A stretch of DNA of 64,000 nt, from assembly GCA_934320895.1 (NCBI GenBank), contig CAKRFY010000014.1, positions 1 through 64,000 on the forward strand, in the 5' to 3' direction. This stretch comes from an uncultured Lachnospiraceae bacterium. Its GTDB lineage: Bacteria; Bacillota; Clostridia; Lachnospirales; Lachnospiraceae. Numbering within the stretch: the stretch's first letter is position 1; each line of letters opens with the position of its first letter. The translations under genes and the position numbers were made by a program. Below the pieces are notes generated by a model. The model made no database searches, was not told the DNA's origin, and saw nothing but the letters and a program-made list of their open reading frames with translations. Shown here one piece after another: positions 1 through 64,000 of this stretch.

Positions 1-94
1 CCTCAAACCAAGGGTGATTTTCTAATAATGAGATAAATCTCTGTCCTACCATTCCAGTACCACCAAGGATACCAACTTTTAACTTATTATCCAT
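1..94 (-). CDS. asd: Aspartate-semialdehyde dehydrogenase, N-terminal fragment (runs off window)
   Basis: Only the first 31 codons are present; the gene continues beyond the left edge. The translation starts [20 protein letters not shown], with the Rossmann-fold nucleotide-binding loop GGTGMVGQ at residues 10-17, as expected for aspartate-semialdehyde dehydrogenase. This enzyme reduces aspartyl phosphate to the semialdehyde in the lysine/threonine/methionine pathway. A GGAGGAAAG ribosome site lies just upstream of the ATG, and a good promoter is seen 55 bases further up. It is transcribed away from hisS. The identity rests on a short N-terminus, so other semialdehyde dehydrogenases of the same fold (such as ArgC) are not strictly excluded. 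Confidence 0.75.
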
Positions 95-148
95 GTCTTT
101 CCTCCATATAGTTTAACTCACCGATATTTCGGCTTTTTTCATCTTTCA

Positions 149-177
149 ATTTTACACTATTCACGCCAATAAGTCAA
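149..177 (-). promoter_or_regulatory. Promoter of asd
   Basis: On the minus strand TTGACT (172-177) and TAAAAT (149-154) are separated by exactly 17 bases, a near-consensus housekeeping promoter about 55 bases before the asd ATG. No long structured leader such as a lysine riboswitch fits between it and asd; only a 4-bp hairpin (CCGATATTTCGG, 121-132) is seen. Confidence 0.6.
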
Positions 178-209
178 AAAAGAATTTTATCTGATCTGAT
201 TTTTTTATT

Positions 210-345
210 TAACACTATCAGGGAAGTCCCATGCTTCTATTGCATAGAGCAATAAATAGAGGTGGGGATCTGCTTGTGCCAGGAGGGGTATGTCCCTTCT
301 GATATCCCGTTCTTGCCCTTAAAGGCAAGATATGATAAAGTATTA
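210..345 (+). repeat. Dispersed MITE-like element, copy A
   Basis: First of three copies of a roughly 110-135 bp element (others at 30382-30490 and 62393-62512). It starts TTTAACACTATCA and contains the conserved hairpin CTATTGCATAGAGCAATAA and a second hairpin CAGGAGGGG/CCCTTCTG. Its far end is degenerate: TGATAAAGTATTA at 333-345 only loosely matches the inverted terminal sequence seen in copy C. It fills much of the 310-base non-coding stretch between asd and hisS and is oriented with hisS. Confidence 0.65.
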
Positions 346-405
346 AAGGTTGTTATTGTACAAAATTTACCAGATTATTATTTTTCAGAAAGGATGATTA
401 TTGAT

Positions 406-1644
406 ATGAAATCTACACCAGTCAAGGGAACAAGAGATTATCTTCCAAAAGAAGTTGAAATAAGAGATTATCTTCAAAATGTAATCGCTGAAACATACAG
501 AGATGCCGGATTTGTCCGCATTACTACACCTATTATCGAGGATGCCGTAAATCTTGATAAAAGTGAGGGTGGTGAAAATCTTAACCTTATATTCAGAGTT
601 CTCAAAAGAGGAAAGAAACTTTCATCAGCACTTGAAAAAGGTGATGTCACAGAAAAAGAACTTTCTGATATGGGTCTTAGATATGATCTTACACTCCCTC
701 TTTCAAGATATTTTTCAAATAATAAAAACGAGCTTATGACACCTTTTAAGGTTATTCAGATGGACCGTGTTTACAGAGCCGAGAGACCTCAGAAAGGTCG
801 TCTGCGTGAGTTTATGCAGTGTGATATAGATATTATCGGAAACGATTCAAGAGATGCCGAGATCGAGCTTATCCTCACTACAACTAAAGCATTAAACAGA
901 GTCGGCTTAAAGAATTATACTGTCAAGATAAATGACCGCCGTATCCTTAGAAGTATTTTTTCATATGCCGGTTTTGATGAAGCTGATAATGAAAAGCTTG
1001 CCATCATCTTTGATAAACTTGATAAGATTGGAATTGATGGTGTAAAGACAGAACTTGTAGAAAACGAATTTGACAAAAATTCCATTGACAAATTTATAAA
1101 TCTTTTTGAAGGTGGCAGCTTAACTCTTGATTCTATTGCAGATGTCTGTGATGCAGAATATGTAAATGATCTAAAATATATTATCGATACTGTAAGTAAA
1201 GCTTCAAACGGAACTATCCCGGTTCAGTTTACTCCTTCTCTTGTAAGAGGCCAGGGATATTATACCGGTACTATTTTTGAAGTTGCTGCCGAAGGTTACA
1301 GTGGTGCTGTTGCAGGAGGCGGACGTTATGATAATCTTATTGGAAAATTCCTGAATGAAGATATTCCAGCTGTAGGCTTTTCTATCGGATTTGAAAGAAT
1401 CTTCGGAATCCTTATGGAACAAAATTATGCAATCCCAGACCGAAAAAAACGTATTGCAGTTTTCTATGATAAGGACAATTATGCTGATGCTCTCTCATAT
1501 GCTGAAGATTTAAGAAGCGAATATATGGTTTCAGTTATTGCAAGACCTAAGAAACTTGGTAAATTTCTAAATAAACTTGAACAAAACGAGTTTGATGGAT
1601 TTGCTGTCTATGGAGAAGCTGATGGAGTTAAATTGTTTGGGTAG
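406..1644 (+). CDS. hisS: Histidine--tRNA ligase
   Basis: Class II aminoacyl-tRNA synthetase of 412 residues that charges tRNA-His in the cytoplasm. It starts MKSTPVKGTRDYLP; motif 2 is seen in VYRAERPQKGRLREFMQCD; the histidine-binding loop reads RGQGYYTGTIFE, and GGGRYDNLIG plus VGFSIGFERIF form motif 3. About 70 residues at the C-terminus look like a compact anticodon-binding domain, which argues against the tRNA-free paralogue HisZ. The reading frame is open upstream to a GTG at 262, but that extension lies inside a dispersed repeat and has no family resemblance, so the ATG at 406 (AGGA about 11 bases before) was chosen. The gene stands alone, divergent from asd, and no T-box is visible before it. 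Confidence 0.88.
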   Translation: MKSTPVKGTRDYLPKEVEIRDYLQNVIAETYRDAGFVRITTPIIEDAVNLDKSEGGENLNLIFRVLKRGKKLSSALEKGDVTEKELSDMGLRYDLTLPLSRYFSNNKNELMTPFKVIQMDRVYRAERPQKGRLREFMQCDIDIIGNDSRDAEIELILTTTKALNRVGLKNYTVKINDRRILRSIFSYAGFDEADNEKLAIIFDKLDKIGIDGVKTELVENEFDKNSIDKFINLFEGGSLTLDSIADVCDAEYVNDLKYIIDTVSKASNGTIPVQFTPSLVRGQGYYTGTIFEVAAEGYSGAVAGGGRYDNLIGKFLNEDIPAVGFSIGFERIFGILMEQNYAIPDRKKRIAVFYDKDNYADALSYAEDLRSEYMVSVIARPKKLGKFLNKLEQNEFDGFAVYGEADGVKLFG

Positions 1645-1833
1645 TTTATGACGGACGCAAAAAATCGTGGTTATTTTGCTGTGCTTTGAATGCGTTTTAC
1701 GGTTGTTGGGGTGTAAATTTATTAATATTTTTTAATGATATATATTTATATGATAGTAATGTTTTTTAGGATTATTATGGAGTTTTAATTTATTCTATAT
1801 GTTTTTTATGGTTTGGGTATACTTTATAAAAGA

Positions 1834-1878
1834 GATGCGGAATTATTTTGGCTTTCCAAAATAATTCCGCATCTTTTT
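1834..1878. terminator. Strong terminator between hisS and the L,D-transpeptidase
   Basis: A perfect 18-bp stem (GATGCGGAATTATTTTGG, 1834-1851) with a 4-base loop is followed by TTTTT on the plus strand; on the minus strand the stem is followed by a weaker T-rich run. It sits between converging genes and probably ends both hisS and the L,D-transpeptidase transcripts. Confidence 0.8.
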
Positions 1879-1924
1879 GGTTTGATATCATATTTTTATT
1901 GACTACATTGTCTTATAGTGATTT

Positions 1925-3463
1925 TTAGTAGTGCATAAACACCATCTGCTTATAACTTGTAAGCTGATATATACTTGCTGCACTTGACGGACTTAAGTTA
2001 AGACATCCATGTGAACCTCTTACTTTGTAAAGACTAGGGCTCCAGCTTCCCCATGGCTGCCATTCTGCCTGATGGAATCCTGTTCCTGTCCATGTAATTC
2101 GTACCCAGTTTGCTACTGGTGTTGCATAGTTGTCTCCTCTAAGTACTCTGTGTCTTGCATGGTCTTTTATGAAAAACATTCCTGTTGTTGTCTTTCTTCC
2201 TGGTACCGGCTTTCCTGATATAGTTGCACATGAATAGATAATTTTTCCATTTTTGAAGACATATACTATCTGTGATCCCAGATCAGCCTCTATATAACTA
2301 TTTTTATTCCAGTCATTCATTTTATTCTTAGGATCATATCTGTATGCTGTTCCTAACCATTCTGGTTTCTGTTTAATAGTAATCGCTTTCTGACTTGCCT
2401 CATCCTGATTCTTAATATAATCGTTCTGAAGATTTTTGCTTACCTTTTTGTTTATACTTTCTTTTAACTGTGCACACATTTTTTCATAATCAAGCTGCCA
2501 TCCATAGTCACCGCCGGAAAGTGTCATCATTTTTCCTGTATGGCTCTTGAACTTTCTTGTTCCACCTACAGTCTTATATTTCAGACAAAGCTTTTCCATC
2601 CAATCTCTCATCGCTTGATTATCAACAACAACTTTTCCATTGCTGTATGTAATCCATTTGCTGATATCTTCAGGTGTTGCACTTTCCTGTACGCCCTTAT
2701 GTATAGTCCATGTAACCCATCTGAGTGCTGTTGCATTACATACATTAACCTCTTTTTTCACTTCCTTATCATCTGAAGTGATCGCTGGCTTTTCATATAT
2801 ATCAGGATATTTTTTGCCATCACTTATATCCATCGATGTCTCGCCGTTATCAAGTGCCTTTTTTACTTCTTCTGAAAAGCTGTCTTTGTCAAGTGTGTTT
2901 CCAACATTCTCTTTTACTACCTGATAGCATTTCTTCTTTTTTGAATATGTAGCTTTTGCATTAACGGGAGCTACTATCTTATAATTGCTGTCTCCCTTTA
3001 CTATAGACGCAGCGTTTAAAATAGAATCAAGTTTGCTCTCATCGAATGAAACCTTTGGCTCTATCTTGGTATCATTGTTTTTAAACAGCTTAGAAAATGA
3101 AAATTTGGAATGCTGCTTGTCATATGCTTCTTTGACAGCTGTCTTAACATCAACTTTATAATCAATGTCATCACCATTTATGATAAGACTTCCATCATTT
3201 CTGCCTTTAATGTCAAGTTTATATGAACTATAAACTTTTTCCATAGTCTTTGTTGCCTCTGCAAGTGTCATGCCCGACACATCTTTATCACCTATTTTAG
3301 TATTTGAGTACCAATGACTATTGTAATAGACTCTTATACCTATTGCAACTGCAATGACCAGAACCACTACAACTCCAACCGCAATCGCAGCAATCTTTTT
3401 TACAAGACCTGATGCATCATTGTTTCCCGTAATACTATTCTTTTGTTTATTACTGATTTCCAT
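1925..3463 (-). CDS. L,D-transpeptidase (YkuD domain) with membrane anchor
   Basis: A 512-residue cell-wall enzyme predicted to make 3-3 or related L,D-crosslinks in peptidoglycan or to attach proteins to it. A hydrophobic segment at about residues 23-44 anchors it in the membrane. The middle of the protein looks like the repeated putative peptidoglycan-binding domain common in clostridial YkuD proteins, and the last 120 residues form the YkuD domain with catalytic SHGCLNLS (His485, Cys487). An upstream in-frame ATG at 3475 exists, but a GGAGGATATC site points to the ATG at 3463 (protein start MEISNKQKN). It is transcribed alone, facing hisS. The substrate has not been worked out from sequence. 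Confidence 0.9.
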   Translation of the reverse strand: MEISNKQKNSITGNNDASGLVKKIAAIAVGVVVVLVIAVAIGIRVYYNSHWYSNTKIGDKDVSGMTLAEATKTMEKVYSSYKLDIKGRNDGSLIINGDDIDYKVDVKTAVKEAYDKQHSKFSFSKLFKNNDTKIEPKVSFDESKLDSILNAASIVKGDSNYKIVAPVNAKATYSKKKKCYQVVKENVGNTLDKDSFSEEVKKALDNGETSMDISDGKKYPDIYEKPAITSDDKEVKKEVNVCNATALRWVTWTIHKGVQESATPEDISKWITYSNGKVVVDNQAMRDWMEKLCLKYKTVGGTRKFKSHTGKMMTLSGGDYGWQLDYEKMCAQLKESINKKVSKNLQNDYIKNQDEASQKAITIKQKPEWLGTAYRYDPKNKMNDWNKNSYIEADLGSQIVYVFKNGKIIYSCATISGKPVPGRKTTTGMFFIKDHARHRVLRGDNYATPVANWVRITWTGTGFHQAEWQPWGSWSPSLYKVRGSHGCLNLSPSSAASIYQLTSYKQMVFMHY

Positions 3464-3641
3464 GATATCCTCCATAAATCATTATATCTTTTCCCTATTC
3501 CACTTTACGAATTATAGTTTTAAATTGAATCAATGTCAATACTTAGTGCTATTATATTTTTATTACGATTGTTACAATTCATTTAATACTGCGGCTTTCA
3601 CGCCATTTTATTTTTTATGACAATAATAGGCATTTTTACAC

Positions 3642-3677
3642 AATTAAGGAGACTTTCAAAAGAAAGTCCCCTTAATT
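3642..3677 (-). terminator. Terminator downstream of amt
   Basis: Inverted repeat AATTAAGG-A-GACTTTC / GAAAGTC-C-CCTTAATT with a 4-base loop, about 80 bases after the amt stop. The T-run after it on the minus strand is weak (TTGTGTAAAAAT), so termination is inferred mainly from the stem. The rest of 3464-3754 holds nothing else recognisable. Confidence 0.5.
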
Positions 3678-3754
3678 TTCATTCTATACTAAAACATTTT
3701 TAAACATTCAAAACCTTACAGATCATATAAGAAACATACACTGATTTTTTATGC

Positions 3755-5545
3755 CTAAATCTCATCGTCACTCTGTAATGCGTCAAATCCACTGTCACCT
3801 GTACGAACTTTAACTACATCTTCAACATCATATACAAATATCTTGCCATCTCCGATATTTCCAGTGTAAAGTGCATTTTTCGCTGTTTCAATAACTTTCT
3901 CTACAGGTACGGCACTTACCACAACTTCAACTTTCATCTTAGGTAAAAGTACTACATCAAGCTCTGCACCACGATATTTTGTTGTCATACCTTTCTGCGT
4001 TCCACAGCCAAGTACCTGTGTAACCGTAAGTCCGTTTACTCCTATATTGTTAAGAGATTCCTTAAGATCTTCAAATTTACTCTGCTTACATATAATTGAA
4101 ACTTTTGTAAGTTTAGCTGTCTCTGTATCATTTTCAACTTTCTGTGACTTATATGCCGCAGGCTTTGGTGCTGACGCCGTCGATACATTTTTAACCTCAA
4201 CAGCCTTATCTATAGGAACATTTCCTTTAAGTGTCTCAACTGATGTACCTGCTGAATAGAACATATTTCCAGCTGGCATAAAGTCTGCATATGCTGATGA
4301 AAGACCATGCTCAACTGAATCAAGTCCCTGAAGTTCCTCTTCTGCTGATACCCTGAGCCCTAATGTATGTTTTATAGCTAAGAATGTTATTGTTATTGTA
4401 ACAACTGTCCATGCAATTGTTGCTGCCATACCTGTTATCTGAAGTCCAAGCTGTGTAAATCCACCGCCATAGAAAAGTCCTTCAGCTTTTATTGCCCCAC
4501 CATCAAGTGCGATCTGAAATCCTGGTGCTGATTTTGTAGCAAACAGACCTACTGCAAATGTTCCCCAGATACCATTCATCATATGTACTGCCACTGCACC
4601 TACAGGATCATCAATCTTAAGTTTATAATCAAGAAGCCATACACCAAATACTACAAGTACACCTGCTACAGCACCTATGATAAATGAGCCTAAGCAGTCA
4701 GTAACATCACATGATGCTGTGATAGCTACAAGACCTGCAAGTGATGCATTAAGACACATTGAAACATCCGGTTTTCCATATTTGATCCATGTAAATATCA
4801 TACATACTACTGTTGCTACAGCAGGAGCTATTGTTGTTGTAAGGAATATAGAACCTAAATCTTCAAGTGATGTAGCTGCTGCTCCGTTGAATCCATACCA
4901 TCCTAACCAGAGGATAAATACACCAAGTGCTCCTATTGTAAGATTATGACCAGGAATAGCATGTGGCTTTCCTGTTCTCTTACTAAACTTTCCGATACGA
5001 GGTCCAAGCATTGCCGCACCGATAAGAGCACATATACCACCTACCATATGAATACAGTTTGAACCGGCAAAATCGTGAAATCCCATCTTTGCAAGAAAAC
5101 CGCCACCCCATGTCCAATGAGCTTCTATCGGATAGATGACTGCTGATATAACTGCTGAATAAACACAATATGATATAAACTTAGTTCTTTCTGCCATAGC
5201 ACCTGAAACTATAGTCGCTGTTGTTGCACAAAATACCAAGTTAAATACAAATCCTGAAAAATCAAAATCTGAATAATGTTTAAATATATTAAATCCCGGT
5301 GCTCCTAAAAAACCACCGACATCATTTCCAAGTAACAATGAATAACCTATGACAATGAACATTATTGTTCCTATACAAAAATCCATAAGGTTTTTCATAA
5401 TAATATTTCCTGAGTTTTTTGCTCTTGTAAAACCAGCTTCAACCATTGCAAATCCCGCCTGCATCCAGAAAACCAATGCGGCACCTATGAGGTACCAGAC
5501 ACCCCACAGATTACTATTAATATAATCTAAAATTTCATTTGACAT
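3755..5545 (-). CDS. amt: Ammonium transporter fused to a C-terminal P-II domain
   Basis: A 596-residue fusion. Residues 1 to about 410 are an Amt/Rh channel with around eleven membrane segments; family signatures include VEAGFTRAKN, WTWGGGFLAK and HMVGGICALIG, and the conserved pore histidines appear to be present. After a linker of about 60 residues the last 120 residues are a P-II (GlnB/GlnK) protein with a T-loop TTKYRGAELD and the ATP-binding end GNIGDGKIFVYDVEDVVKVRTG. Separate P-II proteins normally block Amt when nitrogen is plentiful; here the regulator is covalently attached, so it can act as a built-in gate sensing ATP/ADP and 2-oxoglutarate. A GGAGG site precedes the ATG. It is probably monocistronic, since terminators flank it. 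Confidence 0.93.
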   Translation of the reverse strand: MSNEILDYINSNLWGVWYLIGAALVFWMQAGFAMVEAGFTRAKNSGNIIMKNLMDFCIGTIMFIVIGYSLLLGNDVGGFLGAPGFNIFKHYSDFDFSGFVFNLVFCATTATIVSGAMAERTKFISYCVYSAVISAVIYPIEAHWTWGGGFLAKMGFHDFAGSNCIHMVGGICALIGAAMLGPRIGKFSKRTGKPHAIPGHNLTIGALGVFILWLGWYGFNGAAATSLEDLGSIFLTTTIAPAVATVVCMIFTWIKYGKPDVSMCLNASLAGLVAITASCDVTDCLGSFIIGAVAGVLVVFGVWLLDYKLKIDDPVGAVAVHMMNGIWGTFAVGLFATKSAPGFQIALDGGAIKAEGLFYGGGFTQLGLQITGMAATIAWTVVTITITFLAIKHTLGLRVSAEEELQGLDSVEHGLSSAYADFMPAGNMFYSAGTSVETLKGNVPIDKAVEVKNVSTASAPKPAAYKSQKVENDTETAKLTKVSIICKQSKFEDLKESLNNIGVNGLTVTQVLGCGTQKGMTTKYRGAELDVVLLPKMKVEVVVSAVPVEKVIETAKNALYTGNIGDGKIFVYDVEDVVKVRTGDSGFDALQSDDEI

Positions 5546-5656
5546 ATAATGTGCCTCCTTTTTATCTTGGTTTAACCTTGTCTTAATCTGTGCGTCCGGA
5601 CAACAAATCTAACTGGCAAAGTAACTAAACATTAGAGTCTAATTCTCCACTAATGC

Positions 5657-5688
5657 AAAAAAAGTGCCACGAATATTTCTTCGTGACA
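5657..5688 (-). terminator. Terminator downstream of the 5748-6503 gene
   Basis: On the minus strand GTGTCACGAAGAAATATTCGTGGCAC forms a stem with one mismatch and is followed directly by seven T's (5657-5663). It isolates amt from the upstream gene. Confidence 0.8.
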
Positions 5689-5747
5689 CCTTTGTCATGA
5701 CTATTATTATATACATAATTAAATATCTGTCAACCATTTTTTTACAT

Positions 5748-6503
5748 TTATTTTTCTTTCATCATCCACTTTACGAATTCAGCGGCCTCTTCCGCATGTT
5801 TTGATGCTGCTGATATTCCTATAACAGGCTTGTTTAAAAGTCCTCCAAGCTCTTTTGTATACTTACTGCTGCCATTTAAATAAAGTCCAAAGTTATAGGT
5901 CTTTCCATCTGCTGATCTAGCCTTGTTGGCAGTTTCATCACTTTCTCTTACATCCTCCCCCGATACATATTCAGAGAAAAACTTTTTTTCCTTATCATAG
6001 TCATTGTAAAATGATACAGTATCTGATGTGCCAGGTTCAGTCATGCATCCCTCTCTTGACCACCTTTTATATGTATCCTCCGATGCTATAACAACATCGA
6101 CTACACCCGAATATATATATGTCTGTACCTGTTTTGCATCCGTTCCATTGTCAATCTTTACATATTCTTTCTTTCCGTCAATGTTGAGATATTTTTCTAT
6201 CTCCTTTTCAAAATCAGCTACTTTTTGTTCGTCTAAAACATCATCCTCTATTGCTATATAAAGCGCACACTGTGGTTTTCTCTCAAAAGCATTTTTAAAA
6301 AATAGCACTGCAAGTATCGCTATAACCAGTAAGACTGCTACACTTCCCATATAATACTGTCTGAAATACTCTCCTTTTTTACGCCCTTTTAATTTTTTTA
6401 ACTCCCCGTTGTTGGCATCAAGGCCATCTTCTCTTTTCTGATAAATTTCAGAATCATCTGCAAGCATCTTCTTTTTTTCTTCTTCCGAAAAATTCATTGC
6501 CAT
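5748..6503 (-). CDS. Membrane-anchored protein of unknown function
   Basis: 251 residues that I do not assign to a named family. A charged, lysine-rich cytoplasmic stretch (1-50) is followed by one membrane segment (about 53-70, SVAVLLVIAILAVLFF) and an outside domain of about 180 residues. That domain has features of a small periplasmic-binding-protein-like fold: ALYIAIEDDVLDEQ near its start, GVVDVVIASEDTYKRW in the middle and PVIGISAASKHAEEAAEFV near the end, the last being reminiscent of extracellular solute-binding proteins. Most close relatives are probably in Lachnospiraceae. It lies just upstream of amt but is separated from it by a terminator, so a link to nitrogen uptake is not supported. 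Confidence 0.7.
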   Translation of the reverse strand: MAMNFSEEEKKKMLADDSEIYQKREDGLDANNGELKKLKGRKKGEYFRQYYMGSVAVLLVIAILAVLFFKNAFERKPQCALYIAIEDDVLDEQKVADFEKEIEKYLNIDGKKEYVKIDNGTDAKQVQTYIYSGVVDVVIASEDTYKRWSREGCMTEPGTSDTVSFYNDYDKEKKFFSEYVSGEDVRESDETANKARSADGKTYNFGLYLNGSSKYTKELGGLLNKPVIGISAASKHAEEAAEFVKWMMKEK

Positions 6504-6622
6504 ATAATAAATTTCCTCATTTCCATATAATTTTTATGTTTTGATAAATCTGATTATAACTTTTATCCTCTCTGCAAAAAACATAATTTTTTATATTATT
6601 TTTGCACAAATTATACTTACTT

Positions 6623-6967
6623 TTACATATATGTCCCCCATATATATATAACCATATACCCTATTATCTGTAACCCGTTTGCAACAGCACCTATCGTTGG
6701 AAAAAGATATCTGATATTCTCTTTTCTAAGACTCATCCACGAAAGGATAAAGCCTGTGATACTTATAATAAAACAAAGTATCCCTACTACACCAACTATC
6801 ATCCCTCCATTCCCGCCACTATCTCCTGACATGAAACATGTTACGATAAACATAATAAACGCAAATATACCTACTAATACAGACCATATTCCTGATATAG
6901 GATGCTTTTTGTCAGTAAGTCTTAATTCGCCTTCTTTTTTTCTCTTTTTTTTTCTTTTATTAAACAT
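6623..6967 (-). CDS. Small three-segment membrane protein (DUF6142-like)
   Basis: 114 residues: a very basic N-terminus (MFNKRKKKRKKEGEL), then three or four hydrophobic segments with small glycine-rich loops (SGDSGGNGGMIVGVVG). The layout resembles the DUF6142 group of small lachnospiraceal membrane proteins; function unknown. The frame is open further upstream to 7018, but that part overlaps a perfect hairpin and lacks a ribosome site; the ATG at 6967 has GGGA six bases before it. It lies in tandem with the VanZ-like gene and the 5748-6503 gene. Confidence 0.65.
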   Translation of the reverse strand: MFNKRKKKRKKEGELRLTDKKHPISGIWSVLVGIFAFIMFIVTCFMSGDSGGNGGMIVGVVGILCFIISITGFILSWMSLRKENIRYLFPTIGAVANGLQIIGYMVIYIWGTYM

Positions 6968-7006
6968 AATATTTCCCATTTCTGCACACGTTTTTTGTGC
7001 ATAGCA

Positions 7007-7073
7007 GGTTTGTGTCAAGTGTGCGCAGACACAAATCCTTGGTATGAAAAATCTTGCATATATGGATTTTTCA
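7007..7073 (-). terminator. Two perfect hairpins between the VanZ-like gene and the DUF6142-like gene
   Basis: Two stem-loops lie in 90 bases: TGAAAAATC/GATTTTTCA (7045-7073) and TTTGTGTC/GACACAAA (7009-7035). Neither has a long T-run on the minus strand. They may end part of the VanZ-like transcript or protect the downstream mRNA; the terminator label is tentative. Confidence 0.4.
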
Positions 7074-7110
7074 CACTGTTCCTCATTTCTATGCCATTAT
7101 CCGATATACT

Positions 7111-7590
7111 CTATCTCTTTTTCTTATTTTTCTTTGATGTCTTATGTCTTAATATCTTCATACATATGGCAAAACACAGATATCCCAAAATACCGCCTGA
7201 TGTATTCAAGATAACATCATCCACATCACAAGAGCCCAGTTTTGATACAAGCTGTATAAGTTCTACTGTCACCGAGCACAAAAAACATGTAAGTGTAACC
7301 TTAAACAGACTTCTGTTTTTATATGACAATATTGGCAAAACAAACCCTAGTGGCATAAAACATATGACATTTCCCATAAGATTTAAAAGAACATAAAAAT
7401 TTCCAAGCTTTTTATAATATATAAGATATCTCTGTATCTCGGTAAAAGGTTTAAGATTATAGTGATATGTATCACTCGGCGTTCTGCCAAGCATTTCACT
7501 AAAAAACAAAAAATAAACCATCATCACAAGATATATTATAAATAACACCCATGAAACAGCTCTTACCATAAACTTATGTTTTTTTTTCAT
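7111..7590 (-). CDS. VanZ-family membrane protein
   Basis: 159 residues with four membrane segments. The VanZ family signature is visible: an early FFSEMLGR, then NLKPFTEIQRYL, the NLMGNVICFMPLGFVLP block, and SVTVELIQLVSKLGSCDVDDVILNTSGGILGY. VanZ proteins are linked to teicoplanin tolerance in vanA clusters, but most chromosomal copies have unknown roles. A GAGG site six bases before the ATG at 7590 selects this start over the longer frame beginning at 7638. Downstream of pheT, in the same direction, but separated by about 220 bases containing two hairpins. Confidence 0.85.
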   Translation of the reverse strand: MKKKHKFMVRAVSWVLFIIYLVMMVYFLFFSEMLGRTPSDTYHYNLKPFTEIQRYLIYYKKLGNFYVLLNLMGNVICFMPLGFVLPILSYKNRSLFKVTLTCFLCSVTVELIQLVSKLGSCDVDDVILNTSGGILGYLCFAICMKILRHKTSKKNKKKR

Positions 7591-7672
7591 TTTGATCCTC
7601 ATTCCCGCATAGCATTGTTCACTTAAAAAACACAGCACATTATCTGCACTGCGACCTTTTATATAATATCTT

Positions 7673-7710
7673 AAATTTAATTATTTTACTATATTAAAAT
7701 AATTAAATTT
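7673..7710. repeat. Perfect 16-bp AT-only inverted repeat
   Basis: AAATTTAATTATTTTA (7673-7688) and its exact complement (7695-7710) flank a 6-base loop in front of the VanZ-like gene. It may be an AT-rich hairpin or a cruciform-prone spot; no function is assigned. Confidence 0.6.
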
Positions 7711-7722
7711 TTATTACATAAC

Positions 7723-7761
7723 AAACAGGCAATGCCGCTATACTAACGATACTGCCTGTTT
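7723..7761 (-). terminator. Probable terminator of pheT
   Basis: AAACAGGCA / TGCCTGTTT stem with a 21-base loop, about 50 bases after the pheT stop; followed on the minus strand by TTTGTTATG. Confidence 0.55.
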
Positions 7762-7812
7762 ATTATAAATTTATCTTATGTTTGTGATAAGCTTTGTCAT
7801 CACTTACTCATA

Positions 7813-10251
7813 TTACTGACGAAGTTCTACATCCATCTCGGCAAGTGCCTTTATGATCTTATCCATTGCTGCATTTACCTCGTCATCTTTAAGTGTATGA
7901 TCTTTTGCTCTGAATACGATCTTGTATGCAAGTGACTTAAATCCCTTGACAAGCTGTGAACCCTCATATACATCAAAGAGTTCATATGACTCTACAAGTT
8001 TTCCACCTTTCTTGCTGATAACCTTCTCAACATCTCCCGCAAGAACTTCTTTCTTCATGCTAAGACTTATATCTCTTGTCATAGCAGGGAATTTTGGAAC
8101 GCCCTCGTATTTTACTTCAAAGTCAGCCATATCCATGATAGCTTTCATATCAACTACGGCAATATATGTCCTCTCTCCGATAGCAAAGTTTTTCTGGACT
8201 ACAGGGTGAACTTCACCTAAATAAGCAACCTGCACTCCGTCATACATAACTTTTGCCTGACGGCCAGGATGAAGGAATGCTTTTCCTGCCTGTGGATCAT
8301 ACTCTGCCTTTTTCTTAAGACCGAGCTTTGTCATAAGTGTCTCTATAACACCCTTCATTGTAAAGAAATCTCCATCCCCATACATTCCAAGTGTAAGCTG
8401 CATACGCTCATCTGGAAGCTCTGTAAGAGGCAGCTGCTTTGGAAGATACACATTTGCAAGCTCATAAAGTCTTACATTCTTGTTTCTTCTATTATAATTA
8501 GTTGAAAGTGATGTGAGCATTCCTCCGAGTGCTGATGTTCTCATCACACTATAGTCCTCACCTAAAGGATTTGTTATCTTTATGCTCTTTCTAAGAATAT
8601 CATCCTCTGGAAGATTTAATTTATCATATACCTTAGGACTCTCGAATGAGAATGTCATTCCCTCATTAAATCCATATCCCTCAACTACGATCCTGGCTGC
8701 TTTCTCATGTTTGAGTTTTTCTGACAATCCGCCTGCTGTTGCAGAGCTCTTTGGAAGTGTCATAGGAATCTTATCATATCCGTAAAATCTTGCTACTTCT
8801 TCTGCAAGATCAGCAAGTCTCTCAAGATCCTGTCTCCATGTTGGAACAATTACTTCTTTCTTATCTGTATCAACAGTAAGGTCAAGCTTTTCAAAGTATT
8901 TTACCATTGTAGCTTCATCAATATCTGTTCCAAGAAGTGCATTTATCTTATCTGCATTGTAAGGAATAACTATAGGTTCTTTTTTTACAGGATAGTAATC
9001 TATTGCTCCGCCTACAACCTCACCGGCTCCAAGTTCTTCAACAAGCTGGCATGCTCTATTCATTGCGTCGATCGCATTGTTTGGATCAAGTCCTTTTTCA
9101 AATTTTGCCTGAGCATCTGTACGCATACCAAGTTTCTTTCCCGAAAGACGGATATTTGTTCCATCGAATGTTGCTGCCTCAAAAAGCATTGTTGTTACAT
9201 CATCAGTTATCATTGAGTTTTCTCCACCCATGATACCTGCAATTCCAACTGGCTTCTTACCGTCACATATCATAAGCATTGTATCGTCAAGTTCTCTCTC
9301 CTGACCATCAAGGGTTACAAACTTCTCACCCTTATCAGCTTTTCTTACGATAATCTTCCTGTCCTCTATCTTGTCAAGATCATATGCATGCATAGGCTGT
9401 GCATACTCTTCCATAACATAATTTGTTATATCTACGATATTGTTTATAGGACGAATTCCGACTGAAGCAAGTCTTCTCTGCATCCATTCAGGAGAAGGCG
9501 CAAGTTTGATATTCTTAACAACTCTTGCTGTATATCTTGGACAAAGCTCAGGATTTTTTACTTCAACGGATATATAATCGTTTACATCCTCACTGTTTCC
9601 AGTTTCCTTAACCTCTGGCACAACAAGTTCCTTGCCAAATGTTGCTGCAACTTCTCTTGCGATACCTATCATTCCAAAGCAGTCAACTCTGTTTGATGTT
9701 ATCTCGTACTCAAATCTTACATCGTGAAGTCCTAAAAGTTCTACTACATCTGAACCAATCTTTGCATCTTTGTACTCAGGATTATCACTTAATATATAAA
9801 TTCCGTCTTTCGCTGCATCAGGGTACATATCAGTTGTTGAACCAAGCTCCTCGATAGAACACATCATACCAAATGATTCAACACCACGAAGTTTTCCTTT
9901 TTTAATCTTAAATCCGTTCTCTGACTCACCATCTTTATGTGAACTTGCAACATGTCCTCCATCAAGAACAACAGGAACTTTCTGACCTTCTGCTACATTT
10001 GAAGCACCTGTTACTATCTGTACTTCCTTTCCGTCCTCGTCAACCTGCACCTGACAGATAACAAGTTTATCTGCGTCAGGGTGCTTCTCGATCTTATTTA
10101 TCTTACCTACAACGATCTTATCAAGGTTTTTGTCAAATTCAGTAAATCCCTCAACCTTTGTACCTGATAAAGTCATTGCATCCGTATATTCCTGAGCTGT
10201 ACAGTCAAGGTCAGGAACATATGCTTTTATCCATGAAAAAGATGTATCCAT
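7813..10251 (-). CDS. pheT: Phenylalanine--tRNA ligase beta subunit
   Basis: 812 residues, normal size for bacterial PheT, which pairs with PheS as an alpha2-beta2 enzyme that charges tRNA-Phe. Domains in order: an EMAP/tRNA-binding domain (about 40-150, VVGKINKIEKHPDADKLVIC), the B3/B4 editing domain (about 215-385), B5 (about 400-480), the catalytic-like core, and the ferredoxin-fold anticodon-binding domain at the end (KFPAMTRDISLSMKKEV onward). The first ATG of the open frame (10311) adds 20 residues foreign to the family, so MDTSFSWIKAYVPDLDC at 10251 is taken as the start. Follows pheS by 194 bases and is most likely under the same T-box control. Confidence 0.95.
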   Translation of the reverse strand: MDTSFSWIKAYVPDLDCTAQEYTDAMTLSGTKVEGFTEFDKNLDKIVVGKINKIEKHPDADKLVICQVQVDEDGKEVQIVTGASNVAEGQKVPVVLDGGHVASSHKDGESENGFKIKKGKLRGVESFGMMCSIEELGSTTDMYPDAAKDGIYILSDNPEYKDAKIGSDVVELLGLHDVRFEYEITSNRVDCFGMIGIAREVAATFGKELVVPEVKETGNSEDVNDYISVEVKNPELCPRYTARVVKNIKLAPSPEWMQRRLASVGIRPINNIVDITNYVMEEYAQPMHAYDLDKIEDRKIIVRKADKGEKFVTLDGQERELDDTMLMICDGKKPVGIAGIMGGENSMITDDVTTMLFEAATFDGTNIRLSGKKLGMRTDAQAKFEKGLDPNNAIDAMNRACQLVEELGAGEVVGGAIDYYPVKKEPIVIPYNADKINALLGTDIDEATMVKYFEKLDLTVDTDKKEVIVPTWRQDLERLADLAEEVARFYGYDKIPMTLPKSSATAGGLSEKLKHEKAARIVVEGYGFNEGMTFSFESPKVYDKLNLPEDDILRKSIKITNPLGEDYSVMRTSALGGMLTSLSTNYNRRNKNVRLYELANVYLPKQLPLTELPDERMQLTLGMYGDGDFFTMKGVIETLMTKLGLKKKAEYDPQAGKAFLHPGRQAKVMYDGVQVAYLGEVHPVVQKNFAIGERTYIAVVDMKAIMDMADFEVKYEGVPKFPAMTRDISLSMKKEVLAGDVEKVISKKGGKLVESYELFDVYEGSQLVKGFKSLAYKIVFRAKDHTLKDDEVNAAMDKIIKALAEMDVELRQ

Positions 10252-10445
10252 ATTTCTATACCTGCTTTCTTTTTTCGTTTTACATTCTGTATCTCTATAC
10301 AGAATCTCCAAATTATCAATATATTTCTTATTATCTTTATATCTGCAAAAATATTATCTTTCCAGTACAACATACCATTGTTTTTTGCTAAATAATCTAT
10401 TCAGTTTCTCTCTGATACATTATCTGACTGAAAATAAATCATATA

Positions 10446-11465
10446 TTAGAACTGTTTAAGGAAACGTGTGTCATTTTCATATAAGAGTCTCATATCATCA
10501 ATCTCATATTTAAACAATGTTATTCTCTCAAGACCTACACCAAATGCAAATCCTGTGTATTCCTCAGGATCGATTCCACTCATCTCAAGTACATGAGGGT
10601 GAACCATACCACATCCAAGAATTTCTACCCAGCCTGAACCTTTGCAGAAACGGCAGCCTTTTCCACCACACTTAAAGCATGTGACATCCATCTCAGCACT
10701 AGGCTCTGTAAACTGGAAATGGTGAGGACGGAACTTAACCTTTGTATCCTCTCCGAAAAGTCTCTTGGCAAACTCCTGAAGTGTTCCCTTAAGATCTGCA
10801 AATGTAATATTTTTGTCGATCACAAGACCCTCTATCTGATGGAATGTAGGAGAATGTGTAGCATCAACTTCATCTGAACGAAAAACTCTTCCAGGTGCTA
10901 TCATTCTTATAGGAAGCTTTCCTTTTTCCATCTCATGTACCTGAACTGATGATGTCTGTGAACGAAGAAGTATATCTTTTGTTATATAGAAAGTATCCTG
11001 CTCATCCTTTGCAGGGTGATTGTCAGGAATATTAAGCGCCTCGAAGTTATAGTAATCATACTCAACCTCAGGACCTTCAACAACTTCATAACCCATTCCT
11101 ACAAATATATCTTCAACTTCCTCAAGTGTTATTGTGTTTGGATGACTGTGTCCCATTGCAAGTTTGTTGCCAGGAAGTGTAACATCTATTGTTTCACTTT
11201 TGAGTTTTTCCTCTAAAACAGCCTTTTCAAATATTTCCTTTTTTTCTTCTAATTTTTCTTCAATAGTCTTTCTTGCTTCATTTACAAGCTGACCAACCTT
11301 TGGTCTGTCCTCAGGAGCTACATCCTTCATCGCCTTTAACACAGATGTAAGTTCTCCTTTTTTTCCTAAAAACGATACTTTGATCTCATTAAGTCTGTCA
11401 AGACGCTCTGACGAATCAATCTGTGTCATAGCATCATCAAGAATTTTTTTAAGCTTGTCTTTCAT
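10446..11465 (-). CDS. pheS: Phenylalanine--tRNA ligase alpha subunit
   Basis: 339 residues. An N-terminal coiled coil (1-85, rich in K and E) that grips tRNA is followed by the class II catalytic core: motif 2 in [21 protein letters not shown], substrate-pocket FKPHHF-like [13 protein letters not shown], and motif 3 in [11 protein letters not shown]. The [16 protein letters not shown] insert has four cysteines, as in many Gram-positive PheS proteins. The AAAGGA ribosome site is normal. The gene lies directly behind a T-box leader that should induce it when uncharged tRNA-Phe accumulates. Confidence 0.96.
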
Positions 11466-11558
11466 TTCTTTTTTCCTTTCTTTATTTTCATGTCAACACA
11501 TTAATGTGCGAGCCTTACGGAGCTTTTTTATTATATAGTACTATGTCTGCCATATAAT

Positions 11559-11855
11559 AAAAAAACTTTCCATATAAGAAATACGGAAAGTTTTATATAT
11601 AAAGGTACCTCCCGGACTGCACTACAGTCAGGGACGGCTATTGCCGCGGTACCACCCTGATTTTCATGTGATATACACATAAACCCTTAATTTGCAGATA
11701 ACGGTCGCTGATCCGTCACTGCCTACTAAAATTCAACAGTGAAGCTCCTGTGGGAAATTCATCATAAATCGTAACATAAAGATGCTTTCAGCCGGGGACA
11801 TCTTCTCTCTAAATGAATGATATACGACTACTTTACACATTCACAGCCTTTAACG
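11559..11855 (-). promoter_or_regulatory. T-box leader (tRNA-Phe sensing) of pheST
   Basis: On the minus strand the leader shows an AGAGAGAAGATG box, a stem I whose 3' side carries GAATTTCCC (the TTC within it would be the Phe specifier codon), a stem III (GCAGTGACGG / CCGTTATCTGC) and the nearly universal T-box sequence GGTGGTACCGCGG (11644-11656). It ends in a terminator stem AAAACTTTCC/GGAAAGTTTT (11562-11594) followed by T's. Uncharged tRNA-Phe binding should favour the antiterminator and allow pheS-pheT transcription. The specifier assignment is inferred from the downstream genes. Confidence 0.9.
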
Positions 11856-11861
11856 CACATT

Positions 11862-11890
11862 ATTCTATCACATCTGTTTTAAAACTTCAA
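11862..11890 (-). promoter_or_regulatory. Promoter of the T-box-pheS-pheT operon, inside the 3' end of murF
   Basis: TTGAAG (11885-11890) and TAGAAT (11862-11867) on the minus strand are 17 bases apart. The -35 element lies within the last murF codons and the -10 abuts the murF stop region, so transcription would start near 11855, right at the beginning of the T-box fold. Confidence 0.6.
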
Positions 11891-13256
11891 CTATCTTTTC
11901 AAATTTCATTCCATGTGATGCTTTTACAAGAATCGCATCATTTTCCTTTACAATGTCTTTTAATTTCTCTATAGCTTCATCTCGTGTTTCAAAATAGTAT
12001 AAATCTTTTGTTTTGCCTGCTGCCTTCGCTCCATTGTAATACTCTTTTGCAAGACCGCCTGCACACACGATACAGTCTATGCCATTCTTAACAGCATGTT
12101 CTCCAACCTCATAGTGCAGCTTTTCCTCATCCTCACCTAGCTCAAACATATCACCAAGTATCGCAACTTTTCTCTCCTCAGCTTGTGCCAAAACATCAAG
12201 CCCTGCTTTTGTAGAAACAGGATTAGCATTATAGCAGTCATCCATTATAGTAAAATGCTCTGTCTCTATGATACTGCTATGACCTGATACCGGCTTAAAT
12301 GCAGCAACTCCCGCTGCTATCTGTTTTTCATCAAGGCCAAGTTCAAGTCCTATAGCAACTGCTGCAAGTGCATTTGATACCATATGACGTCCCGGAACAT
12401 TTACACGAAGCCTAATCTTTCCCTTTGGTGTAACTGCTGTAAATAAAGTTCCTGCAAGTCCCTTTAACTCTACATCCTCAGCATATATATCATTCTTCTT
12501 ATCAAATCCAAAGAAAACAGGTCTTGAACCGTTTACATCACTAATAGTGGCAAGTTTATCATCATCTCCATTAAGAAATACTTTTCCACCATCTTTAAGG
12601 AAATTAAATATTTCTGTCTTAGCCCTTAGTACACCATTCCTGTCACCTAGATTTTCAAGATGACACTGGCCAATATTTGTTATGACACACATATCTGGTT
12701 TAACTATTTTTCCAAGCCTTGACATTTCGCCAAAGTCACTTATCCCCATCTCTACTATTGCAAGTTCATGCTCATCTCTCAGCCTGAACAATGTAAGAGG
12801 AACTCCAACCTCATTATTAAAATTCCCCTGCGTTTTTAATGTGTTAAATTTTTCCGACATAACCGACGCAAGCATCTCTTTTGTAGAAGTCTTTCCCACA
12901 CTTCCGGTAATGCCTATTATTTTTGTCTGCATCACTTCACGATAAAATTCAGCTATATCTTTCAACGCCTGAAAACATGATTCTACTACTATATATCCGT
13001 TATTTTTCAAAATATCTATATGATTTTTCTCAGGCTCATCCTCAGATAGACACACGATCGCTCCATCTTCATATGCACCTTTTATAAATTTATTGCCGTC
13101 AACCCTTTCGCCCTTTATAGCAACAAACATACAGTCTTTCTCAATCTTTCTGCTGTCTGTTGTTATTGAAAAGATTTCACTATTCTCTATATCTTCATCT
13201 GCATAGAGTTTACCATTACAGATTTCTGCTATTTTTTTTATTGTAAGTTCTTTCAT
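11868..13256 (-). CDS. murF: UDP-N-acetylmuramoyl-tripeptide--D-alanyl-D-alanine ligase
   Basis: 462 residues, a Mur ligase that adds the D-Ala-D-Ala dipeptide to the UDP-MurNAc tripeptide, the last cytoplasmic step of peptidoglycan precursor synthesis. The N-terminal domain carries the uridine-binding TTDSRK motif; the central domain has the ATP loop GITGSVGKTSTKE (about 114-126) and the TQGNFNNEVGVPLT and VVEMG-like signatures (AIVEMGISDFGEM); the C-terminal Rossmann domain includes DDCYNANPVS and LGDMFELG. The ddl gene, whose product supplies its dipeptide substrate, lies directly upstream in the same direction, a typical pairing. Its 3' end holds the promoter of pheST. Confidence 0.95.
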   Translation of the reverse strand: MKELTIKKIAEICNGKLYADEDIENSEIFSITTDSRKIEKDCMFVAIKGERVDGNKFIKGAYEDGAIVCLSEDEPEKNHIDILKNNGYIVVESCFQALKDIAEFYREVMQTKIIGITGSVGKTSTKEMLASVMSEKFNTLKTQGNFNNEVGVPLTLFRLRDEHELAIVEMGISDFGEMSRLGKIVKPDMCVITNIGQCHLENLGDRNGVLRAKTEIFNFLKDGGKVFLNGDDDKLATISDVNGSRPVFFGFDKKNDIYAEDVELKGLAGTLFTAVTPKGKIRLRVNVPGRHMVSNALAAVAIGLELGLDEKQIAAGVAAFKPVSGHSSIIETEHFTIMDDCYNANPVSTKAGLDVLAQAEERKVAILGDMFELGEDEEKLHYEVGEHAVKNGIDCIVCAGGLAKEYYNGAKAAGKTKDLYYFETRDEAIEKLKDIVKENDAILVKASHGMKFEKIVEVLKQM

Positions 13257-13355
13257 TCTTACTAAATTTCCCTTCTAAAATTTTTCTGCCGGCAGATATC
13301 TCCGCCGACAGATATATTTAATATTTTTAATTATTACGCTTAACTTCTATCATTA

Positions 13356-14474
13356 CTAATGTAACTCTTTTAAGTCAGCTTTTCCATAATGGCTGTTCGT
13401 GCCTGGTGCAGGAAGTTCTTCCGCTTCACCATCATATGCAGCAAGTGCCTGCGCGATAACCTGCTCGCATAAAACTCCATACTCTATTCCAAGAACCTTT
13501 GCCTCCTGTGGCAAAAGACTCGTAGCAGTCATACCGGGGAGTGTATTTGCTTCAAGACAATACATATTGTCATTCGCATCGAGAAGGAAATCTATTCTTG
13601 CATAAGAGCCAAGCTTAAGTTCTCTATACACATCAATAGCATATATCTGCATCTTATCTGTAATCTCATCCGAAAGAGGAGCAGGACACACATCTTCTGC
13701 CATGCCTGGCTGATATTTTGTCTCATAGTCATATACGCCAGATTTTGGAATGATCTCGATAATAGGAAGACTCTTTCCACCGATAACACCGACCGAAAAT
13801 TCTCTACCCTTAATATATTCCTCAACGACTACCTCGTTTTCATACTTAAATGCAAGCTCTAATGCTTTATTATATTCATCCTCATTCTTAGCAATGCTCA
13901 TTCCGACACTTGAACCACCACAACATGGTTTTACAATGCATGGATAGCCTATTTCATCAGGAAGTTTCACAACATGAGACTTTGTCATAGTAAAACCATT
14001 TGGTGTAGGAATATTGCTCTGCAAAAATACTTTCTTTGCCATTCCCTTATCCATGGCAAGTGCGCTTCCAAGATAATCTGAGCCGGTATACCTGATTCCA
14101 AGAATATCAAAAGCTGCCTGTACCTTTCCATTCTCCCCGTCAGCACCATGAAGTCCCATATAAACTATATCAGCCTGACGACAGATTTCAATAACATTTG
14201 GGCCAAACAGTCCCTTTTCATCACCGGCTCTCATTTTTTTAACCGCCTCAATGTCAGGATCTACTGCCTGTATATCATTTACATGATCGTCCATCTCATC
14301 TGACTTATCAAAAATGTTACTTACATCATCGCCTCTTTTTTTATATCCAAGAAATACATCAAGAAGAATAGCCTGATGACCTCTCTGCCTTAAAGCCTTT
14401 AAAATTCCGGCACCAGAAATAAGTGAAACATCCCTCTCAGTACTGATACCACCTGCTAAAACGACTATTTTCAT
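13356..14474 (-). CDS. ddl: D-alanine--D-alanine ligase
   Basis: 372 residues, ATP-grasp enzyme that joins two D-alanines for cell-wall synthesis. The start MKIVVLAGGISTERDVSL is the usual Ddl opening; GLHGADGENGKVQAAFD and the ATP-grasp block GYPCIVKPCCGGSSVGMS are visible; metal and catalytic residues lie in YARIDFLLD and CLEANTLPGMT. The enzyme has an insert of about 40 residues (around residues 48-85, acidic) not usual in E. coli Ddl but common in clostridial ones. It precedes murF by 99 bases; that gap contains a nearly palindromic GC-richer stretch (CTGCCGGCAGATATCTCCGC) with no T-run. Confidence 0.95.
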   Translation of the reverse strand: MKIVVLAGGISTERDVSLISGAGILKALRQRGHQAILLDVFLGYKKRGDDVSNIFDKSDEMDDHVNDIQAVDPDIEAVKKMRAGDEKGLFGPNVIEICRQADIVYMGLHGADGENGKVQAAFDILGIRYTGSDYLGSALAMDKGMAKKVFLQSNIPTPNGFTMTKSHVVKLPDEIGYPCIVKPCCGGSSVGMSIAKNEDEYNKALELAFKYENEVVVEEYIKGREFSVGVIGGKSLPIIEIIPKSGVYDYETKYQPGMAEDVCPAPLSDEITDKMQIYAIDVYRELKLGSYARIDFLLDANDNMYCLEANTLPGMTATSLLPQEAKVLGIEYGVLCEQVIAQALAAYDGEAEELPAPGTNSHYGKADLKELH

Positions 14475-14637
14475 TATAATCAGCCTCCACTTTTCCTTAA
14501 TTTATAATATTTGTATTATAGGCAATTTAATTTATAGCAGCTAAATAAAATCACACCATAATTTATAACAGTTTTGCGAAATCTGCTATCTATCAGACCA
14601 AACCTATTTCACAAATCTGCCATAAAATAATCTACCA

Positions 14638-16350
14638 CTATTTTGTCGGTCTTGCAATCATTACCACAGATCTGTTTTTATATGCATAATGAATAACTCT
14701 GTTGTGTGCACTACTTGCCGAAACACTCTTTCCGTTTCCTACATACATTTCAACATGGCTTATGTTTTTATATCTTCCATTTCTCTGATATGAATAGAAT
14801 ATTATGTCCCCGGGAAGAAGTTTTGATGATGATACTCCTGTTTTGTAAATCACTTTATCATTCTTAGCACACCAGTATCCCATGCTCGCTGCCGTAGGCG
14901 CCCATGACGAAGTTACACCAAAGTTTACACCATATCTTCTGTATGTTCTCCATACAATAGAACTGCAATCATAATTACTTCCTGACATACGACGCGCCTG
15001 GCTGTATCTTGTTTTTGTTTTTGATATTGCAATCTCTTTCTGTGCTGCATTGTATGCATTTTTAGATGCTATTTCAACATTTGCTGTAATCTTTTTTCCA
15101 TCCACATTAGCAACAACCTTTACATGACCAACCTTTTTGGCATTTATCGTTCCATCTTCTGTTATTGCTGCTGCCGATGCATTCTTTGACTGGAAGTTTA
15201 CAACGCTGTCTTCAACAGTACCGTCAACTGCAAGTTTTCTTTTTCCACCTTTATATGTTACTATATTTGTATTTTTCAAAGAAGGGTCGGTAATCGTAAC
15301 ATCACAGTCAAGTTCTTTACCATCAACAGTAACCGTTATGCTGTCTTTTCCTTTTTCCGATGCATATAATTTTCCATCATCTGTAAGCGATATCTTATTT
15401 GTCGTTGATCTAGTCAATTCTACGGCACTGCTCTCACATGTTCCCTGTAATTTCATTGACTTTTTACCACCAACAGCAACAATCATCTTGCTGTCAGGAA
15501 TAACAGGATCTGTAACTGTAACTGGAACTTCAATATGCTCAATATCTCCATTTTTAGCAGTAATAACAGCCTTAACATCCGTATTGCCAATTCCTACTGC
15601 TTCGAGTTTTCCATCTGTGACCTTCATTACATCTTCATTCTTAGAAGACCACTTTATAGGCTTGTCATCTGATAAACTCGTATAATCATTTATCTGTGGT
15701 GTATATGGTTCTGTTCCCACAGCCCTTACAACTACATCATCTGTATATTTAGGTGTATTTACTGAAATATCTGCAACTTCAATTTTTTCACCTTTTTTTC
15801 CTTTCACAAATATTTTTGAGTCTTTAAATCCCTGAACAGTAACTTTTCCGGTATCACTGACCGTAACACTGTCCTTATCTGATAAAAAAGTATAATCATT
15901 TGTATCATAAATTGATGCTGCTTTTATATCTGATGATTTTCCATAGCTTACATTTAATTTTTCAGGCTCCATTATGTTGATCGTAAATGGAACAATAGAA
16001 AAAACATTTTTATAAGAAAACTTGATATCGACAATAACCGTTCCCGGCTTTTTCGTCGTAATATTTCCATCTTTATCAAGTTCAGCACAATCACTGTCTC
16101 TGTTAGCTATATTAAACTGATATGAAAGTAACTGTTCGTCATTTTCCCTGCTGTAATCCTCACCATAGTTGTCAAGCATGTATGTATCGTCAACAAAATC
16201 TCTCAGATTTATAACACTTCCTGCAAATACACTCGTCTCATTGCTTTTTAAAAGATTTCCAAACGCAGATGCGTCCTTACACATAAAGCACATTATAAAT
16301 CCAACTAAAAACATACCCAACAGTATCTTACCATATCTTCTGTTACTCAA
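14638..16350 (-). CDS. Secreted NlpC/P60 peptidase with bacterial Ig-like repeats
   Basis: 570 residues from a TTG start preceded by GGAGG seven bases away. A signal peptide (about 1-29, LLGMFLVGFIMCFMCKDASA) is followed by about 400 residues of Ig-like (Big2-type) beta repeats with recurring patterns such as DGNITTKKPGTVIV, DGKLEAVGIGNTDVKA and DGTINAKKVGHVKVVA. The last 130 residues are an NlpC/P60 domain: catalytic Cys in SNYDCSSIVW, His in ISHVEMYVGNGKSVSAS. It is predicted to cut stem peptides of peptidoglycan outside the cell. It sits between engB and ddl in a wall-synthesis/housekeeping run. The exact cleavage specificity cannot be read from the sequence. Confidence 0.9.
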   Translation of the reverse strand: MSNRRYGKILLGMFLVGFIMCFMCKDASAFGNLLKSNETSVFAGSVINLRDFVDDTYMLDNYGEDYSRENDEQLLSYQFNIANRDSDCAELDKDGNITTKKPGTVIVDIKFSYKNVFSIVPFTINIMEPEKLNVSYGKSSDIKAASIYDTNDYTFLSDKDSVTVSDTGKVTVQGFKDSKIFVKGKKGEKIEVADISVNTPKYTDDVVVRAVGTEPYTPQINDYTSLSDDKPIKWSSKNEDVMKVTDGKLEAVGIGNTDVKAVITAKNGDIEHIEVPVTVTDPVIPDSKMIVAVGGKKSMKLQGTCESSAVELTRSTTNKISLTDDGKLYASEKGKDSITVTVDGKELDCDVTITDPSLKNTNIVTYKGGKRKLAVDGTVEDSVVNFQSKNASAAAITEDGTINAKKVGHVKVVANVDGKKITANVEIASKNAYNAAQKEIAISKTKTRYSQARRMSGSNYDCSSIVWRTYRRYGVNFGVTSSWAPTAASMGYWCAKNDKVIYKTGVSSSKLLPGDIIFYSYQRNGRYKNISHVEMYVGNGKSVSASSAHNRVIHYAYKNRSVVMIARPTK

Positions 16351-16399
16351 AACCTTACCTCCTGACTTTTTGTTTGTTATTTTACTTTGATTTTAGTAC

Positions 16400-17005
16400 C
16401 TATTCCTTCTCAGAGTTAAAATTTTCATAAACAAGATCAATATATTCCATTATCTCGTCTCTTCCATTTTTGGTCAATGCTGAAAAAGGAATCACCGGTG
16501 TTCCCTCAACGACATTTAATGTCTGTTTGATTTCCTTGATAAGCTTTGCTTTCTGTGATCTTTTCACCTTATCTTCCTTAGTCGCAATAATAACAGGATT
16601 AAATCCATATTCTACACACCAGTCATACATCTGTATATCATTGCTATTTGGCTTATGTCTTATATCGACCAGAAGAAATACAAGACGCAGAACTTTTGAA
16701 TTTTCAAGGTAATTGTCTATCATCTTCCCCCACTTTGCTACAGTATCCTTTGATACTTTAGCAAAGCCATATCCGGGCAGATCAACAAAATATAATGCCT
16801 CATTTATGTTATAAAAATTAATAGTCTGTGTCTTTCCAGGCTGTGAAGATGTTCTCGCATATGCTTTTCTGTTCATAAGTGCATTTATCAGCGAACTTTT
16901 TCCCACATTTGATCTTCCAGCAAACGCTATCTCAACTTTGTCATTTTCAGGCAACACACTTGTTATGCCACATACAGTTTCCAAATTAACACTCTTTATC
17001 TTCAT
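16400..17005 (-). CDS. engB: Ribosome biogenesis GTPase EngB/YsxC
   Basis: 201 residues, TRAFAC-class GTPase needed for large-subunit assembly. G1 loop GRSNVGKSSL (about 31-40), G2-region KTQTINFY, G3 DLPGYGFA, G4 in TKEDKV and G5 near FSALT are all present. Length is normal. GGAGC is the ribosome site. The gene follows lon by 13 bases, the common lon-engB order in Firmicutes, and is probably co-transcribed with it. Confidence 0.95.
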   Translation of the reverse strand: MKIKSVNLETVCGITSVLPENDKVEIAFAGRSNVGKSSLINALMNRKAYARTSSQPGKTQTINFYNINEALYFVDLPGYGFAKVSKDTVAKWGKMIDNYLENSKVLRLVFLLVDIRHKPNSNDIQMYDWCVEYGFNPVIIATKEDKVKRSQKAKLIKEIKQTLNVVEGTPVIPFSALTKNGRDEIMEYIDLVYENFNSEKE

Positions 17006-17018
17006 ATTGCTCCTTATT

Positions 17019-19382
17019 TTATTCCTCTAACACAAGTTTCCACACTTCCGGCGCCTCTGTTACAAATCTTATATCAATATTTTCAGTAACTTCGCTGTCA
17101 AACTCCTCAACATCTTTTCTGTTCTTTTCCGGCACAAGTACAAGCCTTACACCGACAGCTTTTGCTGCGAGGATTTTTTCCTTAAGGCCACCTATCGGAA
17201 GAATTCTTCCACGCAGTGTAATCTCACCGGTCATAGCTGCATCCGATCTTACCTTTTTATTGGTACATGCAGAGTACATTGCCGTAGCCATAGTTATACC
17301 GGCTGAAGGTCCATCCTTTGGTACTGCCCCCTCCGGAACATGAAGATGTATATCATGTTTTTCAAAGAAATCCGGTTCAACAATATCCGTAAGCTGTGAC
17401 TTAACATATGATAATGCTATTCTTGCAGACTCCTGCATAACATCACCAAGTTTTCCAGTAAGCTGTAATGCCCCCTTTCCTTTCATAACATTTACTTCTA
17501 TCTCTAAAGTATCACCCCCAACAGAAGTCCATGCAAGACCCCTCACTATACCAACCTGCGGTTTGTCTGAAACCGTATCAAGCATATATTTATAATTTCC
17601 CAGGAATTTTTTAATATTCCTGTTTGAAATCCTTACTTTTGCCATATGATCTTTTGCTACTTCAACTGCTGCCTTCCTGCATAAAGTTCCAATCTGTCTT
17701 TCAAGACCCCTGACTCCGGCTTCTCTTGTATAATTCTGTATAACTGTATGAATGGCTTTGTCCGATATATTAAACTGTTCTTTTGTCAATCCATTGGCAT
17801 TTATCTGCTTTTGTACAAGATAATTTTTTGCTATATGGAATTTTTCATTTTCCGTATACCCTGACAGCTGTATTATCTCCATTCGGTCAAGAAGTGGTCT
17901 TGGTATAGTGTCAAGCGAATTTGCAGTACATATAAACATCGCCTGTGACAGATCTACCGGCAGTTCAACATAATGATCTGAAAAGTTTTTATTCTGCTCA
18001 GGGTCAAGAACTTCAAGAAGCGCCGATGATGGATCACCTTTATAGTCGGCACCCATTTTATCTATCTCATCAAACAGGATAAGTGGATTTTTCACCTTTG
18101 CATTTCTAAGTCCCGCAATAATACGCCCTGGCATAGCTCCCACATAAGTCCTTCTATGTCCACGTATCTCTGCTTCATCTCTGACACCTCCGAGACATAT
18201 CCTTATGTATTTCCTGTTCATTGCTCTTGCAATCGACTTTGCAATAGATGTCTTTCCTGTTCCCGGTGGGCCCACAAGACATATGATAGGACTATATCCA
18301 TCCTTTTTTATTGCCCTGACAGCAAGACATTCAACAACTTTCTCTTTTACATCTTTTAACCCATAATGATCTTCATTTAACACATTTTCAGCATTTTGGA
18401 TATCTGTATTATCATCACTTGCCTTTTTCCACGGAATCGTGAGAAGTGTCTCAATGTAGCCTCTGATAACTGAATTTTCTGAAGAATTAGAATTTGTCAG
18501 TTTAAATCTCTTTATTTCCTCTGCTATTTTCTTTTTAACTTTCTTAGGAGCTTTAAGTTTCTCAAGCTGCTCAGTATATCTGTCTGCATCCGTCTCTGAA
18601 TCATCATCGCCAAGTTCTTTGTGAATAGCCTTTATCTGCTCATGGAGATAATATTCTTTCTGGTTCTGCTCCACCTGTGATTTGACTCTCCTTGCAACAT
18701 CATCCTGGATACGGAGTATGCCTATCTCCCTGCTTAAAATAACAGAAATATCCTCATGTCTCTGATATATATCCTGTTCATTAAGGATTTTTTGTTTAAA
18801 CTGATAGTTCACCGGTATGCTTGTGGCTATCTGATTGATAAGACTATTCAGATCTGTGCAGTCCATGATCTCTTCGACAACATTCTGATTTATCTTTCCA
18901 CGCTCATTCACATAAACAGAAAATAAATCCTTTAATCCTCTTATAAGTGCGATTGTCTCGATGTCATAGCTTATCTGCCTTGTCTCTCCCAGTTCTTCAA
19001 GATCTGCTTTATAATATCCGTCATCAAACTCAAGATTTTCAAGTTTCATTCTCTTTTGTCCGACTATTATAACTCTTACAACATTTCCCGGCATACTTAC
19101 AAGCTGTTTAACCTGTGCAAGTGTTCCCACTTCGAAAATGTCTTCTTTCTTTGGATGCTCTACTTTCGGGTCTTTTTGTGCAACAGCAAAAATATACTGC
19201 TTTGCATGCATCGCCTCATTTACCGCCTTTACAGTAGCTTCTCTGCCGACCTCAAAATATACAGTAGTCCCAGGAAATACTACAACATCCCTCAGTGTAA
19301 CAACAGGTACACCAGTATAAATTTCTATATTTCCCGCATTGTTATCTGAATAGTTTTCATTGTTATCTATATTTTGTTCCAC
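17019..19382 (-). CDS. lon: ATP-dependent protease Lon
   Basis: 787 residues. N-terminal substrate-binding domain (about 20-210), a coiled-coil stretch (about 210-310), the AAA+ module with Walker A GPPGTGKTSIAK and Walker B PLILFDEIDKMG, and the C-terminal protease with the catalytic serine in PKDGPSAGITMA and lysine in GGLKEKILAAKAVG. Lon degrades misfolded and regulatory proteins. The open frame extends to a TTG at 19403, but GGAGG followed by AATTAAA points to the GTG at 19382 (protein VEQNIDNNEN). It follows clpX, from which a terminator separates it, so it probably has its own promoter; no CIRCE or CtsR box was found. Confidence 0.96.
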   Translation of the reverse strand: MEQNIDNNENYSDNNAGNIEIYTGVPVVTLRDVVVFPGTTVYFEVGREATVKAVNEAMHAKQYIFAVAQKDPKVEHPKKEDIFEVGTLAQVKQLVSMPGNVVRVIIVGQKRMKLENLEFDDGYYKADLEELGETRQISYDIETIALIRGLKDLFSVYVNERGKINQNVVEEIMDCTDLNSLINQIATSIPVNYQFKQKILNEQDIYQRHEDISVILSREIGILRIQDDVARRVKSQVEQNQKEYYLHEQIKAIHKELGDDDSETDADRYTEQLEKLKAPKKVKKKIAEEIKRFKLTNSNSSENSVIRGYIETLLTIPWKKASDDNTDIQNAENVLNEDHYGLKDVKEKVVECLAVRAIKKDGYSPIICLVGPPGTGKTSIAKSIARAMNRKYIRICLGGVRDEAEIRGHRRTYVGAMPGRIIAGLRNAKVKNPLILFDEIDKMGADYKGDPSSALLEVLDPEQNKNFSDHYVELPVDLSQAMFICTANSLDTIPRPLLDRMEIIQLSGYTENEKFHIAKNYLVQKQINANGLTKEQFNISDKAIHTVIQNYTREAGVRGLERQIGTLCRKAAVEVAKDHMAKVRISNRNIKKFLGNYKYMLDTVSDKPQVGIVRGLAWTSVGGDTLEIEVNVMKGKGALQLTGKLGDVMQESARIALSYVKSQLTDIVEPDFFEKHDIHLHVPEGAVPKDGPSAGITMATAMYSACTNKKVRSDAAMTGEITLRGRILPIGGLKEKILAAKAVGVRLVLVPEKNRKDVEEFDSEVTENIDIRFVTEAPEVWKLVLEE

Positions 19383-19472
19383 TTTAATTCCTCCAAATTT
19401 CAAGTTTCGCTAAGCCGCTCCCACTTTTAATGCAGATTGTGAGCGCACTCATATGATATTATATAATATAAA

Positions 19473-19497
19473 AGAGGGATTAACAAGTAATCCCTCT
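19473..19497 (-). terminator. Terminator of clpX
   Basis: AGAGGGATTA / TAATCCCTCT, a perfect 10-bp stem with a 5-base loop, followed on the minus strand by TTTATATTATATAAT; it lies 26 bases after the clpX stop. Confidence 0.75.
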
Positions 19498-19523
19498 GAT
19501 TTTAGTTTTATAATGTAAATATC

Positions 19524-20807
19524 CTATGCACTCTGACCATCCTGTTTTGAAGAAATCTGCTTTATCTCATCATCTTCCATGATAAGTTTTGGTGATTCTC
19601 CATCTAAAACAGCTTCTTTTGTTATAACACACTCTTTTACATCATCTTCCGATGGTATTTCATACATTACATCAGTCATAACATCTTCCATTATAGCACG
19701 AAGTCCTCTTGCTCCAGTCTTTCTCTCAAAAGACAGCTTAGCAACAGCTTTGATCGCATCAGCATCAAAACTAAGTTTTACCCCGTCGAGTTCAAGAAGT
19801 CTCTTATACTGCTTTGTAATAGCATTCTTTGGCTCAACAAGTATCTTTTCAAGAGCTTCTTCCTCAAGAAGATCAAGTGCAACATTTATCGGAAGACGAC
19901 CAATAAGTTCAGGAATAATTCCAAACTTCACAAAATCTTCCGGAAGAACCTGTCTGAAAAGATCTCCGATATTGTCATCTTTTTCATTTGCTATCTCTGC
20001 GTTAAATCCAATAGATTTCTGTCCTATTCTCGTTCCGATAATCTTCTCAAGACCATCAAATGCACCACCGCATATAAACAGTATATTAGTTGTATCAAGC
20101 TGATAAAATTCCTGATGAGGATGCTTTCTTCCTCCCTGAGGCGGAACACTCGCAACTGTTCCCTCCAGAATCTTTAAGAGTGCCTGCTGAACGCCCTCGC
20201 CTGATACATCTCTTGTAATAGAAACATTTTCACCTTTTCTTGTTATCTTATCTATCTCATCTATATAAATAATTCCATGTTCTGCACGTTCAAGATCATA
20301 ATCCGCTGCCTGAATTATCTTAAGGAGTATGTTCTCAACATCCTCTCCAACATAACCTGCCTCTGTGAGCGCCGTTGCATCCGCAATAGCAAATGGAACA
20401 TTAAGTATCTTTGCAAGTGTCTGAGCCAGAAATGTCTTTCCAGAACCAGTAGGTCCAACCATCATAATGTTGCTCTTCTGTAACTCAACATCCATGTTTT
20501 TTCCTGAAAGCACTCTTTTATAGTGATTATACACTGCAACCGACAATACTTTCTTAGCATCGTCCTGTCCTACGACATATTCATCAAGAAAACTTTTAAT
20601 TTCCTTTGGTTTAAGTAAATTAATATCACTATCGTCGAAATATTCTTCGTTCTCCATTCCAAGCTCTTCGTCAAGAATCTCTGAGCAAAGTTCTATACAC
20701 TGATCGCATATATATACATTTGGTCCTGCTATAAGTTTACGAACCTGCTGCTGAGTTTTTCCGCAAAAAGAACACTTTAATTTTGCGTCATCTTTTTTGT
20801 TTGCCAT
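19524..20807 (-). CDS. clpX: ATP-dependent Clp protease ATP-binding subunit ClpX
   Basis: 427 residues. The N-terminal zinc-binding domain has Cys12, Cys15, Cys34 and Cys37; the AAA+ core has Walker [13 protein letters not shown], Walker [11 protein letters not shown] and the substrate-pore loop GYVGEDVE. The [10 protein letters not shown] region carries an IGF-like loop (RIGQKSIGF) for docking to ClpP. ClpX unfolds tagged proteins and feeds them to ClpP. It sits 24 bases after clpP, with a GGGGAGG ribosome site, and the two are surely one operon with tig upstream. Confidence 0.97.
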
Positions 20808-20831
20808 TTCGACCTCCCCTGAACATTAATT

Positions 20832-21419
20832 TTATTTTCTATTTGTTACTATCTCGTCAATAAGACCATACTCTTTAGCTTCTAAAGCTGTCATATAATT
20901 ATCTCTTTCTGTGTCTGCTGCAATAACATCAAGAGGTTTTCCTGTATTTTCTGCAAGTATCTGGTTTAATCTCTCTCTTGTCTTAAGAATCTGTTCTGCT
21001 ACGATCCTTATCTCCGTTTCCTGTCCTTTTGCTCCGCCTGATGGCTGGTGTATCATAATCTCTGAGTTTGGAAGTGCAAATCTCTTTCCTTTTGCTCCAC
21101 CGGCAAGAAGAAAAGCACCCATACTTGCTGCAAGTCCCATACATATAGTTGAGACATCACACTTTACATAATTCATTGTATCATAAATGGCAAAGCCAGC
21201 ACTTACCGAACCTCCTGGACTGTTTATATAAAGATGTATGTCCTTTGTCGAATCCTGTGATTCAAGGAAAAGAAGCTGTGATACAACAAGACTCGCGATA
21301 TCATCATTTACTTCATTTGAAAGGAAGATGATCCTTTCCTGTAATAATCTTGAATAGATATCGTATGAGCGCTCTCCTCCACTTGTTTTTTCAATAACAT
21401 AAGGTATACTGTAACTCAT
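20832..21419 (-). CDS. clpP: ATP-dependent Clp protease proteolytic subunit ClpP
   Basis: 195 residues. Serine protease of the Clp complex; the catalytic serine is Ser99 in GLAASMGAF, the histidine His124 in MIHQPSGG, and the aspartate lies in the later [10 protein letters not shown] region. Length matches the family. The frame opens at 21446, but GGGGGAAC located seven to ten bases before the ATG at 21419 sets the start [11 protein letters not shown]. Order tig-clpP-clpX-lon is the usual Firmicute arrangement. Confidence 0.97.
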
Positions 21420-21583
21420 TCTTTGTTCCCCCTTTATATAGTGCAAAACGCCAACCGTTCAGTCAGATGTATGTCATAAACTCCCACATATAAATCTGAG
21501 AGAGTCTATGACATAGCGTGCTATGTTATCACAATAAACACACTTGATAATCTGTCTTAAAATCGGCTGACGTAAGCTAAAAA

Positions 21584-22870
21584 TTATTTTTCAACTGCTG
21601 CAGATGTAACCATCTCAACTGCTTTCTGTACTGCAAGGTCAAGACTGATCTGCTTTTTCTCTTCTTCGCCAATAACTTCTTTTAATTTATCAACTTCCAT
21701 TTGATACATTGAAGCCATGTTTTCAATCTCTTTATTAAGTTCATCTTCTGATGTCTCAATATTCTCAGCAGCTACTACTGCCTCAAGAACGAGACGGCTC
21801 TGGATACGCTTAAGTGCCTGTGGCTTAAGCTCCTCAATCATCTTCTGAGGTGTAAGACCTGTAAACTGCATATACTGATCAATTGAAAGTCCCTGTGAAG
21901 AAAGTCTCTGTGCAAACTCCTGTGTCATCTGACGTGTCTGTGCATCTACCATCTGCTCAGGAATATCCATCTGTGCATTCTCGATGATCTTTCCGATCAC
22001 AAATTCTTCTCTTTCTCTCTTAAGAGCTTCTTCTTTATTCTCAGTAAGTTTCTTCTTTAAATCTTCTTTGTACTCTGCCATTGTGTCAAAGTTTGAAACA
22101 TCCTGTGCAAAATCATCATCAAGTTCAGGAAGTTCTTTAACCTTGATCTCTTTAATCTTTACTTTGAACTCAGCAGGCTTGCCCTGAAGTTCCTCTGCCT
22201 GATAATTCTCAGGGAATGTAACATTAACTGTAACATCCTCACCGATGTTCTTTCCTTCAAGCTGCTCCTCAAAGTTGTCGATAAATGAATGTGATCCAAG
22301 TACTAATGTATAGTCATCAGCCTTTCCACCTTCAAACTGTTTTCCATCTACATATCCGTCAAAGTCAATCACTACTGTATCGCCATTCTGTGTAGCTCTG
22401 TCGTCGATGTCGATCATTCTGGCATTTGACTCTCTTACTTTGTTGATTTCTGCATCAACTTCCTCATCTGTAACTTCTGCTTCTTTTTTCTCTACTTCAA
22501 TTCCTTTATATTCGCCAAGTGTAACTTCTGGCTTAAGTGCAACTGTTGCTGTAAATATAAATGGTTTTCCACTTTCAATCTGTGTAACATCGATCTCAGG
22601 CTGTGCAACAATCTCAAGCTCACTTTCTTTAGCTGCATCAGCATAAGCATCAGGAATAAGCTCATTGGCTGCATCTTCATAAAATACTCCCTTGCCATAC
22701 ATCTTCTCGATCATAGCGCGAGGAGCTTTTCCTTTACGGAAGCCTGGCATAGAGATTTTATTTTTATTTTTCTTGTATGCCTTAACAATTGCGTTTTCAA
22801 ACTCTTCGCTTGAAACTTCAATTGTAAGTTTCGCCATATTCTTTTCTAACTTTTCTACCTGTACACTCAT
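21584..22870 (-). CDS. tig: Trigger factor
   Basis: 428 residues, ribosome-bound chaperone and peptidyl-prolyl isomerase. The N-terminal ribosome-binding domain ends with the signature MPGFRKGKAPRAMIEKMYG (the GFRKGKAP loop docks on L23), followed by an FKBP-type domain (about 155-240, NGDTVVIDFDGYVDGKQFEG) and a helical C-terminal arm (EREEFVIGKIIENAQMDIPE and so on). The ribosome site is GGAGG. It heads the tig-clpP-clpX group. Between its stop-side neighbour clpP and this gene lies a 164-base gap with an 8-bp stem, ATGTCATA/TATGACAT (about 21470-21515), of unknown role. Confidence 0.96.
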   Translation of the reverse strand: MSVQVEKLEKNMAKLTIEVSSEEFENAIVKAYKKNKNKISMPGFRKGKAPRAMIEKMYGKGVFYEDAANELIPDAYADAAKESELEIVAQPEIDVTQIESGKPFIFTATVALKPEVTLGEYKGIEVEKKEAEVTDEEVDAEINKVRESNARMIDIDDRATQNGDTVVIDFDGYVDGKQFEGGKADDYTLVLGSHSFIDNFEEQLEGKNIGEDVTVNVTFPENYQAEELQGKPAEFKVKIKEIKVKELPELDDDFAQDVSNFDTMAEYKEDLKKKLTENKEEALKREREEFVIGKIIENAQMDIPEQMVDAQTRQMTQEFAQRLSSQGLSIDQYMQFTGLTPQKMIEELKPQALKRIQSRLVLEAVVAAENIETSEDELNKEIENMASMYQMEVDKLKEVIGEEEKKQISLDLAVQKAVEMVTSAAVEK

Positions 22871-22995
22871 TTTAATATTTCCTCCTTAACATTGCCGGGA
22901 AATCTCCCGTAAATCACCATTTGTATAATATATCACGAATACCCTAATAAAAGCAAGATGTTTTTAACGACAAATTACATATTTATCAGATATCG

Positions 22996-24339
22996 TTAAT
23001 TAATTCCATGACCTTTATCATATAATACTTTTACTACTTCATCAACATACTTTTCACAAAGCTCATCTGTTTTAGCTTCTACCATAACTCTTATAACAGG
23101 TTCTGTTCCACTCTCTCTAAGAAGTATTCTTCCCTCTGTGCCGAGTTCCTTTGAAACTTTTTCCACTGCGGCTTGTACATCCTTATCTTCCCTTGCAGCC
23201 GGTTTATCAGCTACACGAACATTTTTAAGTACCTGTGGATAAACTTTTAAATCTTTTCTTAATTCAGAAAGTTTTGTCTTTTTCTCAAGCATTACTTCCA
23301 TAAGCATAAGTGATGTGAGTACACCATCACCCGTAACTGCATATTTGCTGAATATGATATGACCTGACTGCTCTCCACCAAGTGAATGACCATTCTCCAT
23401 CATATTAGCATTTACATATTTGTCTCCGACTGCTGTCTGCTCATATGAAATGCCAGCTCTTTCAAGAGCCTTGTAAAGACCAAGATTTGACATGACCGTA
23501 GTGACTACAGTATTGTTGTTTAACTCTCCCTTTTCTTTGAGATAGCATCCACAAAGATAAAGTATGGCATCACCATCAATAACCTCTCCTTTATCATCTA
23601 CTGCAAGACATCTGTCGGCATCTCCATCATATGCAAAACCTACATCAAGATTTTTCTCTTTTACAAATTTCTGAAGATTTTCGATATGTGTTGAACCACA
23701 TCCGTCATTTATATTGATACCATTTGGCTCCATGCCGATCGCATATGTCTTTGCTCCAAGTGCATCAAACACACCCTTTGCAACTGAATAAGAAGAACCA
23801 TTTGCACAGTCAAGACCAACCCTTATATTCTTGAATGATCTTGTTGCAAGCGACATGAGATATCCTATGTATCTGTGTCTGCCTATAGCGTAATCTACAG
23901 TACATCCGATATTTTCCCTTGTAGCCATAGGAATCGTATCCTCTGGACTATCTATATATGCTTCTATTTTTTCCTCTATTTCAGCCTCTAATTTGTGACC
24001 ACTTCCATTTATAACCTTAAGTCCATTGTCATAGTAAGGATTGTGACTTGCAGAAATCATGATACCACAGTCAAAATCTTCTGTTCTTACTACATAAGAA
24101 ACGCTCGGAGTAGGTGTGACATGTAAAAGATACACATCTGCTCCACTTGCTGTAAGCCCTGAAGAAAGTGCATCCTCAAACATGTAACTCGATCTTCTTG
24201 TATCTTTTCCTATAATAATGCGTGCTTTATGCTCTCTTCCATAATACCATCCCAAAAACCTTCCAACTTTATAAGCATGAACAACATTTAAATTTACATT
24301 TGCTTCTCCACGAAATCCATCTGTTCCAAAATATTTCAT
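22996..24339 (-). CDS. glmM: Phosphoglucosamine mutase
   Basis: 447 residues, alpha-D-phosphohexomutase that converts glucosamine-6-phosphate to glucosamine-1-phosphate on the way to UDP-GlcNAc. Start MKYFGTDGFRGEAN is the GlmM hallmark; the phosphoserine loop is ISASHNPYYDNGLK (Ser about 100), the metal loop is YDGDADRC, and the phosphate-binding loop is RESGTEPVIRVM. Ribosome site GGAGG. It is transcribed towards tig and is functionally related to the nearby ddl and murF as a wall-precursor enzyme. Confidence 0.96.
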   Translation of the reverse strand: MKYFGTDGFRGEANVNLNVVHAYKVGRFLGWYYGREHKARIIIGKDTRRSSYMFEDALSSGLTASGADVYLLHVTPTPSVSYVVRTEDFDCGIMISASHNPYYDNGLKVINGSGHKLEAEIEEKIEAYIDSPEDTIPMATRENIGCTVDYAIGRHRYIGYLMSLATRSFKNIRVGLDCANGSSYSVAKGVFDALGAKTYAIGMEPNGININDGCGSTHIENLQKFVKEKNLDVGFAYDGDADRCLAVDDKGEVIDGDAILYLCGCYLKEKGELNNNTVVTTVMSNLGLYKALERAGISYEQTAVGDKYVNANMMENGHSLGGEQSGHIIFSKYAVTGDGVLTSLMLMEVMLEKKTKLSELRKDLKVYPQVLKNVRVADKPAAREDKDVQAAVEKVSKELGTEGRILLRESGTEPVIRVMVEAKTDELCEKYVDEVVKVLYDKGHGIN

Positions 24340-24428
24340 CTATTTTTCCTCCGCAATTACTACATACAGATTAAATCTTATCACATAGCCTTTTGCAAAT
24401 CAATACATATAAATAATTTAACCAATTC

Positions 24429-25274
24429 TTAATATTCGTAAAAATGACATTTTTTGCTTCTGTTTGACAATGTATCAAATTCATATCCATGTTCTTTTAA
24501 TTCTGTTATTATATTTTTAAGCACAGACAGTGTCACCTTATTTGCTCCTGAGTCATGCATAAGAAGCACTGGCTCACAATATTTAGCATAATCCTTTCTT
24601 ATGTTTCTCATAACTGATTCTGCTGTAGGATTTCCTACAGAATCTTCTGCACTCACATTCCAATCAGCATATCCAAGACCCGCATCCTCAAACATCCCTA
24701 TGATATTCTTCCGGTAACTACTTATATATGAATTTGCACTTCCCCATGGAAATCTTACAAGTTTAGGTTTATATCCAAAGCCTTTTTCCAGTTCGTCGCG
24801 TACCTTCATCACATCATTATAATAAGTCTGACAATCGCAGTATATCTCATCTGCCTCATGTGTATATGTATGTATTCCTATTTCATGCCCCGTTTTGATT
24901 TCTCTGTCTATTGTTTTTTTATATTCTCCCTCTATCTGCTGCCCGATAACAAAAAAAGTCGCCTTTACCCCCTCATCATCCAGAATGTCAAGATATTTAT
25001 CCGTAAGACAGCTGGGGCCATCATCAAATGTAAGATACGCAGTTTTTTTCTCCATCTTTTCTCCTTTATCGGCAAGCACACTGACAGACTCATCCTTTTT
25101 ATCTGCATTTTCATCTCTTCTCTCGCATCCACATAATATGTCCGCCAGACATATTGTCATTGCAAACAGCATAATCTCAAAAAACATCATGAGCTTTCTG
25201 TAAATGATATCAATTACCCCCTTTTTTGTAAAAACGATACAAAAAAACAATTTTTTCATGTATATCATATGCAA
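24429..25274 (-). CDS. Polysaccharide deacetylase (NodB) lipoprotein
   Basis: Up to 281 residues. The NodB domain (about 80-270) carries motif 1 TFDDGPS, motif 2 HTYTH (the metal-binding H-x3-H), motif 3 RFPWGSAN and motif 5 LLMHDSG, so a metal-dependent deacetylase acting on peptidoglycan or another N-acetylated glycan is expected. Ahead of it is a hydrophobic stretch ending in a plausible lipobox LCGC, which implies a lipoprotein. The start is unclear: the first ATG (25274) gives an odd second hydrophobic stretch and has no ribosome site; Met29 (25190) would be a minimal signal peptide; a GGGGG tract lies about 8-11 bases before two Ile codons (ATC, ATT). Divergent from cellobiose phosphorylase. 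Confidence 0.85.
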   Translation of the reverse strand: MHMIYMKKLFFCIVFTKKGVIDIIYRKLMMFFEIMLFAMTICLADILCGCERRDENADKKDESVSVLADKGEKMEKKTAYLTFDDGPSCLTDKYLDILDDEGVKATFFVIGQQIEGEYKKTIDREIKTGHEIGIHTYTHEADEIYCDCQTYYNDVMKVRDELEKGFGYKPKLVRFPWGSANSYISSYRKNIIGMFEDAGLGYADWNVSAEDSVGNPTAESVMRNIRKDYAKYCEPVLLMHDSGANKVTLSVLKNIITELKEHGYEFDTLSNRSKKCHFYEY

Positions 25275-25351
25275 ATTATAAGGCTATATGATTATTGCTT
25301 TTAATTCTTTTTTAGAATATAATTTTTTGTAGATTATTATAAATCAAATGC

Positions 25352-25505
25352 ACTCTCGTAATCTTCTCAACGAAGAATTTTGAGATGAATTTTTGATATA
25401 CTGCTTCCATTTTTGCAGTGCGTACACGGTGTGTACGACTAGAAAATGGAAGCAGTATATCGGAAATCCAGCCGAAATGATTCGTTTTAAGAAGATACCG
25501 AGAGT
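25352..25505. repeat. Long imperfect inverted repeat upstream of cellobiose phosphorylase
   Basis: A 154-base stretch folds on itself. The core arms GATATACTGCTTCCATTTT (25395-25413) and its exact complement (25443-25461) are perfect over 19 bp; the tip holds GTACAC/GTGTAC; the outer arms (ACTCTCG...AACGAA against TTCGTT...CGAGAGT) match with several mismatches. It lies between the deacetylase gene and cellobiose phosphorylase and ends about 27 bases before the latter's ATG. It could be an operator region, a structured leader or a MITE remnant. Confidence 0.7.
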
Positions 25506-25532
25506 ACATATCAATATGAACGGAGGAAAAAT

Positions 25533-27974
25533 ATGAAATTTGGATTTTTCGATGACCCAAATAAGGAGTATGTTATTACTACTCCTAAGACACCTCTTCC
25601 ATGGATAAATTATCTTGGAAGCAGCAATTTCTTTTCACTTATTTCAAACACATGCGGAGGTTACAGCTTCTACAAAGACGCTAAACTTCTCCGCCTTACA
25701 CGTTACCGCTACAACAACATCCCTACAGATGAGGGTGGACGTTATTATTACATAAAAGACGGCGATACTGTCTGGAATCCAGGATGGCAGCCTGTAAAAA
25801 CTGACCTCGACTCATATGAGTGTCGTCATGGTATGGGTTACAGCCGTTTCACATCAAGCAAAAATGATGTTGAAGCATCACTTTTAGCTTTTGTTCCTGT
25901 AAATGACAACTGTGAAGTAAACCAGCTTAAGATTACAAACAAGTCATCTAAGCCAAAGACTATCACTCTTTTCTCTTATGTTGAGTTCTGTCTCTGGAAT
26001 GCTATGGATGATATGACAAACTTCCAGCGTAACTTAAATATCGGAGAAGTTGAGGTAGTCGGCTCTACGATCTACCATAAGACAGAATACCGTGAACGCA
26101 GAAATCATTTTGCCGTATATTCAGTAAACGCTGATGTAGATGGTTTTGATACAAGCCGTGATGAATTTTTAGGTGCATACCGTGGTGTCGCTAATCCTGC
26201 TGTCGTTGAAGAAGGAAAAGCACACAACTCTATAGCAAGCGGATGGAGTCCTATCGGTTCACATCAGATAAATATCACACTTGAACCTGATGAGACAAAG
26301 AGCTTTATCTTTGTTCTTGGATACTGTGAGAATCCTGTAGATGAAAAATTCGTTGCTCCAAATGTAATCAACAAAAAACCTGCTGATGAACTTCTTGCAA
26401 AATATCAGACTGATGAGCAGGTATATGCAGCACTTGATGAACTTAAACTCGACTGGGAAAGCCTTCTTTCTAAGTTCACTGTTAAATCAAGCGAGGAAAA
26501 ACTTGACCGTATGGTAAATATATGGAACCAGTATCAGTGTATGGTTACATTTAACATGTCTCGTTCAGCTTCTTACTATGAGTCAGGAATCGGTCGTGGA
26601 ATGGGATTTAGAGATTCTTGTCAGGATCTTTTAGGTTTCGTTCATCTTATTCCTGAGCGTGCAAGAGAGAGAATCATCGACATTGCATCTACTCAGTTTG
26701 AAGACGGAAGTGCTTACCATCAGTATCAGCCACTTACAAAGAAAGGTAACTCTGATATCGGAAGCGGTTTCAATGATGATCCTTTATGGCTTATCGCCGG
26801 AACATCTGCTTACATCCGTGAAACGGGTGACACTTCTATCCTTGAAGAAATGGTTCCTTTTGATAATGACGAAAGCAAAGCTGTTACTCTTATGGAACAT
26901 CTTAAACGCTCATTCGACTATATCGTAAATCACAAAGGCCCACATAATCTTCCACTTATCGGACGTGCCGACTGGAATGACTGCCTTAACCTCAACTGCT
27001 TCTCTGAGCATCCAGGTGAATCTTTCCAGACATTTGGCCCTAGTGAGGGACCTGTTGCTGAGTCTGTATTTATCGGTGGAATGTTCGTTAAATATGGTAA
27101 AGAATATGCAGACCTCTGTGCTTACACAGGTGATCAGGCAGAAGCTGACCGCGCTATGAAAGAAGTTGCAGCAATGAACGATGCTGTACTTGACGGCGGC
27201 TGGGATGGCGACTGGTTTGTACGTGCATATGATGCATATGGTAAAAAGATTGGTTCTAAAGAATGTGAAGAGGGACAGATATATATCGAGCCACAGGGCT
27301 TCTGTGTACTTGCAGGTATCGGTGTAGAAACAGGAGAAGCTAAGAAGGCTCTCGACTCATTAAAAGAAAAACTTGATACAAAATACGGTATCGTTTTACT
27401 TCAGCCGGCTTACACAAAATACCATGTAGAACTTGGTGAGATTTCTTCTTATCCACCTGGATACAAAGAAAATGCTGGTATATTCTGCCACAACAATCCT
27501 TGGGTTTCATGTGCCGAGACAGTTATAGGCCGTGGAAACAGAGCTTTTGAGATCTACAAAAAGACTTGCCCTGCTTATATTGAAGATATCAGTGAAATTC
27601 ACTGCACAGAGCCATATGTTTACTCACAGATGATAGCAGGAAAAGATGCACACTTCTTTGGACAGGCGAAGAATAGCTGGCTTACAGGAACTGCTGCATG
27701 GACATTTGTAAATGTTTCACAGTACATCCTCGGAGTAGTACCTACATTAAATGGTCTTAGCATTGATCCATGTATCCCTTCTGAGATGGGAACAGAGTTT
27801 ACGATGACACGTAAATACCGCGAAGGAATCTACAATATCAAAGTTGAAAATCCTTCAAAAGTTGAAAAAGGTGTTTCAAAGCTTATCGTAAACGGAAAAG
27901 AACTTACAGGTACAACTGTTGTTCCTTATGAAAAAGGACAGACCCACTATGATGTAACTGTTGTAATGGGTTAA
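25533..27974 (+). CDS. Cellobiose phosphorylase (GH94)
   Basis: 813 residues, cytoplasmic. It splits cellobiose with phosphate into glucose 1-phosphate and glucose, saving ATP compared with hydrolysis. The start [15 protein letters not shown], the helical linker and the (alpha/alpha)6 catalytic core are as in clostridial cellobiose phosphorylases; the general acid is the Asp in [14 protein letters not shown], and [13 protein letters not shown] and [18 protein letters not shown] are further family blocks. GGAGG precedes the ATG. It is the only large plus-strand gene in the central window, standing alone with its own terminator and with no transporter beside it. Related GH94 enzymes act on cellodextrin or chitobiose; the length and start favour cellobiose. 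Confidence 0.93.
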
Positions 27975-28027
27975 TATTTAATCTTTTGCTAAATAAAACT
28001 AATCTCTAATTTTTATAAAATATAAAC

Positions 28028-28070
28028 AAAACCGGAGTACAGATAAATTTACTATCTGTATTCCGGTTTT
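28028..28070. terminator. Terminator after cellobiose phosphorylase
   Basis: AAAACCGGAgTACAGATA / TATCTGTAtTCCGGTTTT with a short loop, 54 bases after the stop. The A/T tracts on both sides make it usable in both directions, so it can also end the thioredoxin transcript. Confidence 0.85.
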
Positions 28071-28183
28071 ATTATTTTATCTCAACGCATTATAAACATT
28101 CAACATTTCTCATATAATAAACAATTTTAGCATTGTCACATCAATATCTAAAAATATGCTCTGCCAAAACTGACACTATCTGT

Positions 28184-28483
28184 TTATGAGATAAACTCTT
28201 CTATTTTATCCTTAGGTATAAAACCTATACTTCTGTTTGCTTCCTTACCATCTTTAAATAAAACAAGGGCGGGGATACTCTGTATTCTGTACTGCATTGC
28301 AAGATCAGGATTTTTATCTACATCAACATTAAAAAATTCCACATCATCCTTTTCTTCTGACAGCTGCTCCACTACAGGTCCTATCATATTACAAGGTCCG
28401 CACCATGCTGCTGAAAAATCCACCAATGCACACTTGCTTGATAAAACTTCACTCATATCATTATTTTCAATTTTTTTAACCAT
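28184..28483 (-). CDS. trxA: Thioredoxin
   Basis: 99 residues. The redox-active motif WCGPC is at residues 27-31, the cis-proline is in SIPALVLFKDG, and the fold matches thioredoxin in length. It reduces protein disulfides in the cytoplasm. The frame opens at 28561, but AAAGGA upstream of the ATG at 28483 fixes the start MVKKIENND. It is the last gene behind the two dehydratase pairs and may be co-transcribed with them (116-base gap). Note SAAWCGPC rather than the more common WAEWCGPC, a small variant. Confidence 0.92.
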   Translation of the reverse strand: MVKKIENNDMSEVLSSKCALVDFSAAWCGPCNMIGPVVEQLSEEKDDVEFFNVDVDKNPDLAMQYRIQSIPALVLFKDGKEANRSIGFIPKDKIEEFIS

Positions 28484-28599
28484 ATTTATACCATCCTTTC
28501 CATAATAATCTGCTATTTGCCTGCAGATATTTTTACTACTCAGATATGCTAACATAAACAAACAGCATATGTATATATCTTTATTGATAATCTATATCA

Positions 28600-29844
28600 T
28601 TAAGAAGGGACTACTATCTTTCCAGCTACGGCGCAGGCTGCTGCTGACTTTGGCGACGCAAGGTAGATGCCTACTTTTGATGTTCCCATACGTCCAAGGA
28701 AATTACGGTTATTGGTTGCAACTACTGTCTCTCCGTCTGTCAGAATACCACCTGTTCGTCCACAGCAAAGACCACAGCTTGGATGTGTTATTATAGCACC
28801 TGCTTTCGAAAGAATCTCCATCGTTCCGTTTTCCACTGCCTGTCTGTAGATCTTACGGCTTGCAGGCGTAACGATAAGTTTTACAAAAGGTGCCACATGC
28901 TTGTCCCTAAGTATCTCTGCCGCTGCCATCAGATCTTCAAGTCTTCCGTTTGTACATGAACCGATAAATACCTGATCTATCTCTTTTCCTTCAATCTCCG
29001 ATACAGGCTTTACATTATCAACATTAGAAGGGCATGCCATAACAGGCACTAAATCCTCAGCATTATAGTTTATCACTCTTGAATAAACAGCATCACTGTC
29101 TCCAACTAAATCCTTCTGCTCGTCGGTAAGTTCTATCTCACAATACTCTGCCGTTTTTTCATCAGGTGTAAACAATGCACATTTTGCACCGGCTTCAATT
29201 GCCATATTCGACATAGACATTCTTGAAGCCACCGACATATTTTCTACTGTGTCCCCGGCAAATTCAAGTGCCTTATAAGTTGCACCGTCAGCACCAAGAT
29301 CCCCGATAAGCTTTAATATGATATCCTTTGCCATCACATTATCAGGAAGTTTTCCTGTTATATTTACCTTGATAGTCTCAGGCACACGAATCCAGAGTGT
29401 TCCTGTTCCAAGAATACTTGCCATCTCCGTGTAACCAATTCCTGACGAAAATGCACCAACACAACCATATGTAGTAGTATGGCTGTCTGTTCCAAAAACT
29501 ATGTTTCCCGGTTTAACATATCCTGCTTCTGTCATAAGCTGATGACAGATTCCATCAGAACGGTGGATATTTTTCATTCCATATTTTTCTACAAATTCAT
29601 TTCCAATACGAAAATGTCTTGTATCATCGACCTGACTCGCAGGCACAAGATGATCATATATAAGAACTGCTTTATCTGGATCCAATATCTTTGTAAATCC
29701 CATTTCCTCAAACTTTGATGCAACAAATGGTATAAAGATATCATGTATCATAACTCTGTCAACATTTACGGTAACTATCTCTCCCGGCTTTACTTCTTTG
29801 CCGACATTATTTCTAATGATTTTTTCAATAATCGTTGAACCCAT
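28600..29844 (-). CDS. Aconitase-superfamily dehydratase, large subunit (LeuC/HacA/DmdA type), pair B
   Basis: 414 residues. It carries the [4Fe-4S] ligands of the family: one Cys in FIGSCTNGRLED and two in HPSCGLCCGR, plus the DSHTT motif. With its small partner it should isomerise or hydrate a C-branched malate: isopropylmalate, citramalate/citraconate, homocitrate or 2,3-dimethylmalate. The cluster motif SCGLCCG differs from the GPCLGG of ordinary clostridial LeuC, so leucine synthesis should not be assumed. It lies 10 bases after its small subunit in the same direction, the second of two tandem small-large pairs. The automatic name would be 3-isopropylmalate dehydratase. Confidence 0.85.
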   Translation of the reverse strand: MGSTIIEKIIRNNVGKEVKPGEIVTVNVDRVMIHDIFIPFVASKFEEMGFTKILDPDKAVLIYDHLVPASQVDDTRHFRIGNEFVEKYGMKNIHRSDGICHQLMTEAGYVKPGNIVFGTDSHTTTYGCVGAFSSGIGYTEMASILGTGTLWIRVPETIKVNITGKLPDNVMAKDIILKLIGDLGADGATYKALEFAGDTVENMSVASRMSMSNMAIEAGAKCALFTPDEKTAEYCEIELTDEQKDLVGDSDAVYSRVINYNAEDLVPVMACPSNVDNVKPVSEIEGKEIDQVFIGSCTNGRLEDLMAAAEILRDKHVAPFVKLIVTPASRKIYRQAVENGTMEILSKAGAIITHPSCGLCCGRTGGILTDGETVVATNNRNFLGRMGTSKVGIYLASPKSAAACAVAGKIVVPS

Positions 29845-29854
29845 AACTTACCTC

Positions 29855-30346
29855 CTAGTCTAATCCATTTAATTTACGCATTGCTTTTACAAGTCCGCCT
29901 GCATCAATTATCTTAACAAGATTATCTGGAAGTGATGCTATAGGATATTTATTTCCATTGTACTCTATATTTTCATTTACGGTAACAGTAACACTGTCAC
30001 CCTCTTTTACATCATCATGAAGTTTATCATTCTCGATAAGTAAAAGTCCATTATTTATTGAATTTCTAAAAAATATTCTCGCAAATGATTTTGCGATAAC
30101 GCATTTGATACCAAGTGCTTTTATAATCTCAGGTGCCTGCTCTCTCGAAGAACCACATCCAAAATTCTTTCCGGCAACGATAATATCACCTTCACTAATC
30201 TGGGCTGCAAGCTCCGGTCTGAGTGGTGAAAATGCATATGGTGCCATATCATTAACTGTCTCTAACGCAAGGTACTCTGTAGGGATAATAATATCAGTAT
30301 CTATATCATCACCAAGCACCCAGACTTTTCCACTAAACTGTGCCAT
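29855..30346 (-). CDS. Aconitase-superfamily dehydratase, small subunit (LeuD type), pair B
   Basis: 163 residues, the swivelling domain that completes the active site of the large subunit. DDIDTDIIIPTEYLALE is the substrate-specificity loop; NFGCGSSREQAPEIIKALG is the family signature. The loop reads YLAL where many LeuD proteins have YLNT and homoaconitase has YLRT, so the substrate is open. It begins a translational pair with the large subunit 10 bases downstream. A dispersed repeat lies immediately upstream. Confidence 0.85.
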   Translation of the reverse strand: MAQFSGKVWVLGDDIDTDIIIPTEYLALETVNDMAPYAFSPLRPELAAQISEGDIIVAGKNFGCGSSREQAPEIIKALGIKCVIAKSFARIFFRNSINNGLLLIENDKLHDDVKEGDSVTVTVNENIEYNGNKYPIASLPDNLVKIIDAGGLVKAMRKLNGLD

Positions 30347-30381
30347 GTCTTTTTCCTCTTTTCGTTATATTCAGACTTGTG

Positions 30382-30490
30382 TTAAGTCTATCATTTTTAT
30401 TCTTTCTTACAAATGCTGTAGTCAAGCAAGTCCCCACCTACCACTTATTACTCTATGCAATAGAAGCAGCGTACTTCCTTGATAGTGTTA
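30382..30490 (-). repeat. Dispersed MITE-like element, copy B
   Basis: On the minus strand it begins TTTAACACTATCAAGGAAGT and shares GCTTCTATTGCATAGAG and GGTGGGGACTTGCTTG with copy A. The far terminal sequence is degenerate (TGATAGACTTAA, 30382-30393), and the second hairpin of copies A and C is missing. It lies between the two dehydratase pairs, about 29 bases after the upstream stop codon, in the same direction as the downstream gene. Confidence 0.65.
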
Positions 30491-30518
30491 AACTGCAAAT
30501 ATCCGTCATAAAATTTAA

Positions 30519-31766
30519 TCACAACAAATCTGATGTTGTAATCTCGCCCTTTATTGCTGATGCCGTTACCGTTGCGGCTGATGCAAGATAGATAAACGAA
30601 TCTTTATGTCCTGCACGACCTTTAAAGTTTCTTGTTCCTGTACTTATAAGCACTTCATTTTCACCGATAACACCCTGACAGCTTCCCCAGCATACGCTGC
30701 AGTTCGGATTCATAACTATCGCTCCTGCTTCCATAAATGTATCAATGATCCCCTCTTTAAGTGCCTGCTCATAAACCGCTGCACTTGCTGGTACAACAAG
30801 GAAACGAACAAGTGGAGCTACCTTCTTTCCTTTGATAAGCTCTGCACCCACGCGGAGATCCTCTATTCGTCCATTATTACATGAACCAAGAAATGCCTCG
30901 TCAATATGTGTTCCTAAACATTCTTTTGCAGGTACCACGCTATCTACAAAATGAGGTTTTGCAACTATTGGTTCAATCTCACCGAGATCTATATCATAAA
31001 CTTTTGCAAACTTTGCATCAGGATCACTTGAAAAGCTGTGCTTTGGTTTTCTTCCATGCTCCTTAAGATAATCAATAGTTATATCATCAACTTCCATAAG
31101 CGCTGTTTTCGCACCAGCTTCAACACAGAGGTTACAAATTGATATTCTGTCACTCATATTCAGAGTTTTAAGTCCCTCACCGCCAAATTCCATAGCCATG
31201 TAATTGGCACCGTTAGCACCAATCTTTCCTATAATAGTAAGGATAAGATCTCTTGCATAAACGCCGTCTTTAAGTTTTCCTTTAAGATTAAATCTGAGTG
31301 TCTCAGGAACAAGTAGCCATGACTTACCTGTAACCATAGCATAAAGATAATCCGTACATCCAACACCAGTACCAAATGCACCAACAGCACCATAAGCACA
31401 AGTATGGCTGTCAGCACCAAAGATAAGTTCGCCTGATGTAACATGATTTTCCATCATAACCTGATGACATACACCGGCTCCCTCATAAAATTTAATCCCA
31501 TGTTCCTTTGCAAAATCTCTCATCTTCTTATGTGAAGCTGCTGTTTTTACACTGTCGCAAGGAACATTGTGGTCTACTATCCAGACAAGTTTGTTTACAT
31601 CTGCGATATGTGGATTTTTAAGTTTGTTATACATATCTATTGTAAGATGTGTTGTTCCGTCATTACTCATAAGTCTGTCAAGTTCTACTGTATGTATATC
31701 TCCTGGCTTAACCTCATTTACGCCTGCGGCAGCCGCAATAATCTTTTCTGCAATCGTCATTCCCAT
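30519..31766 (-). CDS. Aconitase-superfamily dehydratase, large subunit (LeuC/HacA/DmdA type), pair A
   Basis: 415 residues, same family as the pair B large subunit. Iron-sulfur ligands are in FLGSCNNGRIEDL and NPNCSVCWGSCQG; DSHTCAYGAVGAFGTGVG is the substrate-binding block. The cluster motifs GSCNNGR and NCSVCWG differ from both ordinary LeuC and pair B, suggesting two different substrates rather than a fresh duplication. The gap to its small subunit is only 4 bases. Possible reactions are isomerisation of isopropylmalate or homocitrate, or (de)hydration of citraconate or 2,3-dimethylmalate. Confidence 0.85.
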   Translation of the reverse strand: MGMTIAEKIIAAAAGVNEVKPGDIHTVELDRLMSNDGTTHLTIDMYNKLKNPHIADVNKLVWIVDHNVPCDSVKTAASHKKMRDFAKEHGIKFYEGAGVCHQVMMENHVTSGELIFGADSHTCAYGAVGAFGTGVGCTDYLYAMVTGKSWLLVPETLRFNLKGKLKDGVYARDLILTIIGKIGANGANYMAMEFGGEGLKTLNMSDRISICNLCVEAGAKTALMEVDDITIDYLKEHGRKPKHSFSSDPDAKFAKVYDIDLGEIEPIVAKPHFVDSVVPAKECLGTHIDEAFLGSCNNGRIEDLRVGAELIKGKKVAPLVRFLVVPASAAVYEQALKEGIIDTFMEAGAIVMNPNCSVCWGSCQGVIGENEVLISTGTRNFKGRAGHKDSFIYLASAATVTASAIKGEITTSDLL

Positions 31767-31770
31767 GAAA

Positions 31771-32244
31771 TTAATCCTCCTTATTTAATGATGCAATAAG
31801 ACCACCCTGGTCAAGAATTCCCTGCATATATGCCGGAAGTTTTGTACACTGATATTCCTTGTCACCTACATGCACAACACCTTCCTGAAGATCAAGTTCC
31901 ATCTCATCACCTGCATTTACATTTTCATGTAACTCCTTACAGACAATAACCGGAAGTCCGATATTGATTGAATTTCTATAAAAAATTCTTGCAAACGATT
32001 TTGCTATGACTGCCTTAACCCCGAGTGCTTTTAAAACGCTTGGTGCCTGTTCCCTTGAAGAACCGCAGCCAAAATTTTCAGAAGCCACCACATAATCCCC
32101 CGGCTTTACATTTGCCGCAAAATCAGGGTCAAGTGACTCAAATGTATGTGTTTTCATCTCATCAATTGTAGGAAAAAGAAGATACTGCGAAGCGATTATC
32201 TGGTCAGTATCAACATCCTGATTGAATTTAAAAATCTTACCCAT
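31771..32244 (-). CDS. Aconitase-superfamily dehydratase, small subunit (LeuD type), pair A
   Basis: 157 residues. Specificity loop NQDVDTDQIIASQYLLFPT and the signature NFGCGSSREQAPSVLKALG are clear. The YLLFPTIDEM stretch is unlike the standard LeuD YLNT loop. It is the first gene of a probable operon of five (small A, large A, small B, large B, thioredoxin), with a GGAGGGAAC ribosome site. Confidence 0.85.
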   Translation of the reverse strand: MGKIFKFNQDVDTDQIIASQYLLFPTIDEMKTHTFESLDPDFAANVKPGDYVVASENFGCGSSREQAPSVLKALGVKAVIAKSFARIFYRNSINIGLPVIVCKELHENVNAGDEMELDLQEGVVHVGDKEYQCTKLPAYMQGILDQGGLIASLNKED

Positions 32245-32565
32245 TTATAGTTCCCTCCATTATATTAGTATAATAGATATTTACAAAACAATTTATATTC
32301 TGTGTTGATTGCACAATTTAATTATAATACTTATAACTGTTTCGCAAATACCTAATTTGTATAAATAAAAGTGCTTTTTAAGTATATCACACTTTTGATT
32401 GGCTGTGAACTGTGTGCATATATTTTCGCTGTAGCTGCTTCGACTATCCCCTCTTTTATAATAACCTTTATATGCTAATTCTATTTTATCTCCACTGTCT
32501 GTTATATTATTTATTCTTTCTTTGTAATCGTAAACTATATTATTGTATTGACATAAAAAGTAACA
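32245..32565 (-). other. Intergenic region upstream of the dehydratase operon
   Basis: About 320 AT-rich bases without a gene. A TATAAT (minus strand, near 32330) with an upstream TTTGCG-like box is a weak promoter candidate for the dehydratase operon. I see no riboswitch, T-box or leader peptide with a run of Leu/Ile codons. Confidence 0.4.
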
Positions 32566-33432
32566 TTACTTCTCTAACCACTGTTTTATAGTTTCTTCAT
32601 CCATATCTACAGCACTTGCTATCAAAGAAATATCCATTCCCATATCATTTAATTTTTCTACCGTTTTTTTCTTCTCAGCCATAGCTTTTTTTGCTGCCTC
32701 CTCTGTAGCTTTTTTTGCTGCCTCTTTCGCTTTTCTCTCGGCATATTCCTCTACACTTTTACACATCTTCTCGTCCTCCTCACCATGTTTTAATTCTTTC
32801 ATTCTTCTTGATATATTTGGAAATTTACCATCCTCGAAATCTGTTTTTAGAAAACATTGCATGAGTTCACTTATCAGACTATCATCTGCCACTTCCGTAT
32901 TGACATATACTGACATAAGATCATCATTCACCGGATTGCCTGTTTCCCTTATAACATTTTCTACATGATACAATGTTTTTCCTGCTCCAAACATATCGAA
33001 CTCAGATATATAAATTACTATTACATCCTGAACATCCTCAAATTCATCACCTGGTTCAGATTTATTAATTGTTATCGTTGATGCATTATAACGCACGCGT
33101 TTTACATGATTGCAATTATCAGATCTCTGTATTTCTATATTATATACTTTATCTTCAACACCTTCAATATACGCATCTAAGCGAACTGATCTCTTTGCAA
33201 GATTTCTTAATGACTTTTGTGCAACTAATGTTTCCGGCTTAACTTTCAGCCGTGAATTTTCAAGTATTACCTGTAATAACTCTTCGCACGCCGCTGCATC
33301 TTCCATAAACTTCTCAAATAATACATCGTCAATCAAACGAAGATTTCTTATTATCTGTATCACTTCTTCATCAGTTTTTCTATTCTTTTTAGATTTTCCT
33401 TTATTTTGTATTTCATTAGCCACTTGTTCCAC
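32566..33432 (-). CDS. PD-(D/E)XK nuclease-family transposase-like protein (Rpn/PDDEXK_2)
   Basis: 288 residues. RLDAYIEG followed by VYNIEIQR gives the D...ExQ catalytic pattern of the PDDEXK_2 (Rpn) family, which includes E. coli recombination-promoting nucleases. The C-terminal half has an Ala/Lys/Glu-rich helix (EYAERKAKEAAKKATEEA) and ends with a helix-turn-helix-like LIASAVDMDEETIKQWL. Such genes are multicopy in Lachnospiraceae and are thought to move or to promote recombination. It sits alone between the CRISPR array and the dehydratase operon; I see no terminal repeats around it. Its role beside CRISPR is probably coincidental. Confidence 0.85.
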   Translation of the reverse strand: MEQVANEIQNKGKSKKNRKTDEEVIQIIRNLRLIDDVLFEKFMEDAAACEELLQVILENSRLKVKPETLVAQKSLRNLAKRSVRLDAYIEGVEDKVYNIEIQRSDNCNHVKRVRYNASTITINKSEPGDEFEDVQDVIVIYISEFDMFGAGKTLYHVENVIRETGNPVNDDLMSVYVNTEVADDSLISELMQCFLKTDFEDGKFPNISRRMKELKHGEEDEKMCKSVEEYAERKAKEAAKKATEEAAKKAMAEKKKTVEKLNDMGMDISLIASAVDMDEETIKQWLEK

Positions 33433-33857
33433 CTTCTTTCAGTATTTGTTTCAGAAATATATGTTCATAATTGAACTTTATCATCTGATAAACAGATGAA
33501 AATGCTTGTTTTTTCTTAAGTGAAATAATGATAACATACGATTTATCTTTTTAATATGTGAATATTGTTAGAAATATTTTATGTTTGGTACACTATAAAC
33601 AATTTTGTAATATTAGATTTTTTATTTTCTTATGCAATATGCATTATTTTATATAGATTTCTTTGTTAATAACATACAAAAAAATCACCACTTAACTGCT
33701 TTAAATGGCGATTTTATCATTGTTTGCGTTACTTTTTTAATAATGTGCTTTAACGGGCTTCTTCCATTTCTACGTTTCCCTCTGGGAACGCCCTGAAATG
33801 TAGAACTTGCAAACTCAGTTTTACAACATGACGATTTGTGCAAACTATACAAAAACA
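33433..33857 (-). other. Non-coding region between nuclease gene and CRISPR array
   Basis: About 425 AT-rich bases. Contents: a small hairpin TCATCTG/CAGATGA (33481-33499), the array terminator (33680-33716), and a hairpin CGTTTCCC/GGGAACG (33773-33790) embedded in a larger inverted pattern just beyond the last repeat. An open frame of 61 codons across 33685-33870 shows no family features. Confidence 0.5.
33680..33716 (-). terminator. Terminator of CRISPR array transcript
   Basis: On the minus strand AATCGCCA and TGGTGATT pair around a 15-base loop and are followed by TTTTTTTG. It lies about 140 bases past the leader-distal repeat, in the right direction to end pre-crRNA transcription. Confidence 0.7.
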
Positions 33858-34552
33858 GTTTGAGTACCATACATTTTTACATCATTCTCAAACCTCAATT
33901 GTCTTTTCATCACTTGCCATTGAGTTTGAGTACCATACATTTTTACATCATTCTCAAACCCACCTGCATATTTATCTGCTTTAATAAACGTTTGAGTACC
34001 ATACATTTTTACATCATTCTCAAACGATCGGATCCTGGAAAAACTGATATATCAGTTTGAGTACCATACATTTTTACATCATTCTCAAACGCGAGTGAAA
34101 CAGCAATGACCGCCGTTTCAGTTTGAGTACCATACATTTTTACATCATTCTCAAACAAAAAGAGAAAGATTCCTTTTAAGCGTTATGTTTGAGTACCATA
34201 CATTTTTACATCATTCTCAAACTAATCGTTAGTCCATTCATTAAAGTACCTAGTTTGAGTACCATACATTTTTACATCATTCTCAAACTTATATATCTTT
34301 ATACTTTAATTGTCAACAGTTTGAGTACCATACATTTTTACATCATTCTCAAACATATGCAGCGGGGAACGTAGAGGGGAAAGCGTTTGAGTACCATACA
34401 TTTTTACATCATTCTCAAACTTAAAAGTCAACTATAGATACGACATGAAAGTTTGAGTACCATACATTTTTACATCATTCTCAAACAAAGCACCAGAAGC
34501 TTCGGCAGCCAATAAAGTTTGAGTACCATACATTTTTACATCATTCTCAAAC
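33858..34552 (-). CRISPR. Type II-A CRISPR array, 11 repeats and 10 spacers
   Basis: Eleven identical 36-bp repeats start at 33858, 33924, 33990, 34055, 34121, 34187, 34253, 34319, 34385, 34451 and 34517. On the transcribed minus strand each repeat starts GTTTGAGAATGATGTAAAAA and ends TGGTACTCAAAC, with palindromic ends GTTTGAG/CTCAAAC. Nine spacers are 30 bp; one (34026-34054) is 29 bp; all ten differ. Direction is set by the tracrRNA anti-repeat and by the promoter and terminator: transcription runs from the csn2 side downwards, so the newest spacer is 34487-34516. No repeat shows decay, even at the old end, which suggests a recently acquired or active array. Spacer targets cannot be named here. 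Confidence 0.98.
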
Positions 34553-34657
34553 CTCAAATTCAAAAATGAAATGCCATCACCAGCATAAAATGTATATTCC
34601 GTACTCAAACATACTTGTCTTTAGATAATTTTATAATATCATATATGAGCAAATAAC
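34553..34657 (-). promoter_or_regulatory. CRISPR leader with inverted half-repeat
   Basis: 105 bases between csn2 and the first repeat. It holds an inverted partial copy of the repeat at 34587-34610: the plus strand reads AAAATGTAT, five bases, then GTACTCAAAC, nearly the 3' half of the transcribed repeat. The leader RNA could therefore pair with repeat 3' halves. It is AT-rich, as leaders usually are. Confidence 0.65.
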
Positions 34658-34661
34658 TCAA
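34633..34661 (-). promoter_or_regulatory. Promoter of the CRISPR array
   Basis: TTGAGT (34656-34661) and TATTAT (34633-34638) on the minus strand are 17 bases apart; the -35 box overlaps the csn2 stop codon. Transcription would start near 34626, about 73 bases before the first repeat. Confidence 0.5.
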
Positions 34662-35329
34662 CTGATAAAGCAACAATCTTTGTCTAAAATATAATACTTT
34701 TCTTCCTCTAATATACTGAATTGACTGCTCTCAAACAAAATAATATTCCATTTTCTACTCATAGCTTCGGCATAAAAGTCCTGTATTTCCTTTTCAGAAA
34801 AATATCTTTTCAAGTCAAAGAATATAAATGCCTGAATTTTTAATAAATCCCGCACTAGAATACAATATTTTATCAATCGCTCCAAATCGTTGTCATACTC
34901 CTGAACTATATGTATCCCAACAGCTTTTGCCAATTTACTAATATCTACACTTTCGTCAATTTCATATTCAAAATCAAATTCCATTTCCATATCATAGAAA
35001 AAATTTTGTATCACCTGATTGAGTTCCTGATATTGCATCCATCTTTTTTCATTCACTGAAACATTCTGAACTGACTGTAAAAATTTATTTAAAATGCGTT
35101 TACTGTTCTCATCTGCAAGTAAAGGATTTAATATCAATTCGACATACTTATTCCACGCTATCTCGGTTTCTTCATGTGATAATATCCAGCTTTGTTCTTC
35201 TCCCAAAATCTGCCTCATAAAAGACTTTTGAATTTGTCGCCACATTTTAGGATTTTCCACAACAAATACTGTAGTTTTATTTTCTGTTAATTCTACCCTG
35301 ATTCCAAGTTTTGCCTGTGCAAGTATCAT
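34658..35329 (-). CDS. csn2: CRISPR adaptation protein Csn2
   Basis: 223 residues, the short Csn2 class. Csn2 forms a tetrameric ring that binds free double-stranded DNA ends during spacer acquisition with Cas1-Cas2, and it defines subtype II-A. It lacks an intact nucleotide-binding loop, as is usual. The start overlaps the cas2 stop by 4 bases (ATGA), so it is translationally coupled. Recognition rests on position, length and the overall fold pattern (an N-terminal beta region and a long helical part around FFYDMEMEFDFEYEIDESVD) rather than a strong motif. Confidence 0.9.
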   Translation of the reverse strand: MILAQAKLGIRVELTENKTTVFVVENPKMWRQIQKSFMRQILGEEQSWILSHEETEIAWNKYVELILNPLLADENSKRILNKFLQSVQNVSVNEKRWMQYQELNQVIQNFFYDMEMEFDFEYEIDESVDISKLAKAVGIHIVQEYDNDLERLIKYCILVRDLLKIQAFIFFDLKRYFSEKEIQDFYAEAMSRKWNIILFESSQFSILEEEKYYILDKDCCFIS

Positions 35330-35646
35330 AATATCACCAATCTTTCGTCCGATTGCAAGATTTCTTTTTGTTCTTCTCCTACCAGAAATTCCATTTTACT
35401 ATACTGTTTTTCTGTGATAGTAAGTATCTGAACAAGTCCTTCAAGCGGTGTATTTTTCCTCACACCATCTATTATTCCTCTTGATACGGTAGTATTTAAA
35501 GCCAATTTTGTATAAATCGACTCCTGCATCATCACAAATCCATTTTTTAGCAGGTACTTTCTAAATCTTGTATATTCTCTCCTCTGTTCCGTCGTAACAA
35601 CCGGCAGATCAAACATTACCATTACTCTCATAAACCTATAACTCAT
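35326..35646 (-). CDS. cas2: CRISPR-associated endonuclease Cas2
   Basis: 106 residues, ferredoxin-like fold. The opening MSYRFMRVMVMFDLPVVTTEQRR carries the metal-binding Asp after the first beta-strand (MFDLP) typical of II-A Cas2. It is the structural centre of the Cas1-Cas2 integrase that inserts new spacers next to the leader. It overlaps cas1 by 11 bases and csn2 by 4. Confidence 0.95.
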   Translation of the reverse strand: MSYRFMRVMVMFDLPVVTTEQRREYTRFRKYLLKNGFVMMQESIYTKLALNTTVSRGIIDGVRKNTPLEGLVQILTITEKQYSKMEFLVGEEQKEILQSDERLVIL

Positions 35647-36517
35647 CTACTGAATAAAATCTAAGCAACGATATATCCGAATCATTTATTGCATCAAATA
35701 CACTTTTTGTATATCTCTTTATGGCATTATTAACAATGAAATGTTTTCCCTCCATATAAACCTCGCCATTTAATACATTTACAAGTTTCATTTTCTGCTC
35801 ATGTTCAAAGTCAATCAAATTCATGTTATACACAAGCCTGTCTATAAGAATTCTAAAAGGTTCCATAAGATCAGAACCAAAATTGAACTGATTAAACATA
35901 TTGTCATGGAAAAGTCCCAACTGCGTTATATAACCGTTTGCAACTATTTCCCTGTTAAATGCAGAAAGTAATATACTATATCCGTAATTTAATGCTGCAT
36001 TTATATTATTATCCTGACTTCTTGAAAAATCCATTCCAAACAATGCGTTGAAATATACTTTTGCTGCGTGTCCCTCCCTGTTAGTCTCATCTTTCCAGTG
36101 AACTGCCCTGACATATCCGGATAAAAGCCGTGCTTCCTCCTCCTTACCTAATTCTCTCAAAAAACATTCCTGCTGCTTAATTTTTTCACGCACAATTTCA
36201 GTCCAGACACTATCCTTTATAAACCTGCTCCAATTTATCTGTGTCCTCACTTTATTGCTTGTATCATGCGAACCATAATAACCTATAAGTTCAGAACTCG
36301 GATTTCTTTTCTGGTCGCAGAATATAACTTTAACTTTCTGTCTTGTAAGTTCTGCGAGCAGACCAACTGTCAATGAAACAGATGTTGACTCTATCAAAAT
36401 CAATCCTATCTCCGAAATATGTATTTTTGTGGTATTCATATCACTGCGAACCACAAGATACCCTAATTGAAGGTCCAGTTTCGCAGTGTTATGAATAACC
36501 ACTACACGCCAGCTCAT
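35636..36517 (-). CDS. cas1: CRISPR-associated endonuclease Cas1 (type II)
   Basis: 293 residues, the integrase that joins protospacers to the repeat. The II-type opening MSWRVVVIHNTAKLDLQLGYLVVR is followed by the catalytic helical domain: the conserved Glu in EGHAAKVYFNALFG, NAALNYGYSILLS, the His in QLGLFHDNMFNQFN and the following SDLMEPFRILID Asp/Glu. All are intact, so adaptation should be functional. It overlaps the cas9 stop by 4 bases and cas2 by 11 bases, within one operon. Confidence 0.96.
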   Translation of the reverse strand: MSWRVVVIHNTAKLDLQLGYLVVRSDMNTTKIHISEIGLILIESTSVSLTVGLLAELTRQKVKVIFCDQKRNPSSELIGYYGSHDTSNKVRTQINWSRFIKDSVWTEIVREKIKQQECFLRELGKEEEARLLSGYVRAVHWKDETNREGHAAKVYFNALFGMDFSRSQDNNINAALNYGYSILLSAFNREIVANGYITQLGLFHDNMFNQFNFGSDLMEPFRILIDRLVYNMNLIDFEHEQKMKLVNVLNGEVYMEGKHFIVNNAIKRYTKSVFDAINDSDISLLRFYSVDEL

Positions 36518-39500
36518 ATAGTTTTCAGGTCAATGACCTGCTCATAAAATCCTGTTATAGATTGATTAATGATTTCAACTCTGCCACATCTTGATATTTC
36601 TTTATTCAATACCAGTATGCCGGCTGTAGCTGCTCCACCTATTGATGATAAATTCGCACCGGAACTCTGGCACTGAAAGAGATGCAATATCTCCTCAATC
36701 ACAAGACACTTATCCAGCAAAGACAGTTTTTCAAATTTTTCCTTACCACTTTCCAATGTTTTTACCTGTGTTGAAAGTCTTATGTTATATACCGTGTCTT
36801 TTAATTTTTTATAAAATAACTCATATAGCTTTATAAGCATCTCATCCGTCAGTTCCATTTTATCTGAAATCTTTATATTCTTATTGACCTTATAATCCGC
36901 AAAAACCTTTGCGGTCTTTTTTAATATTTTCTGACTTTCTTCATCCAATACAAGCTGTTCTGCACATTTGAAAATAAGTCTTTTTTCAGTTCTTCCTGAA
37001 AGGTGCATCCTAAATCCATCCACATTAAAAAGTGAATCCATTTTTATTTTTCTAACTCTTATATCAGGATTTTTAAGTTCAAGTTTCTCAACACAATATC
37101 TTATTGCTGCATCCTCAGATTTTTCCAACTTTTTTGCAAGGTAAACAGGAACAAATTCCAAAGTTCTTATTTTATTGCCTTTCTTATCATCTGATTCAAC
37201 AAGCATAAAATACGCTCCGCTTGCCTTGTTATACGCACCATATTTTTCTGTTGCACAAAGCCTGTCATCCTCTAAATTATTTTTTACAGGAATTTGACCT
37301 TTACCTTTTTTCATTATCTGCTGGTCAAATAAGCCTCCTCTGACTTCATATGCTTTTCTTGTAAACAGTATGTTATTTTTCCTCATCACCTTATTTACAG
37401 TAACAATAGTTCCATTTTTACCTGATACCCATGCTGTTTCATCACCCCGTCTGACTGTCTCCTGTTCAAACATCTTTTTAAGATTGTATGTTCTTCCCGG
37501 ATTGTTTCTTATAAACCATGCCGCATCTTTTGTAAATTTAACATAGTATGTATTTCCAACTACAATATTTAAGTAAGCATCTTTCGCATGGTGATAATCA
37601 TTTATGCTCCTTACTTTTGTAAATTTAAATTTATGTCTAAATTCACTTACCGCATTAGCCTTTGCATATACTATCTCCGACTCTGGATATGCCTTTGTGA
37701 GAAGCTGCGTCACTGCTTTTGTACTCTGTCTTGTTTCTACAAGCTGTCTTGCGATAAAACCGGACAGCTCATTTTCACTAAATCCATCACGCCTTGTCAA
37801 ACGGTGATATTTTTCCTTTGAAATTAAATCTTTCTTTTTAAGCATATCCCATAACGTTTTTGACTTGTCCATATATTCCTTTGGCACCGGAAAAACATCT
37901 GTTTTATTGCTGTTCAATTCTCTTTTTACAAGAACTCTGTTGTCAAGACTATCATCCATGACCTTTGACTGCGGATATATATGATCTATATCATACCTGT
38001 TTGTAAACAAATCTTCTATGTCTATCACTTCATTTGAATACATACATCTTCCCATCTGGGTATAATACAAAAACAATTTATCACTTCTAAGTTTATTATC
38101 ATCTTCCTTTACAAGATTTTCATAAATCTCAGGTGCTTCTTTTTTACAATATTTATATTTTTCCAAAAGCCTTGATTTTCTTGAAACTTTTACATCACCT
38201 TTTTGTCCCGGTTCTCTTGCCATCTCAACAAATATACTCTCCGGCTTCCCTCCCATTATTTTTGATATTTCTTCTACTATTTTTAAAGTCTGCCATACAG
38301 GTCTTTTGACCGCCGGTGATACATAAAGTTTCTGAACATCATCATATGTTACCACCTCAGATTTATCTTCTGCCTCATCATTCAATCTTTTTATCTCTGA
38401 AAGATAATCATACTTGTTGCTGAGAAGCTGCATAAGATTTTCATTTGTCTCCCAAAGTGCTGATATTATATTTAGCACTTCACCCGTTTCTTTATTGACC
38501 GACTCTACTTCTTCTAAAAATTCTTTTGAAAGTCTTCCCCATCCTGTATATTTCTTGGCTGCAAGCTGGATCACCTGTTTATCACTAAGCTCCGGATATT
38601 TAATCTTAAGTCGTTTTTTAAGCATCTTTTGTGAGTCTGAAAATGCCGTAATATCTTTTATTATATCCTCTTTCTGATTTTGACTTAACTCTATATCTCC
38701 TGCTATCTGTTTTATATCATGATATGCCTTAAGAGAACTTTTAAAGTTCTGGTCAAATCCCGACAATTCCTGTTCTCTTTCTATAATACCGCTTCTTATA
38801 AGAAAATCTTTAACTTTCTTTCCCGTTACCCTCTGGTATTTCTTAAAAACATTTTCATAGACAGCCTGCTTTATCTCAACTGACACTTTTTCCCCGTCAA
38901 TCCTTAAATTGTTAAGTTCATTTAAAACCATAAATTTTGAATAGAGCAGCGATTCTTTAGGTAAAACATCTTTTCCTATAAGATATGTGCATTTATTTGT
39001 CATTCTTCCGATAAATTTTCCGGCACTTTCCTCTGCATCAATCTTACTCTCAAAATTCCACGGATAAATCTTTCCATCCTGTTTTCTTACTGCCCAGCTG
39101 TTGCCACCTTTGTCAGAATGATATGTATTAAGTGGTCCGACATAATATGGAATACGAAACTTAAATATTGCCTTTATCTTGTCTGTGTTTGTATAACCCT
39201 CATCATCTTTTTCACTCAAAAACGGATAATACAAAGCTGCATTTTTTAATATGCGGTCAAGCTCTGCCTCATGCAGCTGGTAAGGTATTACACTATTATC
39301 ACTTATTATCTGCTTAGGCAAAAATGTTTCATTTTCTATCTCATTTATGATACTTTCAGCAATTTCCTTTTCTTTTTCATCCTCAAAATTTATCTTATTT
39401 AAAGTTTTCTTCAGAAATGAATAAAAATCAGCTTTTGTGCATTTTTTATCTATAGGTACTTTCTTCCCATTCTTTTTAACCATACCAATATATGCACTAT

Positions 39501-40563
39501 AATTTGCCTGCTTTTCAGGTAATCCGAAAATCAGCTTATATTCATCCGGTCTTGTTTTTAAAAGTGCTTTTAACTTTTTCAGATCAGTCCTATGCTTTTC
39601 ATATATCTTTACTTTTGCTTCTGAAATATATGTTGAACCCTCTAATATATCACTGAGTACCGCCCAGTCGTAAAGAGCCTTTCCGGCAGCTATCAATAAA
39701 AATCTTTCTGCTAAAATTTCCTCCACATTCGCAATATATTCATCATAATTAGAGTCAGCAAAAGAAATTTTACTTTTCTCCATTTCATCAAGTGATTTGT
39801 CAGCAAATATCTCACTTAATTTAACCGTACAGCCTGTAATCAATGCCGCAAGTGCCTTTTTCTGCTTGTCCCCTCCTGCTATTATCTTTCCTAAATCCTG
39901 CTTTTTTGCCATTTTACTTTTTTGTCTTGATTTCAACAAATCTTCTATATCTTTTAATTTTTCTTCATCCACCGTTATCTCAATATCATTATCCAATGCT
40001 ACCCCACAAAAAGCCTTAAATGCACTGCCAAAATCCGTCACCTCAGACATCTTCTTTCCCTCAAACAAAAAATGTCCTCTATGCTTAATGATATGATGTA
40101 TTGCAAGATAAACAAGTCTTATATCATACTTTTGCGTCCACTCGTTTACAAGCGTATTTCTCAAATGAAATATAGTTGGAAACTGCTCATGATAATCTTT
40201 ATCTGTAAATCCATCATCACAAAAAAGTGCATATGGTAATTCTGGCTGCTTTCCGTTTATATCTCTCTTATCTTCAATCCAATACTTACTTTCTTTCATT
40301 CTCTGATAAAAACCAATATCAACCTTTGATATTTCATTACTGAATATTTCCTGCAACAATTCCATTCTCTGTTTTCTACGCTGTGTTCTTCTTCTCGCAG
40401 CACGAAATGTTCTTCTTGCCTCTGCCGTATCAGCAGTTTTAAACAATCGCACTCCCCAAAGAGCCTTTCCATGTTTCTTGATTATATTATATTTATCATC
40501 AGTGACAGCCCAGCCTACTGACGCTGTCCCCATATCAAGACCTACATAATATTTTTGCTTCAT
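36514..40563 (-). CDS. cas9: CRISPR-associated endonuclease Cas9 (type II-A)
   Basis: 1349 residues, close to S. pyogenes Cas9 in length. RuvC-I YYVGLDMGTASVGWAV with Asp10; arginine-rich bridge helix (about 50-68, RRTFRAARRRTQRRKQR); recognition lobe to about 760; RuvC-II ESIFVEMAREP with Glu780; HNH in RYDIDHIYPQSK with His861; RuvC-III YHHAKDAYLNIVVGN with His992 and Asp995; and the PAM-interacting C-terminus. All nuclease residues are intact, so it should cut both DNA strands when guided by crRNA:tracrRNA. AGGAGG lies about 12 bases before the ATG. The gene starts the cas9-cas1-cas2-csn2 operon; its promoter overlaps that of the divergent tracrRNA. The PAM cannot be predicted from this sequence alone. 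Confidence 0.98.
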   Translation of the reverse strand: MKQKYYVGLDMGTASVGWAVTDDKYNIIKKHGKALWGVRLFKTADTAEARRTFRAARRRTQRRKQRMELLQEIFSNEISKVDIGFYQRMKESKYWIEDKRDINGKQPELPYALFCDDGFTDKDYHEQFPTIFHLRNTLVNEWTQKYDIRLVYLAIHHIIKHRGHFLFEGKKMSEVTDFGSAFKAFCGVALDNDIEITVDEEKLKDIEDLLKSRQKSKMAKKQDLGKIIAGGDKQKKALAALITGCTVKLSEIFADKSLDEMEKSKISFADSNYDEYIANVEEILAERFLLIAAGKALYDWAVLSDILEGSTYISEAKVKIYEKHRTDLKKLKALLKTRPDEYKLIFGLPEKQANYSAYIGMVKKNGKKVPIDKKCTKADFYSFLKKTLNKINFEDEKEKEIAESIINEIENETFLPKQIISDNSVIPYQLHEAELDRILKNAALYYPFLSEKDDEGYTNTDKIKAIFKFRIPYYVGPLNTYHSDKGGNSWAVRKQDGKIYPWNFESKIDAEESAGKFIGRMTNKCTYLIGKDVLPKESLLYSKFMVLNELNNLRIDGEKVSVEIKQAVYENVFKKYQRVTGKKVKDFLIRSGIIEREQELSGFDQNFKSSLKAYHDIKQIAGDIELSQNQKEDIIKDITAFSDSQKMLKKRLKIKYPELSDKQVIQLAAKKYTGWGRLSKEFLEEVESVNKETGEVLNIISALWETNENLMQLLSNKYDYLSEIKRLNDEAEDKSEVVTYDDVQKLYVSPAVKRPVWQTLKIVEEISKIMGGKPESIFVEMAREPGQKGDVKVSRKSRLLEKYKYCKKEAPEIYENLVKEDDNKLRSDKLFLYYTQMGRCMYSNEVIDIEDLFTNRYDIDHIYPQSKVMDDSLDNRVLVKRELNSNKTDVFPVPKEYMDKSKTLWDMLKKKDLISKEKYHRLTRRDGFSENELSGFIARQLVETRQSTKAVTQLLTKAYPESEIVYAKANAVSEFRHKFKFTKVRSINDYHHAKDAYLNIVVGNTYYVKFTKDAAWFIRNNPGRTYNLKKMFEQETVRRGDETAWVSGKNGTIVTVNKVMRKNNILFTRKAYEVRGGLFDQQIMKKGKGQIPVKNNLEDDRLCATEKYGAYNKASGAYFMLVESDDKKGNKIRTLEFVPVYLAKKLEKSEDAAIRYCVEKLELKNPDIRVRKIKMDSLFNVDGFRMHLSGRTEKRLIFKCAEQLVLDEESQKILKKTAKVFADYKVNKNIKISDKMELTDEMLIKLYELFYKKLKDTVYNIRLSTQVKTLESGKEKFEKLSLLDKCLVIEEILHLFQCQSSGANLSSIGGAATAGILVLNKEISRCGRVEIINQSITGFYEQVIDLKTI

Positions 40564-40574
40564 AATTTCAAATA

Positions 40575-40608
40575 CCTCCTTGACAATTTTATATTTTTAT
40601 TATATCAT
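40575..40608. promoter_or_regulatory. Overlapping divergent promoters of tracrRNA (+) and cas9 (-)
   Basis: For tracrRNA on the plus strand: TTGACA (40580-40585), 17 bases, TATCAT (40603-40608). For cas9 on the minus strand: an extended -10, TATGATATAAT (core 40599-40604). The two -10 boxes share bases, and the cas9 ribosome site AGGAGG (40575-40580) touches the tracrRNA -35. Polymerase should be able to occupy only one at a time. Confidence 0.6.
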
Positions 40609-40614
40609 ACTTAT

Positions 40615-40727
40615 AGATTAAGTACCATACTTGATCTTACATCATAAGTTCAAATAAAAATTTATTCAAATCGCCTTAGGGCATCACAGTGTGTGAATTT
40701 AAAAAACTCGTTCTTAACGGGTTTTTT
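40615..40727 (+). ncRNA. tracrRNA of the type II-A system
   Basis: About 113 nucleotides. The anti-repeat (40618-40655) reads TTAAGTACCATACTTGATCT... and TTACATCATAAGTTCAAAT; it is complementary to the transcribed repeat, with mismatches and a small bulge opposite GAGAATG, as usual for natural crRNA:tracrRNA duplexes. After it come a nexus-like region with small hairpins (GCCTTAGGGC, CACAGTGTG) and a terminator stem AAAAAACTCGTT/AACGGGTTTTTT (40701-40727). The promoter lies just upstream. It is needed for crRNA maturation by RNase III and for Cas9 binding. Confidence 0.9.
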
Positions 40728-40740
40728 GTTTTAAATTTTA

Positions 40741-40900
40741 TATGTAATATATCGCGGGTAACGGCAAGAATATTACTCAATTGTATGTTTGTCTCCGCAA
40801 ATGACGGGACTCTAATTTAGAATATCATTCAATTGTATGTTAATCTCCGCGGATAACGGGATGTAAATTTAGAATATTATCCAATCGTATATTAAATGAC
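40741..40900. repeat. Degenerate 52-bp tandem repeats next to tracrRNA
   Basis: Units begin GAATATTACTC (40768), GAATATCATTC (40820) and GAATATTATCC (40872), spaced exactly 52 bases apart, with a partial unit before (ATCGCGGGTAACGG). Each full unit has CAATTGTATGTT and TCTCCGC...ACGGGA. It fills the gap between tracrRNA and aspartate aminotransferase together with the next terminator. No coding or known RNA motif is recognised. Confidence 0.7.
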
Positions 40901-40915
40901 TTATAATATAAAAAC

Positions 40916-40969
40916 AAAAATGATAATGCTTATTAAGACTTTAATATCTCAATAAGCATTATCATTTTT
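40916..40969 (-). terminator. Terminator of aspartate aminotransferase
   Basis: Perfect 19-bp arms AAAAATGATAATGCTTATT and its complement around a 16-base loop; A and T tracts at both ends make it effective in either direction. It lies about 95 bases after the aminotransferase stop codon. Confidence 0.85.
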
Positions 40970-41063
40970 CATATACCTTATTTAATATAACATATTTTAA
41001 CTTTATAATAATTTTAATAATATCGTATGAATTTTATTAAAATTGAAACATTCTATTTCTTAA

Positions 41064-42263
41064 TTACACCAATTCCTTTATAAAACTCTCAATCCTGTCA
41101 AGTCCCTTCTCGATCTGCTCAATAGATATAGCATATGAGAGACGGAAGCAATCAGGGAATCCAAAATCTGCACATGGTACGATAGCTGTATTGTACTCAT
41201 TGATAAGTATGTCTGCCATCTGTGGAATGCTGTCTATCTTTGTTCCCTTATATGACTTTCCAAGTACCGCACTGCCGTCTACGAACACATAAAATGCTCC
41301 CATTGGCTCAAGCGTATCAAGAAGTTCCATGTCACAGATTCTCTTGTACATGTATTTACGACGCTTGTCAAATTCAGCATGCATCTTCTCCACTGAATCC
41401 TGTGGTCCTGTAAGTGCTTCTACTGCTGCTTTCTGTGCTATTGAGTTTGGATTTGATGTCTGGTGGCTCTGTACGCTTCCCATCATCTTTGCGATTTCTT
41501 TTGATGAACCTGTGTAACCTATTCTCCATCCTGTCATCGCATAGCTCTTTGCAAGTCCGCTGCATGTAATAGTTCTGTCATATATATCTTTTCCAAGTGA
41601 TGCAATGCTTATATGCTTCTGCTCACCATAAACAAGCATCTCATACATTTCATCTGCTACTACATAGAAGTCTTTTTCTACTGCAACTTTTGCGATTGCA
41701 CGAAGTTCCTCTTCTGTGTAAAGCATTCCTGTAGGATTGTTTGGTGTATTTAATACAAGTGCCTTTGTCTTATCAGTTACTGCTGCTACAAGATCATCAG
41801 CTGTAAGTTTAAAGTTCTGCTCTTTTGTTGTAGTAACTATAACAGGTACACCCCCTGCAAGTTTTACTATCTCAGGATAGCTAAGCCAGAATGGTGCAGG
41901 GATTATAACCTCATCACCAGGATTTAAAAGTGCAGTAAATATATTTGTCAGTGAATGTTTTCCACCATTGCTTATTACGATCTGGTCTGTATCGTAATCA
42001 AGTCCATTAAATTCTTTGAACTTTTTAGATATAGCTTCTTTTAATTCGTTTGTTCCTGAAGCCGGTGTATATTTTGTAAAACCGTCTTTAATTGCTTTGA
42101 TTGCTGCTTCACAGATGTTTTCAGGTGTGTTAAAATCAGGCTCGCCCGCTCCAAATCCAACTACATCCTTTCCCTGTGCTTTAAGTTCTTTTGCTTTTGC
42201 TGTAATTGCAAGAGTTGACGAAGGTTTAACTGCTGCTGCTTTCTTTGATAATTCTAATGACAT
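41064..42263 (-). CDS. aspB: Pyridoxal phosphate-dependent aspartate aminotransferase (class Ib)
   Basis: 399 residues, fold-type I aminotransferase. Landmarks: GFGAGEPDFNTPENI near the start, the YTPASGTNELKEAI block, VLNTPNNPTGMLYT with the Asn that holds PLP, and the Schiff-base lysine in SGLAKSYAMTGWRIGY; the C-terminal Arg is in FRLSYAIS. It transfers the amino group between aspartate and 2-oxoglutarate; in this subgroup some enzymes also use prephenate or aromatic substrates. GAGG ribosome site. It is monocistronic between terminators. Confidence 0.92.
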   Translation of the reverse strand: MSLELSKKAAAVKPSSTLAITAKAKELKAQGKDVVGFGAGEPDFNTPENICEAAIKAIKDGFTKYTPASGTNELKEAISKKFKEFNGLDYDTDQIVISNGGKHSLTNIFTALLNPGDEVIIPAPFWLSYPEIVKLAGGVPVIVTTTKEQNFKLTADDLVAAVTDKTKALVLNTPNNPTGMLYTEEELRAIAKVAVEKDFYVVADEMYEMLVYGEQKHISIASLGKDIYDRTITCSGLAKSYAMTGWRIGYTGSSKEIAKMMGSVQSHQTSNPNSIAQKAAVEALTGPQDSVEKMHAEFDKRRKYMYKRICDMELLDTLEPMGAFYVFVDGSAVLGKSYKGTKIDSIPQMADILINEYNTAIVPCADFGFPDCFRLSYAISIEQIEKGLDRIESFIKELV

Positions 42264-42421
42264 GTTTCTAACCTCATTCCTGCGACTTTATCGCATAAGT
42301 AATTTAATATTTTTACGCCTGTATCAAAAAATATTATTCAGAATGAATTTTATTCATGATACAATTGTAATTATCTCACAATACACATACGCGCGTCAAT
42401 ATATATGTTTACAATTATGTC

Positions 42422-42476
42422 AAAAAAATATACCTTAAAATTGTAAAAATTAACAAAACTTCTACAATTTCAAGGT
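42422..42476 (-). terminator. Terminator of the UPF0210 gene
   Basis: ACCTTGAAATTGTA/TACAATTTTAAGGT arms (42432-42476, one mismatch) with a 17-base loop, followed on the minus strand by TATTTTTTT. Confidence 0.85.
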
Positions 42477-42511
42477 ATAATAATGTAATTTACTGTTTAT
42501 TCTTAATTTTC

Positions 42512-43876
42512 TTAATTCTTAAAGCTGTGTATTGGTGCCGGAATCCTTCCGCCCCTGTTTACAAACTCACTGCAGTCAAACTCATTTACAGGCATTACAG
42601 GTGCATAACCTAATAATCCTCCAAATTCAACCATCTCTCCAACTTTCTTGCCCGGAACAGGGATAAGTCTTGCAGCCGTTGTTTTCTGGTTTATCATTCC
42701 TATAGCCATTTCATCAGCAATAATACCTGCTATTGTCTCAGGTTTCGTATTTCCCGGTATTGCTACCATGTCAAGTCCTACTGAGCAAACACATGTCATT
42801 GCCTCAAGTTTTTCAAGCGTAAGTGCTCCGTCCTGAACAGCATTTATCATTCCCTGATCCTCACTTACAGGTATAAATGCTCCGCTAAGTCCACCTACAT
42901 ATGAAGATGCCATTACACCACCCTTTTTAACCTGATCGTTAAGCATAGCGAGTGCTGCTGTTGTTCCCGGTGCTCCTGCTCTCTCAAGACCCATCTCCTC
43001 AAAGATATCTGCAATACTATCTCCTATAGCAGGTGTAGGTGCAAGTGAAAGATCGATTATTCCAAATGGTATGTCAAGTCTCTTTGAAGCTTCAAGCGCA
43101 ACAAGCTGACCCACTCTTGTAATCTTAAATGCAGTCTTTTTGATTTTTTCGCAAAGTGCTCCAAAGTCAAGTCCATGTGCAGATTCAAGTGCTTTTCTCA
43201 TAACACCCGGTCCGCTTACTCCGACATTTATTATCTCATCAGCTTCAGTAACACCATGAAATGCTCCCGCCATAAAAGGATTGTCATCAGGTGCATTACA
43301 AAATACAACGAGTTTTGCACATCCGTTGCAGTCACAGTCAACCGTTACATCAGCAGTTTCACGGACAATGTCACCCATAAGTCTTACTGCATCCATATTT
43401 AATCCGGTCTTTGTTGAGCCAACATTTACTGAACTACACACAAAATCAGTAGCCTTAAGTGCTTCAGGTATAGAACGGATAAGAAGCTCATCACTCTTTG
43501 TCATTCCTTTTGAAACAAGTGCTGAATATCCTCCGATAAAATTTACTCCAACTTCTTTTGCAGCTTTGTCAAGTGTTTTTGCTATCGTCACATAATCCTC
43601 AGGTGTCTTACATGCAGAACCCCCGATAAGCGCAATAGGTGTAACTGAAATTCTCTTGTTTACGATTGGAATACCATATTCAAGCTCTATCGCTTTTCCT
43701 GTAGGAACAAGGTCTTTTGCAACAGTTGTGATACGGTTATATATTTTTTCATTTAATCTGTCGAGATCATCATCTATACAATTTAAAAGGCTTATACCAA
43801 GTGTAATCGTTCTTACATCGAGGTTTTCCTTTTCGATCATATCATTAGTTTCTTTAACTTCTGCTATATTAATCAT
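42512..43876 (-). CDS. UPF0210 (PFL/DUF711) family protein
   Basis: 454 residues. Belongs to the UPF0210 family, distantly like pyruvate formate-lyase/ribonucleotide reductase barrels but lacking an assigned reaction. Seen blocks: [23 protein letters not shown] at the start, [52 protein letters not shown] and the end [26 protein letters not shown] before the ATG at 43876 selects that start over 43891. It pairs with the ACT-domain gene just upstream, an arrangement conserved in Gram-positives, so the two are thought to act together; the ligand is unknown. Confidence 0.9.
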
Positions 43877-43890
43877 ACTAACTCCCCTCA

Positions 43891-44163
43891 TTAAATTCTA
43901 TGCATCTTGTCGAAAATGTCTTCACGCTGTGCCTTTATCGTACAACCCATATCCTCACCTATCTTTTCAAGAGCACTGTTAAATCCCGCAAAGTCTGTTT
44001 TGCACTCTGCAACATCAGCGATCATCATCATGTTGAAAAATCCACCTACGATCGTCTGTGAAATATCAAGAATATTTACATTGTTTTCTGCAAGGTATGT
44101 ACAAACCTTTGCAATAATACCAACACTGTCCTTACCTACTACTGTTATAACTGTTTTTTTCAT
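43891..44163 (-). CDS. ACT domain-containing protein (UPF0237)
   Basis: 90 residues forming a single ACT domain: [20 protein letters not shown] is the first strand and ligand loop, followed by [24 protein letters not shown] domains bind amino acids to regulate partner proteins; this stand-alone version almost always precedes a UPF0210 gene, as here. Its stop codon is next to the ribosome site of that gene, implying translational coupling. Confidence 0.92.
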
Positions 44164-44184
44164 TTTATCTTTTCCTTTCTTATC

Positions 44185-44979
44185 TTAAAGCACAACCATT
44201 TTGGAAGGCTCCTTTCTCTTTGCTACTGACAGGTCAAAATCAAGATCTTTTAATCCCATTTCTTCCCATAACTGACACTTTACTGCTTCAAATGCAAGCT
44301 GCGGATAATTGTTTTCTTTTGATAAATGTGCAAGAAATGCATATTTTAAATTTTTATTTATCACCTTACACAACAGACTGCCTGAATCTTCATTTGATAA
44401 ATGCCCATACTCACTTAATATCCTTCGCTTAAGCTTATATGGATATTTTCCGGCTTCAAGCATACTTATATCATGATTTGCCTCTATAAAAAGCACATCC
44501 GTATCTTTTAAATGCTCTATCGTATAATCATCATATTTTCCAAGATCAGTTGCTATACTTGCCTTATGCCCCTCTGCCGTCAATGTATAACCTACTGGAT
44601 CAGCAGCATCATGCGAAGTAGAAAACGGCATTACCGTTATCCCACCCATAGCTACCGGCTCGTCTGCATGTACTTCAAAAAGATGATTCATTGAAATAAC
44701 ACCTTTTTTGTCTTTAAGCCTTATGGCATCAAGTGTCCCACCAGTTGCATAAACAGGAGTGTCAAACATTTTTACCATCATGTTTATACCCTGGATATGG
44801 TCGGTATGTTCATGTGTTACAAATATTCCACTTAACTGTTCAGGAGAAACACCTATCTTTTTAAGACCTTCTACTATCCTTTTGCGACTTACTCCGGCAT
44901 CTATCAAAATGTTTGTGTCACCACTGCCAACATATGTACAGTTTCCACTGCTGCCGCTGGCAATACTGCATACTCTCAT
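44185..44979 (-). CDS. MBL-fold metallo-hydrolase (YycJ/WalJ-like)
   Basis: 264 residues. Starts MRVCSIASGSSGNCTYVG, the YycJ-type opening; the zinc motif THEHTDHIQG is at about 54-63 and further metal ligands lie in FSTSHDAADPVG and FIEANHD. YycJ proteins are beta-lactamase-fold nucleases connected in Firmicutes with DNA repair or with the WalKR wall regulon. No walK/walR here; it follows the FtsA-like gene by 80 bases in the same direction and precedes the ACT gene by 21 bases. Confidence 0.88.
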   Translation of the reverse strand: MRVCSIASGSSGNCTYVGSGDTNILIDAGVSRKRIVEGLKKIGVSPEQLSGIFVTHEHTDHIQGINMMVKMFDTPVYATGGTLDAIRLKDKKGVISMNHLFEVHADEPVAMGGITVMPFSTSHDAADPVGYTLTAEGHKASIATDLGKYDDYTIEHLKDTDVLFIEANHDISMLEAGKYPYKLKRRILSEYGHLSNEDSGSLLCKVINKNLKYAFLAHLSKENNYPQLAFEAVKCQLWEEMGLKDLDFDLSVAKRKEPSKMVVL

Positions 44980-45059
44980 ATCTACCTCATTTCTTTATTA
45001 TATCCCATTCTTACACTGTTTTTTTACGCATAGTGTAAAAATTTTTAATCTTCTAATTT

Positions 45060-47423
45060 TCACACTACCCACTGTATCACAATTTCGTCACCATCATTTA
45101 CAGGTGTCATAAAATCACCATGTATACCATTTACTAATGTTTCGAGATGGTCACCGTGAGCCACTGATGTATCTACAGGATAAAAATCAAGTACATCTAC
45201 AAGAATATATTTTTCTTTTCCTTTCATAACAACTGTATCACCATTTACTTTAACAGTTATATCATGAATATCACCTTTTAATACAGCAGGATTATTTTTT
45301 ATATCGCCCGTCTTGTCTGTGATGTCTTCTTCACTGTCATCTGCGGCTTTACTTTCCCCGGCTGTCTCACCTCCGGTACTGTGAGTTTCAACCTGCTGTA
45401 GTTCTTCTTCTACACCATCTGTACCGATAACATTTTCTGAAGTATTCAGCCTTTCCCCATCTTGGCTGTTCATTTCATCTAAATTATCTATTTCATCTGA
45501 AACTGCCGTATCAGAATCCTCACTAATTCTCGCTTTTTCCTGACTTTCCTCAATCTCTTCTATTGAATAAACAGTCTCCTCTGGAAATTCCGGTTCTCCA
45601 TACATTTCAAAAAGTTCATTATAATTTGGCTCTTCTTTTTTAATCTCACACAATATCGAAAAATTATCGTAAACCTTTGTATCCATATCAGCAGGCACAT
45701 TATTTACATATACCTTTCCACAATATATGATATCCATAAACTCAAGAACCTGTTTCAATGTATAATAATCCTGAAACTCTATCGCATCGCCATCTTTTAT
45801 GTCATAAAAACCAGATACAAACTCTCCATTTACAATAACAAATCTAGGACATAAAACTTCTTTTTTATTAAATGTAAATTTAATCGTCGACTTGTATTCA
45901 GGTATATCCTCGATTTCGAGTTCAGCATCCTGTCCCATCGTAGATGGCTTTATATCTATCTTGGCATTTTGTGTGACAGGCGTATTCATACCGACTTCTA
46001 CGCCATTCATTTTTATAACGCTTGATTCCCCCTGTTCTCCTCTGAGCATTCTCTTTTCACCATTTACAGTGTAAATAATGCTTTTTCCTCTCTTAGGGAA
46101 CAAATCTTCATTTGGAAAGCCCACATTAAGTGCCGCATCTATAACCGTCAGTTTTCCATTATCATAAAGTTTGATACGTTCATCATTTATATTTACAAAA
46201 ATGAAATTATTTCGCTGTTCATAAAAATTTAAACATATTCCTACAGGTGTAACAAGAAGTGAGTCCACCTTTATATCATCCTGCATAAAGGTAATGTTAC
46301 CCATAACTTCTGAACCCCTTAGTGCAACTCTTTCTTTTGGAAGTTCAAGGAACTCTGCAAGACTCTCTACAAATCCTCTTACCTTGCCGCCACCTCCGAC
46401 TACAAATACAGCACTTACTGATTTTCCACCATTAAGTTCTATAATCTTGTCAGCAACACTCTTAGTAATTGAATATACCGTATCTTTTACTACCTCTGCT
46501 ATTTCATCAGAAGACACTTTATACAGAAGTCCCATAATATCATTAAATTCAACTTCATCCTGCTCTGTACTTTTACACTTTAATGCATCTGCCTCATTAA
46601 AATCTGTCAGATAATGTTTTGCAAGACATTCTGTAATCTCATCTCCGGCACTTGGTATCATTCCATATGCAATAATGCTTCCATCTTTTGTTATTGAAAT
46701 ATCTGAGGTTCCTGCCCCTACATCAACAAGTGCGATATTAAGTAGTCTGAATCTCTCAGGTATGGCAACATTTATAGCTGCAATAGGCTCCAGTGTAAGA
46801 TTGGCAACATAAAGCCCTGCTCTCTCAACTGCTGCGTAAAGTCCATCAACTACTTCATCAGGAAGGAATGTGGCAATAAGCTCACATGAAATCTTGTTAC
46901 ATTTATGTCCTTCAAGATTTGTTATGGCATAATCATTCTGATAATAATGTTTAACTGAATATCCAACACAGTAAAATTTTATATCATCACTTTTTTTCTC
47001 TTCCCTTAATTTTTCATATGCGTTCTCAACACCAAGCATATCAAGAGTATATATGTTTTCTGTCGTAACAACTGTCTCAGAATTAAAGTCAATTTCTGCT
47101 TTTGCCTCTACGGTCATAAGAACACGGCCGGCGGCTGCTATGCAGACATCTTTATAGATACGCCCTGTCATCTGCTCAAGTCTGTCACGAATCTCACTTA
47201 TGGTAGATGCTACCATATTTATGTCATGTATCTGCCCGTCCATCATTGCTCTTGTCTCATGTTCTTTTGAGGTCTGTGCAACTACGGTAAAACCTTTTGT
47301 ATCACGGTAACCGACTGTTCCGACAATACTTCTTGTGCCTATATCAAGACCAAAAACAAGTTGTTCCGGGACACCTTCCATATTCACTCTTTTAATCTCG
47401 ACATTTTCTGTCTCATCTATCAC
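45060..47423 (-). CDS. FtsA-like actin-family protein with long C-terminal extension
   Basis: 787 residues from a GTG start (AAGGGGG seven bases upstream). Residues about 20-385 are the FtsA/PilM actin-like ATPase: GLDIGTRSIVGTVGY (phosphate 1), LVDVGAGTSDISI (phosphate 2), and VFVVGGGGKVRGF (adenosine). FtsA proper is about 420 residues and ends with a membrane helix; here the rest is a 400-residue tail with a beta-rich part, an acidic low-complexity linker (about 595-715) and two segments resembling ubiquitin-like beta-grasp modules (VNGEFVSGFYDIKDGDAIEF and LVNGIHGDFMTPVNDGDEIV). Likely linked to the cell envelope or division; it has no ftsZ beside it. Confidence 0.85.
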   Translation of the reverse strand: MIDETENVEIKRVNMEGVPEQLVFGLDIGTRSIVGTVGYRDTKGFTVVAQTSKEHETRAMMDGQIHDINMVASTISEIRDRLEQMTGRIYKDVCIAAAGRVLMTVEAKAEIDFNSETVVTTENIYTLDMLGVENAYEKLREEKKSDDIKFYCVGYSVKHYYQNDYAITNLEGHKCNKISCELIATFLPDEVVDGLYAAVERAGLYVANLTLEPIAAINVAIPERFRLLNIALVDVGAGTSDISITKDGSIIAYGMIPSAGDEITECLAKHYLTDFNEADALKCKSTEQDEVEFNDIMGLLYKVSSDEIAEVVKDTVYSITKSVADKIIELNGGKSVSAVFVVGGGGKVRGFVESLAEFLELPKERVALRGSEVMGNITFMQDDIKVDSLLVTPVGICLNFYEQRNNFIFVNINDERIKLYDNGKLTVIDAALNVGFPNEDLFPKRGKSIIYTVNGEKRMLRGEQGESSVIKMNGVEVGMNTPVTQNAKIDIKPSTMGQDAELEIEDIPEYKSTIKFTFNKKEVLCPRFVIVNGEFVSGFYDIKDGDAIEFQDYYTLKQVLEFMDIIYCGKVYVNNVPADMDTKVYDNFSILCEIKKEEPNYNELFEMYGEPEFPEETVYSIEEIEESQEKARISEDSDTAVSDEIDNLDEMNSQDGERLNTSENVIGTDGVEEELQQVETHSTGGETAGESKAADDSEEDITDKTGDIKNNPAVLKGDIHDITVKVNGDTVVMKGKEKYILVDVLDFYPVDTSVAHGDHLETLVNGIHGDFMTPVNDGDEIVIQWVV

Positions 47424-47666
47424 TATGGAACCCCCTTAATTATCACAATTATCAGTATTTTACCAAATAAATTATTATAATACAAGTCTTAAAGATGCAC
47501 GAAACAGGGCAAACGCATAAAAAATCAATTTCTCTATATATTCTAAATTGCAATGGTATAACATACTTATCTTCTTATCAAATCTTTTATCCAATTTCAT
47601 CAAATTGTAACAGATTTTTCTTAAATTACATACATAATTACAACCACAAATATTACCCTATAAACC

Positions 47667-48221
47667 CTATTTATCCAGAAAATGTTCCCTATTAGGATAT
47701 TCTTCTCTATAGGCTTCCAGTGCTGCTGTCTGAATAATTTCAAATTCTTTATCCATTCTGAATATATGCGGTGTTAAAAATGCAATTTTGCTTATTTGTT
47801 CAGCTATCTTTTTTGCAATTCCTTCATCTGATAATTGTCCCATTCCAAAAACTGCTGATGTAAAACCTCTTCCACTTCTACTTACATGAATAAATTTTTT
47901 AAATGTATTCTTTAATTCATCTTTAAGAATGTCACGCTGTTCTTCAGACAAAAGTTCATAGTTATCAATACATAAATTATTAATAATCTTACATAACTTT
48001 TTTCTTTTTGCTCCGCTCACATCAGTGGATCCACTTTCTGATATGTATTTCATTTCCATAAGATATCCTATAAATAGGTCTTTTTTAGGTTTTCTTTTTC
48101 CATATCTTGCTATCCATAATCTTCCTCTCAATTCTTTATTATCATCTGACTCTATATTTTCCTGAAAAATTTTTAATCTTTTCTCAGGCTCCATTTCTTT
48201 GTAAAATTCCTCATTCCACAT
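47667..48221 (-). CDS. Hypothetical helical protein (DUF6553-like)
   Basis: 184 residues, mostly helical, charged, with no signal peptide or membrane segment. The opening MWNEEFYKEMEPEKRLKIF and the LWIARYGKRKPKKDLFIGYL stretch resemble a lachnospiraceal DUF6553-type family as I remember it; function unknown. It is 18 bases downstream of the MglB-like lipoprotein gene and could be the last gene of the sensor operon. The AAGGTAGG site precedes the ATG. The following 240 bases to the FtsA-like gene hold nothing recognisable. Confidence 0.6.
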   Translation of the reverse strand: MWNEEFYKEMEPEKRLKIFQENIESDDNKELRGRLWIARYGKRKPKKDLFIGYLMEMKYISESGSTDVSGAKRKKLCKIINNLCIDNYELLSEEQRDILKDELKNTFKKFIHVSRSGRGFTSAVFGMGQLSDEGIAKKIAEQISKIAFLTPHIFRMDKEFEIIQTAALEAYREEYPNREHFLDK

Positions 48222-48239
48222 ATATTGACTGACCTACCT

Positions 48240-49274
48240 TTATTTTAAGAATTTGTCTATATTACTTTTTTCAACTTTTTTGTATTGGGACACATAGTAT
48301 TTTTCTTGTTGTAAATTATGTTTTTCCAAACTATTTCCCTGAAAAATATCAACTACCAATCGTGAGATTTCTAACGCCTGATCCTCTTTGTCGTTGTATA
48401 CAGTCCCCTGTATTTCTCCATTCTTTATTGCCTCTAACGCATCATCCAAACCATCAATGCCAAAAATGATCGGCCACTGTTTTTTGTCATATCTTGATTT
48501 CTTATATACTTCCAAAGCTCCTAACGCCATTTCATCATTATTGGATATTATCATTTCAATCTTGTCACCATACTGTTTAATTAATTGATTTGTTCTGTTT
48601 TCTGCCTGTCCCCTATTCCAATCCGCAAACTGATAACTTAGTTTTTCTAATTTTATGCCTTTACCTATAATTGTTTTTACAGAACAATCTGTTCTGCTTA
48701 TGGCATCCTGATGTCCGGCTTCACCTTCCAGTAATACATATTGAATTTTTCCATCATGGTTTTTATCAACTTCTTTATTCTTTTTAATGTATTTTGCTGC
48801 TATCTGCCCCTGAATTTTACCTGACTGTTCAGCATTGCTACCGACATAATAAAGTTTGTCCCATTGTTTCAAATCCTCTCTAACCGGTTCCCTGTTAAAG
48901 AAAATAATTGGTATATTACTTTGCCTTGCCATTTTGATGATTTTAGATGGTTCCGTTCTATCTACCAAATTTACGCACATTATATCGCACCCCGCATCGA
49001 TCATTTCTTCAACAGCTTCATTTTGGTCTCTTTGATCATTATCACCATTTATTTCAGATACCATTATTTTCATATTCTTTTTTTCCAGAGTCTTTAAGTT
49101 TTCTTTTAACCGTTCTTTTAATGCATTTATAAAAGGATCATCCTGAGTATATGTTACAATTCCTACTCTAAGCAGGCTCTTTTTCTCTTCTTTATCATTT
49201 CCACAACCGCAAATATTACAGACTAAAATCATTAACAAGATCATACCTGTAACAATCTTCTTTTTCTTATTCAT
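48240..49274 (-). CDS. Galactose/glucose-binding lipoprotein, MglB-like, normal topology (probable sensor accessory)
   Basis: 344 residues. A lipoprotein signal with lipobox ICGC is followed by a complete type I periplasmic-binding fold in the normal order: RVGIVTYTQDDPFINALKER first, PIIFFNREP in the middle. Hexose-site residues of MglB are all visible: Asp and Phe in TQDDPF, His/Asp/Arg in GEAGHQDAISRT, Asn/Asp in ISNNDEMALG, Asp in FGIDGLDDAL, and a calcium loop DKNHDGKIQ. It lies behind the regulator, kinase and a second binding protein, overlapping the latter by 8 bases, and away from the ABC genes. I infer a sensing rather than transport role. Confidence 0.85.
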   Translation of the reverse strand: MNKKKKIVTGMILLMILVCNICGCGNDKEEKKSLLRVGIVTYTQDDPFINALKERLKENLKTLEKKNMKIMVSEINGDNDQRDQNEAVEEMIDAGCDIMCVNLVDRTEPSKIIKMARQSNIPIIFFNREPVREDLKQWDKLYYVGSNAEQSGKIQGQIAAKYIKKNKEVDKNHDGKIQYVLLEGEAGHQDAISRTDCSVKTIIGKGIKLEKLSYQFADWNRGQAENRTNQLIKQYGDKIEMIISNNDEMALGALEVYKKSRYDKKQWPIIFGIDGLDDALEAIKNGEIQGTVYNDKEDQALEISRLVVDIFQGNSLEKHNLQQEKYYVSQYKKVEKSNIDKFLK

Positions 49275-50220
49275 ATGAGTATAAAAACCTTTCCATATCA
49301 GTAGTAAATAAATCTCTCTTATGCACTATTTTATGTTCCACATTAATACTTTTCATTACATAAAAAGGATGGTTTAATCTTTCAGAGATTTCCTTAACAC
49401 TTTTATACCCTATTTCATAACCATCAGGAATCACCGTACATTCTACTTTCCCATAATCCACAAGGACCAGAGATTCAACATCGCTTCCTACACCATATAT
49501 TTTTGCACCGCTATACGAATCTTCCCTTGCATTTTCGCCCAAATTATCTAACAAATAGCTGTCTAGCACTACCATTGCATCAACTTTACTCTTACGATTC
49601 ACTATTTTCCAAATATTTTTATTCTCTATACCGTTATATTTCCATGCAACTTTCATTCCACTGTCTTTTATTGCATCTTGAAATCCCTTGTATCTGTCAA
49701 CGGTTTCTTCTTTTTCTTCCTGCCCTAATACAACACCTATTTTATTTATTGATTTTCCAACCATTTCTCTTCCAAGGCTATAGCCAATTTTATAATTATC
49801 TGGCTTTATTACAGGGTATTCGGATTTTTTATTTTCTCCCAAATAAACATCATCAGTTACTAATATAAAAGGCTTGTCCCCACAAATAGTCTTCATTTCT
49901 GTTTTTGTGTTCCTTCCCGGAGCCGGACTTATTATAAAAGCATCAACTTTATTCTCTATTTGTTCATTAATTAATTCTTTTTGATCGTCTATGTTATTGA
50001 TTTCATTAGTATTGCATATGATCAAATGAATATTATTGACTTTGGCTGACTCTTTTAATCCTTTTATGAAAGAATCCCAATTTTTGTCACCGAAATTTTG
50101 TACGATTACTGCAACTCTCTTTTCCATTTCGTTTTGGTCAAACATTTTCATAACGAAAAAAAGCGCCAATACACACAATATAATTTCTGTAGCAAGAAAG
50201 ATAACTTTATTTTTTTTCAT
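49267..50220 (-). CDS. Membrane-anchored periplasmic-binding-like sensor protein
   Basis: 317 residues. N-terminal hydrophobic anchor (about 5-25, no lipobox cysteine) followed by a type I periplasmic-binding domain (VAVIVQNFGDKNWDSFIKGLK, DAFIISPAPG, FILVTDDVYLG, DAMVVLDSYLL, VECTVIPDGYEIGYKSV). It lacks the clear hexose residues of the neighbouring MglB-like protein, so its ligand is unknown. The closest precedent is XylFII-like anchored binding proteins that dock on LytS-type kinases in clostridia. It overlaps the kinase gene by 14 bases; AGGAAGG spacing favours the ATG at 50220 over 50226. Co-transcription with the kinase is nearly certain. Confidence 0.8.
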   Translation of the reverse strand: MKKNKVIFLATEIILCVLALFFVMKMFDQNEMEKRVAVIVQNFGDKNWDSFIKGLKESAKVNNIHLIICNTNEINNIDDQKELINEQIENKVDAFIISPAPGRNTKTEMKTICGDKPFILVTDDVYLGENKKSEYPVIKPDNYKIGYSLGREMVGKSINKIGVVLGQEEKEETVDRYKGFQDAIKDSGMKVAWKYNGIENKNIWKIVNRKSKVDAMVVLDSYLLDNLGENAREDSYSGAKIYGVGSDVESLVLVDYGKVECTVIPDGYEIGYKSVKEISERLNHPFYVMKSINVEHKIVHKRDLFTTDMERFLYSYE

Positions 50221-52090
50221 TTTCATCCTTCCTTTCTACACTTTTCTCCTCCAGTTTGTTCTGATTTTCACTATTAAACGGGATTGCCGGTATATGTATT
50301 GTAACTTTTGTTCCCTCGTCAGCTTCACTTTCAACTTTAAGTCCATATTTTTCACCAAACATCAACTGAATTCTGTTATGAACATTTATTACACCTACAC
50401 CTGAACCGTGTTTCGGAACTTTGCTATTATCCGTAAGAATATTTTCTACTACTTCCTCTCTCATACCAATTCCATTATCTTCCACGGATATATATATATC
50501 ATTCTCAATCTTTCTTCCCGTAACAATTATCATTCCGTCTTCGTCCACATCCATGTCGCCTACACCATAATATATTGCATTTTCTAATAGTGGCTGTATT
50601 ACTAACTTGACAATACAGTAATCATTAATTTCCTCATCTATATCAAACTTAATGCCAAATCTCTCCTTGTATCTTACCAGCTGAATGCTCATGTAACTTT
50701 TACTGTGTTGTATTTCGTCGGCTATTTTTATTATTGTTTTTCCTTTTGACAAACTGATTCTAAGTAATTTTGCCAACTCCGAAATCATCAATACCGCTTC
50801 CGTATTTCTTTTTGCCTCTACCATCCATGTAATTGATTCTAATGTGTTATATAAAAAATGTGGATTTATCTGGCTTTGCAATGCTGCTAATTCACTTTTT
50901 CTTCTTTGCGTCTGCTGTTTAATAATCTCGTCCGTTAATTCCTCAATCCGTTCATATGATTTCTGAACTGAATATCCCAAATGTCGTATTTCTGATGAGC
51001 CTCCAACATAAATATCATTTTTACCACCTACTTCATAAACTTTAACCGATTCATCTAATTCTCGAATAGGTTTTGAAATTCTTTTTGAAATAAATCTATT
51101 TACAACCAAAAGCATAATCAACAATATTATGATTGTTATTACAATATAATATCTAAACTGATTCATGATCATAATCTGTGTGCTTTCTGGCACAACCCCT
51201 ACAACTTTCCAACCTGTATATGCCATATTGCTTATAACATAATTTGCTTTTCTTCCATTTAATTTAAGCTCATATATTCCTTCTTCATATGAAGCTATTT
51301 CTTTACTGTTTTCAGTTATTTTTTTTCTGTCAATTTCTGTTTTTCTAGGGTGATAAATAATATTGCCGCTGCCATCGCATAAATAATAGTATATACCATT
51401 AGATTTTCCGTTAATTCTTTCAAACGCTTCTTCTATAACTGAATACTTCATATCTACCAATAATACTCCGCTTGTCGGTTCTTCACCATCATTTATATCG
51501 ACTGAACGGCTAAGAGAAACAACCCAATTATATTTATATGTTCCATCCATAAAAATATTTTGTAAATGTGGCATAGAAAAATGAATATTCTCTATTTCCT
51601 TTTTTGCATTATAAAACCAAGCCTGTTTTTTTATTTCTATGTTATTTTTTTCTGACGATATTGGTTCTGATGCCATAAGTTTTCCATCATTATCGTATAA
51701 AACCAAGCTTTGAATTTTGTCAGAGTTTGTTTCATAAAGCAAACTAAACTGATCATTAAATTCCTGACTTGAAACATCATATTGCTGAACAATGTTATAA
51801 TTTGCTGCATTTGAAATCTGCCTGATATTGTACAAATCTGAATTCATTTTTTCCACTACACTATCTACTATTCCTTCAGTGCTTGATATATTTGTTTCTT
51901 TAACTGACATTTTAAACCTATTATAGATCAACAACCCCATAACAATAGTGATTATAATCGTAAGCATAGTTAGAACAGTCATTATTATTGACTGTATATC
52001 AAGACCTATGAATTCCCCTTTGTTAAACCATTTTTTTGTTCTTCCATTATCAATCTTTTTCCCGCCTGTTTTACTTTTATTTTTCAACAT
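50207..52090 (-). CDS. Sensor histidine kinase, LytS/YesM family
   Basis: 627 residues. TM1 about 34-57, an extracellular dCACHE-like domain about 60-305, TM2 about 314-333, HAMP about 330-385, then the His_kinase domain with the phosphoacceptor His411 in QSQINPHFLYNTLES, and the ATPase domain with N-box PLLENAIYYGV, G1 EDNGIGM and G2 GSGVGVINVHNR. It should phosphorylate the adjacent AraC-type response regulator in answer to an external signal, probably a sugar presented by the two binding proteins encoded just downstream. The stop overlaps the next gene; it lies 17 bases after the regulator. Confidence 0.93.
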   Translation of the reverse strand: MLKNKSKTGGKKIDNGRTKKWFNKGEFIGLDIQSIIMTVLTMLTIIITIVMGLLIYNRFKMSVKETNISSTEGIVDSVVEKMNSDLYNIRQISNAANYNIVQQYDVSSQEFNDQFSLLYETNSDKIQSLVLYDNDGKLMASEPISSEKNNIEIKKQAWFYNAKKEIENIHFSMPHLQNIFMDGTYKYNWVVSLSRSVDINDGEEPTSGVLLVDMKYSVIEEAFERINGKSNGIYYYLCDGSGNIIYHPRKTEIDRKKITENSKEIASYEEGIYELKLNGRKANYVISNMAYTGWKVVGVVPESTQIMIMNQFRYYIVITIIILLIMLLVVNRFISKRISKPIRELDESVKVYEVGGKNDIYVGGSSEIRHLGYSVQKSYERIEELTDEIIKQQTQRRKSELAALQSQINPHFLYNTLESITWMVEAKRNTEAVLMISELAKLLRISLSKGKTIIKIADEIQHSKSYMSIQLVRYKERFGIKFDIDEEINDYCIVKLVIQPLLENAIYYGVGDMDVDEDGMIIVTGRKIENDIYISVEDNGIGMREEVVENILTDNSKVPKHGSGVGVINVHNRIQLMFGEKYGLKVESEADEGTKVTIHIPAIPFNSENQNKLEEKSVERKDENEKK

Positions 52091-52107
52091 TCCATTCCTA
52101 CATATAT

Positions 52108-53712
52108 TTATGATTTTAATTTTGCTTTTCTATATTTAGATGGTGAAATTCCAAATTTTTTTTTGAATACATAACTGAAATAATTTGCATCCATATAACC
52201 AACCATTTCACCAATCTTGTAACTTTTCTCATTTGTATCCAAAATCAATCTTGCCGCAATGTCCATTCTGTAATCTGTTAAATAAGAAACAAAAGATATT
52301 CCTGTTTCCTTTTTAAATACAGAAGAAAAATATGAATTAGACACTCCCATTATTGAGCAAACCTTATTCAAAGATAAATCTTCTTCCATGTATCTGTCTG
52401 CGACAATATTTTTTGCATCATTTATTAATCTTCGCGATTTACTGATTCGCACATTTTTCAATTGTTTTCCTATTTCTGTAGAAACTTTCACAATCCATTT
52501 TTTTAATGTATTTTCATCCATATTAGGCACTTTTTCATATGGATTGCTCATTTCCCCAAGAAAATCATTAAAGTCAATAAAATTATTTTCACAAAATCTG
52601 TAAAAACCTCCTACCATTTCCATTGTGTATAGCTTATATTGGCTAACTGTATTGGAATTACTATGTATTCTGTCAACTTCCCTGTTTGTTGTATCCTCTA
52701 TTGCCTTTTCGTTTCCTAAATAAATAGCCTTAAACAATTCATGCATCTTTATTTCTTCTGACTGTAACCCCATATTTTGTTTATTTAATGTTATTTCATC
52801 AATGTTTATAGCTCTCTTTGTTCCGTACAACACCCTATATGATACAGCTTCTCTTGCTCCATCATAAGAATTATTAATATTCAATATGGTGTCATATACC
52901 ATACCAATACCTGCAGTTACTACTGCTCCGATCACCCTGTTAACCCACTTGCAGAACTTATCGCAGGCATCGGTAAGCTCTACTGTCTCTTCCTTTGATT
53001 TCAACTCTATGATAAGAACTGTATTTCCTAAATATATAAATTCCCTACACTTGAATTTTTCCACTATTCTTGCTTTTATTTCTCTCTCAACTGACATAGA
53101 TAATAATAATGGTGACATTTCTTCCGGAACATTATTTTCTGAAGTGTGAAAAACTGCACAGCAAAAATACGGTCCCTTTAAATCTATCTTGTACACCTGT
53201 AAAAATTTTTTATATTCACTTTCATTAACTCTTCCCTCTATTAATGAAACAAAAAAGTTAGCCTGAATAATTGGCAAAACATCATTGAAATAATTTTCAA
53301 GCTTTTGAACATTTAATTTTTCTTCTCTTTCTTTGTCCAAAGAATTCTTAACACGTTTAAGACATTCTGACAATTCAATTGCGTTAATTGGTTTAAGCAT
53401 ATATTCATCTACTTCAAGATGTACCGCCTCTTTTGCATACTCAAACTCATCAAACCCCGTAAAAATAATTACATGCACATTTCTGTATTCATCATTTAAC
53501 CTTTTTGATAATTCTAAGCCATCCATATATGGCATTCTTATGTCAGTTATAACTATATCGGGTTGCAATTTTTCTACCAGTTCCAATGCCTTTACTCCAT
53601 TTGTTGCACTACCTACAATCTGTAGATCTAATTGTTCCCAAGATATTCTGTTTTTAATGGCTTGAATTACTACTTCTTCATCATCAACCAAAATAACTTT
53701 ATACTTATCCAT
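52108..53712 (-). CDS. Response regulator, YesN/AraC type
   Basis: 534 residues. Receiver domain 1-120 with acidic pair Asp10/Asp11, phosphoacceptor Asp57 (PDIVITDIRMP) and Lys in YMLKPINA; a middle region of about 300 residues typical of YesN proteins; C-terminal double helix-turn-helix of the AraC class (SLNKVCSIMGVSNSYFSSVFKKETG and GEMVGYMDANYFSYVFKKKF). Predicted to activate the mgl operon, whose genes lie directly upstream but are separated by a terminator; the target is inferred from position. First gene of the regulator-kinase-binding-protein operon. Confidence 0.93.
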   Translation of the reverse strand: MDKYKVILVDDEEVVIQAIKNRISWEQLDLQIVGSATNGVKALELVEKLQPDIVITDIRMPYMDGLELSKRLNDEYRNVHVIIFTGFDEFEYAKEAVHLEVDEYMLKPINAIELSECLKRVKNSLDKEREEKLNVQKLENYFNDVLPIIQANFFVSLIEGRVNESEYKKFLQVYKIDLKGPYFCCAVFHTSENNVPEEMSPLLLSMSVEREIKARIVEKFKCREFIYLGNTVLIIELKSKEETVELTDACDKFCKWVNRVIGAVVTAGIGMVYDTILNINNSYDGAREAVSYRVLYGTKRAINIDEITLNKQNMGLQSEEIKMHELFKAIYLGNEKAIEDTTNREVDRIHSNSNTVSQYKLYTMEMVGGFYRFCENNFIDFNDFLGEMSNPYEKVPNMDENTLKKWIVKVSTEIGKQLKNVRISKSRRLINDAKNIVADRYMEEDLSLNKVCSIMGVSNSYFSSVFKKETGISFVSYLTDYRMDIAARLILDTNEKSYKIGEMVGYMDANYFSYVFKKKFGISPSKYRKAKLKS

Positions 53713-53810
53713 ATTTCTTTTTCCTGTATTCCCATTGTTTTTTATTTCTATATTTCTTCCACCTGTTTCTCATTATAACAAATCATTAATCTTTTTTAAA
53801 CCAATTTAAA

Positions 53811-53857
53811 CTAAAAGCCGTTCCTTTAATCAACCAGATAATCAGAACGACTTTTAG
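53811..53857 (-). terminator. Terminator of the mgl operon
   Basis: CTAAAAG-T-CGTTC / GAACG-G-CTTTTAG stem with a 21-base loop, 20 bases past mglC, followed on the minus strand by TTTAAATT. Confidence 0.7.
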
Positions 53858-53876
53858 CTTTATCATTAAGAAATAT

Positions 53877-55529
53877 TTATTTTTTCTGTACATATTTAAG
53901 ACAGTCAAGTGTTACTGCTGCAAGGATGATAATACCTTCAAAAATAAACTGAAGGTTTGTATCAATTCCAAGAATTGTAAGTGAATATGTAAGAGAAGTG
54001 AAAATAAGTACACCTGTTACTACACCTGAAATCTTTCCAATACCACCTGTAAATGATACACCACCAACTACACATGCCGCAATTGCATCCATATCCCATC
54101 CTTGACCATATGCTGCACTACCCGAACCTACCATTCTGTTACATTCAAGCCATGAGCCAAATCCGTAAAGAATACCTGCAAGAATGAAAGCTCCCAAAGT
54201 CACCTTAAATACTGAAATACCTGAAACCGCTGCTGCTTCCGGATTTCCACCTACCGCAAACAAATTCTTTCCAAAAGTTGTTTTGTTCCAAATAAACCAC
54301 ACAATTGCTATAGCGACTATTGCCCAAAGTATAATTGTTGGGAAACCACCTATTTGAGGAATAAAAATATTAGGGATTGATGCGTCAATTGCACCAAATG
54401 AAACACCTTTTGTTGCATATGTAACTAAACCAAAGATGATAAGCATATTAGCCATTGTCGAAATAAATGGATGCATCTTAAATTTAGCCATAAAGAAGCC
54501 TGCTATCATAGAAAAGAATGTTGTCAAGATAACGCAAACAACCAATGCCAATATTGCTCTTGATACAGGACTCATACTTGAAAAATCAAATATATGACCA
54601 AATACTCCGCCTGTATTAACACCACTATGCATTATTATGGTCGACGCTACCATGCCCATACCAACCATACGACCAACAGAAAGATCTGTTCCTGTTAAAA
54701 GAATCAATCCCGCAACACCAAGAGCTAAGAACATTCTAGGGGAAGCCTGTTGTAAAATGTTAAGTATATTTGTGTATGTAAGCAACTGTGTATTTTTTAC
54801 TATTGGAGTTATTGCACATAATCCAATAAATATTAGAACAATAACAATATATAATCCATTCTTGTAAAGGAATTGTGACAAATTAAATGAATACTTGTAG
54901 TTCTCTATACTCTGCGCTCTCTTTTGAGCAAATGTATACTTTGACATTCGTAACAAATCAATTAAATGATACTTATGTAAAAATGCATCATGTTTTCTGT
55001 CCTTGATCTCCTGACACTTTGACTCATGTGACATTTTGGCATCATATAATTTATTTTTGTAAACATATTTTTCATCTCTAATTTCATCCGAATCGGATAA
55101 TGCACTTAACCGTGCTGTATGTTCTTCTTTTAATATTGCACATTTTTTTTCATACTCTTTGTTTTCAGCCTCTTTTTCAGCCTCACAACTATTAACTACT
55201 TTATTGTAATATAGGCTGTTGTATTTTTCTGAAAGATAATTTTCAGCTTCGGCAATTAATTTTTTCACCTTATCTTTATTGCGACTTTCAATTGCTTTTG
55301 CCTCTTCTAATGCTTTCTTATCACTTTCAATAATTTTTACTTTTTCTTCTTTTGATAGATTTTTACTTTCTTTTACAACTGCAATATGGTTCTTCAAGCT
55401 CCTAACTTTATCCGTACCATCTAGACGTAAAGCATCTATCTGCTCCTGTATTTTTCCTATATATTCATCTATGGGCTCACGAAGTTTTAACTCTTCTTCA
55501 GCCGAAAGAACAAAACCTTTTTCTGCCAT
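53877..55529 (-). CDS. mglC: Galactose/methylgalactoside ABC permease with long cytoplasmic N-terminal extension
   Basis: 550 residues. Residues from about 225 on form the MglC/RbsC-type permease with eight to ten membrane segments; GVAGLILLTGTDLSVGR, the EAA-like NKTTFGKNLFAVGGNPEAAAVSGI loop and CVVGGVSFTGGIGK are family signatures. The first 220 residues are unusual: highly charged, Lys/Glu-rich and heptad-like (for example IESDKKALEEAKAIESRNKDK split over 69-86), without a membrane segment, thus a predicted cytoplasmic coiled coil. Ordinary MglC is about 330-400 residues. Last gene of mglB-mglA-mglC, 17 bases after mglA. Confidence 0.93.
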   Translation of the reverse strand: MAEKGFVLSAEEELKLREPIDEYIGKIQEQIDALRLDGTDKVRSLKNHIAVVKESKNLSKEEKVKIIESDKKALEEAKAIESRNKDKVKKLIAEAENYLSEKYNSLYYNKVVNSCEAEKEAENKEYEKKCAILKEEHTARLSALSDSDEIRDEKYVYKNKLYDAKMSHESKCQEIKDRKHDAFLHKYHLIDLLRMSKYTFAQKRAQSIENYKYSFNLSQFLYKNGLYIVIVLIFIGLCAITPIVKNTQLLTYTNILNILQQASPRMFLALGVAGLILLTGTDLSVGRMVGMGMVASTIIMHSGVNTGGVFGHIFDFSSMSPVSRAILALVVCVILTTFFSMIAGFFMAKFKMHPFISTMANMLIIFGLVTYATKGVSFGAIDASIPNIFIPQIGGFPTIILWAIVAIAIVWFIWNKTTFGKNLFAVGGNPEAAAVSGISVFKVTLGAFILAGILYGFGSWLECNRMVGSGSAAYGQGWDMDAIAACVVGGVSFTGGIGKISGVVTGVLIFTSLTYSLTILGIDTNLQFIFEGIIILAAVTLDCLKYVQKK

Positions 55530-55546
55530 TTTTTTGCTCCTCTCTT

Positions 55547-57055
55547 TTACAAATACTTAGCACTAAGTCTTAGTAATTCTTCCTGATTTGTTTCTTTTGT
55601 ATTAACTATTCCTGCAAGATGTCCGTTAGACATAACCCCTATTCTATTAGTTATACCTAGAATTTCTGGCATTTCGGATGAAACAACAATAATTGTTTTT
55701 CCCTGCTTTGCCATATTGATAATCAATTCGTATATTTCATACTTTGCTCCGACATCGATACCTCTTGTCGGATCGTCCATCATAAAAATATTAGGTGAAC
55801 GTTCAAGCCATCTACCGAATATTACTTTCTGCTGATTACCACCTGAAAGGCTTGTAATCATATCATCAGGTCCCATACACTTAGTGTGCATAACTTTGAT
55901 TTCATTTGCCGTTGTACGAACCATTTCATCTTTAGATAACGCTACTCCCTTTTTATAATGGTTCATGTTTGCAATAGTAGTATTAAACGTAATGTCTCCC
56001 TTTAGGAATAATCCATTAGCCTTTCTTTCTTCTGTTATAAGTGCAAATCCATGATCCATTGCATCTTTGGTCGACGTGAAATTCATTATTTTGCCATCAT
56101 AGATCACATTTCCTGCTGCTCTTGTACGCATTCCAAATATCGTTTCGAGCAATTCTGTTCTTCCTGCACCTACAAGTCCATATAATCCAAAAATTTCTCC
56201 TTTTCGTATATCAAAAGATATATTTTGAAGTTTTGGTGCATATTTAGTAGATAAATTTTTCACTGAGAAAATAATTTCTCCCGGTTCATTATCCACAGGT
56301 GGAAATCTGTTATCAAGTGAACGTCCAACCATTGCTGATATAAGTTCGTTCATATCTGTATCTTTACTATCTTTTGTCATAACAAGGCTTCCATCTCGCA
56401 AAACTGAAACCTGATCACAAATTTCAAATATTTCATCCATTTTGTGTGATATGTATATTAATGAAATGCCCTGTGTTTTCAATTGTCTCATCATTTTGAA
56501 CAACTTTTCAACTTCCGGTGCTGTAAGGGATGATGTAGGCTCGTCAAGTACGATTACTTTTGAATTATATGATATAGCTTTTGCGATTTCACACATCTGT
56601 CTTTGTGATACGGACATTTTCTTCATCGGCTGAGTCATATTCACTGTAATTCCAAGTTTTCTAAATAAGTCTGAAGCTTCTTTTTTCATTCTTCCTTCAT
56701 CAACTACACCTATTGAATTTCTGGGATACCTTCCCAAAAATAAATTATCTACAACACTTCTCTCAAGACATTGATTGAGTTCCTGATGTACCATTGCCAC
56801 ACCATTTTCCAATGCTTCTTTCGGACCTGAAAAGTTTACTTCTTTCCCATCTAAGATTATAGTTCCTTCGTCCTTTTGATAAGTTCCGAAGAGACATTTC
56901 ATCATTGTCGATTTTCCGGCTCCGTTTTCACCCATAAGTCCCATAATAGAACCCGGTTTAACATTTAAACTAATATGTTTTAAAACCTTATTTCGGCCAA
57001 ATGATTTGCTCATTCCATTAATCGACAAGATATATTCATTTTTATCTCCTGCCAT
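55547..57055 (-). CDS. mglA: Galactose/methylgalactoside ABC ATP-binding protein
   Basis: 502 residues with two fused ABC domains, as in MglA/RbsA. The first has Walker A GENGAGKSTMMK, signature MSVSQRQMCEIAKA and Walker B VIVLDEPTSSL; the second has a degenerate Walker A GLVGAGRTELLE, signature LSGGNQQKVIFGRW and Walker B IFMMDDPTRGIDVG. It powers the MglC permease. Separated from mglB by 81 bases with a hairpin. Confidence 0.96.
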   Translation of the reverse strand: MAGDKNEYILSINGMSKSFGRNKVLKHISLNVKPGSIMGLMGENGAGKSTMMKCLFGTYQKDEGTIILDGKEVNFSGPKEALENGVAMVHQELNQCLERSVVDNLFLGRYPRNSIGVVDEGRMKKEASDLFRKLGITVNMTQPMKKMSVSQRQMCEIAKAISYNSKVIVLDEPTSSLTAPEVEKLFKMMRQLKTQGISLIYISHKMDEIFEICDQVSVLRDGSLVMTKDSKDTDMNELISAMVGRSLDNRFPPVDNEPGEIIFSVKNLSTKYAPKLQNISFDIRKGEIFGLYGLVGAGRTELLETIFGMRTRAAGNVIYDGKIMNFTSTKDAMDHGFALITEERKANGLFLKGDITFNTTIANMNHYKKGVALSKDEMVRTTANEIKVMHTKCMGPDDMITSLSGGNQQKVIFGRWLERSPNIFMMDDPTRGIDVGAKYEIYELIINMAKQGKTIIVVSSEMPEILGITNRIGVMSNGHLAGIVNTKETNQEELLRLSAKYL

Positions 57056-57081
57056 ATCTATACTTCCTTTTCTTTTAATAA

Positions 57082-57099
57082 GGGGGCTTTACAGCCCCC
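57082..57099 (-). promoter_or_regulatory. GC-rich hairpin between mglB and mglA
   Basis: GGGGGCT / AGCCCCC with a 4-base loop and TTATTAAAAG after it on the minus strand. Such hairpins behind binding-protein genes commonly protect the upstream mRNA or partly stop transcription, so that mglB is made in excess of mglA and mglC. Confidence 0.6.
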
Positions 57100-57136
57100 A
57101 TTAACAACCAACCAGTTTAATCTCAAGCTAACAATT

Positions 57137-58432
57137 CTAGTTTGAAAGAATTGATGTATATGAAGCCGCATTATCCGTTTTAACCATATTAATTGCAAAT
57201 GCATCGTATTCACTTGGGTTACCTAAACGGTTTGTAATATTTGATTCTGTCTGACCATCACCACCAATGTAATCAACTTTCAAGTTAAGAAGGTCATCAT
57301 ATTTTTCAAGCAGTGGCTGATATGTTGAACTAAGGAAGTTATCTGATGCATTGTAAATATTAAGCCATACTTTCTTTTCAGGACTCTTACTTGCATCAAG
57401 CTGCTTGGAAACCTTATCATAAATCTTTGTTGAATCCGTAAAGTCTTTGTAATTTTCTTCTGTTACGGCTACATTTAATGCATAATATGATCTTTCTTCT
57501 TCACTGTATCTGTAATCTTCATCTTTTGTAAGGCAATTTCCTGCATCATCCGCTGTACCTATACCTGTATCAACATCTACGCCATCAAGTGCATTGCGAA
57601 GAACTCTAAGTGTCAGATATGCCTGTACATCTGCGTGCTGTGAAATTGTTCCGCCGTATCCTTCTGCAATTGCTGCAACTGCATCGCTGTTAGCATCATA
57701 TCCGAATGTTGGAACTTTGTTGTCTTTTGCCCATGCATTGAACATTGACATTCCCATACCATCGTTATTAGAAACAACTATATCAATTTGTTTACCAAAT
57801 GATGCAGTCCATGTTCCAATGGCATTACCGGCAGTTGCTGCATCCCATGTTGCCCCTGCTGAATTTTTCATTTCCTGTGAAGCAAGTTCTCTTATTGTAT
57901 ATGTTTTTCCATTTACTTCTAACTTCGCATCCTTTACTACTTTAGATTTTCCGTCTACATTTGTTCCAGCCGGCTTTGATTCAACACTTCCGTTCTTTTC
58001 TACTGCCGTTCCAAGTTGAGAACGAACACCACATGTACGTGCTATCGAATCATTGTGTCCGATATCGCCAATTGCAAGCACATATCCGATTACACCATCT
58101 CCATTTCTGTCAATTTCATCAATATGCTTTTTAATATATTCAAGGACCATCTTTCCTTGAAGTTCTGCACCCTGATTAGCATCAAATCCTACATAATATG
58201 TGTCTTTATTAAATGTAAGAGCTGTCTTGTCAAGTTCACCTGTTGAACTGTTTGACGGCTGACGGTTATACCAACATAAAGGTTTATCCTTATTTGCCAC
58301 AGTTTTTTCTGCATTACCTCCATTGTTTCCACTATTCCCGTTACTTGCATTTCCACCTGATGAACCACATCCTACCATTGATAAACTAAGTGCTGCTACT
58401 ACTAACATTGTTAATAATTTTGATTTTCTCAT
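57137..58432 (-). CDS. mglB: Glucose/galactose-binding lipoprotein, circularly permuted MglB
   Basis: 431 residues. Signal peptide with lipobox MVGC (Cys22), a Gly/Asn/Ser linker (23-45), then a type I periplasmic-binding fold in permuted order. Residues 50-59 (KPLCWYNRQP) match what is normally the middle of the protein (PIIFFNREP in the 48240-49274 neighbour), and residues 353-431 (KKVWLNIYNASDNFLSS and onward) match the normal N-terminus (RVGIVTYTQDDPFINA). Sugar-site residues persist: Asp364 and Phe366, His126/Asp128/Arg132, Asn222/Asp224, Asp246; calcium loop DRNGDGVIG at 108-116. An extra insert of about 60 residues lies at 145-205. First gene of mglB-mglA-mglC. A permuted MglB is, to my recollection, known in Treponema pallidum. 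Confidence 0.93.
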   Translation of the reverse strand: MRKSKLLTMLVVAALSLSMVGCGSSGGNASNGNSGNNGGNAEKTVANKDKPLCWYNRQPSNSSTGELDKTALTFNKDTYYVGFDANQGAELQGKMVLEYIKKHIDEIDRNGDGVIGYVLAIGDIGHNDSIARTCGVRSQLGTAVEKNGSVESKPAGTNVDGKSKVVKDAKLEVNGKTYTIRELASQEMKNSAGATWDAATAGNAIGTWTASFGKQIDIVVSNNDGMGMSMFNAWAKDNKVPTFGYDANSDAVAAIAEGYGGTISQHADVQAYLTLRVLRNALDGVDVDTGIGTADDAGNCLTKDEDYRYSEEERSYYALNVAVTEENYKDFTDSTKIYDKVSKQLDASKSPEKKVWLNIYNASDNFLSSTYQPLLEKYDDLLNLKVDYIGGDGQTESNITNRLGNPSEYDAFAINMVKTDNAASYTSILSN

Positions 58433-58813
58433 TTGCTTTTCCTCCTGTTTTAACTTTTTTAATTTTTCGTTTCATTAACTATGTTTATTATAATTTTTAT
58501 CTTGTATAAAAAAAATAGAATATTTTTAGATTAAATATCAATTTTTTGCTTTTTTATAGATATTTTTACCAATAATATTTTTATATTCATTGTAATTATG
58601 CAACTTTTATATTTCTTTATTTTTATTTTTTTATGCATTTTTCACAAACAAAGATTTTCAGATAGAAGAGATAATCGTTGTTTAAAACATGAAATTGCAA
58701 ATATAATAGTTATGAGTATTATTTATGCGGTTGCCCTGACGCACGAAAGGGACATGGCACAATCCATATCCCTTTCATTTACTTTATTTTTTACTTCAGT
58801 ATAACACAGTTTT
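58433..58813 (-). other. Intergenic region between the CotH protein gene and mglB
   Basis: About 380 bases, extremely AT-rich. It should contain the mgl promoter: a TATAAT (minus strand, 58487-58492) and a TTGATA...TATTTT pair further upstream are candidates, neither compelling. No clear catabolite-responsive element is seen. A hairpin at 58745-58776 belongs to the CotH gene end. Confidence 0.4.
58745..58776. terminator. Hairpin downstream of the CotH gene
   Basis: GAAAGGGA-C-ATGG / CCAT-A-TCCCTTTC with a 6-base loop, about 38 bases after the CotH stop. There is no T-run on the minus strand and only a loose one on the plus strand, so termination is likely but not certain. Confidence 0.5.
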
Positions 58814-61483
58814 TTATTTAACTTTTACTTTACAGAACTTAACTTTCTCCTGCTGAGCAATGTATACAGCAATAATTGCTGTTCCTTTCTTCTTGGCATG
58901 CACTACACCTGCTGCATCAATCTCGGCAACCTTTTTATCTGAAGACTCATAACAGATATTAGGATTATATACCTTCGCAGGTAATAATGTAACATTTAAT
59001 TTTTCTGACTTACCTTTCTTTAATGTCATACTTGTCTTGCTCAACTTAAAATCTCTAAGTACAACAATTTCCTCCCATGAAACAACATGTACTTTACACT
59101 TCACTGCTTTTAATCCCTTTATCTTTGCGGTTACTGTACAAACTCCCTGATTTTGTACGGAATTTACAACACCATCTTTAACTGTAGCTATCTTCTTGTC
59201 AGATGTAGTCCACTTAATGTCAGGTGTAACTGCTCCAAGCGGCTGAACACTATACTTAATATTATACTCATCGTATGGTGTCATATATATATCCTTATAT
59301 TGGAAAACTAAGCTTTTAAGTTTATTAGCCTTTGTCTTCTTTTTCCATTTTGCATATATAGTAACTTTTTTAGCATTAAATGATGCATCACTAGAAAACT
59401 TAAGTTCATATGATTTTCCATCTATTTTCTGTTTATAATACCAGCCTTTAAAATAATATCCTTTTTTAACTGGATCTTTTGGCAGATCATTTTCAACTCC
59501 CTGTACATAATCTACAGTAGCATATGTCTTTCCATCAACCTTAAAAGTCATTTTCGTGCCTGAAGTAAATGTATCTATTGAAGAAATATTCTTGTCGATC
59601 CATGCAATTCTCTCACGGATCCACTGTTTAAATCTAGTCTCTTCTTCATCATATGTTATCTTTTTATTTGCTGTTGCAGGCAGATCTAAACCTTCACGCA
59701 CCTTCGTATCATCAAGAAATTCTTTTAAGATGTCATTATCTTCAAAAATATCTTCATAATTAGAAAACATTTTATTTACATAGTAATTTGCCTTTTGTGA
59801 AGCATACTGTTTCTTTGAATATGTGTCAATGATACCACCATCTTTTATTCCCTCAAGAAATTTTTCCTTTATATATGGCCATCTTGCTGCAAACTTGTCC
59901 CTAAATTTTTCATTAGTAAACAGCTTTGTAAACCATGGATTTCTCGACAGATGTAATCCTTTGACATTATTTCCATCAGTAAATTCTGTAGCTCCCCATG
60001 CAACATAATCAAAATCCCACAGAGGTCCCCAGTAAAGCTTGCCATTTCTCTTCTTGTAAAGATATGTACTTCCGTTGCCAAAAGCGTCACCATTTAATGA
60101 AAATTCCTGTACCCAGTAATAATCTATCGCTGAGTCAACATCAAGATACTCATCATATGAAATCCCTTTACTGTCTTTAAAATTTTTGCCAAAAATAGCA
60201 TTCTCTGTCTGCTGTACATAGTCTGATATATATTTATACTGCTCATCATTTTTATAATCTTCAAAATCAGGACTTTCTATAGCAAATGTCATTTCTTTTT
60301 CAGTATTTATATTTAACCTGTCGCTCTCCTGCTCACATGCCAGCAGATAGCCGCCCGTTATTGCAGAGCCACTTGTAATCGCTTTCGATTCGTCATCGGC
60401 AGCAAGGTCATCAATGTCTACTCTGCTTTTTCCTACTCTTACCTGTTCACATAAATAGTAACTTCCAAGATATTTACCGTTCATAACAACATTTACAAAC
60501 TCACATTTTGGAGTAAACTCAAGACCTATCGCATCCCCAAGCCAGTATGTAAATTTATTTCTAAGCATTGTCACATCATAATAGTTTGCTAGAAGTATCC
60601 AATGTTTGTTGGCACCCATACCCAAAAGATCTGCTTTTTTATCAAGTTTGAGCTTATATGGTCTTTTACTAGGTCCCCATGTGGAGTTTCCCCTCCCTCT
60701 TATATACTCAAGCTCATATGTTGCAGTCTTAAGTTCTTTATCTGTATACTCAGATTTATAACCATCCGGTATATTAAGTGTCATATTTCCATAACACTCT
60801 GTCTGATGACTCGCATCACCATTCATTGATGCTATAGGAGTCTTAGATTCATCAATATCTACATCTACTGTAGGTATGTCCTCATCAAGGAAAAACATAT
60901 ATTGTAACATGATTTTTAAATCTTTTCCCAAATAGTCTTTATCATTATTATCAGTCACTCTGAATGAAACTTTATGCTTTCCACTGATTTTTTCAACATT
61001 AAGCTTTGCACACTTATTATCGCTGAGTGTCCAGACATTTTTTCTATTCTGACTTGAAAGTTTTATCTTTGCAAAACTTTCATTAGAATCGTCAAGATAA
61101 AAAGAAACACTTACATCTCTCTTTCTCTCAGCCATTCCTAAAAGAACAAGATATCTGCTCTTTTCATTAAAATCGATCTGCTTATTTATAGTAAATTTCG
61201 TTTTTTCAAGTTCTTCCGTCTTTCCATTCACCATCAACGCAGATGCTTTCTCATACTTTGATAAAACTACATTTTCATTATCCTTACTTAAAAGTCCAGA
61301 GTCGTATAACTCTGAAAAATCTGACTTATCATCAGATTTGATCTCTTCTGATGACACATTCTCCTGCTTGCTGCCAGAGTCTTTTACTGTAACCGCTTTA
61401 GAATAATTCCCATTGCCAAATACAGTTACCAGTGACATAGCAACAGCCATAGTCATAGCTATAATTTTTTTCTTCTTCCTCAA
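58814..61483 (-). CDS. Secreted CotH-kinase-like protein with InlB-type and Ig-like repeats
   Basis: 889 residues from a TTG at 61483, seven bases after AAAGGAG (the ATG at 61504 overlaps that site). Signal peptide about 1-30. Middle (about 225-600): CotH domain, seen as YIRGRGNSTWGPSKRPYKLK, NKHWILLANYYDVTMLRNK, YYWVQEFSLNGDAFGNG and LYWGPLWDFDYVAWG; the last contains the metal-binding WDFD. CotH enzymes are atypical secreted kinases of the spore coat. After it come one InlB/Flg_new-type beta module (DPVKKGYYFKGWYYKQ) and two Ig-like (Big2) repeats ending CKVKVK. A surface or secreted protein; the substrate is unknown. Similar CotH proteins are frequent in Lachnospiraceae that adhere to plant fibre. 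Confidence 0.88.
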   Translation of the reverse strand: MRKKKKIIAMTMAVAMSLVTVFGNGNYSKAVTVKDSGSKQENVSSEEIKSDDKSDFSELYDSGLLSKDNENVVLSKYEKASALMVNGKTEELEKTKFTINKQIDFNEKSRYLVLLGMAERKRDVSVSFYLDDSNESFAKIKLSSQNRKNVWTLSDNKCAKLNVEKISGKHKVSFRVTDNNDKDYLGKDLKIMLQYMFFLDEDIPTVDVDIDESKTPIASMNGDASHQTECYGNMTLNIPDGYKSEYTDKELKTATYELEYIRGRGNSTWGPSKRPYKLKLDKKADLLGMGANKHWILLANYYDVTMLRNKFTYWLGDAIGLEFTPKCEFVNVVMNGKYLGSYYLCEQVRVGKSRVDIDDLAADDESKAITSGSAITGGYLLACEQESDRLNINTEKEMTFAIESPDFEDYKNDEQYKYISDYVQQTENAIFGKNFKDSKGISYDEYLDVDSAIDYYWVQEFSLNGDAFGNGSTYLYKKRNGKLYWGPLWDFDYVAWGATEFTDGNNVKGLHLSRNPWFTKLFTNEKFRDKFAARWPYIKEKFLEGIKDGGIIDTYSKKQYASQKANYYVNKMFSNYEDIFEDNDILKEFLDDTKVREGLDLPATANKKITYDEEETRFKQWIRERIAWIDKNISSIDTFTSGTKMTFKVDGKTYATVDYVQGVENDLPKDPVKKGYYFKGWYYKQKIDGKSYELKFSSDASFNAKKVTIYAKWKKKTKANKLKSLVFQYKDIYMTPYDEYNIKYSVQPLGAVTPDIKWTTSDKKIATVKDGVVNSVQNQGVCTVTAKIKGLKAVKCKVHVVSWEEIVVLRDFKLSKTSMTLKKGKSEKLNVTLLPAKVYNPNICYESSDKKVAEIDAAGVVHAKKKGTAIIAVYIAQQEKVKFCKVKVK

Positions 61484-61641
61484 AAAAACACTCCTTTCAA
61501 ACATATGCCAACATCAGTGTATTTATCAGCATATCCCACCTTAATATATGAGCAGCTACTTTATGCGCTCCTTAGAATATGTTAACACAGACATATTTTT
61601 GACACAATATGTTTGAAAGAAATGTAAGTAATTCTTAAAGT

Positions 61642-62319
61642 TTATATATTTTCTATCTGCCAGTCTATAGGTTCTACTCCATTCTTTTCAAGAAACTCGT
61701 TTGTCTGACTAAAATGCCTGCATCCAAAAAATCCACGATAAGCCGAAAGTGGACTTGGATGTGGTGCCTTTAATATAAGATGTTTTGGATTAGTAAGCAT
61801 AGGTATTTTACTCTGTGCAGGTCTTCCCCATAAAAGATATACGATAGGTCTGTCCTGTTCATTTACTGCATTTATCACAGCATCTGTAAACTGCTCCCAT
61901 CCCTTATTCTGATGTGAATTTGCCTGATGCGCTCTTACCGTAAGTACTGTATTTAACATAAGAACACCCTGATCTGCCCACTTTTTGAGATAACCATTAT
62001 TCGGTATATAACAGCCTAGATCATCATGAAGCTCTTTATAAATATTCTGAAGTGATGGCGGTATCTCCTTCTGACTCGGAAGTACCGAAAAACTAAGTCC
62101 ATGTGCCTGATTTACATTGTGATATGGATCTTGTCCAAGAATTACAACTTTTACTTTTGATAATGGTGTAAAATGAAAAGCATTGAATATATCATCTGCC
62201 GGCGGATAAACAACAACTCTGCTGTATTCTGCTTTGACAAACTCGAACAGATCCCTGTAATATGGTTTGGCAAACTCTGGCTTCAATGCCGGAAGCCAAT
62301 CATTATTTATCATTCCCAT
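61642..62319 (-). CDS. ung: Uracil-DNA glycosylase
   Basis: 225 residues, family 1 UDG that removes uracil from DNA. The water-activating loop is VVILGQDPYHNVNQAHGLSFSV (Asp64, His67 at GQDPYH), and the DNA-intercalation loop is HPSPLSAYRGFFGCRHF. Of several in-frame starts, the ATG at 62319 (MGMINNDWLP) is nine bases after GAGG and fits the family's N-terminus; the one at 62358 adds an unrelated lead. It lies downstream of hisF behind a dispersed repeat. Confidence 0.95.
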   Translation of the reverse strand: MGMINNDWLPALKPEFAKPYYRDLFEFVKAEYSRVVVYPPADDIFNAFHFTPLSKVKVVILGQDPYHNVNQAHGLSFSVLPSQKEIPPSLQNIYKELHDDLGCYIPNNGYLKKWADQGVLMLNTVLTVRAHQANSHQNKGWEQFTDAVINAVNEQDRPIVYLLWGRPAQSKIPMLTNPKHLILKAPHPSPLSAYRGFFGCRHFSQTNEFLEKNGVEPIDWQIENI

Positions 62320-62356
62320 AATAAGTTTCCTCTTTTCTGTAAATATATATATATTC

Positions 62357-62379
62357 AAGCGGATATTCGCAATCCGCTT
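62357..62379. other. 8-bp hairpin in the ung leader
   Basis: AAGCGGAT / ATCCGCTT with a 7-base loop, between the dispersed element and the ung start. No T-run follows; role unknown. Confidence 0.4.
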
Positions 62380-62392
62380 TGCTACTTGCTCA

Positions 62393-62512
62393 TAACACTA
62401 TCAGCTGATATCGCAGCATATCAGAAGGGGCCCATACCCCTCCTGATACAAGCAAGCCCCCCACTTATTGCTCTACGCAATAGAGTTGGAGGACTTCCTT
62501 GATAGTGTTAAA
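62393..62512 (-). repeat. Dispersed MITE-like element, copy C (most complete)
   Basis: 120 bp with inverted ends TAACACTATCA (62393-62403) and TGATAGTGTTA (62500-62510). Contains hairpin CTCTATTGCGTAGAGCAATAA and a strong hairpin TATCAGGAGGGG / CCCCTTCTGATA. Its end supplies the TAA stop codon of hisF, and a TA is found at each border, compatible with a TA target duplication. Oriented with ung downstream. Confidence 0.75.
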
Positions 62513-63269
62513 GTCTGACACTAATGCCTTCATCTCTAAGATACTGTTTTACCTCATTTATCTCAAGTTCCTTATAATGGAAAAGTGACGCTGCAAGTAC
62601 TGCATCTGCATTTCCTTCAGTAAATGCTTCCTTAAAATGTTCAAGTTTTCCTGCACCACCTGATGCGATAACAGGTATATTTACATTGTCAGATACCGTT
62701 CTTGTAAGTTCAATATCATATCCGTCCTTTGTACCATCACAATCCATACTTGTAAGCAAAATCTCACCAGCTCCAAGTTCATATGCTTTCATAGCCCACT
62801 CTACGGCATCTATCCGCATATCAACTCTTCCACCATTTTTAAAGATATTCCAGCCTTTTCCATCGTCTCTTCTTTTGGCATCAATGGCAACAACTACGCA
62901 CTGGCTCCCAAATTTCATTGCAGCCTCTGATATAAGTTCAGGATTTAATATGGCAGCAGAATTTACTGCTACCTTATCAGCGCCTTCTCTTAAAACAGCC
63001 TTAAAGTCATCTACTGTTCTTATTCCACCACCGACAGTAAATGGTATAAATACCGTTTCTGCAACTCGTCTTACCATATCTATCTTAGTTGCCCTTGCAT
63101 CAGAAGATGCTGTTATATCAAGAAATACAAGTTCATCTGCACCTGCTTTTCCATAAGCTGCACCAACAGTAACTGGATCACCTGCATCCTTTAAATCAAC
63201 AAAATTTACACCTTTTACTACTCTTCCGTTATTTACATCCAAACATGGAATTATTCTCTTTGTAAACAT
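62508..63269 (-). CDS. hisF: Imidazole glycerol phosphate synthase, cyclase subunit
   Basis: 253 residues, (beta/alpha)8 barrel. The two half-barrel signatures are visible: [18 protein letters not shown] (Asp11 acid/base) and [19 protein letters not shown] (second catalytic Asp), with phosphate-binding GGGIRT and [12 protein letters not shown]. It closes the imidazole ring using ammonia from HisH to give IGP and AICAR. Length is normal. Its stop codon lies in the terminal repeat of a dispersed element. It follows hisH by 37 bases in the same operon. Confidence 0.97.
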
Positions 63270-63306
63270 ATATCTACCAAGCCTTTCCTTTGTTACTTTT
63301 CACAAC

Positions 63307-63912
63307 TTACAACTCACAAAAGTTCTTTAATATCTGCAATCCAACATCACCGCTTTTTTCCGGATGAAACTGGCAGGCAAATATATTGTCATGCTCAACA
63401 GATGCATGAACATGTGTGATGTACTCTGTAGTCGCTGCAACATCATTTTCATTTTCTGCCTGAAGATAATATGAATGTACAAAATACACATATGAATTAT
63501 CAGAAACTCCTTTGAAAAGCCTGCTCCCCTCTTTTATCTTAATCGAATTCCAACCCATATGAGGAATCTTGTATCCCTCTTTTTCAGGAAATTTAACTAT
63601 CTTTCCAGGAAGTATACCAAGACCTTTTACTCCCGGTCCCTCCTCGCTGCTCTCAAACATAAGCTGAAGTCCAAGACATATTCCCAAAAATGGTTTATTC
63701 TCTTTAACTATCTCATGTATAACCTCAACAAGACCAAACTTATGAAGTTTCTCCATAGCATCACTGAAAGCACCAACTCCCGGCAAAATAACTTTATCTG
63801 CTTTAAGAAGCTCATCTTTGTCTCTTGTGACTACACACTCCTCACCGAGATATTGTAAAGCCTTCTCAACACTCTTAAGATTTCCTGCATCATAATCAAT
63901 TATTGCTATCAT
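63307..63912 (-). CDS. hisH: Imidazole glycerol phosphate synthase, glutaminase subunit
   Basis: 201 residues, class I glutamine amidotransferase. The nucleophile is Cys79 in FLGICLGLQLMF, with His and Glu in CQFHPEKSGDVG near the end. It hydrolyses glutamine and channels ammonia to HisF. AAAGGA eight bases before the ATG at 63912 (MIAIIDYDAGNLKS) sets the start; the frame is open back to 63969. No hisA is encoded between hisH and hisF, unlike the classic hisHAF order. Confidence 0.95.
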   Translation of the reverse strand: MIAIIDYDAGNLKSVEKALQYLGEECVVTRDKDELLKADKVILPGVGAFSDAMEKLHKFGLVEVIHEIVKENKPFLGICLGLQLMFESSEEGPGVKGLGILPGKIVKFPEKEGYKIPHMGWNSIKIKEGSRLFKGVSDNSYVYFVHSYYLQAENENDVAATTEYITHVHASVEHDNIFACQFHPEKSGDVGLQILKNFCEL

Positions 63913-63931
63913 TCTATCAAATCCTTTCAAA

Positions 63932-64000
63932 TCAAGCATTTTCCCAATGCTTGCGTACATTTCCAACAATTCTTGCTGTCATTTCAAGCCTATATGAACT
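63932..64000 (-). CDS. C-terminal fragment of an unidentified upstream gene
   Basis: One frame is open from the window edge to a TGA at 63932, ending ...RLEMTARIVGNVRKHWENA, 20 bases before the hisH start. It could be the end of another gene of the same operon, but 22 codons are too few to identify it, and it may be chance. Confidence 0.3.
   Translation of the reverse strand, partial: SSYRLEMTARIVGNVRKHWENA

Follow-up and report, generated by a model that had tools for sequence, protein, structure and literature searches.

The gene at positions 57137-58432 (minus strand) of the window, by which we mean the whole 64,000-nucleotide stretch of Lachnospiraceae DNA analysed here, encodes, with a probability that we put at about 95%, the lipoprotein that binds solute for an MglB-MglA-MglC glucose/galactose ABC importer and belongs to the TpMglB-2 ('Type Ic') family, its anchoring, sugar and transport function being predicted. 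The order of its parts, its homology, the kept sugar site, the predicted fold and the gene order are established for this permuted MglB. The rotated design is already known from the solved structure of a relative, making the case mostly an ordinary one; the observations on neighbouring genes are newer. The plus strand over the gene is full of stops and the open frame of 431 amino acids lies on the minus strand, as do the other features of the locus:

57137..58432, minus strand: permuted glucose/galactose-binding lipoprotein (MglB, TpMglB-2 type), 431 amino acid open frame
58367..58432, minus strand: signal peptide (residues 1-22) with lipobox LSMVGC and Cys22, visible in the sequence
57437..58294, minus strand: middle-to-end of a conventional MglB (residues 47-332), PF13407; profile-profile comparison places 48-332 on conventional residues 119-343
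57386..57436, minus strand: linker from old C-terminus to old N-terminus (about residues 333-349), the gap between the matched stretches
57140..57385, minus strand: moved MglB N-terminal segment (about 350-431), PF18610, with sugar-site Asp364 and Phe366
55547..57055, minus strand: MglA-type ATPase, 502 amino acids; best match NF008215 at 674.1 bits, below its 828-bit cut-off
53877..55529, minus strand: MglC-type permease, 550 amino acids; PF02653 at 254-538, NF007014 at 216-550 with 284.6 bits, below its 386-bit cut-off
54885..55529, minus strand: MglC extension (residues 1-215), soluble and charged, found with the permuted operon
52108..53712, minus strand: AraC/YesN-type response regulator, PF00072 and PF12833
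50207..52090, minus strand: dCache sensor histidine kinase, PF02743, PF06580 and PF02518
49267..50226, minus strand: SBP2, binding-protein family with the hexose site mostly lost, PF13407
48240..49274, minus strand: SBP1, sensor-module protein of the conventional MglB type, PF13407, with all 10 hexose-site residues

The domain order given by Pfam is sufficient to make the rotation visible without any structural model. In the permuted protein, positions 94-256 of PF13407 are matched at residues 76-284 and are followed by PF18610 (Peripla_BP_7) at 352-422; in the SBP1 neighbour, PF13407 is matched in ordinary order (positions 1-257). The sequence comparisons allow the boundaries to be refined: the old C-terminus is kept to about residue 332, followed by a linker of about 17 residues and the moved part at about 350-431. 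With the strands numbered as in PMC4990184, the new ends are placed between the third and fourth strands of the N lobe, a clean cut. The NCBIfam MglB equivalog NF011924 scores the protein at 82.1 bits, below its curated cut-off of 420. Among GTDB contigs, 437 stretches encode a relative, and in the best 80 of these the match reaches query residue 427-430; since relatives carry the match through to the end of the query, the permuted order is no assembly accident.

The closest known structure is that of Treponema pallidum TpMglB-2 (Tp0684; PDB codes 5JX2, 6BGC and 6BGD), the precedent that the original prediction had named and which is described in PMC4990184. Residues 47-429 match 19-385 of 5jx2 with an E value of 9.4e-87, full-length and colinear, and the two proteins share 42-43% identity over the aligned part, the permuted order from end to end, and the residues of the sugar and calcium sites. 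Judged by sequence, the window protein thus belongs to the TpMglB-2 family ('Type Ic / Cluster Bc', PF18610) and has its permuted topology. The same colinear homology places the last segment, 353-431, where the N-terminal strands of MglB lie, as anticipated, and the order of strands in the AlphaFold2 model, structure prediction having been proposed as a check, is not the conventional one. The best of five models has a mean pLDDT of 81.6 (57.7-69.6 for the other four), with residues 1-41 lacking confident prediction and block means in the C-terminal segment dropping to 71 (361-370) and 58 (391-400); a first run with 17 close sequences gave a mean pLDDT of 53.0, too poor for use. For comparison, conventional MglB proteins (Escherichia coli/Salmonella, PDB codes 2FVY and 3GBP; T. 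thermosaccharolyticum, 8FXU) share the pieces of the fold, the sugar site and the operon role, but their strand order is rotated relative to the permuted protein and 219-228 residues align in sequence order.

The published work on TpMglB-2 left it possible that the C-terminal part, at 13% identity, had been acquired from another gene (PMC4990184). The question was addressed here by profile-profile comparison, in which residues 354-419 align with positions 36-106 of the conventional neighbour, reproducing the register, KVWLNIYNASDNFLSS on RVGIVTYTQDDPFINA, that had been aligned by eye. The segment score of 22.1 was reached by 1 of 200 column shuffles (mean 13.2, s.d. 2.5) and compares with 13.4 for the reversed segment, while hhalign grades this comparison, taken alone, as weak (probability 5%, E value 0.0078). 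A rotation test was based on an HMM built from 50 conventional MglB sequences. Best-domain scores proved misleading (2/20 window shuffles scored higher, two domains having been merged), and whole-sequence scores were therefore used. The rotated protein scored 135.5 bits, against 122.6 for the natural order, 115.3 for the body alone and 115.4 with the segment reversed, so that rotation adds 20 bits over the body; none of 500 segment shuffles reached the rotated score, the best attaining 126.4. Rotation likewise raised the score over natural order in all 80 family rows (mean 14.5 bits, minimum 10.2), which are mutually related and hence do not amount to 80 independent tests; shuffled segments in these rows gave a mean of -6.2 bits and a maximum of +3.8 over 240 trials.

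These results bear on two other accounts of the segment. A piece of another gene that converged on the same structural role, as raised in PMC4990184, would be compatible with the weakness of the single profile-profile comparison, but the correct register and place (1/200 shuffles as high), the 20-bit gain matched by 0/500 shuffles and the retained Asp-x-Phe pair of the sugar site speak against it, and we consider it improbable. Scarcely credible is an ordinary protein that merely looks permuted, its last 80 residues being an unrelated add-on domain: Pfam does give the segment a family of its own, PF18610, but the PF13407 match in the body begins only at position 94, rotation improves the score, and in crystal structures of the homologue the segment forms N-lobe strands 1-3 (PMC4990184), 5JX2 having already refuted such a reading there. 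The segment is, as far as sequence can tell, truly kin to the N-terminus of conventional MglB, and the rotation test is new evidence for its source. The circular permutation originally predicted is thus borne out by Pfam order, colinear homology to 5JX2 and the rotation test.

The sugar site draws on both pieces of the permuted chain, in each of which hexose-binding residues are kept, as had been noticed. Using the positions in Table 2 of PMC4990184, nine of ten match E. coli MglB (D364, F366, N56, H126, D128, R132, W196, N223 and D246), and the tenth, Q265, is the same as in TpMglB-2; the glucose-site and calcium-site residues of the TpMglB-2 family are present. TpMglB-2 itself differs in having Asn in place of Asp364 (PMC4990184, Table 2). 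All 54 gut rows are identical at the ten positions, and so are 25/26 TpMglB-2-like rows, six of the 26 being named Treponema by a source; the remaining row carries Asn in the D14 position, like TpMglB-2. By the same comparison with E. coli, SBP1 retains 10/10 hexose-site residues and SBP2 3/10.

A predicted lipoprotein signal, with lipobox LSMVGC, precedes Cys22, a residue invariant in the 17 rows of alignment A1. Membrane tethering has been suggested in print as having favoured the permutation (PMC4990184). By a home-made pattern, on which all the lipobox counts rest, 77 of 82 permuted frames have a lipobox; among the misses, L032 has Cys at a lipobox-like place and the frames of L019 and L020 are extended upstream. 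A lipobox-like signal is also present in 13/15 conventional transporter SBPs from sibling operons (one miss is a contig fragment, the other, L122, has a signal without lipobox), and among sensor proteins the pattern matches 10/14 in permuted operons and 8/19 in conventional ones. The other two of the five misses, permuted proteins of Candidatus Limivivens MAGs (L031:3738-5048 and L066:5198-6436), have signal peptides seemingly without a lipobox, an odd circumstance for a Gram-positive binding protein. The conventional siblings and these two proteins together weaken the tethering explanation, and speak against tethering as the sole reason for permutation. The permutation may, as had been proposed, alter the way in which the lobes face the permease or a sensor; in TpMglB-2 the N lobe contains both termini (PMC4990184), so that, by homology, the shift of the anchor would stay within one lobe.

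In the permuted chain the fourth N-lobe strand comes first, the C lobe follows as far as the old C-terminus, and the linker of about 17 residues then leads back to strands 1-3, an order in which both the sugar site and the fold with its two lobes would re-form; TpMglB-2 has a fourth cross-over and an extended stretch at the place of the linker (PMC4990184). The presumably lipid-anchored protein would close its lobes on a sugar, probably glucose or galactose, and pass it to MglC, with MglA driving transport. Binding of D-glucose with lobe closure has been demonstrated for TpMglB-2, whose putative permease is tp0686 (PMC4990184).

An mgl operon setting had been proposed, and MglA-type and MglC-type genes indeed lie directly downstream of the permuted gene. 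From 58432 down, the order is permuted MglB (431 amino acids), MglA (502), MglC (550), regulator (534), kinase (627), SBP2 (319) and SBP1 (344). Of 82 permuted loci examined, 81 are distinct (L081 repeats L016). MglA follows the permuted gene in 81/82, the remaining locus stopping at a contig end, and MglC is complete in 70, as 69 single frames of 505-551 amino acids and one, in L050, split in two. Where at least 9 kb is available downstream, the order MglA-MglC-RR-HK-SBP2-SBP1 is found in 48 of 59 loci, part of the sensor module being missing from the other 11. Three loci (L149, L150 and L071) have the sensor module (HK, SBP1) upstream of the permuted transporter genes rather than downstream. 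A promoter and terminator scan found sites no more numerous than in shuffles.

At 48240-53712 an SBP gene thus adjoins kinase and regulator genes, an arrangement resembling CuaD-CuaS-CuaR of Ruminiclostridium cellulolyticum, in which a binding protein beside a kinase and regulator controls a sugar ABC importer (PMC10384115). That system responds to cellobiose, whereas the window module has an extra, site-less SBP2, which may serve as an adaptor given its position between kinase and SBP1. The SBP1-SBP2-kinase-regulator module probably senses the same sugar through the unpermuted SBP1 and turns the operon on. The roles might conversely be exchanged, the permuted protein acting chiefly as sensor or chemoreceptor while SBP1 feeds the permease; the complete hexose site of SBP1 and the chemoreceptor role proposed for TpMglB-2 (PMC4990184) would accord with this. 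MglA, however, follows the permuted gene almost invariably while SBP1 sits at the kinase end, and the SBP1 group accompanies sensor modules even where the transporter owns a conventional SBP; we regard such an exchange as very unlikely and retain the permuted protein as the binding protein of the importer.

Two clades of the TpMglB-2 family have been described, one of spirochaetes and one mainly of gut Gram-positives, relatives thus being known in Gram-positive gut bacteria (PMC4990184). Of 299 genomes sampled across the family to which the L016 genome (Roseburia faecis) belongs, 32 have PF18610, as do 2/299 sampled from its phylum, that genome being counted in each; some locus titles read Enterococcus, Flavonifractor or Coriobacteriaceae, labels cited as given. 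A quick maximum-likelihood tree of 76 rows, built on the shared body region, unites the 26 permuted ones (100*) on a long stem; they comprise one group of 18 gut rows (100*) and one of eight TpMglB-2-like rows (support 75), a pattern consistent with a single origin. A long-branched conventional row, L124, joins the permuted stem at support 90, a placement that the program warns is possibly false; with long branches meeting near the stem, it is uncertain which group is sister to the permuted one. SBP1 was considered as parent of the permuted MglB and rejected: it groups with sensor-associated binding proteins, a group that also accompanies conventional transporters, while the permuted rows stand apart. 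The SBP1 proteins from permuted operons cluster together (98*) within the sensors of conventional operons, joining L131 and L137 (99*), whose transporter proteins are conventional and distant. From this nesting, the histories of the transporter cassette and the sensor module seem to differ. Trees of HK, MglA and MglC, having no outgroup, separate the two operon types but cannot show nesting.

Unlike the TpMglB-2 entry, the permuted operon has a two-component sensor module and a long MglC extension, treponemal MglC lying outside the comparison. In the window MglC no membrane-like segment occurs ahead of residue 217, and of residues 1-215, 87 are charged, 3 are Gly and 1 is Pro; the extension is probably helical and cytoplasmic. 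It matched no Pfam family (E value up to 0.01) and no PDB chain under an E value of 0.1. The length of the 69 single-frame MglC proteins implies its presence in each, and across these relatives identity averages 54% in the extension and 84% in the core. In the 299-genome family sample it occurs in 33 genomes, the 32 with PF18610 and G416, the sole match among the 267 without PF18610 and a weak one (28%, E value 3.1e-4). It is clear in 31 of the 32, the last being cut by a contig end; G302 and G543 have a partial match close to a contig end, and in G503, where the operon spans two contigs, residues 186-215 alone are visible.

Linkage in one operon suffices for such co-occurrence, and the informative part is therefore the contrast with conventional operons. 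Genomes without PF18610 often show the same operon layout with a conventional SBP. From 150 genomes, 18 conventional-operon stretches were picked, 17 of which hold an MglC-like permease; the extension is absent from all 17, their first membrane-like segment lying at residue 5-51. The pairing of extension and permuted protein and the exchange of cassettes are correlations, and might be unfamiliar to specialists: no published account of either was found in the open-licence literature, the available portions of PMC4990184 included. It is conceivable, if on balance doubtful, that permuted MglB and extended MglC are a matched pair, the cassette being swapped as a unit with conventional mglBAC beside a retained sugar-sensor module, and that the extension is a regulatory or docking arm.

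Elsewhere in the window, a CotH-kinase-like protein bearing a Listeria-Bacteroides repeat as well as Ig-like Big_2 domains is encoded just upstream of the operon (58814-61504, minus strand), and a T-box leader RNA (Rfam RF00230, 134.7 bits) lies at 11627-11853 (minus strand). Two database relatives, P0011 (525 amino acids) and P0026 (479 amino acids), have long stretches of their own sequence repeated internally, possibly assembly artefacts.

Many gut Lachnospiraceae therefore have the TpMglB-2-type permutation of MglB in their mgl operon, and the source of the moved segment now has sequence evidence. The linked permease extension offers a testable lead: were the matched pair real, an arm that, for example, docks a cytosolic control protein would be a new mode of importer control, and the extension may have been co-selected with the permuted topology.
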